Assembly (NCBI GenBank): GCA_025928935.1
Contig: JAICNB010000029.1
Span: 1 to 34,566, forward strand
Direction of reading: 5' to 3'
Source: Acidimicrobiia bacterium
GTDB lineage: Bacteria > Actinomycetota > Acidimicrobiia > Spongiisociales > ZC4RG35
DNA: 34,566 bases
A program made the translations under genes and the position numbers. This document shows positions 1 through 34,566 of this stretch, piece by piece. Position 1 is the stretch's first letter. Every line of letters begins with the position of its first letter. The notes under the pieces are model-generated. The model saw only the letters and a program-made list of their open reading frames with translations, had not been told where the DNA came from and did not search any database.

Positions 1-408
1 CACCTCCGGGTCACCGCCGAGGATGCCGAGGACGTCCATGTCGCCCTCGATGGTCGCCTTCACCGAGTTGAGCTGGATGCCGCGGTTCTGGGCCACAGCA
101 GCGACCCCGGCGGTGAGACAGCTCGCCAGACCGACCAGCACGAACTCGACCGGGGTGGCCCCGTGGTCCTCCGAGGCGAACACCTCGGGATGGTCGGCGT
201 CAAAGCCGAACGTGGTGCGATGGGCTTGGTCGCCACCGAGGCCGAAGAACTCGGTCACCTCGGAGTAGCTGTGGGTCCCACCCTTCCATTCGGTAGAGGC
301 TTTCCAGGTGAACTGGGCCGCCTCCGGTGCATCTACCAGAGCCGTGCGCGCATCGAGCAGCGCCTGGACATTCACTCCGTTGTTGACCGGTACATCGGTC
401 GTAGTCAT
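1..408 (-). CDS. OsmC family protein (partial, C-terminus outside window)
   Basis: The reading frame starts with ATG at 408-406 and stays open to base 1 (136 codons, no stop), so the C-terminal part lies beyond the window. A strong ribosome site (AGGAGGA, about 411-419) precedes the ATG. The translation carries OsmC-fold features: the strand 'FTWKASTEWKGG', then 'TPVEFVLVGLASCLTAG' with the conserved helix Cys (C97), then the 'KATIEGDMDVLG' strand. The family includes peroxiredoxin-like enzymes (Ohr/OsmC) that reduce organic hydroperoxides with two cysteines in the cytoplasm, plus relatives lacking activity. The second cysteine would lie outside this window, so catalysis cannot be judged. The next gene upstream, the DUF1028 gene, is on the same strand about 300 bp away. 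The intervening leader is structured (see separate entries), suggesting its own regulation. Confidence 0.88.
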   Translation of the reverse strand, partial: MTTTDVPVNNGVNVQALLDARTALVDAPEAAQFTWKASTEWKGGTHSYSEVTEFFGLGGDQAHRTTFGFDADHPEVFASEDHGATPVEFVLVGLASCLTAGVAAVAQNRGIQLNSVKATIEGDMDVLGILGGDPEV

Positions 409-443
409 CTCTTCCTCCTGATCGTGATCGGATTCGGTCTGCG

Positions 444-523
444 GGACATCCATCGCGCCTGGCTCTCGGGAGCCGGATGTCCTATGAGCGGTTGAGATCT
501 GCCGCCCGGGGCACCCGAGAGCC
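444..523 (-). promoter_or_regulatory. Leader with two mutually exclusive hairpins upstream of OsmC gene
   Basis: On the minus strand the 10-mer GGCTCTCGGG (523-514) is a perfect complement of CCCGAGAGCC (470-461). The second arm can instead fold locally: GGACATCC (482-475) pairs with GGATGTCC (451-444), enclosing GGCTC/GAGCC (474-470 with 465-461) around a four-base loop. Both structures need bases 461-470, so only one can form at a time. The local hairpin ends about 25 nt before the OsmC ribosome site. The function and the direction of switching are inferred, not shown. Confidence 0.45.
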
Positions 524-538
524 GGGACAGACGCACAT
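482..538 (-). CDS. Possible 18-codon upstream ORF in the OsmC leader, two early Cys codons
   Basis: ATG at 538-536 opens a short frame reading MCVCPGSRVPRAADLNRS and ending in TAG at 484-482, 73 bp before the OsmC start. Two of its first four codons are Cys (TGC, TGT). No convincing Shine-Dalgarno precedes it, which is the main weakness. The frame spans one arm (514-523) of a long inverted repeat whose other arm lies just downstream (461-470). This is the layout expected of a translation-dependent attenuator. Cys-containing leader peptides upstream of sulfur and thiol genes are known from actinobacteria; applying that here is inference. Confidence 0.3.
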   Translation of the reverse strand: MCVCPGSRVPRAADLNRS

Positions 539-704
539 GAGCTCGGCGGTCTTCGTGAGATGGACCGCAGGGCGTGCCTGAAGGCTGTGCGTTGCTGTCA
601 CCATTTGACTTTCGGCTGCCACGACCTGAACCGAGAAGTTCAGCAGATGGCCCGGACCGCGTCAACGCTACGAGGTGGGGATCCTCCCCCATGGGTGCGG
701 TATC

Positions 705-1568
705 TCATCCTCGCGTGCCGCCACGCAGCTCACGAAGCACGACCGGGTCGACCCGCCCGTCGCCGACCCACCTCTCCTCGAGGTTGTGCCAGCCCAGCCA
801 GGCCTGGAGGTTGTCTTCGATTGTCTGCTCGGCGTCCCACCAGCCAATCGAGTCGAGAAGGCCACGCATCTCTGACCGTAGCTCATCGTCGAGTAACAAG
901 AGGTCTGCCTCCGCGCTCTTGTCGAAGTAGAGAGTGTGCAGGTCGAGCAGCCTCGAGAGCTCTTCGATGGGGCTCTCCGAGTGATCGACCCGGAGATCGA
1001 GCCACCGGTCATTGTTCCCGCCATAACCACCACCTGGTCGGACCACGAGGAGCGCCGCAGACTCCATCCCCCGCTTCTCACCGCCTGCCTCCTGTCCGGC
1101 ACCCAGTGCGGCGAGCAATCGGGCGGCCAGGTTCCCCTCCATCTCGGTGAAAGTCGCGGCCATCGCCGCCGGCACATCGGGAGAGGTCAGGATGTTGCCC
1201 TGGGCAGCGAAACCCGCACCTGAGACCCCGACGGCATGCTCGAAGCAGTCCTCCCCGGTGAACGTGGCGCTTTCGCCGTCGGCCGAGACGATCCCCACCT
1301 GACGGTGCTCACGCAACTCGTCGCCACCTACCAGCGTGTCGATCACGGCCTGCGGCGTGAGACCCGATTCGAGCAGGTCGAGACCTCTCCGACCGTAGGT
1401 GATCTCTGCGAAGGCCTGAGTGGCCACGGCACCCACTGCTCCCCGAGCCCAGGGGACGAAGGCGCCTACGGCGAGGAACTTCGACTGCACCGCCACCCCG
1501 CACTCCCCCGCCTCGGGGTCAACGCCGACGATCGAGTAGGTCGACGGCCCACTCGGATGCGATCGCAT
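705..1568 (-). CDS. DUF1028 family protein (Ntn-hydrolase-like fold)
   Basis: The 287-residue product opens with the DUF1028 hallmark 'YSIVGVDPEAGECGVAVQSK' (around residues 11-30) followed by 'FLAVGAFVPWARGAVGAVATQA'-type sequence, then 'GVSGAGFAAQGNIL', a conserved block of this family. The C-terminal part (about residues 210-287, with 'EQTIEDNLQAWLGWHNLEER') matches the extension commonly found in the family and described as a putative peptidoglycan-binding region. Length is normal for the family. DUF1028 proteins resemble Ntn hydrolases in their N-terminal fold, but no reaction is established. The start is ATG at 1568, 71 bp from the divergent LLM oxidoreductase gene, so the two probably share a promoter region. 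The ribosome site is weak; a later start is possible but would cut into the conserved strand. Confidence 0.9.
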   Translation of the reverse strand: MRSHPSGPSTYSIVGVDPEAGECGVAVQSKFLAVGAFVPWARGAVGAVATQAFAEITYGRRGLDLLESGLTPQAVIDTLVGGDELREHRQVGIVSADGESATFTGEDCFEHAVGVSGAGFAAQGNILTSPDVPAAMAATFTEMEGNLAARLLAALGAGQEAGGEKRGMESAALLVVRPGGGYGGNNDRWLDLRVDHSESPIEELSRLLDLHTLYFDKSAEADLLLLDDELRSEMRGLLDSIGWWDAEQTIEDNLQAWLGWHNLEERWVGDGRVDPVVLRELRGGTRG

Positions 1569-1639
1569 TCCGGGACGCTACCGGACGACGTGTCTCCCGA
1601 GAGCGGGAACACCAACGCCGGTCTGGGGTTGAACCGGAT

Positions 1640-2662
1640 GTGAAGAAGATCGGATTTCTCTCTTTCGGCCACTGGTCCCCCTCGCCCATGTCCCAGACTC
1701 GCTCCGGGTCCGACGCGCTCCTCCAGTCGATCGAGCTGGCCGTGGCTGCCGAGGAATTGGGCGCCGACGGTGCCTACTTTCGGGTCCACCACTTCGCCCG
1801 TCAGCTCGGCTCGCCATTCCCGCTGCTCGCTGCAGTCGGTGCCCGCACCAGCCGGATCGAGATCGGCACCGCTGTCATCGACATGAGATATGAGAACCCG
1901 CTCTACATGGCGGAGGACGCGGGGGCGGCCGACCTCATCGCCGGTGGGAGGTTGCAGCTGGGAATCTCCCGAGGTTCGCCCGAGCAGGTCATCGACGGAT
2001 GGCGCTACTTCGGGTATGCGCCGACGGAGGGCGACACCGACGCCGACATGGCGCGGAGGAACGCAGAGGTGTTTCTCCGTGTCATCGAGGGCGGCGGCTT
2101 CGCCCAACCCAATCCGCAGCCGATGTTCCCCAACCCTCCAGGTTTGCTCCGTGTCGAGCCCTATTCGGAGGGGTTGCGGGAGCGCATCTGGTGGGGCTCC
2201 GGCTCCAATGCAACTGCCCGCTGGGCGGCCGAGCTGGGGATGAACCTGCAGAGCTCGACCCTGAAGGACGACGAGAGCGGCAAGCCGTTCCATGTGCAGC
2301 AGGCGGAGCAGATCCAGGAATACCGCCAGGCCTGGAATGAGGCGGGACACGAGCGTGAGCCACGGGTCTCGGTCAGCCGCAGCATCTTCGCACTCGTATC
2401 AGATGAGGACCGGGCGTATTTCGGGCACGAGCGCGACGACCAGGACACCATCGGCATGATCGACGCCAACACCCGAGCGATCTTCGGTCGCAGCTACTCC
2501 GCCGAGCCGGATGTCCTCGTCCCGAGACTGAAGGAGGACGAGGCAATCGCCACCGCCGACACCCTCTTGCTGACCGTGCCCAACCAGCTCGGCGTCGATT
2601 ACAACGCCCACGTCATAGAGAGCATCCTCACCCACGTCGCTCCCGAGCTGGGTTGGCGCTGA
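1640..2662 (+). CDS. LLM class flavin-dependent oxidoreductase
   Basis: The 340-residue protein has the luciferase-like (bacterial luciferase / F420-dependent) layout: first strand 'KKIGFLSFGHW', then 'AVAAEELGADGAYFRVHHF', 'IEIGTAVIDMRYENPLYMAEDAGAADLIAGGRLQLGISRG' split over residues of the TIM barrel, and a C-terminal half with 'DEAIATADTLLLTVPNQLGVDYNAHVIESIL'-like content. Such enzymes use FMNH2 or F420 to reduce or oxygenate small substrates; cofactor and substrate cannot be read from the sequence. The start chosen is GTG at 1640 because the first beta strand begins immediately after it; no Shine-Dalgarno is visible, so the message may be leaderless. The gene is divergent from the DUF1028 gene and is followed by a weak hairpin at 2669-2689. 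Confidence 0.9.
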   Translation: MKKIGFLSFGHWSPSPMSQTRSGSDALLQSIELAVAAEELGADGAYFRVHHFARQLGSPFPLLAAVGARTSRIEIGTAVIDMRYENPLYMAEDAGAADLIAGGRLQLGISRGSPEQVIDGWRYFGYAPTEGDTDADMARRNAEVFLRVIEGGGFAQPNPQPMFPNPPGLLRVEPYSEGLRERIWWGSGSNATARWAAELGMNLQSSTLKDDESGKPFHVQQAEQIQEYRQAWNEAGHEREPRVSVSRSIFALVSDEDRAYFGHERDDQDTIGMIDANTRAIFGRSYSAEPDVLVPRLKEDEAIATADTLLLTVPNQLGVDYNAHVIESILTHVAPELGWR

Positions 2663-2668
2663 CTTCCC

Positions 2669-2689
2669 CCAGTGGTGGGAACTCACTGG
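2669..2689 (+). terminator. Weak hairpin after LLM oxidoreductase
   Basis: CCAGTG (2669-2674) and CACTGG (2684-2689) form a 6-bp stem with a 9-nt loop, seven bases after the LLM stop codon. There is no T tract, so termination is only a suggestion from position. Confidence 0.3.
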
Positions 2690-2762
2690 CCAGTCGTGCG
2701 CCGAATGAGTCCCCCGACGGATACAGAGGTGCCCGTCGAGCACCGAAGATGCAGACACGACC

Positions 2763-3770
2763 ATGCCGAGGACAGATTCGACCAGGTCACTACCTCGTTC
2801 CCGACGATGGGTGTGGCTCACCGCTCTGGCTGGCTGTCTCGTCCTTCTCGCCGCTTTGCCTGTCCCCTGGCTGGTGGCCCGGACCCCCAACCCGCCGGGC
2901 ATGGCCTGGCGGCTCGACGGGCGTCTCCAGTTGGACGGAGAAACCATCGATCCTCCTGGTGTGTGGATCGGTCTGACCGCCGGGCGACCACCACTGGTGG
3001 CCGAGGTGGTCTGGAGTTGGCTCGACCCTGACATCGATAGCCCGAGGGACATGAGGGACGGCTCGATGTTCGACACCCCAGCCCTCGCCGAGCCGGCCGC
3101 CATGGCCGTCGGTCTGGCTCTTGCGGGTCGGGTCGTCGACGTCTCGACCATCGTCGAGGCGCGTCAGCCACTGGTAGCGGGTCTCCCAGCCCGAGTCGCC
3201 GTTTCGAAAGTGAATGGACGCGCCATCGTCAACGACGACGACTGGGCACACTCCCTGGCCGGCCTGGGCGATCTCAACGAGTTCGTATCCGTTGACGGCG
3301 ACGTATTTGGCTTCACCGGGACCACGTTCCCCTATGAGGTGGTGGACCTGATGCACGCACCCACCGACCTCGAGGTGTCCCTGACCGGATGGGGAAGGCT
3401 CGTTCCGATTGGCTGGTATCGAAAGCTGGCACTGGGCAACTCCAACGGACTGCTCCTCGGCCTGGCCGCCTATTCACAGGCCTCTGGTGAGAATCTCGCC
3501 CTTGGCCGTGTCATTGGCGGAACCGGTGTCCTCAGAGAGGACGGGTCTGTTGGGCCGGTCGGTGGCCTTGCGGCCAAGACCCGGGCGGCACACAGAGCCG
3601 GCGCCGATGTGATGATCTACCCGGCGGGCCAGAGTTGTTTGGTCGCGGCGTCACTCGACCCGTCCAGCGGTATGGCGGCAGTTCCCGTGGCGAGTCTTTC
3701 CGAGGCCATCACGGTCCTACGCGGTGACACACCGGCTCGGCTACCCGACCTGTCTCTTTGTGCCGACTGA
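2763..3770 (+). CDS. Membrane-anchored Lon-like (S16 family) serine protease
   Basis: The 335-residue protein has a basic N-terminus, one transmembrane segment (about residues 16-38) and an extracytoplasmic body. Residues 222-290 carry the Lon proteolytic core: 'GNSNGLLLGLAAYSQ' with the candidate nucleophile S227, 'GRVIGGTGVLREDGSVGPVGG', and 'AAKTRAAHRAGADV' with the candidate general base K272. The S-K spacing of 45 is close to that of Lon. The architecture resembles the YlbL/PDZ-Lon proteins of Gram-positive bacteria, which lack the AAA+ module. The PDZ region (about 125-205) is only faintly recognisable ('PARVAVSKVNG'). Usual family sequence is G-P-S-A-G around the serine; here it is G-N-S-N-G. 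The start ATG at 2763 is the only one preceding the TM segment with its positive flank. It stands alone; the substrate is unknown. Confidence 0.78.
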   Translation: MPRTDSTRSLPRSRRWVWLTALAGCLVLLAALPVPWLVARTPNPPGMAWRLDGRLQLDGETIDPPGVWIGLTAGRPPLVAEVVWSWLDPDIDSPRDMRDGSMFDTPALAEPAAMAVGLALAGRVVDVSTIVEARQPLVAGLPARVAVSKVNGRAIVNDDDWAHSLAGLGDLNEFVSVDGDVFGFTGTTFPYEVVDLMHAPTDLEVSLTGWGRLVPIGWYRKLALGNSNGLLLGLAAYSQASGENLALGRVIGGTGVLREDGSVGPVGGLAAKTRAAHRAGADVMIYPAGQSCLVAASLDPSSGMAAVPVASLSEAITVLRGDTPARLPDLSLCAD

Positions 3771-3789
3771 CGGCTCGAGCAACGAGACT

Positions 3790-3804
3790 CCAGGTAATAC
3801 CTGG
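3790..3804. promoter_or_regulatory. 15-bp perfect palindrome between protease gene and islet
   Basis: CCAGGTA-A-TACCTGG is a perfect inverted repeat with a single central base. It lies 20 bp after the protease stop codon and 10 bp before the tRNA-Ala 3'-end copy that bounds the islet. It could be an operator for a dimeric repressor of the nuclease gene starting at 3882, or a short terminator hairpin (6-bp stem, AAT loop). Sequence alone does not decide. Confidence 0.4.
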
Positions 3805-3813
3805 GGTTATCGT

Positions 3814-3857
3814 GGGTGGGGCTGAGCGGATTTGAACCCCTGACCTTTGGCTGCCAG
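3814..3857 (-). repeat. Imperfect direct repeat of tRNA-Ala 3' half (att-like, distal copy)
   Basis: Read on the minus strand, this stretch matches the tRNA-Ala(GGC) gene from the anticodon loop (CTGGCAG) through the T arm (GGGGTTCAAATCC) to the 3' acceptor strand (CAGCCCC-ACC). It differs from 6440-6484 at four positions plus one single-base gap. The sequence upstream of the loop has no tRNA character: no matching anticodon stem, D arm or 5' acceptor. It is therefore a fragment, not a functional tRNA. Confidence 0.7.
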
Positions 3858-3881
3858 AGGCTCTAGAACGATGCCGCCAGA

Positions 3882-5141
3882 ATGGTCATGATGAGCAGCG
3901 ATGCCCCGGTAGGGGTCATGGCCGGGGACCGCTTGTTGACTGGCGTCCGCATCACCGGGTTCCGGACCTTGAGAGAGGCCAGCTTCCGCCCCGGACACGT
4001 TTCCGCGCTCGTCGGGGAACCAGGAACCGGGAAGTCGAACCTCCTCGCCGCGATCCGGACAGCCCTCGACCCAGAAGCGGCCCCGCCGGCACCCCGAGAC
4101 GTCGCTAGAGCCACCGCCCCACCAATCAAGATCGAGGTCGAGACTGTAGGAGGTGCCTCGTGCACCCTGGAAGCCGATCCGCCGACGATGTCCCGGGGCG
4201 CACACGGCGATCTGCCCCCTGTCCTTTACCTCCCTGCCCACCTTCGCTCTACACGGATCGTCGAGAGCCACGCCTCGGCCGCCCCGGAGGCCGAGGCTGC
4301 GAGCCGGCTGTTCCGCGAGGCCGTCCGCCGGGATGGCGCCCCGGACCAAGATCTGGAGTACCCGCCGGGTACGGCCGAAGCGGCCCACGGGCTGATCGCC
4401 GCCCTGGAAGCATGGCAACGAGTCGAGTTGGCCGGGCTGGTCGTCCTCATCGAAGAGCCCGAGCTCTACCTGCCCCCACAGTCCCAGAGGTACCTGTACC
4501 GGTTGGTGCGCGGATTGGGGGAGGCGGGCAACCAGATCCTCTACTCCACCCACTCCCCCAGCTTCCTCAACGTGGCCCGTCTTCACGAGCTGGTCCTCAC
4601 CGAACATGACCCGACGGTGGGCACACGACTCTTCCAACCCGAGCCCCTCCCCACCGACAGCGAGTTCCGGGCCTACTCCGAGTTCGACGCCACCCGCAGC
4701 GAGCTGTTCATGGGCCGGGCCGCCATCCTCGTCGAAGGCCAGACCGAGCGACTCGCTCTCCCCTTCGTCTTCCGGACCCTGGGATACGACCCCGACCGGG
4801 AGCGGATCTCCATCATCGAATGCGGCGGAAAGCCCAACATCCCACTCATCGCCCAAGTGGCGAAGGCGGTCGGGGTTCCGTTCGTCGCCGTCCACGACCG
4901 CGATGCCCCCAGTGGCGGGAGACCCATTCAGGCAGAACAGCGGCTCAACCGTCTGATCGGCGAGATCGCCGGTCCCAACCGGGTCGAGCTCACGCCCGAT
5001 TTCGAAGGGGTCGCCGGGCTCCGGGGGCGCAAGAACAAGCCGGCCCGGGCGTGGAACAGCTTCTCTAGCCTCCGACCCGAAGAGGTACCCGCACCGCTGG
5101 CCCGGATCGTCCACATGGCAGTGGCCCAAGCCCGAACCTGA
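3882..5141 (+). CDS. OLD-family ATPase with TOPRIM nuclease domain (compact)
   Basis: The 419-residue protein has the order seen in OLD (overcoming lysogenization defect) nucleases. An ABC-type N-terminal strand is followed by Walker A GEPGTGKSN (45-53), Walker B VVLIEEPE (187-194), and the H-loop STHS (222-225). A C-terminal TOPRIM domain has E285 in 'ILVEGQTE', a glycine-rich 'ECGGKPN' turn (313-319) and the DxD pair D339/D341 in 'VHDRD'. OLD proteins are ATP-regulated DNA nucleases often found in phage-defence loci; class 1 members act alone. At 419 residues it is shorter than typical single-protein members (about 550-650), and the ABC signature (LSxGE-like) is not visible before Walker B: that region reads 'PPGTAEAAHGLIAALE'. 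ATG 3882 lies 25 bp from the att-like repeat and lacks a Shine-Dalgarno. ATG 3918, with GGGG just upstream, is an alternative start. Confidence 0.8.
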   Translation: MVMMSSDAPVGVMAGDRLLTGVRITGFRTLREASFRPGHVSALVGEPGTGKSNLLAAIRTALDPEAAPPAPRDVARATAPPIKIEVETVGGASCTLEADPPTMSRGAHGDLPPVLYLPAHLRSTRIVESHASAAPEAEAASRLFREAVRRDGAPDQDLEYPPGTAEAAHGLIAALEAWQRVELAGLVVLIEEPELYLPPQSQRYLYRLVRGLGEAGNQILYSTHSPSFLNVARLHELVLTEHDPTVGTRLFQPEPLPTDSEFRAYSEFDATRSELFMGRAAILVEGQTERLALPFVFRTLGYDPDRERISIIECGGKPNIPLIAQVAKAVGVPFVAVHDRDAPSGGRPIQAEQRLNRLIGEIAGPNRVELTPDFEGVAGLRGRKNKPARAWNSFSSLRPEEVPAPLARIVHMAVAQART

Positions 5142-5753
5142 GCCCGTCGTGCCTGGCGGAGGGAGACCTTGTGGTTCTTCTCGTCCGCCCGGCCGAGAGC
5201 GCAGATGGTGTGAGCCCCAGGTCGACCGAGGCTCGCTCGGTCAAAGCCTGAGAACCGGGTGCCGCAGCACCATGATCCTCAGCCGCCCAAAGATGAAGAT
5301 AGGCGGCTCCCAAATCGTCAAGAGCAGCCGAATACCGCTTGGTTGCCTGCCTAATCCTCTTGCGGAGTTCCTGACGTCTCTCCCCATGCTTCCCGATGAT
5401 GGCACCGAGCCCTTGCGATGCGTGGAGTTGAGAGAGAACCCCCTACTCGCCGGTCATTGCAGTGATTCGACGGACGGGGGTTTCTCAGGTGCGGTTTCTG
5501 ACGGACACTTCGAGGAGTGCCACCGCACGTCAGGCACCCAAGCCGGGAGGTAGCTCGGTACTCCGGACAGGGTGAGGCGTCTTTCTGCAAATTCTCTCCT
5601 GGTGGCTGCGTTCAGCGGGTCATCTGCGGCGACGACTAGTGGGGGCACCTGCGACCAGTAGATCAACACACTGAGGAGGGAGATAGGCCGGCAGCGAGTA
5701 ACAGCGGGTCATTGATCCGGCAAGGATGCTGTCGCCTCGGACCGATGCGAGTT
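5142..5753. other. 612-bp stretch with no convincing gene (possible gene remnants)
   Basis: No frame here has both a good start and protein-like composition throughout. Two minus-strand stretches look partly protein-like. An open frame from 5442 down into the nuclease gene reads through a helical, basic patch (GERRQELRKRIRQATKRY), but a stop at 5445-5443 cuts it from any upstream start. A frame at 5669-5454 begins MLIYWSQVPPLVV with a GTG start and no ribosome site. They are in different frames and may be remnants of decayed genes. Sampled G+C is about 55%, lower than the flanking chromosome. Confidence 0.4.
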
Positions 5754-6002
5754 CTACGTCAGTTTTCGACGGCCGTGACCCGGGTTGCGGCTACTCGTCG
5801 GCCTGGTGTGTTTGCCACGTTGGATGTTTTCGGGTGGCTCTGGGTCGGCATAGGTTCCGCATGATTCGGACATCGTGCCAACGTGCACCCACGGCGTTTT
5901 AGTGTTCGCTCTGACTATCCACTCGCCGCAATGCCGACACAGGGCGTCGGGTTTACTAGACATCGATGCCATATCGGTATCGAGTTGAAATTTCTGTACC
6001 AC
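5754..6002 (-). CDS. Small hypothetical protein with CxxC (zinc-ribbon-like half)
   Basis: The frame encodes 82 residues with 'ALCRHCGEWIV' (C22, C25), then 'PWVHVGTMSESCGTYADPEPPE' character across residues 37-58 with a third Cys (C48). Short proteins with a CxxCG-x-W/I ... W-V-H ... C layout are frequent as unnamed actinobacterial ORFs and probably bind one metal ion; function is unknown. The start is uncertain: GTG 6002, ATG 5972 or ATG 5963, none with a clear ribosome site. If ATG 5963 is used, the gene is divergent from the plus-strand ORF at 5966 with only two bases between the start codons. The gene lies inside the tRNA-Ala islet. Confidence 0.5.
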   Translation of the reverse strand: MVQKFQLDTDMASMSSKPDALCRHCGEWIVRANTKTPWVHVGTMSESCGTYADPEPPENIQRGKHTRPTSSRNPGHGRRKLT

Positions 6003-6439
6003 CGCGGCCCTGCCCGTCGCCCCGGTCCTGGGCTGAAGTCACCGTGGCAATGGCCGCCATGCTCGAGGCCCTCGCCAACGACGAGCCACCCGATCAGCTC
6101 CGAGGCTCGCCTGAGTGGAAGGACGCGAGGGCGTGGGCGTGGGTCATGCGAACTGGCGAGCTGACCGGCACCGGATCACGTCATGCCTGGCGGCCACGAC
6201 CATGCGAAAGGAATACCCCCGAATCCTCACCTGTGCAGGTTCCCCGGTGCGAGGCGGGACTCTTGGCCCTTAACTCACTCGCAAAAGAAGAACACCAGAA
6301 GACACCTCGGACTTGCCCACCCGGCCAGCTGGCTGCGAGGTCCGAGGCAGCGAAGGAGCAGACATGGCGGGCACATCCAGAAGGCTCCGATTGGGGGTCA
6401 CGGCAAGGGGCCACGGCTGTCCATTTCAGGAGACAGTGA
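5966..6439 (+). CDS. Doubtful hypothetical protein (157 aa), N-terminal part most protein-like
   Basis: The first 70 residues look like a real protein: 'YRYRVEISVPP', an amphipathic segment 'WAEVTVAMAAMLEALAND', and 'SPEWKDARAWAWVMRTGELTG'. The rest turns rich in Arg, Pro and Ser with no visible pattern and runs to the edge of the tRNA-Ala gene, so the frame may be a broken gene whose 3' part was lost when the islet formed. There is no Shine-Dalgarno at the ATG (5966). I recognise no family. It may be non-coding. Confidence 0.28.
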   Translation: MPYRYRVEISVPPRPCPSPRSWAEVTVAMAAMLEALANDEPPDQLRGSPEWKDARAWAWVMRTGELTGTGSRHAWRPRPCERNTPESSPVQVPRCEAGLLALNSLAKEEHQKTPRTCPPGQLAARSEAAKEQTWRAHPEGSDWGSRQGATAVHFRRQ

Positions 6440-6484
6440 GGGTGGAGCTGAGGGGATTTGAACCCCTGACCCCTTGACTGCCAG
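6440..6484 (-). repeat. tRNA-Ala 3' half, proximal att-like repeat
   Basis: This is the functional tRNA-Ala(GGC) from the anticodon loop to the discriminator plus CC and one flanking base. It matches 3814-3857 with four mismatches and one single-base gap, in the same orientation, 2.6 kb away. Confidence 0.7.
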
Positions 6485-6516
6485 TCAAGTGCTCTGCCAG
6501 GCTGAGCTACAGCCCC
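6443..6516 (-). tRNA. tRNA-Ala(GGC)
   Basis: It folds into a full cloverleaf: acceptor GGGGCTG with CAGCTCC, D stem GCTC/GAGC, anticodon stem CTTGA/TCAAG with loop CTGGCAG (anticodon GGC, reading GCC), T arm AGGGG-TTCAAAT-CCCCT, discriminator A73. The G3-U70 wobble pair, the main alanine identity element, is present. CC but not CCA is encoded at 6442-6441. TAAAAT at 6537-6532, 15 nt upstream of the 5' end, is a reasonable -10 box. The gene lies 49 bp downstream of rsfS on the same strand and forms one boundary of the islet. Confidence 0.97.
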
Positions 6517-6565
6517 ATGATGGGAACGGCCATTTTATTCGGCCGAAGGGACCAACACTGAATCG

Positions 6566-6907
6566 TCAACCATCGGCGACGACTGGCTCGACCCAGTCCA
6601 CGCTTTCCGCGTCCGCCCAGAGACGCTCCAGCCCGTAGAACTCGCGGGCGGGGGCCTGGAACAGATGCACGATCACGTCGCCGAAGTCGAGCAACACCCA
6701 TTCCGCTTCGACCCGACCCTCGCTCCGCAACGGCTTGAGAGCTAGCTCCTCGAACATCCGCTCCTCAACGTGTTCGGCGAGGGATTGGACATGAGGACGG
6801 GACGTCCCGGTGGCGATCACGAAGACGTCGGAGAGAACGAACAACCCTTCTACGTCGAGCAACACGATGTCCATGCCCTTTTTGCTGAAGATGGCGTCAG
6901 CCGCCAC
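6566..6907 (-). CDS. rsfS: Ribosomal silencing factor RsfS
   Basis: The 113-residue product has the RsfS (DUF143/Iojap) pattern: 'AADAIFSKKGMDIVLLDVEG', 'LSDVFVIATGTSRPHVQSLAEHVEE', 'GRVEAEWVLLDFGDVIVHLF' and 'REFYGLERLWAD' in the usual order and length. RsfS binds ribosomal protein L14 and blocks joining of the 50S and 30S subunits when nutrients are short. The start is GTG at 6907; a purine-rich GGAAGAG lies about 12 nt upstream. It follows nadD by 23 bp on the same strand, the standard nadD-rsfS pairing in Gram-positive bacteria, so co-transcription is likely. Confidence 0.95.
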   Translation of the reverse strand: MAADAIFSKKGMDIVLLDVEGLFVLSDVFVIATGTSRPHVQSLAEHVEERMFEELALKPLRSEGRVEAEWVLLDFGDVIVHLFQAPAREFYGLERLWADAESVDWVEPVVADG

Positions 6908-6930
6908 CCGGGCCTGTTCTCTTCCGCTGC

Positions 6931-7566
6931 CTACTGGGCTTCCTCCTGGTCCTTTGCGTCCACCACCCTATCGCCTATGGAAGATTGCGTGTAGATGCCG
7001 TGTGTCTCGATGAAATCGTGGACACCCGGCGTCACCAGGAAGCGATACGGGGCCCCCTCGGCCGCCATGCGACGGATCGACGTCGCACTGATGTCGAGCG
7101 CCGCCATCTCGAGGATGACCGCAGACGGGACGACCTCGATCACCTCGGAGAGGTCGTAGCCCGGTCGGGGGACCACCAGGATCCCGGCCCGTGCCACGAC
7201 CTCCTCCCATCGATGCCAAGTTGGCAGTCCGACGGCCGCATCGAAACCGAGGACCAAGAAAAGCTCCTCCTCCGCCGGAAACGAGAGCAGCGTGTCGATG
7301 GTGTAGGTAGGGCCGTCACGCTCGACCTCACGAAGATCGAGCTCGAACCCGAGTGTCCCGGCGATGGCCAGCGTCGTCATCTCCACCCGAATGCCCGCCG
7401 GCGTGATGGAGCGATCGTCGGTCTTCTGCCAGGGGTCGCCCGCCGGGATGAAGAGGACCCGGTCGAGACCGGCGGCGTGAAGAGCGGTCTCCCCGGCGTG
7501 GAGATGAGCGATGTGTATCGGGTCGAATGTCCCCCCGAGGATCCCGGTGCGCACGCGAGCGAGCAT
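6931..7566 (-). CDS. nadD: Nicotinate-nucleotide adenylyltransferase
   Basis: NadD adenylates nicotinate mononucleotide to deamido-NAD in NAD synthesis. The 211-residue product from ATG 7566 (MLARVRTGILGGTFDPIHIAH) has the nucleotidyltransferase signature GGTFDPIHIAH (residues 11-21), the middle 'LFIPAGDPWQK', 'FLVLGFDAAVGLPTWHRWEE', and the C-terminal ISATSIR motif. The frame is open upstream to 7725, but those extra residues lack family similarity; GTG 7554 is another possible start. Its 5' third (7328-7566) lies inside the reading frame of the upstream M23 peptidase in a different frame. rsfS follows after 23 bp. Confidence 0.94.
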   Translation of the reverse strand: MLARVRTGILGGTFDPIHIAHLHAGETALHAAGLDRVLFIPAGDPWQKTDDRSITPAGIRVEMTTLAIAGTLGFELDLREVERDGPTYTIDTLLSFPAEEELFLVLGFDAAVGLPTWHRWEEVVARAGILVVPRPGYDLSEVIEVVPSAVILEMAALDISATSIRRMAAEGAPYRFLVTPGVHDFIETHGIYTQSSIGDRVVDAKDQEEAQ

Positions 7567-8005
7567 ACGGCCCCGGTGGTGCCACGAGCCGGAGAGCACG
7601 TGTGATGTCGGTCTCCCGGCATCCAAGCTGAGACTCGGGATCGACATACTCCCCGTCGATGCGTGTGGACAGATGCACTCCTTCAGCGCCATGCGGGGAT
7701 CCGGACCTCGCCACCACGTCGCCACGTTGCACCGTTGCGCCCGATGACACCGATATCGACGACAGGTACGAGAGCGACACCTTGAACCCGGGGACTGGTT
7801 CGATGGTCACGGTCTTCATCCCGGCCACGGTGCCGGCGAAGGTAACACGTCCGGATGCGGGCGCCCGCACCGGGCTCCGGGAGGGTGCGGCGTAGTCGAT
7901 CCCCCAGTGACCCGCGTACGAACCGATCGGTGCATACTCGGCCACCACCGGCCCGTCGACCGGGGCAACCAGACAGACGGCTCCCACCAACAGCGCCAGA
8001 AGCAT
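7328..8005 (-). CDS. M23 family metallopeptidase (LytM-like) with out-of-frame tail over nadD
   Basis: The product starts with a hydrophobic export segment (residues 1-17). An M23 domain follows: 'GSYAGHWGIDYAAP' with zinc ligands H33 and D37, 'PVRAPASGRVTFAGTVAG', 'TVQRGDVVARSG', and 'VHLSTRIDGEYVDP' with H111 as the third ligand. The first His of the classical HxH is absent, as in many actinobacterial relatives that read CLHWGLR-like. M23 enzymes cleave peptidoglycan cross-bridges or stem peptides. A good ribosome site (GGGGAGGG) precedes ATG 8005. The conserved domain ends near residue 127; the remaining ~98 residues are Arg/Pro-rich and are encoded within nadD in another frame. Only 91 bp separate it from the divergent GAPDH-like gene. 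Confidence 0.82.
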   Translation of the reverse strand: MLLALLVGAVCLVAPVDGPVVAEYAPIGSYAGHWGIDYAAPSRSPVRAPASGRVTFAGTVAGMKTVTIEPVPGFKVSLSYLSSISVSSGATVQRGDVVARSGSPHGAEGVHLSTRIDGEYVDPESQLGCRETDITRALRLVAPPGPYARSRAHRDPRGDIRPDTHRSSPRRGDRSSRRRSRPGPLHPGGRPLAEDRRSLHHAGGHSGGDDDAGHRRDTRVRARSS

Positions 8006-8096
8006 CTCGATCCCTCCCCTTTTCCCAACCTATCGGTGTTCGTTTGGGGAGCCAAGGGGTATCAGCACTAGTTTCCGGGTCGCAGAAAGGACTCGA

Positions 8097-9116
8097 ATGA
8101 TGACAACACGTGTCGGGCTGATGGGGTTTGGCCGCATCGGGCGCAACGTCATGCGTCTCCTCCACAACCGGGCCGACCTCGACGTCGTGGCGATCAGCGA
8201 CATCGCCGACCCGGAGGCACTCACCTACCTGCTCAAGTACGACTCGATCTACGGCCGCTTCCCGGCGCCGGTCTCCTACGCCAGCGGAACGCTTTCCTAC
8301 GGTGACCGCAACGTCGCCTGGCTGGAAGCCAGGGAGCCGGGTGAGGCCGACTGGGGTGAGCTCGGGGTCGACGTAGTGCTGGAGACGACCAGCCGCTACC
8401 GCACCAAGGAGTCCCTCGACCAGCATCTCAAGGCGGGGGCGAAGAAGGTGATCCTGACCTCGAGCCCCGAGATCCCCGGTGAGATCCCGTTGCTGCTGAG
8501 GGGCATCAACGACGATGTACTGGGGCCGGACGTGGACCAGGTGGCGCTCGGCTCCAACACGTCCAACGCCGCCGCCCCCATCCTCGAGACCCTCGACGAG
8601 AGCGTCGGGATCAAGCGTGCCTACATGACCGTGGTCAAGGCGATGTCCAATGCAGGGCGTCTGGCCGACGTTCCGACCGACTCCTACCGGACCAGCCGGG
8701 CCGCCGGGGAGAACATCATCCCTGCGGAGACCAACTCGGCGGAGATCATCACCCAGGCGCTCCCCCGGCTCGAGGGAAAGCTCTCGGTGGTGGCGCTCAA
8801 CGTGCCCGTGGTCGACGGCTCCACCGTCGACATGGTGCTCGACGTCGATCGGGAGACCAGCAAGGAAGAGGTCAACTCGCTGGTCAAGACCGCCTGTGAG
8901 ACGGAGTACCAGGGAATCATCGAATATGTGGCCGACCCGATTGTTTCATCAGATGTGAGGTCTGTAGCCCACTCCGGCGTCTACGACAGCCTGGCCACGA
9001 TGGTGACGGGCGGGACCCTGGTGAAGACGATCACCTGGTTCAACAACGGCTGGGGCTACTCCAACCGGGTCGTCGAGGTCACCAGCATGGTCGCCGCCTA
9101 CCTCAACGGAGAGTGA
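8097..9116 (+). CDS. GAPDH-family pseudoenzyme (catalytic residues replaced)
   Basis: The 339-residue product aligns along its whole length with the GAPDH encoded immediately downstream. It keeps the NAD-binding start (GLMGFGRIGRNVMR), 'LLKYDSIYGRF', 'RAAGENIIP', and the end 'FNNGWGYSNRVVEV'. The active-site block is changed. The usual SNASCTTNSLAP becomes SNTSNAAAP, so the nucleophilic Cys is Asn157 and three residues are missing. The catalytic His of TTVHAYTN becomes Lys181 (TVVKAMSN). The phosphate-binding Arg of MRVPVPDG becomes Asn235 (LNVPVVDG). It therefore should not perform the GAPDH reaction. The frame is intact and well spaced: AAAGGA site 7 nt before the ATG, stop 2 bp before the next start. 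This argues for a maintained protein, perhaps a regulatory or structural partner of GAPDH. Confidence 0.85.
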   Translation: MMTTRVGLMGFGRIGRNVMRLLHNRADLDVVAISDIADPEALTYLLKYDSIYGRFPAPVSYASGTLSYGDRNVAWLEAREPGEADWGELGVDVVLETTSRYRTKESLDQHLKAGAKKVILTSSPEIPGEIPLLLRGINDDVLGPDVDQVALGSNTSNAAAPILETLDESVGIKRAYMTVVKAMSNAGRLADVPTDSYRTSRAAGENIIPAETNSAEIITQALPRLEGKLSVVALNVPVVDGSTVDMVLDVDRETSKEEVNSLVKTACETEYQGIIEYVADPIVSSDVRSVAHSGVYDSLATMVTGGTLVKTITWFNNGWGYSNRVVEVTSMVAAYLNGE

Positions 9117-9118
9117 AC

Positions 9119-10141
9119 ATGACAAACGTCGCAATCAATGGGTTCGGGCGAATCGGGCGGGCTGTGTTCCGCATCATTTCCTCCCGTCCGGATTCAGGTC
9201 TCAAGGTCGTGGCCATCAACGATCTGTCCGACGACGACATCCTGGCCTACCTCCTCGAGTACGACTCGGTCATGGGCCGCTTCGACGAAGAGGTCACGGT
9301 CGACGACGGCATCATGAAGGTCGGGGGCAACGAGATCCGAATGCTCATGGAGCGGGACCCGTCCAAGCTCCCCTGGAAGGACCTCGACGTCGACATCGTC
9401 ATCGAGTCGACCGGGGTGTTCCGGGACAGGGCGGCCAACCAGAAGCACATCGACGCCGGGGCGAAGCGGGTGATCCTCACGGTTCCGGCCAAGGACAAGG
9501 TGGACGAGACAGTGGTCCTTGGCGTGAACGACGATCAGCTGGATGCCGGGGACATCATCGTGTCCAACGCCTCCTGCACTACCAACTCACTCGCCCCGCT
9601 GGCCAAGGTGCTCGACGACAGCTTCGGGATCCGGAAGGGCGTCATGACGACGGTGCACGCATACACCAATGACCAGGTGCTGGCCGACGTGCCACACAAG
9701 GACCTGCGCCGGAGCCGGGCTGCCACCGAGAACATCATTCCCACGACGACCGGGGCTGCCGCCGCCATCGGTGAGGTGGTCCCAAACCTGGCCGGGAAGC
9801 TGGACGGGATGGCGATGCGGGTGCCGGTGCCCGATGGCTCGACGGTCGACCTGGTCGTGGAACTGGATCGGGACGTCACCGTGGAGGAAGTCAACGCGGC
9901 GGTCAGGGCCGCGGCCGAGGGACCGATGGCCGGGATCATGGAGTACGTCGAGGATCCCATCGTGTCGACCGACATCATCGGCAACCCTCATTCGTCCATC
10001 TTCGACGCCGGAGGGACCCAGGTCCTCGGCGGCAACCTGGTCAAAGTGATGTCCTGGTACGACAACGAGTGGGGCTACTCGAACCGTGTCGTCGACCTGG
10101 CCCAGCGTCTATCCGAGGTCATGGAGAAGGAGCCCGCCTGA
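9119..10141 (+). CDS. gap: Glyceraldehyde-3-phosphate dehydrogenase, type I
   Basis: The enzyme converts glyceraldehyde 3-phosphate plus NAD and phosphate to 1,3-bisphosphoglycerate in the cytoplasm. The 340-residue product has the Rossmann start INGFGRIGR, the active-site block SNASCTTN with nucleophile C153, catalytic H180 in TTVHAYTND, the phosphate-site motifs 'TTTGAAAAIGEV' and R234 in 'MRVPVPDGSTVD', and the terminal 'YDNEWGYSNRV'. ATG 9119 is preferred over GTG 9113 because GGAGAG is placed well for it. It lies 2 bp after the stop of the pseudo-GAPDH gene, so the two are surely co-transcribed. pgk and tpi, the usual followers, are absent here; a terminator follows at 10196. Confidence 0.97.
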   Translation: MTNVAINGFGRIGRAVFRIISSRPDSGLKVVAINDLSDDDILAYLLEYDSVMGRFDEEVTVDDGIMKVGGNEIRMLMERDPSKLPWKDLDVDIVIESTGVFRDRAANQKHIDAGAKRVILTVPAKDKVDETVVLGVNDDQLDAGDIIVSNASCTTNSLAPLAKVLDDSFGIRKGVMTTVHAYTNDQVLADVPHKDLRRSRAATENIIPTTTGAAAAIGEVVPNLAGKLDGMAMRVPVPDGSTVDLVVELDRDVTVEEVNAAVRAAAEGPMAGIMEYVEDPIVSTDIIGNPHSSIFDAGGTQVLGGNLVKVMSWYDNEWGYSNRVVDLAQRLSEVMEKEPA

Positions 10142-10195
10142 AGGCGTCATTCTGACCGAACGGCGGGCGGCGCCGGACTTCGCTCAGCGGTGTCT

Positions 10196-10217
10196 CGAAC
10201 CTTGGGTTCGCTGTTTT
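10196..10217 (+). terminator. Rho-independent terminator after gap
   Basis: CGAACC (10196-10201), loop TTG, GGTTCG (10205-10210), then CTGTTTT. The hairpin with T-rich tail lies 55 bp after the gap stop codon and just before the end of the convergent response-regulator gene. Confidence 0.6.
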
Positions 10218-10218
10218 C

Positions 10219-10584
10219 CTACTCCAGGAGCGACAGGACTGTCGAGCGGAAGTCGTTGGGTTGGAAAGGCTTGGTGACGAAGGCGTCGGCGCCGCCTTCG
10301 TTCGCCCGACGACGGGACTCCTCCTCGGCGTGGGCAGTCAGCACCACGACCGGGATGGTCTTGGTCGAAGGGTCACGACGGATGCGGTCGAGGACCTCCC
10401 AACCGTCCATACCCGGGAGCCCGATGTCGAGGACGACCAGATCGGGCGACTCGGAACCGACCGCGGCCAGACCGGTCTTGCCGTCCTCCCGGGTGACGAT
10501 CTCGAGGTCGGCTGCGCGGAGACAGACTTCGATCAGCCGTCTGATCACGGCCGAGTCCTCCACGACGAGTATCCGCGAGCCCAT
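10219..10584 (-). CDS. Single-domain response regulator (CheY-like receiver)
   Basis: The 121-residue product consists of one receiver domain: acidic pocket E9/D10 in ILVVEDS, phospho-acceptor D53 in 'VVLDIGLPGMDGWEV', T83 in 'VVVLTAHAEE', and K105 in 'AFVTKPF'. There is no output domain, so it must act by binding a partner or as a phosphotransfer step. No histidine kinase is in the window. ATG 10584 is preferred to GTG 10593 because AGGTGA sits 7 nt before it. It is convergent with gap and lies downstream of the MoxR-VWA pair on the same strand, separated by a terminator-like hairpin. Confidence 0.93.
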   Translation of the reverse strand: MGSRILVVEDSAVIRRLIEVCLRAADLEIVTREDGKTGLAAVGSESPDLVVLDIGLPGMDGWEVLDRIRRDPSTKTIPVVVLTAHAEEESRRRANEGGADAFVTKPFQPNDFRSTVLSLLE

Positions 10585-10638
10585 TTCTTTCACCTCTGGT
10601 CCTGGAGCCCATAGATGGGCCTGTGCCTCATCATCGGC

Positions 10639-10652
10639 AAAAGCGCCCTTTT
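10639..10652 (-). terminator. Short terminator-like hairpin after VWA gene
   Basis: On the minus strand AAAAG-GGCG-CTTTT forms a 5-bp stem ending in four T, only 3 bp after the stop codon of the VWA-domain gene. It probably separates that operon from the response-regulator gene. Confidence 0.45.
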
Positions 10653-10655
10653 GGT

Positions 10656-12074
10656 TTAGGCATTCTGGGCGGCTCGGGTCCCCGGGAGCGTCAGTTCCTC
10701 GATGAACTGCTCCAACTGACGCAATGTGCGCACCTCATGCACCGACGTGCAGTGTGTTGCGTAGTGGGACATCGCCGAGTCGCCGGTGTCCCAATAGGCC
10801 CTCGGCTCGGGGTTGAGCCAAACGAGCGCCCGCGCCGATGCGGCGATCTCACCCAGGACTTTGTCCCGGGGTGCCCGGTAGTTGTTCCGGGCGTCACCGG
10901 TGACGATCACCGTCGTCCGAGGCGTCAGCTGCCGACCATATCTCGCGTTGAAGGTCTCCAGGGAGTTCCCGTAGTCGGAGTGGCCGTCCAGCCAGACCAC
11001 CTCCGCCTCAGTCGTCACCCTTAGCAGTGCGGATCCGAAGTCGACCCCGGCCCCGAAGAAATCGGTGACCTCATCGATGGTGTCGACGAAGGCGAACGAG
11101 CGCAGCTTGGAGAAATGGGTCGCCATGGCGTGGGTGAACTGCAGCGTGAATCGGGAGAAAGTGGCCATCGAGCCGCTGATGTCGCAGAGCAGCCAGACCT
11201 CGGGTCGGTGAGGCCGGGGATGGCGGAACTGAGGCTCGACGGGCACTCCACCCGTGGCCAGCGACTTTCGCATGGTACGGCGAAAGTCGAGACGGCCCGC
11301 TCGCTTGCGACGGCGCCGGGCCAGCCTGGCAGCGAGCTTCCTTGTCAGAGGCCCGATCGCCGCCTCCATCTCCTGGAGGTCCTTGGTGGTGGCGTGCATC
11401 AGGTCGATGTCCTCGATCAGCGGGCGGCGAAGGGTACGGGCCACCGCGTCACGACCCCGATCTGCGACCAAACGGCGGCGGATCTCTTCCTCGATCTCCT
11501 GGCGAAGCTGTTCGAGACGGGCCTCGACCTCCTCGCGCAGCAACCGCCGGTCGAATTCGGACAGCTCCTCATCCTGCGTGAGGGCATCGATCAACCGAGC
11601 CTCGAGATCGGCGAGGTCGAGACGTCGAAGGGTCCGGTACAGGTAATAGGTGCCACCTACCGGCCGTCCCGGCTCCATCCCGGCCAGCTCATCCACGGCC
11701 GTCCTGACGCCTCGCCGCATCGCCTCCTCGTCGAGGCCGGCAAGAGCCTGGAGCAGGTCATCGAGCAGGGCGTCGATGTCGAACGGCGCCCGATCCGATC
11801 CATCCGCCGAAGGCAGGTCGGGTCGGGTTCCTTCCTCGACCGGTGTCGAATCCGGGAGCGGGACCGTCGAGAAGTAGACGTCGAAAGCCGTGTCGAAGGC
11901 GCGCTCGTGACGCTGGTTCTTGATCAGCGTGGCACGCAGCGTCTCCCGGAGGGCCACACGGTCACCGATCTCGATGGCCTCGACCGCCCGCATCCCATCG
12001 ATGGCCTCCACCATCGATACCGGCACGCCGGCCGCCCTCAGCTCGTCGATGAAGCCGGTGATGACGCCGAGCAC
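10656..12074 (-). CDS. VWA domain-containing CoxE-like protein
   Basis: The 472-residue protein starts with the CoxE-type helical region ('GFIDELRAAGVPVSMVEAIDG', residues 7-27). A long acidic/basic helical middle (about 160-265) follows. The C-terminal VWA domain has a MIDAS motif D298-x-S300-x-S302 in 'WLLCDISGSMATFSRFT' and 'VDTIDEVTDFF'. VWA proteins of this group pair with MoxR AAA+ ATPases and act as metal-dependent chaperone or insertion factors, as CoxD/CoxE do in carbon monoxide dehydrogenase maturation. It begins with GTG 12074, one base after the MoxR stop (TGA-C-GTG), so translation is coupled. No CO dehydrogenase genes are in view, so the client is unknown. Confidence 0.9.
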   Translation of the reverse strand: MLGVITGFIDELRAAGVPVSMVEAIDGMRAVEAIEIGDRVALRETLRATLIKNQRHERAFDTAFDVYFSTVPLPDSTPVEEGTRPDLPSADGSDRAPFDIDALLDDLLQALAGLDEEAMRRGVRTAVDELAGMEPGRPVGGTYYLYRTLRRLDLADLEARLIDALTQDEELSEFDRRLLREEVEARLEQLRQEIEEEIRRRLVADRGRDAVARTLRRPLIEDIDLMHATTKDLQEMEAAIGPLTRKLAARLARRRRKRAGRLDFRRTMRKSLATGGVPVEPQFRHPRPHRPEVWLLCDISGSMATFSRFTLQFTHAMATHFSKLRSFAFVDTIDEVTDFFGAGVDFGSALLRVTTEAEVVWLDGHSDYGNSLETFNARYGRQLTPRTTVIVTGDARNNYRAPRDKVLGEIAASARALVWLNPEPRAYWDTGDSAMSHYATHCTSVHEVRTLRQLEQFIEELTLPGTRAAQNA

Positions 12075-12075
12075 G

Positions 12076-12939
12076 TCAGGCTTGAGGGCTCGAGGTCAGT
12101 TCCTTGGCCGCCTTCTCGATGTCTGTCTGGTACTTGAGGAGCACGTGAAGGGTGTCCCCCAGGATGTCCTCGTCGACATCGTCGATCGAGAGGGCGAGCA
12201 AGGTCCTGGCCCAATCGATCGTCTCCGAAACCGAGGGCGCCTTCTTCAGATCGAGGCTTCGGATCGACCGGGCCACCCGCGCCACCTGGGCAGCGAGGTG
12301 CTCGGACAAACCGGGGACACGTGCCGCCAGGATCTCCTGCTCCCGCTGGGCATCGGGATAGTCGATGTGAAGGAAGAGACAGCGCCGTTTCAAGGCCTCA
12401 CTCAGCTCCCTGGTGTTGTTGGAGGTGAGCACCACCATCGGCTGGGTCCTGGCTTCCATCGTGCCCAGCTCGGGGATGGAGACCTGGAAATCGGAGAGGA
12501 TCTCCAGCAACAGCGCCTCGGTCTCGACCTCGACGCGATCCACCTCGTCGATGAGGAGGACCACGGGATTCTCCGACCTGATTGCCTCGAGGAGGGGCCT
12601 GGTGAGGAGGAAATCCTCGGAGAAGATGTCCTGCTCGATCTCCTCCCAGTCATGGTCGACATCAGCCTGGATTCGCAGGAGTTGCTTCTTGTAGTTCCAC
12701 TCATACAGGGCCTTGGCCTCGTCCAACCCCTCGTAACACTGGAGACGGATCAGGTCCTTCCCGGTGACCCGTGACAGCGCTTTGGCCAACTCGGTCTTCC
12801 CCACCCCGGCGGGACCCTCGACCAGGATCGGTTTGTCGAGACGGTTGGCGAGGAAGACGACCTGTGAGATGCGGTCATCGGGGAGGTAGTCGACCGACCT
12901 CAAGGCTGCGGCTACCGCCTGTGGCGATTCGAGATTCAT
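12076..12939 (-). CDS. MoxR family AAA+ ATPase (CoxD-like)
   Basis: The 287-residue ATPase shows Walker A GPAGVGKT (42-49), the MoxR-typical 'LIRLQCYEGLDEAKALYEWN' (split across 63-82), Walker B LLIDEVD (128-134), sensor 'VVLTSNNTRELSEALKRRC' and a lid domain with 'APSVSETIDWARTL'. MoxR ATPases remodel or activate partner enzymes together with VWA proteins; the partner here is the gene that follows by one base. ATG 12939 has AGGAG eight nt upstream. The gene is divergent from trkA across 116 bp that must hold both promoters. Confidence 0.94.
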   Translation of the reverse strand: MNLESPQAVAAALRSVDYLPDDRISQVVFLANRLDKPILVEGPAGVGKTELAKALSRVTGKDLIRLQCYEGLDEAKALYEWNYKKQLLRIQADVDHDWEEIEQDIFSEDFLLTRPLLEAIRSENPVVLLIDEVDRVEVETEALLLEILSDFQVSIPELGTMEARTQPMVVLTSNNTRELSEALKRRCLFLHIDYPDAQREQEILAARVPGLSEHLAAQVARVARSIRSLDLKKAPSVSETIDWARTLLALSIDDVDEDILGDTLHVLLKYQTDIEKAAKELTSSPQA

Positions 12940-13055
12940 CTGGCTCCTGAATTGAAGGTGAACATTGTACGGGCGGAGGCAGAACCGCCGCCGTGGCGCG
13001 GATCCCGTGACCCGGGTCTAGCCTGACCGCTCGTGCCCAGGGCAGCACAACTGCG

Positions 13056-14387
13056 ATGCGGATAATCATCATCGGTGCCGGGGCGGTCGGCTCCTACCTC
13101 GCCGAGCGCCTCTCGGCCGAGGGCCAAGACGTCGTGGTCGTCGATGACAACGAGACTCGGGCGACGGAGTTGCAGGACCGAATCGACGCGCTGGTGCTGG
13201 TGGGGAATGGTGCCAGCATCCACACCCTGGAGGAGGCCGGAGCGGCCAAGGCGGACCTCTTTATCGCCGTCTCTAATTCCGACGGGGCAAACGTCCTCGC
13301 ATGCCATGCTGCCAAGGACCTGGGTGCACGCACCACCATCGCCCGCATCGAAGACCCTGAGATCAGGGAGGGCACTGACACCCTGGGGGTCGACGTTGTC
13401 ATCGACCCATCGGCCACCGCTGCCGAGGAGCTGGTCGAGATCGTGGGCTTTGGCGGGGCCTCGGAGATGATCCAGTTCGCCGACGGCAAATTGGTGATGG
13501 TCGGGGGGCGGGTGGCGCCAAACGCGCCCATCACCAAGGGCCCGCTCAGCCTACTTCGATTGCGCACCGCTGACTGGGGATGGGTGGTAGCGGCCCTGGT
13601 TCGAGAGGGGCTGACCATCGTCGCGCACGGCGACACCGAGGTTCAGGCCGGTGACCACGCCCTCGTTATGACAACCGACGACAAGGTCGACGCAGCCCTG
13701 CGCATGATCGGAGTCGAGCGTCGGCAGTTGGAGCGAGCATTGATCCTCGGGAGCACCCGATTCGCCGAGCTCGTCGTCACGGCAATGCTCGAGAAGGGTC
13801 TCCCAGTCGTCCTGATCGACGAGGACGCGGCACGTTGCGCCAAGCTGGCGACCAGGCATCCGAAGGCACTCGTCATCAAAGGCGACCCGACCGACCCCGA
13901 AGTCCTCGGCGACCTGGACATCGGCAAGAGAGACGTGGCCCTTGGGCTCAGCGGGTGGGACGAGGTCAATCTGATGGGCTGCTTGGTGGCCAAGGCTCTG
14001 GGAGCCGGCATGGTGATCTCCCGTTTCAACCGAATTCCCTATGTCAGCCTTCTCTCAGGTGTCGGGATCGACGCCGCGGTCTCGATCCGGCTCATGGCTG
14101 CCAGCGCCATTCTCCGCTTCGTACGGCAGGGTCAGGTGGAACAAGTCGCGACGTTCACCGACACGGATGCAGAGGCGATCGAGATCGAGGTGGCCAACGG
14201 CGCTGAGGCGGTTGGCAAGAGCCTTCTCGAGCTGAGGCTCCCGGTGGGTGTCATCATCGGCGGCATCTCCCGGAACGGCACCACGTTCGTCCCGGACGGG
14301 TCGACCGTGATAAGGGCGGGAGATCACATCATCTTCTTCGCAATCCCTATCGAGATCGGGGAATCATCCGCTTTGTTCACCCGATGA
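13056..14387 (+). CDS. trkA: Trk system potassium uptake protein TrkA
   Basis: TrkA is the cytoplasmic NAD(H)-binding gating subunit of the Trk K+ channel. The 443-residue product has two RCK modules in tandem: first nucleotide-binding motif GAGAVG (7-12) with acidic VVDDN at strand end, TrkA_C domain near 140-215, then a second Rossmann domain from about 225 and a second TrkA_C domain near 365-443. The second glycine motif is degenerate (LILGSTRFAE), so only the first module may bind NAD tightly. Start ATG 13056 has no clear ribosome site. It overlaps trkH by 4 bp (ATGA), indicating coupled translation. Confidence 0.95.
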   Translation: MRIIIIGAGAVGSYLAERLSAEGQDVVVVDDNETRATELQDRIDALVLVGNGASIHTLEEAGAAKADLFIAVSNSDGANVLACHAAKDLGARTTIARIEDPEIREGTDTLGVDVVIDPSATAAEELVEIVGFGGASEMIQFADGKLVMVGGRVAPNAPITKGPLSLLRLRTADWGWVVAALVREGLTIVAHGDTEVQAGDHALVMTTDDKVDAALRMIGVERRQLERALILGSTRFAELVVTAMLEKGLPVVLIDEDAARCAKLATRHPKALVIKGDPTDPEVLGDLDIGKRDVALGLSGWDEVNLMGCLVAKALGAGMVISRFNRIPYVSLLSGVGIDAAVSIRLMAASAILRFVRQGQVEQVATFTDTDAEAIEIEVANGAEAVGKSLLELRLPVGVIIGGISRNGTTFVPDGSTVIRAGDHIIFFAIPIEIGESSALFTR

Positions 14388-15877
14388 CACTGGCCCGGAA
14401 GCGCCGCGTCGGCGAGCCTCTGGCCAGGCTCCTCAACACCGTCGGTTTCGTCATGGGATCGGTCCTGACGTCGCTCGGTGTGGTCATGGTCGCAGCCGTG
14501 ATGGTCTCGATCATCGCCGGGGAGGCGCGGATCGCATCCGGAATTGGAGCAGCGGCGGCCGTGACTGCGGCAGTGGGCCTCGGGCTTCGCTTCTCCTGCC
14601 AGAGACCGAGAGCGGTCGGCCTGAAGGAAGGTTTCGCAACCGTAGGGATGTCGTGGTTCATCGTGTCGCTGTTCGGGGCCCTGCCCTACCTGATGTCCGG
14701 GGCCATCCCGTCGCCGACCGATGCTGTGTTCGAGTCGACCTCGGGCTTCACTACGACTGGCTTCTCGGTTCTGATCGACCCGGCGGCCCACCCTCGAGGG
14801 ATCCTCTTCTGGCGAGGGCTGACCCAATGGTTGGGCGGGATGGGAGTCATCGTCCTCGGGGTGATCGTCCTGCCCTTCCTGGGCACCGGAGGGATTCAGC
14901 TGGCACAGGCTGAATCGTCGGGACACTCGGTCGATCGGCTGGCGCCAAGGTTTCAGGACACGGCTCGTCGTCTCCTGATGGTGTATCTGGTGATCACATC
15001 CCTCGAGATGGTGTTGCTCTCGGCCGGCGAAATGAGCGGCTTCCAGGCCATCCTCCATTCCTTCTCCACTGTCGCAACTGGTGGTTTCAGCACCGAGGCA
15101 TCGTCCCTCGCCGGCTTCAGCGCCTACACACAGTGGGTGGTGACCATCTTCATGGTCGCATCGGGCGTTTCGTTCGCCCTTCACTTTCGCGCTTTCTCAC
15201 GCCCAACTCTCTATGGACAGAGTTCCGAGTTCCGTCTCTACATCGCGATACTCATCTTGGCCTCCATCATCGTTACCGGTGGTCTATGGCGGGATCACTC
15301 CCCGGTCGATGCGATCAGAGTCGGAGTCTTCAACACCGTTTCGATCGCCACGGGGACCGGTTTCACCTCGACTGATATCGGATTATGGCGGCCGGCGCTC
15401 CAGATAATGCTGATCGGCTTGATGTTCCTCGGGGGCATGGCGGGCTCGACATCGGGGGCGATCAAGACGTTCCGGATCGGGGTGCTGGCCAAGGCCGCTT
15501 TCGCCGACGTGCGACGCGTGGTTCGACCCCGCGGGGTATTTGTGACGCGATTCGGTCGCTCGGCCATCCCATTGGAGATCGTTGAGGCCGTCCAGTCCTT
15601 CTTCCTCTTCTACATGCTCATCTTCATGACGTCGACCTTCCTCCTGGCGTTCATCGATGCCAACCTCGCCGAGGGTCTCGACCTGGTCACTGCAACGAGC
15701 GCGGTGGCGTCATCCATGGGCAACGTCGGTGCAGGCCTGGGTCAGGTCGGACCGTCGGGCTCGTTCGAGAGCATCCCTGCTCTCGGCAAGTGGCTGTTGT
15801 CGAGCCTCATGATCGTTGGCCGCCTCGAGCTGTTTCCCGTGCTCGTCCTGTTCACCCGGGACCTCTGGCGGCGATGA
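14384..15877 (+). CDS. trkH: Trk-type potassium transporter membrane subunit TrkH
   Basis: The 497-residue integral membrane protein has the four pore-loop repeats of the SKT family: 'STSGFTTTGFSV', 'TVATGGFSTEAS', 'SIATGTGFTSTDIG', and 'SSMGNVGAGLGQVGP', each placed between hydrophobic helices. The first helix begins near residue 17. It forms the K+ conducting subunit gated by TrkA, whose gene overlaps its start by 4 bp. Its stop in turn overlaps the start of the DksA-like gene by 4 bp, so the three genes form one tightly coupled unit. Confidence 0.95.
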   Translation: MTLARKRRVGEPLARLLNTVGFVMGSVLTSLGVVMVAAVMVSIIAGEARIASGIGAAAAVTAAVGLGLRFSCQRPRAVGLKEGFATVGMSWFIVSLFGALPYLMSGAIPSPTDAVFESTSGFTTTGFSVLIDPAAHPRGILFWRGLTQWLGGMGVIVLGVIVLPFLGTGGIQLAQAESSGHSVDRLAPRFQDTARRLLMVYLVITSLEMVLLSAGEMSGFQAILHSFSTVATGGFSTEASSLAGFSAYTQWVVTIFMVASGVSFALHFRAFSRPTLYGQSSEFRLYIAILILASIIVTGGLWRDHSPVDAIRVGVFNTVSIATGTGFTSTDIGLWRPALQIMLIGLMFLGGMAGSTSGAIKTFRIGVLAKAAFADVRRVVRPRGVFVTRFGRSAIPLEIVEAVQSFFLFYMLIFMTSTFLLAFIDANLAEGLDLVTATSAVASSMGNVGAGLGQVGPSGSFESIPALGKWLLSSLMIVGRLELFPVLVLFTRDLWRR

Positions 15878-16209
15878 GCCGCCTGGATGCTGTGCGCAGG
15901 GCCTTGTTCGATCGACGGGCCGACCTCGCTGCCGAGTTGGGCCGGCTGGTCGAGCCTCCTGCCGAGGGGGCGGCCGTGTCGTTCGGGAAACGCATCGGCG
16001 ACGGAACCACCGAGGCGGTGGAGCGGCTCAGCACGACGGCGGCTGCCCGATCCATCTCCGACTCGCTAGCCGACATCGACCGGGCCCTGGCCAAGATCGA
16101 CGACGGGACCTACGGGCGATGTGACGAGTGCGGACGGGAGATAGGCGCCCAGCGTCTCGAAGCCCTCCCCGCTGCCTCGCGCTGCGTCGATTGCGCTGGG
16201 CGAGCATGA
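15874..16209 (+). CDS. DksA/TraR-type zinc-finger protein
   Basis: From ATG 15874 (overlapping the trkH stop, ATGA) the product is 111 residues: an N-terminal helical part, 'SISDSLADIDRALAKIDDGTYG' (helix leading into the finger, 60-81), then a C4 zinc finger with C83, C86, C104 and C107 ('RCDECGREIGAQRLEALP', 'CVDC'). This matches the DksA/TraR family of RNA polymerase secondary-channel or stress proteins; small actinobacterial members are poorly characterised. A longer frame exists upstream but would be the wrong frame through trkH. The gene is convergent with obg, 16 bp apart. Confidence 0.9.
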   Translation: MSRLDAVRRALFDRRADLAAELGRLVEPPAEGAAVSFGKRIGDGTTEAVERLSTTAAARSISDSLADIDRALAKIDDGTYGRCDECGREIGAQRLEALPAASRCVDCAGRA

Positions 16210-16225
16210 CCGGGCCCGCCGGCGC

Positions 16226-17473
16226 TCATTCTTCTTCTCTCTCCGGTGTGAACTCGAACGAGATTTCGCCGATCCGAACCTCGTCACCCGACGCGGCACC
16301 AGCCTCGAGCAGCGCCCGATCCACCCCGAGCCGGTCGAGACGCCAGGCCGCCATGTCGGCGGCCTCGGGCAGCGTCAGGTCGGCAAAGGCAACCGCCCGC
16401 TCCGCGGCCAGTCCCTCCACCCGCCATGCCTCGCCTTCACGCCGCACCGTGAAGGTCGGTCCCAGCGGACGGTGAAGGACAAAGCCCTTCCGTGCCGGCG
16501 CCTCTCGCTCCGCCCGATCGACGAGATCGGCGATGGCGTGGAGCGCCTCGCGCAGCCCATCACCGGTGAGGGCCGACACCGGCATGGCCCCCAGGTCAGC
16601 GGCTTGCCGGTCGACTCCCCCCAGGTCCGCCTTGTTGATCAGCACGATGCTCGGCCTGGCCGCTATCTCGGGCGAGTAGGCCTCGATCTCGTGTCTGAGG
16701 ACATCGAGTTGGCCGGCGGGGTCACGTTCTTGGGTAGGCGACGGGTCGAGGAGGATCACCAACACACGAGCCCGCTGGACATGACGCAGGAACTCATGCC
16801 CCAGACCCCTGCCCGAAGATGCCCCTTCGATGAGGCCGGGAATGTCGGCGAGGACGAACTCACGGCCGTCGAAAGCGACCACACCCAAGTTGGGCTCGAG
16901 GGTGGTGAAGGGATAGTCGGCGATCTTGGGCTTGGCTGCCGACACCTTCGAGATGAAGGTCGACTTGCCGGCGTTGGGGAACCCGATCAAGGCCGCATCG
17001 GCCAGCAGTCGCATCTCCAATGTCAGCCATTCCGCCCGTCCGTATTCACCCTGCTCGGCAACGCCCGGGGCTCGGTTGGAAGGGTTGACGAATGCAGCAT
17101 TACCCCGCCCTCCACGTCCCCCTTTCACCGCCTCGACTTCCTGGCCCTCCTCCACCAGGTCGGCCAGCATCGTCCCGGCGTCGTCGTAGACCACGGTTCC
17201 CAGGGGCACGGGTAGGAATAGGTCCTTGCCCGACTTGCCGTGTCGGAGGTCGCCTTCTCCATGGGTCCCGCTCCCTGCCGCGTGATGCGGGTTGCGTTGA
17301 TATCGGAGCAGTGTCGCCACCGAGTTGTCGGCGCGCAGGTACACCGACCCACCACTGCCTCCGTTGCCACCGGACGGCTTTCCCTTGGGCTTGCCTCTGG
17401 CCCTCACGAATGAGACAACCCCCGCGCCACCGTTCCCGGCGCGGAGGTTGACACGGACCCGGTCGACGAACAC
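16226..17473 (-). CDS. obg: GTPase Obg (CgtA)
   Basis: Obg is a ribosome-associated GTPase for 50S assembly and stringent control. The 415-residue product has the glycine-rich Obg fold (1-158, e.g. 'RAGNGGAGVVSF', 'GGRGGRGNAAF'). The G domain contains P-loop GFPNAGKS (164-171), switch I 'DYPFTTLEPNLG', DIPG (210-213) and NKAD (280-283). A C-terminal OCT domain (about 338-415) ends in acidic residues. It lies 23 bp downstream of rpmA, the classic rplU-rpmA-obg cluster. Confidence 0.97.
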   Translation of the reverse strand: MFVDRVRVNLRAGNGGAGVVSFVRARGKPKGKPSGGNGGSGGSVYLRADNSVATLLRYQRNPHHAAGSGTHGEGDLRHGKSGKDLFLPVPLGTVVYDDAGTMLADLVEEGQEVEAVKGGRGGRGNAAFVNPSNRAPGVAEQGEYGRAEWLTLEMRLLADAALIGFPNAGKSTFISKVSAAKPKIADYPFTTLEPNLGVVAFDGREFVLADIPGLIEGASSGRGLGHEFLRHVQRARVLVILLDPSPTQERDPAGQLDVLRHEIEAYSPEIAARPSIVLINKADLGGVDRQAADLGAMPVSALTGDGLREALHAIADLVDRAEREAPARKGFVLHRPLGPTFTVRREGEAWRVEGLAAERAVAFADLTLPEAADMAAWRLDRLGVDRALLEAGAASGDEVRIGEISFEFTPEREEE

Positions 17474-17496
17474 GACCGGAAGCTATCCCGATTCGA

Positions 17497-17748
17497 TCAG
17501 TCGGGCAGCACATTCACCAGGCGTCGATTGGACCTGGTGCCGTACTTCACCGTCCCGGCTGCTGTGGCGAAGAGAGTGTCGTCACTTCCCCTGCCCACGT
17601 TCTCGCCGGGATGGATCCTCGTACCCCGCTGACGCACCAGGATCGCCCCGGCGCTCACGAACTCGCCATCGAACACCTTGGGCCCGAGGCGCTTTGCTGC
17701 TGAATCGCGGCCGTTCTTGGATGAGCCGCCGGCCTTGGTCTTGGACAT
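17497..17748 (-). CDS. rpmA: 50S ribosomal protein L27
   Basis: The 83-residue protein is full length: '[22 protein letters not shown]' (first 22 residues, basic N-terminal arm reaching the peptidyl-transferase centre; no cleavable extension), '[22 protein letters not shown]' and '[13 protein letters not shown]'. It starts one base after the rplU stop, with GGAGGAG inside the end of rplU, so the two are translationally linked. Confidence 0.97.
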
Positions 17749-17749
17749 C

Positions 17750-18238
17750 TCACTCCTCCTCGGAGGACTTGGTTTCTTTCTTGGTGGTCTTGGCCGCAGC
17801 GGTTTTGGCCGCAGCCGTCTTGGCCGCAGCCGTCTTCGACGCGGTCGGCTTCGGCGCCGACGTCTTGACTTCGGCAGCCTTCTCGTCTGACGCCTTGGCG
17901 GTCTTCGAAGCGGTCTTCGCCTTGGCGCCAGGCAGTTTGATCTCGGTGATCTCTATCTGGGTGTACTTCTGACGATGACCCTGCCGGCGTCGGTATCCGG
18001 TCTTGTTCTTGTACTTGAAGATGTCGATCTTGGGACCCTGCGACTCACCCAGGATCTTGGCGGTCACGGTGGCCTTGGCCAGCACGTCCCGGTCGGAGAC
18101 GGCGTTGCCGTCGTCGTCCACGACGAGCAGGGGCGCGAACGACATCTTGTCGCTCTCGCCTTTGACACGCTCGATCTCGATCACATCACCTGATTGCACC
18201 TTGGCCTGCTTGCCGCCGGCGCGGATGATCGCGTACAT
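17750..18238 (-). CDS. rplU: 50S ribosomal protein L21 with Lys/Ala-rich C-terminal tail
   Basis: ATG 18238 ([18 protein letters not shown]) is the true start; the frame upstream is Arg-rich read-through. Residues 1-103 are a normal L21 that binds 23S rRNA ('[21 protein letters not shown]'-type C-terminal block). A further tail of about 59 residues follows, made of K, A, T, S and E with a 'TAAAK' unit repeated three times, encoded by three 15-bp repeats. Similar basic tails occur on L21 and other ribosomal proteins in actinobacteria. It heads the rplU-rpmA-obg operon. Confidence 0.96.
17791..17835. repeat. Three 15-bp tandem repeats in rplU tail
   Basis: TGGCCGCAGCCGTCT occurs at 17806-17820 and 17821-17835, with a two-base variant at 17791-17805. 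The unit length is a multiple of three, so copy changes would alter the L21 tail length without a frameshift. Confidence 0.85.
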
Positions 18239-18309
18239 GGGTAAACCTCTGCGAAGGGGGTGGGACCCGGATTCTACCGAGGAGGACTGGCAATAGCCAA
18301 CGTGATCGC

Positions 18310-19863
18310 CTACTCCGCCAGGGAGTAGTCCTCGACGACGACGTCGGCGGCAATTGCGTGGTCGTGAACTATGACCCCGCGCCCGCCGCATTCCTCACAC
18401 TTCGACGAGAACTGCTCGAGCAGCCCGGCCGAGACGTTCTTCCGGGTCATCTCGACCAGTCCAAGATGCGATACGTCGAAGACCTGAGTCCTCGTCTTGT
18501 CCTTGGCCAAAGCTTCCTTGAGACGACGCAGCACGGCTTTCTGATTCTCGGTCGTCTCCATATCGATGAAGTCGATGACGATGATCCCGCCGATATCCCT
18601 CAGACGCAGTTGGCGGCCGATCTCCTCGGCGGCCTCCAGGTTGTTCTGGAGGACCGTCTCCTCGAGATTCGAGGAGCCGACGAACTTGCCGGTGTTGACG
18701 TCGATGACGGTCAGGGCCTCGGTGCGGTCGATCACCAGATGCCCCCCCGACGGAAGGTAGACCTTGCGATCGAGAGCCTTCTTGATCTGATCGTCGACGT
18801 GATAGCGCTCGAAGACGGGCACCGAATCGGTGTAATGCTGGACTTTGGAGACCAGATCGGGCGCGGTTCCCTGCAGGTAGCCGATCACCGTCTCGTAGGC
18901 CTTGGCATCGTCGATCAGCAGCTTGCGGAAATCGGCGGTGAAATGCTCGCGGATCACCTTGATCAGCAGCTCGGGCTCCTCGTGCACCAGACGAGGGGCG
19001 CCACCCTTCCCAGATTCCTCGCCGATCCGGTCCCACACCTTGCGCAGACGTGAGATGTCGGCGGCGAGCTCCTCGGCCGATGCATGTAGGGCGGCGGTCC
19101 TCACGATCACCCCGTAGCCGTCGGGGCGGACTTTGTTGATCACGTCTCTGAGACGGGTGCGGTCATCGTCGGGCAGCCTGCGGCTGATGCCGACACTGTC
19201 CGAGTCGGGCACCAGGACGAGGTAGCGACCCGGGAGGGAGGGTATGCCGGTCAGACGTGCCCCCTTGGCCCCCATGGCGTCCTTGGTCACCTGGACCAGG
19301 ACCTCGTCACCCTCTGTGAGCACGTTCTCGATCCTCTTCGCCTGACGGCCGTTCGACCGCGAGTCAGAGGCGACGTCGGAGGCGTAGAGGACCCCGTTCT
19401 TGGCGGCTCCGAAATCGAGGAAGGCGGCCTCCATTCCCGGCAGGACGTTGCGGACCTTGGCCAGATAGATGTTGCCTGCCACCGATCCGGCGTCTTCCCG
19501 GGCCACATAGTGCTCGACGAGCACCGGGCCTTCGAGGATGACCATCTGGGTCTGCCCCCGATGCACCCTCACCAGCATCTGCTTGCGCCCGGTCTCGACA
19601 GGGACGATGACCTCGTCGTCGACGGGCCGGCGGGTCCTGGTGCGTGAAGTCGACACCCCGTTCCTGGAGTGGGCTCCAGAAGCCTTGCCGGAAGGCTGGT
19701 GCCTCTTCTCCTTCTTGGGCTTGGTGGACGGGGCCGGTCTGGCCTCGACCCGGGTGACTTCTACCTTTTGTCCCTTGACGCGGACGGTCTTGCGCTCTTC
19801 GACGGTCCCTTCCGTCGAAGAGACCCGAACGATCTGGGGGCTCTTCTTTCGAAATAGAGCCAT
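18310..19863 (-). CDS. rng: Ribonuclease E/G family protein
   Basis: This endoribonuclease initiates decay and processing of mRNA and rRNA. The 517-residue product has a basic, low-complexity N-terminal extension (about 1-85), then an S1-like region ('GNIYLAKVRNVLPGMEAAFLDFG' block, 131-152), and a DNase I-like catalytic domain. Metal-binding aspartates are D388 in VIDVNTG and D431/D434 in VIDFIDM. The zinc-link is C489-x2-C492 (KCEECGGRG). The start ATG 19863 follows GAGGAG by 9 nt. It lies 71 bp upstream of rplU, a common order. The symbol could equally be rne; the short C-terminus with no scaffold domain favours rng. Confidence 0.92.
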   Translation of the reverse strand: MALFRKKSPQIVRVSSTEGTVEERKTVRVKGQKVEVTRVEARPAPSTKPKKEKRHQPSGKASGAHSRNGVSTSRTRTRRPVDDEVIVPVETGRKQMLVRVHRGQTQMVILEGPVLVEHYVAREDAGSVAGNIYLAKVRNVLPGMEAAFLDFGAAKNGVLYASDVASDSRSNGRQAKRIENVLTEGDEVLVQVTKDAMGAKGARLTGIPSLPGRYLVLVPDSDSVGISRRLPDDDRTRLRDVINKVRPDGYGVIVRTAALHASAEELAADISRLRKVWDRIGEESGKGGAPRLVHEEPELLIKVIREHFTADFRKLLIDDAKAYETVIGYLQGTAPDLVSKVQHYTDSVPVFERYHVDDQIKKALDRKVYLPSGGHLVIDRTEALTVIDVNTGKFVGSSNLEETVLQNNLEAAEEIGRQLRLRDIGGIIVIDFIDMETTENQKAVLRRLKEALAKDKTRTQVFDVSHLGLVEMTRKNVSAGLLEQFSSKCEECGGRGVIVHDHAIAADVVVEDYSLAE

Positions 19864-20106
19864 GCGTTCTCACTCCTCTGAGGATCGATGTGGATGGCAC
19901 GAACACCGCTTTCCTGGCTGGGGTATTCGAGCCCGAACAACTGCGCCAGACCACGATCGAGCGACCGCACTGGAAGGTCGCGGTCGCCGAGGGTCGTCAT
20001 GCCGGGTTGCCGGCGTACGAGGGTGCTCATCAACGAAACACTCCGAAGAGGGGAAGATGTCGCGTCTGGCGGACTACCGGAGTTTACCAGAAAGCGAACG
20101 CTCGGC

Positions 20107-20697
20107 CTATCTCAGTTCGAGGCCGAGCTCTGGTTGCTCCGGCTCGGAGGGGTCGTAACACACACGGCACCGCGCCTCGTATGCCCCCTGAGCGCCCAAC
20201 ACGACCAGTTCCTCGGAGCGGACGGTCCTCTGGGTATACATGCCCGGCCCACCGCAGCGGTGACAGACAGCGAGCATCTTGGTCACGTACTCCGCTCGAT
20301 CGCACAAGGTCGGGATCGGCTCGAACGGCCGCCGCAGGTAATCGGTGTCGAGACCCGCCACTATCACCTGTTTCCCCGCTGCGGCCAGATGTTCCACCAC
20401 ATCGACGAGGCCCTGGTCAAAGAACTGGCCTTCGTCCACACCGATCACCTTCGTCCCATCCTCGACACGTCGCAGGAGCTCATCCGCGGTCTCGACCGGG
20501 ATCGCCTCCACCTTCAGGCTCGAGTGAGACACGACCTCGTCGTCGGCGTACCTGACATCGAGCCGGGGCTTGAAGGTCTGAACCGGCACCCGGGCGATCT
20601 GATACCTGGTGACGCGACGGATCAACTCCTCGCTCTTGCCGGAGAACATGGGCCCGCAGATGACCTCCACCCATCCCTGATCACCACGCCGATCCAT
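20107..20697 (-). CDS. tdk: Thymidine kinase (type II)
   Basis: It phosphorylates thymidine to dTMP in nucleoside salvage. From ATG 20697 the product has 196 residues: P-loop GPMFSGKS (15-22), 'IGVDEGQFF' with catalytic E89, the lasso region 'YEARC' and a structural zinc site C145/C148/C177/C180 (CHRC ... CRVC), all typical of type II kinases. The frame extends upstream to 20772, but those residues have no family match. It is 244 bp upstream of rng on the same strand and carries its own promoter in the 145-bp gap behind rodA. Confidence 0.95.
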   Translation of the reverse strand: MDRRGDQGWVEVICGPMFSGKSEELIRRVTRYQIARVPVQTFKPRLDVRYADDEVVSHSSLKVEAIPVETADELLRRVEDGTKVIGVDEGQFFDQGLVDVVEHLAAAGKQVIVAGLDTDYLRRPFEPIPTLCDRAEYVTKMLAVCHRCGGPGMYTQRTVRSEELVVLGAQGAYEARCRVCYDPSEPEQPELGLELR

Positions 20698-20842
20698 GGC
20701 GGGGCAGCGTAGACGCACCCGACTCGTCGCATCCGGTGTGAAACCGGGCACCGTGGCGGTGGATCCGTGCACACCTCATCGCACCGACCCGTACCGTGTG
20801 CAGCCGGCCACCTGTCGGGTGGACGACACGAGATCGCCGGGG

Positions 20843-22006
20843 TCAGGTCAGCTGGTTCTCCCCCGGCACCGGGGTCCGCATCAGCCAGATCGAGTTGGCG
20901 ATGCCGAGCGAGATCGTCATCGCAAGATAGAAGGAGCCACCGGCGGACAGGAACGGGAGGGGGATGCCCGTCACCGGCATGATCCCGATGGTCATCCCGA
21001 CGTTCACGAACACGTGAAAGACCATCATGGCGGCCAGACCGGCGGCGATCAGGGCGCCGAAGCGGTCACGGGCATTGGCGGCGATGACCAGGAGTCGCCA
21101 CACGATCACCGCAAAGGCAGCGACGACGAGGATCCCTCCGACGAAGCCAAGTTGCTCGGCTACCGCCGTGAAGATGAAGTCTGTCTCCTGCTCCGGGACA
21201 TATTCGAAGGAGGTCTGGGTCCCTTCGGCGAACAGCCCGCGGCCGAACAGCTGGCCCGAGCCCACGGCATACTTGGATTGCTGGATGTTGTAACGAATCC
21301 CGAGTGCACCTTGGTCCACGGACGGATCGAACAACACCCGGATCCGGTCCAGCTGGTAGGTGGCCAGCATCTTCTGCTGGAGCACGACCACCACCCCAAT
21401 GGCCGCTGTCGCGGCAAGAGCCAGCATCTGCCGCCAGGTGGCCCCGGCCACGAACAGCATCACGAACAGGATGAAGCCGAAGACCAGGGTGGTGCCGAGG
21501 TCCGGCTCGAACAGGATCAGGGCGGCGGGCAACGTCACGATGACCAGAGCCCGGAAAACGGTCGGCCAGGTGAGCTGACGCTGGGTCAACAGCTCATCAC
21601 GGTTGTTGGGGGACAGCACGGCCGCCAGCAGCAGGATGACCACGACCTTGGCGAACTCTGCCGGTTGGAGTGCGAAGAAGCCGAGGGGGATCCATCGCTG
21701 TGCCCCGTTGACCGGCTCGAAGAGGTAGACCCCGAGGAGCGCCAGGACGACCACCCCCGCCACGATCGGGATGAGGTTCTTCAACTCGCGGTAGTCGATG
21801 TTGGAGATGACGGCATAGATGGTCAGCCCGGCTGCGACGAAGATCATCTGTCGTTCCATGCCCGCGAACCCGGTGCTGGCGGTGGCGGAGTAGACCATGA
21901 GCAGGCCGAAACCGGAGAGGGCGACCATCGTCCCGAAGAGGATTCGGTCCGACCGGTTGCGGCCGCGATCCACCGCCACCTCGCGCAATCTCGAGATGAC
22001 GGCCAT
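20843..22006 (-). CDS. rodA: Rod shape-determining protein RodA (SEDS glycosyltransferase)
   Basis: RodA polymerises lipid II into glycan strands during cell elongation with its partner PBP2. From ATG 22006 (after GGGGGA) the product has 387 residues with about ten membrane helices. It shows the SEDS landmarks 'NGAQRWIPLGFFALQPAEFAK', 'FEPDLGTTLVF', the large extracytoplasmic loop ending 'AEQLGFVGG', and 'GIMPVTGIPLPFLSAGGS' near the C-terminus. The frame continues upstream over mrdA as a shadow. It lies 44 bp downstream of mrdA, the conserved mrdA-rodA order. Confidence 0.96.
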   Translation of the reverse strand: MAVISRLREVAVDRGRNRSDRILFGTMVALSGFGLLMVYSATASTGFAGMERQMIFVAAGLTIYAVISNIDYRELKNLIPIVAGVVVLALLGVYLFEPVNGAQRWIPLGFFALQPAEFAKVVVILLLAAVLSPNNRDELLTQRQLTWPTVFRALVIVTLPAALILFEPDLGTTLVFGFILFVMLFVAGATWRQMLALAATAAIGVVVVLQQKMLATYQLDRIRVLFDPSVDQGALGIRYNIQQSKYAVGSGQLFGRGLFAEGTQTSFEYVPEQETDFIFTAVAEQLGFVGGILVVAAFAVIVWRLLVIAANARDRFGALIAAGLAAMMVFHVFVNVGMTIGIMPVTGIPLPFLSAGGSFYLAMTISLGIANSIWLMRTPVPGENQLT

Positions 22007-22050
22007 CAGTAGTCCCCCGTACGGGTACGAGTCTTTGTGCGTGGGGGCAC

Positions 22051-24009
22051 TTAGTCGGCCTCCTCGCCCTGCACGATGGGAGTCTGCTCGTTGCCGGCCA
22101 GGTACTGCATGATGTTCCGCGCCACCGGGGCCGCCACCTGGCCGCCAGAGCCACCCTCGTCGATCAGCACGGCCACCACGTAACTGGGGTTGTCGAGCGG
22201 GGCCACCCCGACGAACCAGGCATGGTTGTCCCGTGTGGCTGTCGACTGCGCGGTGCCGGTCTTGCCCCCGATGTTCTCCACACCCTCGCCGAAGTCTCTG
22301 AACGCTGCCGCCGCAGTGCCGCCGTTGACGACCCGCCCCAGGTCCTCCAGCAACGAGGCGCGGGTGGCAGGGGCGATGTCGACGGTCACCGGGTCGGGCC
22401 GGTCGATCGGTGTGACCTCGCCATCCGCGGCCACGATCTCCCGAACCACGCGGGGCTCGAGGATGATGCCACCGTTGACCAGGGCGGCATAGGACGATGC
22501 CACCTGGAGAGGAGTGGAGGTGAAGGCACCCTGCCCGATGGCGAAGTCCATCAGGTCGCCACCCAACCACGGTGAGGCCAGATCGAGACGTGATGGCTCG
22601 AGCCGGGGTGGCTCGTCGGGATTCTCCAATTGGTAGGTCTTCCACTCCTCGAAAAGCTGGCGGGTGGGCACGATTCCGGGAGCCTCACTGGTCAGATCGA
22701 TGCCGGTCTCATGCCCGTAGCCGACACGGCTGGCCCAGTCCTGGAGGATGTTCTCGTTGGCCTTCCCGTTGTAGGCCTGATAGGTCCCCAGGGCCACGTT
22801 CCAGAAGTAGATGTTGCAGGAATTCTCCAGGGCGCCGTGGATATCGAGCCAGCCCAGGTCCCGAGGGTCGTACCAGTCGTGCTTGACCTGGACTGAGCCG
22901 TCGGCGAGCTCCGACAGGTTCAGGGTCCCATCGCAATGGATCAACTGCCCATCGATCCCCTCCACCTCTGTAGGGAACGGGAGGTTCTCCTCGAGCTTGG
23001 CGGTGTAGGTGATGGCCTTGAACGTCGAGGCCGGCGGGTACAGACCACTCACCGCCAAGTTGTTGAACGCCTTGGCCTCATTGAGCTCGTCGAATGTGGT
23101 CTCGTCGATGCCGGCGACGAAGTTGCTCGGGTCGAAGTCGGGATACGAGGCCAACGCCAGCACATCGAAGGTGTTCACATCGAGGACCACGGCCGCGGCC
23201 CGCTGTGTCTCGCTGAAGACCTCCTCTCCCTTGTCGCGCTCCTCTTCCTTCACCTCGTTGGACAGGGCCACCCCCTGCTCCAGGGCAAGCTCTACCTTTT
23301 CTTGGAGGGCCAGATCGAGATTGAGCACCAGCGAGCTTCCGGCAACGGGCTCCACCGGGGGCCGTTGCTCGATGATCTCACCCCGTCGCACCCGGTACTC
23401 GATCGTGCCCGAAGTTCCCTGCAGGGTCTCGTCGTAGACCCGCTCGACACCGAGCTTCCCTATCCGAACGTTCCTGTCCAGCTCGGGTCGCTCGGTGAGA
23501 TCCGCCTCCTCGGGTAGGCCGAGGTGACCGATGACATGGGCCATGGTGGGTCCGTTCACATAGACCCGCTCCGGGACCTTCACCACCTCGACTCCGGGCA
23601 GCTCGTCGAGCGACTCGTTGATGGCGTAGGCGGTCTCGTTCGACACCGTGCTCACTTGAAAGCGGCCATTGATGCCCGCCTCGTCATACAAGGCATCGAG
23701 CTGGGCCGGGTCGATCCCGACGATCGAGGCGAGCTCTTGGACCAGCTCATCGCGCTGCTCCGGTTGAACGAAGGTCCGATCCACCATCACCGCCGGGACC
23801 ATCCTGCTGGTCGCCAGGAGGGTCCCGTTTCGGTCGTAGATATCCCCCCGTGCCGCAAACGAGCTCTTGCCAAGCCAGGTCGCCTCTTCTGCGGCTCGGG
23901 CGATCTGAGGGCCTTCGGCGACCTGGATGAACCACAGCCTCAGCCCGATGACCGAGAACATCGCCATGAATGCGATGCCGAGCGTGGTGAGCCTTAGCGC
24001 GAACTTCAT
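22051..24009 (-). CDS. mrdA: Penicillin-binding protein 2 (class B transpeptidase)
   Basis: This enzyme cross-links peptidoglycan for rod elongation. The 652-residue product has an N-terminal membrane anchor (about 9-30), a PBP dimer/pedestal domain (about 48-230), and a transpeptidase domain with S328-T-F-K331 ('YPPASTFKAIT'), S397-C-N399 and K583-T-G585. Its ATG overlaps the mreD stop (ATGA), and rodA follows, so mreB-mreC-mreD-mrdA-rodA is a single elongation operon. Length is in the usual range. Confidence 0.96.
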   Translation of the reverse strand: MKFALRLTTLGIAFMAMFSVIGLRLWFIQVAEGPQIARAAEEATWLGKSSFAARGDIYDRNGTLLATSRMVPAVMVDRTFVQPEQRDELVQELASIVGIDPAQLDALYDEAGINGRFQVSTVSNETAYAINESLDELPGVEVVKVPERVYVNGPTMAHVIGHLGLPEEADLTERPELDRNVRIGKLGVERVYDETLQGTSGTIEYRVRRGEIIEQRPPVEPVAGSSLVLNLDLALQEKVELALEQGVALSNEVKEEERDKGEEVFSETQRAAAVVLDVNTFDVLALASYPDFDPSNFVAGIDETTFDELNEAKAFNNLAVSGLYPPASTFKAITYTAKLEENLPFPTEVEGIDGQLIHCDGTLNLSELADGSVQVKHDWYDPRDLGWLDIHGALENSCNIYFWNVALGTYQAYNGKANENILQDWASRVGYGHETGIDLTSEAPGIVPTRQLFEEWKTYQLENPDEPPRLEPSRLDLASPWLGGDLMDFAIGQGAFTSTPLQVASSYAALVNGGIILEPRVVREIVAADGEVTPIDRPDPVTVDIAPATRASLLEDLGRVVNGGTAAAAFRDFGEGVENIGGKTGTAQSTATRDNHAWFVGVAPLDNPSYVVAVLIDEGGSGGQVAAPVARNIMQYLAGNEQTPIVQGEEAD

Positions 24010-24509
24010 GGGTACCTGAGCGCGGTCCGGTCCCGGTCGACCAATCGTACGAAGGTGGGAGCGAGAAGCGCGGCAAGCGCAGTGTTGGCCAGAGGGACCA
24101 GCACCATGACGCTAACCCCTCCTTCCCCGACCAGCGCCACCTGCCCGAAGAGAGTCCCCAGCAGGAGCAGGAGAACCACACCCAGCAGCGTGAGCAGACC
24201 TGCCCAGATGGCGATGGTCACACGACCGAGCTCGGCGCGTTCTTTGGTCCTGATGGCGACATAGGCGATGGTTGTGTAGACGACCGCCCTCAGGCCAATC
24301 AACGACGCTCCGAGCAGGTCCATGATCAGACCGGACAGGAAGGCGATCGCCAGAACGGCCTCGGTCCGTACGCGGGTCAGGGCAAGCAGGATCCCGACCA
24401 GCATCACCAGATCCGGGGTAACCACCTGCAGCCTGCCGAACAGTGTCGTCTGGACAAGGACGACGATCAGAACCGTGAGGCCGATGATCAGCGCGGTGCG
24501 GCCTCTCAT
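24006..24509 (-). CDS. mreD: Rod shape-determining protein MreD
   Basis: The 167-residue protein is strongly hydrophobic with about five predicted membrane helices, beginning 'MRGRTALIIGLTVLIVVLVQ', then 'PDLVMLVGILLALTRVRTEAV', the standard MreD opening. It belongs to the MreBCD-RodA elongasome in the cytoplasmic membrane. ATG 24509 shares its first base with the last base of the mreC stop (TGATG); GAGGA in the mreC end serves as ribosome site. The 3' end overlaps mrdA by 4 bp. Confidence 0.93.
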   Translation of the reverse strand: MRGRTALIIGLTVLIVVLVQTTLFGRLQVVTPDLVMLVGILLALTRVRTEAVLAIAFLSGLIMDLLGASLIGLRAVVYTTIAYVAIRTKERAELGRVTIAIWAGLLTLLGVVLLLLLGTLFGQVALVGEGGVSVMVLVPLANTALAALLAPTFVRLVDRDRTALRYP

Positions 24510-25444
24510 CAACCATCGTCCTCAGGGGTGGTAGTGCTGGTGGTCGTGGTTGCGTCTTCGGACAGAGTCGTCCCGGTCGTGTCTTCGGGGACGGTGTCGT
24601 CGGTCGCTGCGGTCACCGGGTCCGGTGGCCAGGAGAGCACGACGACAAACCGCAATGACTCGGCATCGACGAAGGGCCGCACCGTCGTGCTCAGCGACGT
24701 CGACTCGGGAGAGGCATCTTCGATCACCTCACCGACCGGCAGCCCGGCCGGGTAGTCGGTGCTGGCGGCAGAGGTGAGGACACGGTCCCCGGCGAGCACC
24801 GGTTCTCGGGCATCGAACACATCGAGGTCCATCTCCAGGGCCAGCTCGGAGGAGAAAGGCCTGGAAACCAGAGTCCCGGTCTGAGAGCCGACGAGGACGG
24901 TCAACCCCTCCCGGGTGGCGGTGATGGGAAGGATGGTGGCGCTGCCTGTGCTGGCACTCTTCACGATTCCGACCACATAGCCGTTGGTGTCGATAACGGG
25001 CTGACCCGCCACCACTCCATCACGGACGCCCTTGTCGATGATCAATGCCGCATCGACGGACCCGATGACGTTGGACACCGTTTGGCCCAGCTCTCCCCCG
25101 TCGGCCTCCAGATCGTAGATCTGCTCGAGAAGCGCCAGCTTGGCCAGATCGTCCTGAACCGAGACCAAGGCCGCCTCCGCCTCGGCCAGCTCGGCCGAGA
25201 GGGCGGCATTCTGCTCACGGAGCGATGCGACGTTGGACAGGCTGTCGAGTGCGTTGGCGACCGGTGTGACCACGAAAGCGGCCACCCGCTGCAAGGGCGA
25301 GACGATCTCCTGTGTCCCATTGCGGAGCACCCCCACCACGCCGCCTCCCGCCAGCCTCACGTCAAAGGTCATCAGCAGGACACCGATCACCAGGAGGCTG
25401 ATGAAGGTGGGGAGTGCGCGGTCGGACGGCTTCGTGTTCAGCAT
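24509..25444 (-). CDS. mreC: Rod shape-determining protein MreC
   Basis: The 311-residue product has a short cytoplasmic start, one membrane helix (about 11-28) and a coiled coil (about 70-112, 'LREQNAALSAELAEAEAAL'). The double beta-barrel MreC domain spans about 118-270 ('VIGSVDAALIIDKGVRDGVVAGQPV', 'VGSQTGTLV', 'DYPAGLPVGEV'). A 40-residue Thr/Asp/Glu-rich tail follows that is not part of the fold. MreC links MreB filaments to the wall-synthetic enzymes. It is 22 bp downstream of mreB. Confidence 0.95.
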   Translation of the reverse strand: MLNTKPSDRALPTFISLLVIGVLLMTFDVRLAGGGVVGVLRNGTQEIVSPLQRVAAFVVTPVANALDSLSNVASLREQNAALSAELAEAEAALVSVQDDLAKLALLEQIYDLEADGGELGQTVSNVIGSVDAALIIDKGVRDGVVAGQPVIDTNGYVVGIVKSASTGSATILPITATREGLTVLVGSQTGTLVSRPFSSELALEMDLDVFDAREPVLAGDRVLTSAASTDYPAGLPVGEVIEDASPESTSLSTTVRPFVDAESLRFVVVLSWPPDPVTAATDDTVPEDTTGTTLSEDATTTTSTTTPEDDG

Positions 25445-25466
25445 GGATCAAGACGGGTCGGGGACG

Positions 25467-26498
25467 TCATGGCCGGGATGACGACACGAGCACGTTCTGC
25501 AGCGTGTCGAACTCCTCCAGACACTTCCCCGAGCCGAGCACCACCGACTGCAGCGGCTTGGCCGCTGTGACGATGGGCATCCCCGTCTCATGAGCCAGAC
25601 GATGGTCCAGCCCGACCAGCAGAGCTCCACCCCCGGTGAGCACGATCCCACGCTCGACGACGTCCGCCGCCAGCTCAGGTGGCGTCTTGTCGAGGGTGAA
25701 CTTCACGGCGTCGACGACGGCCTGGGTCGGCTCCTCGATCGCCTCCCTGATCTCAGGGCTGGACAGAAGAATGGTCTTGGGAAGGCCGGTGACCAGGTCA
25801 CGACCGCGTACCTCAGCCGATGGCTCGTCGGCATAGGGCCAGGCGGAGCCGATGGCGAGTTTCAACTGCTCGGCGGTGCGCTCCCCGACGAGGACGTTGT
25901 ACTCCTTCTTGACCCAATCGATGATCGCTGTGTCGAGCTCGTCTCCGCCCACGCGGATCGACCGTGAGACGACGATGCCACCCAAGGAGATGACCGCCAC
26001 CTCGGTCGTGCCCCCGCCGATGTCGACCACCATGGAGCCGGCCGGCTCCGCGATGGGAAGACCGGACCCGATCGCAGCCGCCATCGGTTCCTCGATGGTG
26101 TAGGCCCGGCGAGCCCCAGCGTGATAGGCCGCCTCCTCGACAGCCCTCCGCTCCACCGGCGTGATCCCGGAGGGGACGCAAACGACGATGCGGGGACGCG
26201 CCCACTTCCTGCGATGCACCTTCTGGATGAAGTAACGCAGCATCTTCTCGGTGACATCGAAATCGGCGATCACACCGTCACGGAGCGGCCGGATCGCGGT
26301 GATGTGGGCCGGTGTCCGGCCGATCATTCGCTTCGCCTCCATGCCCACGGCCAGGGCTCGGCCGTTCTGGGCGTTTATCGCGACCACCGATGGCTCGTTG
26401 AGCACGATGCCGCCACCGCGCACATAGACGAGGGTGTTGGCGGTCCCGAGGTCGATGGCCATGTCCTGACCAGCGAATGAAAGAAGGGTTTCAGCCAT
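25467..26498 (-). CDS. mreB: Rod shape-determining protein MreB
   Basis: This actin-like ATPase organises lateral wall synthesis. The 343-residue product from ATG 26498 has phosphate-1 '[18 protein letters not shown]', the connecting segment '[18 protein letters not shown]', phosphate-2 '[19 protein letters not shown]', and the adenosine motif '[11 protein letters not shown]'. Length is that of normal MreB. A longer frame to 26582 adds residues with no MreB similarity. First gene of the elongation operon; its 180-bp upstream region contains the structured element at 26615-26665. Confidence 0.97.
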
Positions 26499-26614
26499 GG
26501 CTGATGATGACTCCCGCGATGACCTGGGGAGTGTAGGTGTAGCCCGATCCTTGTGCCATAGCGCCGTTTCTCCCCACAGCACCTCGTTGGAGCGACCACT
26601 GCGGCCCCCTCCGG

Positions 26615-26665
26615 CCCCGCTTCTCCCCCCGCAGGGGCGAGTACCGGCGAAGCCGGGGAGCGGGG
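26615..26665 (-). terminator. Three-way-junction hairpin between ndk and mreB
   Basis: CCCCGCT (26615-26621) pairs with AGCGGGG (26659-26665) and encloses two further hairpins: CCCC-GCA-GGGG (26627-26637) and CCGGC-GAA-GCCGG (26644-26656). It starts 14 bp after the ndk stop codon (minus strand) and is the likeliest ndk transcription end, although no T run follows. It may also form part of the mreB leader. Confidence 0.5.
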
Positions 26666-26678
26666 TTCCTATCCAAGC

Positions 26679-27083
26679 TCATCCGAAGAAGATTCCGAGC
26701 TCTCTTGCGGCACTCTCCGGACCGTCCGAGCCATGGACGATGTTGTGGGTGACCATCAAGCCGAGGTCCCCCCGAATGGTGCCGGGTGTGGCTTGTTTGG
26801 GGTCGGTTGCCCCCATCACACCGCGGCACACCGAGATGGCGGACTCCCCCGACCATGCCATCGCCACGACGGGGCCAGAGGTTATGAACTCGAGGAGCTC
26901 GGGGAAGAACGGCTTTTCCACATGCTCTTCGTAGTGACGACGCGCAAGCTCCTCGTCGATCTCCAGCATCCTCACATTCTCCAAGGTCAACCCCTTGCGC
27001 TCGAATCGGGAGATCACCTCGCCCACCAGGCCGCGGGCGACGCCATCGGGCTTGACCATGATGAAGGTACGTTCGGTTGCCAT
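26679..27083 (-). CDS. ndk: Nucleoside diphosphate kinase
   Basis: The enzyme transfers the gamma phosphate of ATP to other nucleoside diphosphates. The 134-residue product is complete: '[25 protein letters not shown]', '[14 protein letters not shown]', '[12 protein letters not shown]', '[18 protein letters not shown]' and the active-site 'NIVHGSD' with phosphohistidine H117. It lies between folC and mreB on the same strand, 22 bp after folC, the usual actinobacterial folC-ndk pairing. Confidence 0.97.
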
Positions 27084-27105
27084 GGTGGAGGGAGGCTACA
27101 TCTCC

Positions 27106-28398
27106 CTACGCGTCGGACGTGAGCAGCTCCCGCGCCTCACCGACCAGGTACAGCGACCCCGCCACCAGCACCGCGCCAGCAGGTCCGGCTTCGGCGCGGG
27201 CCATGTCGATGGCGAGGTCCACGCCCTCCGCCTCGAGGACGGGCACGTCGACGAGATCACGGACTCGCTTGGCGAGATCGGATGGTGACACCGCCCTCTC
27301 CGAGTGGGGTGCGGTGGTGATCACGCCGGATATCAGCGGCCGCAGGCTGTCCACCATCGCTTCGACGTTCTTGTCACCCATGACACCGAGGACGAGCTGC
27401 CACCTGGTGGTCGGGTATTCCTCCTCCAGGGACTCGGCCAGGGCGACGACCCCGTCGGCGTTGTGGGCGCCGTCCAACATGATCTGGGGATGTTTGCCCA
27501 ATACTTCCATCCGGCCAGGCACGGTCGCCGCCGCCACAGCCTCCCGCACCGCGTCCTCGTCCAGCTTCCTCCCCAGCAACGCCTCGGATGCGGCCACCGC
27601 GTTGGCCAGGTTGACCAACTGGTATCTGCCGTGGAGGGGGAGGAAGAGGTCTTCGTAGGTCTCCTCGGCGCCGGCGATGCTGACCATCCACCCCCCCACC
27701 CCACGCTCGGCATCGAGCACAGAGAAGTCCTTGCCGTAGTGGCGATGATGGATGCCCAGGTCCTTCGACCGGGTGTAGGCGACTTCGAGCGCGGCGTCGG
27801 GCAACGGCCCGGTCACGAGGATCGAGTTGGGGCCGGCGATGGCGAGCTTCTCCCCGGCGATCGTGGCCACGTCTTCACCCAGGTATTCGGTGTGCTCGAT
27901 CCCGATGCTGGTGAGGACGCAGACCTCGGCGTCGACAACGTTGGTCGCATCGAGTCGGCCCCCGAGACCAACCTCCAGCACTGCTGCATTCACCGCCTGG
28001 TCCGCGAAGAAGGCGAAGGCGGCTGCCGTAGTCAACTCGAAATAGGTGTTGGGGTCGGCACCGGCCCGCACGCGCAGGTCGGCGAAGGCGGCCACATCCG
28101 AGACCGCAAGGGCGAACTCTTCTTCGGTGGCGAACCTGCCGTTGATCGAAAGCCTCTCCTCGACCTTCTGCAGATGGGGCGAGATGTAAGTGCCTGCATT
28201 GAGCCCGTGGGCGACGAGGAGCAAAGTGGCGAAGCGGGACGTCGAAGTCTTTCCGTTGGTGCCGGCGACATGGATCAGCGGGTATCCCTGATCGGGCCGG
28301 CCCATGTCCTCGAGGAGAGCCTCCATGCGCTCGAGGCCGGGCTTGATCCCGTGAGCGATGTGCTGATCCAGGTAGGCGATGGCCTCGGGGTAGTCCAT
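27106..28398 (-). CDS. folC: Folylpolyglutamate / dihydrofolate synthase
   Basis: FolC adds glutamate to (dihydro)folates in the cytoplasm. The 430-residue product has the Mur-ligase-like layout: P-loop GTNGKTS (46-52), 'YISPHLQKVEERLSINGR'-type signature (about 74-91), 'VLEVGLGGRLDATNVV', 'SIGIEHTEYLGEDVATIAGEK' and 'LDGAHNADGVVAL' in the C-terminal domain. Length is normal. A 12-bp terminator hairpin just before its ATG isolates it from the upstream LPXTG gene; its own promoter is not evident. ndk follows by 22 bp. Confidence 0.96.
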   Translation of the reverse strand: MDYPEAIAYLDQHIAHGIKPGLERMEALLEDMGRPDQGYPLIHVAGTNGKTSTSRFATLLLVAHGLNAGTYISPHLQKVEERLSINGRFATEEEFALAVSDVAAFADLRVRAGADPNTYFELTTAAAFAFFADQAVNAAVLEVGLGGRLDATNVVDAEVCVLTSIGIEHTEYLGEDVATIAGEKLAIAGPNSILVTGPLPDAALEVAYTRSKDLGIHHRHYGKDFSVLDAERGVGGWMVSIAGAEETYEDLFLPLHGRYQLVNLANAVAASEALLGRKLDEDAVREAVAAATVPGRMEVLGKHPQIMLDGAHNADGVVALAESLEEEYPTTRWQLVLGVMGDKNVEAMVDSLRPLISGVITTAPHSERAVSPSDLAKRVRDLVDVPVLEAEGVDLAIDMARAEAGPAGAVLVAGSLYLVGEARELLTSDA

Positions 28399-28400
28399 GA

Positions 28401-28429
28401 AAGCCCCGGGAGGTTAACTCCCGGGGCTT
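28401..28429 (-). terminator. Terminator hairpin after LPXTG gene 1
   Basis: AAGCCCCGGGAG and CTCCCGGGGCTT form a perfect 12-bp stem with a 5-nt loop. The minus-strand 3' side continues TTTC. It lies 20 bp after the stop of the surface-protein gene and ends 2 bp before the folC ATG. Confidence 0.75.
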
Positions 28430-28449
28430 CATTCGAATCCGCAGCGTCT

Positions 28450-29418
28450 TCAGCTGCTCTCGGCCTCATCCTCCTTGCTGGCCACCACCAGCAAGGTGCC
28501 GAGGGAGAGGATCGCAACGGCGACCATGATCAGGGCACCGCTGTCGATACCCGTGAACGGCAGCTGCTCGACGCCCTCGACCTCGTCCGTCGGGGGCGGA
28601 GGAGGCGGGGTGATGACCACACCCAAGACTTGATCAGGATCGGCGCAGATCCCCCCGGGTCCCGGGTAGGTGACCGTCGCGGTGACTGTCGGGTTCACCT
28701 CGAAGACCACGGTGATGGTCCCTCTTGCCCACAGATAACCGTCATCGCTCGGCACCCAGGCGCCGTCCACCTGGATCCATCCCGGCCAGTCCTTCGGGTT
28801 GTCGTTGGCCCCAGGCCAGAGGACCCTGCCCGACATAGGCATGTTCTCGTGGACGACATCGGGCCCGTCGGGGTTGACAAAGGTGATCCTGGCCGACAGA
28901 CCCCCCTCGAAGGTGAGGGCATAACTCAGGTAGGGGACATCAGCGACACACTGGGACTCTGACCCGGTGACCACCAGGATCGGGGCGGCGATCCCGGCAA
29001 GGGTGGTCGTCGTCGAGGTAGTGGTCGTGGTGCTGATCGTCGTGCTGCTCGTGGTAGACGTCGTGCTGCTCGTGGTAGACGTCGTGCTGCTCGTGGTGGA
29101 CGTGGTGCTGGTAGTGGTTGTGCACTTGTCGTCATGACCATCGCTGCCACCCTGGACATAGGCGACGTCTTCGCACTCGTTGTCATCGTCATCGCAGTCG
29201 TCCTTGCCACCGGTCTTCCCGTCATGACCGGCGGGACACTGCCCACCGTCCTCGCCCTGGTAGTCCTTGTCCCCTCCGTCATGGCCGTCGCCGGTGGTCT
29301 CGTACCCGGTGGTCGCATTCGCTTGACCCGCCAGGACCAAGGAGAGAGACCAGAGCAACATCGAAGCCACCATGAGCGCGGCGAGGACGCGACCCCCTTT
29401 TTGCACGCTGAACCGCAT
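28450..29418 (-). CDS. LPXTG-anchored surface protein with Thr/Ser stalk (protein 1)
   Basis: The 322-residue product has a signal peptide (1-35, cut likely after ANA). A Gly/Asp/His-rich acidic region with several Cys (about 36-98) is followed by a Thr/Ser stalk (about 99-140, units of TSTTSST). A beta-rich domain (about 145-265, 'YLSYALTFEGGLSARITFVN') and a Pro run lead to the sorting signal: LPFTG (286-290), hydrophobic helix, and tail SKEDEAESS. The tail is acidic rather than the usual Arg/Lys-rich, which is odd. Sortase substrates are covalently attached to peptidoglycan; no sortase gene is in the window. ATG 29418 has AAGGGA upstream; GTG 29421 is an alternative. The family of the beta domain is not recognised. 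Its leader carries a structured RNA shared with protein 2. Confidence 0.85.
   Translation of the reverse strand: MRFSVQKGGRVLAALMVASMLLWSLSLVLAGQANATTGYETTGDGHDGGDKDYQGEDGGQCPAGHDGKTGGKDDCDDDDNECEDVAYVQGGSDGHDDKCTTTTSTTSTTSSTTSTTSSTTSTTSSTTISTTTTTSTTTTLAGIAAPILVVTGSESQCVADVPYLSYALTFEGGLSARITFVNPDGPDVVHENMPMSGRVLWPGANDNPKDWPGWIQVDGAWVPSDDGYLWARGTITVVFEVNPTVTATVTYPGPGGICADPDQVLGVVITPPPPPPTDEVEGVEQLPFTGIDSGALIMVAVAILSLGTLLVVASKEDEAESS
29041..29103. repeat. Three 21-bp tandem repeats encoding the Thr/Ser stalk
   Basis: CGTGCTGCTCGTGGTAGACG-T is repeated at 29041, 29062 and 29083, the third copy with one substitution. Being a multiple of three, the unit can vary in number without breaking the frame. 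Confidence 0.9.
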
Positions 29419-29450
29419 CACACCCGTCCCTTCATCGCGCGTTGGAACAG

Positions 29451-29517
29451 GCCGGTCTCACCACTGGCTACCCCATGACCCTGGTGACCGCCTTATGGGT
29501 CCGGGGTCTTCGCCTCC
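29451..29517 (-). ncRNA. Structured leader element 1 (pseudoknotted) before LPXTG gene 1
   Basis: Minus-strand order: GGAGGCG (29517-29511), then stem ACCCC (29507-29503) / GGGGT (29474-29470) stacked with GACCC (29501-29497) / GGGTC (29481-29477). The 15-nt loop contains GGTCACC (29489-29483). After the stem comes AGCC, whose GCC can pair with GGC of GGAGGCG. Then GGTGA (29462-29458) complements loop bases TCACC, making a pseudoknot extended by GG/CC. A CCCTCC-TTCG-GGAGGG hairpin lies 15 nt upstream (29533-29548). The element ends about 33 nt before the start codon. A second copy with compensatory changes lies at 30688-30750. Confidence 0.65.
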
Positions 29518-29679
29518 CTATTCCCCTGTCGACCCTCCCGAAGGAGGGCCGAGCGCCACCATAACGGTCTCGGGTTACACGACGGTGTCGCGCGCGAGAG
29601 TTTCCCCAAATGCGCTAGTCCCCCCCCGAAAGAGGAAGGAGGGTCAGGCCCGATTCCCGGGGCCAACCACCCCAACTGA

Positions 29680-29711
29680 GGAGAGACCGGGCGCACCCAC
29701 CCGGTCTCTCC
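29680..29711 (-). terminator. Terminator hairpin after LPXTG gene 2
   Basis: GGAGAGACCGGG (29680-29691) and CCCGGTCTCTCC (29700-29711) form a perfect 12-bp stem with an 8-nt loop, 9 bp after the stop codon at 29721. No T tract follows, as is common in high-GC genomes. Confidence 0.75.
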
Positions 29712-29720
29712 CCCGGCAGG

Positions 29721-30659
29721 TCAGGCAGTCTCGTCCCTCCTCGCACCCACGATCAGCACAATCCCAAGCGACGTCAGGCCACCGGCCAGCCATGCCCAGT
29801 GGGCACCCACACCGGTGAAGGGCAAAACCTCCACGACTGGGTCGGTGACAGCGTCCGGATCGCTCACCGACGTCGGGGGGGTCGTCACGACGACAGGGAG
29901 CACCTCATCGGGCACTGTTGGCCTGGTAGGCGAAGTGGGTGTCGTCGGTGTCGTCGGTGTCGTCGGTGTCGTCGGTGTCGTCGGCGTCGTCGGTGTCGTG
30001 TCGTCCGGGCACTCGAGGCGGTTGGTCACCGTCACCTGGAAGTGGTCGTCCCCCACTTCCACCGGAACACCTACGACCGTTTCGTACTCACAGCCTTCGG
30101 GTAGCCCGGCGACATTCTCCGAGACCAACACGGGAAACTCGCCGGCGGGGTACTCGATCACCTCGCCTGAGTCGACGACAAAGGGATCGCCGTCACCAAA
30201 TCGGACAGTGAACGTCACCGTGACCCCGTCGGGTAGCTCATCGCCCACCCATTGCTTGACGAAGCTGCCGTTGTAGATCTCGGGCTCAGGCTCCTCGACC
30301 GGCTCGATGATGATGTGCGAAATCGCCTTCTTCATGTCGACAGTGCGACCGTTTGGATAGGCCACTTCCTGTCCGGCCTTGGCACAGACGATGATCCATC
30401 CCTCCGGGACGGTGATCCTGTCGGCTTCTCCGTCTTCATCGAGGACAATGTCGAGCGCGATTCCGGGATCAGAAGGTTCCCATCGACCCTCATCGACGTC
30501 GTATTTGTATTGCCCCTCGGCGATCGGGCAGACCCCCGGCCCACCCGATTCCTGCCCGCTCGCTGCGGCCACCGTCGGCAGCAGGGCCGCCGCCAGGGCG
30601 AAGAGAACTGTCACAAATCCAACGCGCCGCATCAAACCTGGGCGCTGTCGGATCGGCAT
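29721..30659 (-). CDS. LPXTG-anchored surface protein with TTP stalk (protein 2)
   Basis: The 312-residue product has a signal peptide (about 1-33, cut near VAAASG). A unique N-terminal domain (about 40-115, 'ADRITVPEGWIIVCAKAGQEV') is followed by a beta-sandwich-like domain (about 128-216, 'YNGSFVKQWVGDELPDG', 'VTVTFTVRFGDGDPF') resembling Cna-B/DUF5979-type repeats of surface proteins. A TTP-repeat stalk (about 218-245) leads to the sorting signal LPFTG (279-283), a helix and the basic tail GARRDETA. It would be wall-anchored by a sortase not encoded here. A strong GGAGGT site precedes ATG 30659. Protein 1 follows on the same strand after a terminator, with a homologous leader RNA, so the two are probably co-regulated but separately transcribed. 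Confidence 0.85.
   Translation of the reverse strand: MPIRQRPGLMRRVGFVTVLFALAAALLPTVAAASGQESGGPGVCPIAEGQYKYDVDEGRWEPSDPGIALDIVLDEDGEADRITVPEGWIIVCAKAGQEVAYPNGRTVDMKKAISHIIIEPVEEPEPEIYNGSFVKQWVGDELPDGVTVTFTVRFGDGDPFVVDSGEVIEYPAGEFPVLVSENVAGLPEGCEYETVVGVPVEVGDDHFQVTVTNRLECPDDTTPTTPTTPTTPTTPTTPTTPTSPTRPTVPDEVLPVVVTTPPTSVSDPDAVTDPVVEVLPFTGVGAHWAWLAGGLTSLGIVLIVGARRDETA
29941..29994. repeat. Six 9-bp repeats encoding the TTP stalk
   Basis: GTCGTCGGT is repeated six times from 29941 (the fifth unit ends GGC). The unit keeps frame and encodes a Thr-Thr-Pro unit on the minus strand; length variation between strains is likely. Confidence 0.9.
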
Positions 30660-30687
30660 CTCTACCTCCTTCGATCAGGGAGAGGCC

Positions 30688-30750
30688 GGGCTCACTATTG
30701 GCTCCTCCCGACCCGAGTGACCGCTACAAAGGTCGGGATTCGACGCCTCC
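30688..30750 (-). ncRNA. Structured leader element 2 (pseudoknotted) before LPXTG gene 2
   Basis: Same architecture as element 1: GGAGGCG (30750-30744), 8-bp stem TCCCGACC (30738-30731) / GGTCGGGA (30713-30706), 17-nt loop containing GGTCACT (30722-30716), then GCC (30702-30700) able to pair with the GGC of GGAGGCG. Finally AGTGA (30696-30692) complements loop TCACT, with GG/CC extending it. Where element 1 has a C-G pair in the pseudoknot (CACC/GGTG), element 2 has U-A (CACT/AGTG), a compensatory change. The main stem differs in sequence but pairs in both. A GGTGG-GTTG-CCACC hairpin precedes it. The element ends about 28 nt before the start codon. I recognise no named riboswitch class. Confidence 0.65.
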
Positions 30751-30892
30751 TGGCTCCGCGGGTGGCAACCCACCATTGCCGTTCTCAATATCGGACAACC
30801 GTCGACGGATGAGTAGAGGCTTGATGCCCGACACTCCCGGGGCAAATGGCAGTTCTCGGGGGGCCCCGGCTAAGGGTGGAGGAACGAGCTGT

Positions 30893-32155
30893 TCAGGCGG
30901 ATTTCTCCGCGGGCCCATCCACTTCGCGCGCCGGGACCAGAGTCGGGTTGACCTTCTCGGCAACCACGTCGCGATCGATGACGACTCTCTCCACATCGGT
31001 GCGGGACGGGAGGTCGTACATGGTGTTGAGGAGGACTTCCTCGAGGATCGCCCTTAGGCCGCGGGCACCAGTGCCTCGCTTGATCGCCTGGGCGGCGATC
31101 GCTTCCAGCGAGTCCTCGGCGAAGACCAGTTCCACATCGTCCATCTCGAACATGCGGGCGTACTGACGGGTGAGAGCGTTCTTCGGCTCGGTCAGGATCC
31201 TGACCAGGGCGTCCATGTCCAGGTCTTCGACCGTCGCCATCACGGGGAGACGACCGATGAACTCGGGGATGAGGCCGTACTTCATCAGGTCCTCGGGCAT
31301 CACCTGATTGAGCAGATCGGACGGTCTGCCGTCGGCCTTGCCCCGCACCTCCGCTCCGAAACCAACCCCGCGTCGCCCGACCCTGTTGGCGATGATGTCC
31401 TCGAGACCCCCGAATGCGCCGGCGCAGATGAAGAGGATGTTGGTGGTGTCGAGCTGGATGAACTCCTGATGGGGATGCTTGCGCCCGCCCTGGGGTGGCA
31501 CCGAGGCGACCGTGCCCTCCAGGATCTTGAGAAGCGCCTGTTGGACCCCCTCCCCGGAGACGTCTCGGGTGATCGACGGGTTCTCGGCTTTGCGTGACAC
31601 CTTGTCGATCTCGTCGATGTAGATGATCCCTTGCTGGGCGCGGTTCACGTCGTAGTCGGCGGCCTGGAGCAGCTTGAGGAGGATGTTCTCCACGTCCTCG
31701 CCTACATAACCGGCCTCGGTCAGGCTGGTGGCATCGGCGATGGCGAAGGGAACGTTGAGCTGCCGGGCGAGCGTCTGGGCGAGGAGGGTCTTCCCCGACC
31801 CGGTGGGCCCGATGAGCAGGATGTTCGACTTCTGTAGCTCGACGTCGCGCTGGGCTTCGCCACTGCGGATCCGCTTGTAGTGGTTGTAGACCGCCACGGA
31901 GAGCTTCTTCTTGGCGTCCTCCTGGCCGACCACGTAGTCGTCGAGATACGAGTTGATCTCGACCGGTTTGGGGAGCTCGGTGAAGGTGATCTCTTCTGTG
32001 GCGGAGAACTCCTCCTCGATGATCTCGTTGCAGAGATCTATGCACTCGTCGCAGATGTAGACGCCGGGTCCGGCAATGAGTTTCTTGACCTGCTTCTGAG
32101 ACTTTCCACAGAAGCTGCACTTGAGCAGCTCCCCACCATCACCGAGTCGTGCCAT
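30893..32155 (-). CDS. clpX: ATP-dependent Clp protease ATP-binding subunit ClpX
   Basis: ClpX unfolds substrates and feeds them to ClpP. The 420-residue product has the N-terminal zinc-binding domain C13/C16/C35/C38 ('CSFCGK', 'CDEC'), Walker A GPTGSGKT (116-123), Walker [10 protein letters not shown] (177-185), a ClpP-docking loop reading VGF in '[10 protein letters not shown]' (the usual is IGF), and the C-terminal '[16 protein letters not shown]'. AGGAGG lies 11 nt before ATG 32155. It follows clpP by 15 bp; tig-clpP-clpX form one unit. Confidence 0.97.
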
Positions 32156-32170
32156 CGAGTTATGGACCTC

Positions 32171-32794
32171 CTACTTGGAGGCTACCGCCGCAAGCTCGCG
32201 ACGGGTGAGAATTCCGTCGATTACCCCGTATTCCTTCGCCTCGGCGGCCAGCATCCAGTAGTCGCGCTCCGTGTCCGTGGAGATCTTCTCGTAATCCTGC
32301 CCGGTGTGCTCGGCGAGGATCCGGTTGAGCTGCTCTCGCATCTGCACAATCAGCCGGGCCTGGATCTCGATGTCCGAGGCCTGGCCTTGGGCGCCGCCAT
32401 GGGGTTGGTGCAGCATCACCCGGGCGTGGGGCAGCGCGTAGCGCTTGCCGACTGCCCCGCCGGCGAGGATCACCGCTGCAGCGGAGGCCGCCATGCCCAT
32501 GCACACCGTGTTCACGTCGGGCTTGATGTACTGCATCGTGTCGTAGACGGCGAACAAGGAGGTGATCGACCCACCGGGTGAGTTGATGTAGAGGAAGATG
32601 TCCTTGTCGGGATCCTCGGACTCGAGGTGGAGGAGCTGGGCCATGATCAGGTTGGCGATGGTGTCGTCGATCGGGGTGCCGAGGAAGATGATGCGGTCCT
32701 TCAGCAACCGGCTGTAGATGTCGAAATAGCGCTCGCCCCGGCTGGTCTGCTCGAACACAGTGGGGATCACATAGTTCTGGAACTGGTCGGTCAT
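32171..32794 (-). CDS. clpP: ATP-dependent Clp protease proteolytic subunit ClpP
   Basis: The 207-residue serine protease subunit has the catalytic triad S104 ('[11 protein letters not shown]'), H129 ('[11 protein letters not shown]') and D178 ('[10 protein letters not shown]'), in the normal spacing, and the oxyanion 'NSPGGSI'. Actinobacteria often have two clpP genes; only one is in this window. Its ATG overlaps the tig stop (ATGA) and its ribosome site GGAGGAAGA lies in the end of tig. Confidence 0.97.
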
Positions 32795-34224
32795 TCTTCT
32801 TCCTCCGCCGTCGTGGCTATCACTTCGCCGATTGGCACTTCGCCGATTGGCACTTCGCCCGCTGAGGCTTCCCCGACTGGCTCCGCTTCGACGATCTCGG
32901 CTTCGACTTCTGTCACATTCAATCTCAACTCGACCGGGTTGCCCTCTTCGTCGACCGGGTTCGCTGCTGAGAGGATGGCGTCCAACGCCCTATTTCTGAG
33001 AATATCACCGGCCACTGCCAATTCCCGGCCGCTTTGCCGAAAGGCCTGCAGGTAGCCCACCGGGTCGTCCGATCGCGCGGCCAGGCTCTGGATCACCGAC
33101 GAGACCTCTTCGGGGGTGATCTCGATGCCGGCATCTTCGGCCACAGCTTCCAGTACGAGCTGGTTGCGAATGGCGCGTTCGGCCTGCTGGCGCAGGTCGT
33201 CGAGGAACTGCTCCTGGGTCAGGCCCGAGGCCGCGAAGTAGTCGTCGAGGGTCAGCTCACTGTCCTCGAGTCGGTGGACGAAGCGATGGAGTTGATCGTC
33301 CATCTCCGACCTCACCAGACCTTCGGGCAGGTCGACATCGACCTCGTCGACGAGGGTGCTCAAGGCCCGCTCGGCAAATTGACGGGACACGGCCTGGAGC
33401 TTGGCTTCGCCCAGCTGCTCCTCAAGCTCGGCGGTCAACTCATCGACGGTCTCGAACTCGGTATTCTCGTCGACCCATGAGTCGTCGAGGCCGGGCAGGA
33501 TCCGCTCTTTCACTTCGTTGATCGTGACCTCGAAGAGGACCTGCTCTCCGGCTCGGTCGCCGAAGCCCTCCGGCAGAGGGGCCTCGAATTCCAGGACCGT
33601 CCCGGGCCGAACGCCCTCGAGCCGCTCGTCGATGCCCTCGATGAGCAGGCCCGAGCCCACCTCGTAGAGGAGGTCGGCCGCAATTGCGCCCTCGATCGGC
33701 TCACCGTCCTTGCTCGCCTTGACATCAACCGATACGAAGTCTCCCGAGGCTGCCGGTCGGTCCACCTCCTCGACGGTGGCGAACTGCTCCAACATGCGAC
33801 GCAGCTGACCCTCCCGTTCCTCAGGAGTGACCGTCGGCGAGGTGACCTCGACGTCGCGGTCCTTGTACGCGGGCAAGACGATGCTCGGCCAGAGGGTGAC
33901 CATCACCTCCACTTCGACGCCGCCGTCGACGTCATTCAGACCTTCGAGCTGCGGCGTGACCGCAGGGCGAAGGTCCTCGGCGTCGAGGATTTCGGAGAGG
34001 GCAGGAGGCACCAGGTCGTCGATGACCTCACTGCGCAACCGTGCCGGGCCAACCGCTGCCTCGACCACGGGGAGCGGCGCCTTGCCGGGCCGGAAACCCT
34101 TCAGCTTCATCTCTCGTGACAGCTTGCGGGCGGTCTCCGCCTTGCCGGCGCTGATCTGGTCGTCGGTCAGATGGAACGTGACCAGACGTTCGAACGGACC
34201 GGTCTCGGTGACGGTTGTTGGCAT
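32791..34224 (-). CDS. tig: Trigger factor
   Basis: Trigger factor is the ribosome-bound chaperone with peptidyl-prolyl isomerase activity. The 477-residue product has the ribosome-binding signature '[17 protein letters not shown]' (43-59), an FKBP-type PPIase domain (about 155-245, '[21 protein letters not shown]'), and a helical C-terminal domain. A tail of about 40 acidic residues carries the pentapeptide GEVPI twice. It lies 53 bp downstream of tRNA-His across a terminator, and clpP follows with a 4-bp overlap. Confidence 0.95.
32821..32850. repeat. 15-bp tandem duplication in the tig 3' end
   Basis: CACTTCGCCGATTGG occurs twice in tandem (32821-32835, 32836-32850), with a further partial copy CACTTCGCC following. 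It encodes GEVPI units in the acidic tail of trigger factor. Confidence 0.88.
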
Positions 34225-34246
34225 TGTCCTCCGATGTTGTCATGAA

Positions 34247-34270
34247 GAAGGGCGCATCACTGCGCCCTTC
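34247..34270 (-). terminator. Terminator after tRNA-His
   Basis: GAAGGGCGC (34247-34255), 6-nt loop, GCGCCCTTC (34262-34270) form a perfect 9-bp hairpin between tRNA-His and tig. It most likely ends the tRNA transcript. Confidence 0.7.
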
Positions 34271-34276
34271 CCTAAG

Positions 34277-34351
34277 GGTGACCGACGGGATTCGAACCCG
34301 CGACGTCCTGGACCACAACCAGGTGCTCTACCGGGCTGAGCTACGGCCACC
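34277..34351 (-). tRNA. tRNA-His(GTG)
   Basis: Acceptor GTGGCCG pairs with CGGTCAC; the anticodon loop is TTGTGGT (GTG) on stem CCTGG/CCAGG, and the T arm reads GCGGG-TTCGAAT-CCCGT. The extra G-1 (34351) opposite C73 (34277), the histidine identity pair, is encoded. CCA is not encoded. Confidence 0.97.
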
Positions 34352-34376
34352 ATGTCTCGAATGAGCCCTTTCCTTG

Positions 34377-34450
34377 CGCCCCCGGGAGGACTCGAACCCC
34401 CAACCTGCGGATTAGAAGTCCGCCGCTCTATCCAGTTGAGCTACAGGGGC
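34377..34450 (-). tRNA. tRNA-Arg(TCT)
   Basis: Acceptor GCCCCTG pairs with CGGGGGC (one T-G wobble); the anticodon loop CTTCTAA (TCT, reading AGA) is on stem GCGGA/TCCGC; the T arm is GGGGG-TTCGAGT-CCTCC; discriminator G73. It lies 25 bp upstream of tRNA-His on the same strand. Confidence 0.96.
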
Positions 34451-34494
34451 CCTCGACCGAGGCCCTTCGGAGCCCGCCAGGATCGACCCATTCG

Positions 34495-34566
<72 letters not shown>

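Follow-up and report, generated by a model that had tools for sequence, protein, structure and literature searches.

The leaders of two neighbouring genes for LPXTG-type surface proteins each contain an aptamer that belongs to an already catalogued Rfam family of the c-di-GMP-II clan, namely RF03170 (c-di-GMP-II-GCG) and RF03169 (c-di-GMP-II-GAG), within a 34,566-nucleotide stretch of a contig from an uncultured Acidimicrobiia bacterium (the window, meaning the whole stretch analysed). In the reading that we consider probable, both are riboswitches of c-di-GMP-II type that would turn on translation of wall-anchored proteins in response to a ligand made by a GGDEF protein, most likely c-di-GMP. 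A preliminary description of this DNA had recognised a pseudoknotted cis-regulatory RNA, probably a riboswitch, in front of the two genes, which is borne out by the Rfam matches and by covariation, but had regarded it as unnamed and as fitting no riboswitch class, having compared c-di-GMP-I and cobalamin cores only. The Rfam scan that it had proposed as a check placed both elements in known classes and removed the novelty; what is new here is two further members of already known variant families.

Two c-di-GMP-II-type aptamers between clpX and folC

In Rfam cmscan searches, the GCG model matched positions 30675-30759 over its full length (model positions 1-85) with 62.3 bits, above its gathering threshold of 47.9 bits, and the GAG model matched positions 29441-29526 (model positions 1-86) with 58.2 bits, above its threshold of 40 bits. 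The window-wide E-values were 2.9e-9 for 30759..30675 and 3.3e-9 for 29526..29441. These were the only two places matched by RF03170 or RF03169 in the 3.08 Mb assembly, and no c-di-GMP-I or cobalamin riboswitch match was obtained from Rfam at either leader with E-values up to 1. The sequence blocks previously said to be shared by both leaders are present on the minus strand, where the two aptamers are 66.3% identical over 86 columns; the elements are real, with Rfam extents slightly longer than the approximately 65 nt first proposed. On this strand the order of features is clpX, GCG aptamer, LPFTG gene, hairpin, GAG aptamer, second LPFTG gene and folC, as follows:

30893..32155 (-): clpX, the conserved upstream neighbour of the aptamer-LPXTG unit
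30675..30759 (-): c-di-GMP-II-GCG aptamer (RF03170); pocket positions C37 = 30723, G69 = 30691, C70 = 30690
30675..30685 (-): P1 3' strand in the GCG aptamer (Rfam structure), with the Shine-Dalgarno region as alternative partner (alternative fold)
30664..30671 (-): Shine-Dalgarno sequence AAGGAGGT of the first surface-protein gene
29721..30659 (-): LPFTG surface protein of 312 aa behind the GCG aptamer (open reading frame with C-terminal LPFTG and hydrophobic tail)
29677..29712 (-): perfect hairpin of 15 bp and very high stability (-31.4 kcal/mol, z -6.5) that follows the first surface-protein gene and has no U tract
29441..29526 (-): c-di-GMP-II-GAG aptamer (RF03169); pocket positions C37 = 29490, G69 = 29457, A70 = 29456
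29441..29451 (-): P1 3' strand in the GAG aptamer, with the sequence CCUGUUCC, whose partner is GGAAUAGG of P1 or GGGACGGG at the Shine-Dalgarno region
29423..29432 (-): Shine-Dalgarno region AAGGGACGGG of the second surface-protein gene
28450..29421 (-): LPFTG surface protein behind the GAG aptamer (323 aa from GTG; 322 from ATG at 29418)
27106..28398 (-): folC, the conserved downstream neighbour of the aptamer-LPXTG unit

The hairpin at 29677-29712 probably separates the two aptamer-gene units and is perhaps an actinobacterial terminator; it was not scored as an intrinsic terminator in the terminator scan. A sigma-70 promoter scan, uninformative for this organism, returned no site. Three tRNA genes lie in a row at window positions 34277-34565 (-), upstream of tig-clpP-clpX, and one further tRNA is found at 6443-6516.

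The GCG copy shares with RF03170 the pocket signature G69, C70, G73 and the position in the leader, and departs from it in a loop-to-tail pair that is U-A and not C-G (CACU/AGUG), a difference that leaves its membership unaffected. Likewise, the GAG copy carries the G69, A70 and G73 of RF03169 and is typical except for a one-base bulge in P3. In Paraclostridium, tandem c-di-GMP-II riboswitches precede surface-anchor genes (PMC9481103); aptamers of c-di-GMP-II type are thus found with surface-anchored proteins in both systems, with several aptamers before one gene in Paraclostridium and one aptamer per gene in the window.

Covariation of the RNA structure

The Rfam helices and the loop-to-tail pseudoknot were scored in an alignment of 28 related leaders, mostly from Actinomycetota, in which the architecture of the clan (P1, GGC/GCC helix, P3 and loop-to-tail pseudoknot) was recovered with covariation. 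Over helices and pseudoknot 81.9% of the cells were paired (97.8% in the pseudoknot) and 20 of the 30 pairs of the whole structure showed changes on both sides. The covariation score of 0.340, against 0.145 after shuffling and at most 0.10 after sliding, upholds the earlier proposal of selection on RNA structure. The main stem, P3, does consist of different bases in the two copies and yet pairs in each, as had been described, and all eight of its pairs changed on both sides among the 28 leaders. The compensatory change reported in the loop-to-tail pairing, CACC/GGUG to CACU/AGUG, also falls within this set, column pair 51-76 being C-G in 25 leaders and U-A in three. Further homologues with covariation, for which a search had been recommended, do exist and favour a conserved structure. 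Minimum free energy was dropped as evidence of structure, being significant for neither aptamer (z 0.46 and -1.25 relative to shuffles); because folding energy was no lower than in shuffles, the structural case rests on covariation and family membership.

Composition of the ligand pocket

The ligand contacts in the canonical c-di-GMP-II riboswitch structure (RF01786; PDB 3Q3Z) are A13, A14, U37, G39, U60, A61, C68, A69, A70, C71, C72, G73 and A74 (PMC7288161). From position 37 onward, the numbering of the GCG aptamer is identical to that of 3Q3Z. For the register we relied on what we take to be the sequence of 3Q3Z; at 13 of 13 positions it has the letter given in the table of contacts. Fold and pocket positions of the window copies are those of the canonical aptamer, with A13, G39, A61, C71, C72 and G73 retained and with A14G, U37C, U60C, C68A and A69G as differences, to which one copy only adds A70C. 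Instead of the canonical pocket letters U37, A69 and A70, both copies therefore carry C37 and G69, and one carries C70. Between the two copies, 12 of the 13 contact letters are common, the sole difference being A70 in GAG versus C70 in GCG. In our own reading of the Rfam names, GAG and GCG are the letters at positions 69, 70 and 73.

In the set of covariance model R1 (132 aptamers, 123 of them distinct, from 99 sources; R1 E-values are rough), the letters at these three positions were GAG in 82 aptamers, AAG in 34, GCG in 8, ACG in 6 and GAT in 2, counts of related sequences that do not equal independent events. Positions 37 and 69, neither of which is paired in the model, covaried without exception among the 123 distinct sequences (C-G in 83, U-A in 39), and the A69G change behind "GAG" is thus a pair swap compensated by U37C. 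Covariation was also observed in this set between positions 40 and 68 (U-A 103, G-C 10, A-U 2), and mutual information found no partner for position 70. C70 occurred on both 37-69 backgrounds, in seven families, and aptamers with A69 and with G69 were both present in three families. Positions G38, G39, C71 and C72 were invariant, and A61 and G73 nearly so.

The combination A69, C70, G73 (ACG) is a fourth pocket type, for which Rfam has no named type (L095, L096, L097, L100, L113 and L123); in several families ACG aptamers precede pilin-like or LPXTG genes. The leaders of two divergent gene pairs differ in pocket type, AAG being paired with GAG in one (L103:3211-3294 and 4288-4373) and with ACG in the other (L113:3589-3673 and 3922-4007).

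GGDEF proteins and the candidate ligand

RF03169 matched 119 of the 396 genomes of an actinobacterial phylum sample, and a GGDEF protein was present in 357 and absent from 39. All 119 aptamer-bearing genomes, compared by eye, were among the 357 with GGDEF (119/119; hypergeometric 3.7e-7, ignoring kinship), a co-occurrence for which kinship between the genomes and their size are partly responsible. Within the family to which the window belongs, the 18 aptamer-bearing genomes all had a GGDEF match (18/18), which in 12 of them was a single, low-scoring match of REC-GGDDF type (checked in an alignment for four genomes, and from score and reading frame for the others), and the sole genus of this family without GGDEF (g239, six genomes) has no aptamer either. 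In one genome with three aptamers (G528; L212, L213 and L238) the only GGDEF match is degenerate and without the motif. G528 yielded no ortholog of the REC-GGDDF protein, two of its congeners have single GGDEF matches of that type, and incomplete assembly may be the cause of this gap.

A single GGDEF protein was detected in the genome under study, a PleD-like REC-GGDDF response regulator encoded outside the window (L004:1111-2040; G000:C21), in a gene that adjoins rpe and ribD. Its GGDDF, ND and RGD motifs are invariant across the order, and the protein is identical in a congener (L056); we take it to lack the Asp typical of hybrid enzymes. No EAL match was obtained in this genome. One DAC protein is present, and c-di-AMP was considered as ligand, with DAC surveyed in this genome, and set aside, as nothing else points that way.

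Judged by these comparisons of sequences and genomes, the likeliest ligand would be c-di-GMP or another GGDEF product. A GGDEF product is favoured over an unrelated signal because A69G is compensated by U37C and because every aptamer-bearing genome of the phylum sample contains GGDEF. No report on the ligand of the GAG and GCG variants was found in the accessible literature, which merely lists both families; Weinberg, describing the variants in 2017, reportedly suggested that they might sense other signalling molecules. The locus is a natural pair for the ligand question, with paralogous genes in the same cell, one differing contact position and one detectable GGDEF enzyme.

A candidate translational switch

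The distance from aptamer to start codon is 15 nt in one leader and 22 nt in the other, and no terminator-like site was detected in these 15-22 nt. Pairing of P1 and pairing at the Shine-Dalgarno region exclude each other because the same P1 3' strand serves both. Over 89 leaders, the P1 3' strand paired with its own Shine-Dalgarno region at a mean of -10.81 kcal/mol, compared with -8.45 (sd 0.24) when partners were swapped, and none of 5000 permutations was as low; at the clpX-folC locus alone the values were -12.70 and -10.53, again with 0/5000. Control strands from P3 and coding sequence showed no comparable excess of Shine-Dalgarno pairing, and the pairing was weaker with shuffled P1 strands (Wilcoxon 1e-8 with leaders as units, uncorrected for kinship). 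The duplex of the GAG copy, at -15.2 kcal/mol, was the best among the 89 regions (p 0.013 versus shuffled). That of the GCG copy was -8.9 kcal/mol and weak when this copy is taken alone (own versus shuffled p 0.41); in the free fold predicted for this copy the start codon is covered as well, and the Shine-Dalgarno accessibility computed for it showed no ON-direction difference between bound and unbound states. At the level of the family, the predicted switch between the two pairings has statistical support, and for the GAG copy the case is strong. Since the complementarity goes beyond swap and shuffle controls, it implies a ligand-ON translational switch, and such control would be the simplest reading.

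In the absence of ligand, the P1 3' strand would pair with the Shine-Dalgarno region and translation would be blocked. Binding of a cyclic dinucleotide from a GGDEF protein, with c-di-GMP as the likeliest candidate, in the pseudoknot pocket would close P1, free the Shine-Dalgarno region and allow the wall-anchored protein to be made. The REC-GGDDF protein, as the sole GGDEF protein detected, would be the putative cyclase providing the ligand in this cell.

Alternative ligands and modes of control

Against c-di-GMP as the signal speak the contact-position changes in both variants (A69G with U37C, and in GCG also A70C), the GGDDF instead of GGDEF motif, the lack of an EAL match and the degenerate GGDEF match of G528. 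The GAG or GCG aptamers, or both, might have some other cyclic dinucleotide as ligand, such as cGAMP or a further product of GGDEF proteins, with the neighbouring genes answering different signals, and there is precedent in the homologous c-di-GMP-I aptamers, which pocket changes turned to c-AMP-GMP (PMC9481103, PMC7266159). A70C is moreover an uncompensated change of a ligand contact, recurring in at least seven families on two backgrounds, and it is at position 70 only that the pockets of the window copies differ. However, the 37-69 swap preserves the pair and need not alter the ligand, C70 aptamers precede the same kind of secreted proteins, and no more than a single GGDEF and a single DAC protein were detected in the genome, the former presumably not of the hybrid type. 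We consider a different dinucleotide unlikely on balance, and are more doubtful still of the specific version in which GAG senses c-di-GMP and GCG, via A70C alone at an orthologous locus, another cyclic dinucleotide from the REC-GGDDF cyclase, which would give two signals in one cell.

Riboswitches of the c-di-GMP-II class exist with both polarities, and the accessibility computed for the GCG copy would also allow the leaders to be OFF switches or to act via transcription instead of translation. The family-wide complementarity between P1 3' strand and Shine-Dalgarno region and the lack of a terminator-like site before the start codons argue otherwise, making this too an improbable alternative. 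A Shine-Dalgarno hairpin alone could suffice for an RNA thermometer, and ligand binding is here a prediction; nevertheless, the conservation of the full c-di-GMP-II pocket architecture and the co-occurrence of the aptamers with GGDEF render a thermometer, or a protein-binding leader without small-molecule ligand, very improbable.

Surface proteins and history of the locus

The two surface proteins resemble each other solely over about 81 aa at the C-terminus, where 37% of residues are identical (E 8e-6), in agreement with the initial observation that the coding sequences are not recent duplicates. No Pfam or NCBIfam family was assigned to the first (29721..30659); the second (28450..29421), with an Asp/Cys-rich N-terminus and a Thr/Ser-rich stalk, had a weak mucin-like low-complexity match only and no useful family in either database. 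Short repeats at window positions 29937-29999 and 29030-29109 code for Thr-Pro-Thr and Ser-Thr-Thr stalks of these proteins.

Proteins encoded downstream of related aptamers are secreted and often carry LPXTG. Conservation of the arrangement clpX-[aptamer-LPXTG]-folC extends through the order, with one to three aptamer-LPXTG units in between; among the loci retrieved from this order, clpX was the direct upstream neighbour of an aptamer at 24, and folC followed at many. Within the genus, one genome (G515) retains the GCG unit only, with an ortholog of the first surface-protein gene that is ~80% identical and has a broken frame in that assembly, and another (G516) only a GAG unit, with a protein 42% identical to that of the second gene. 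The remaining typed units at the clpX-folC locus are all GAG except one GAT, and the GCG type therefore looks derived within this genus. Returning to the GCG unit of the congener: This congeneric ortholog of the first gene (L198:7387-8327) is divided between two frames, through a frameshift or an assembly error.
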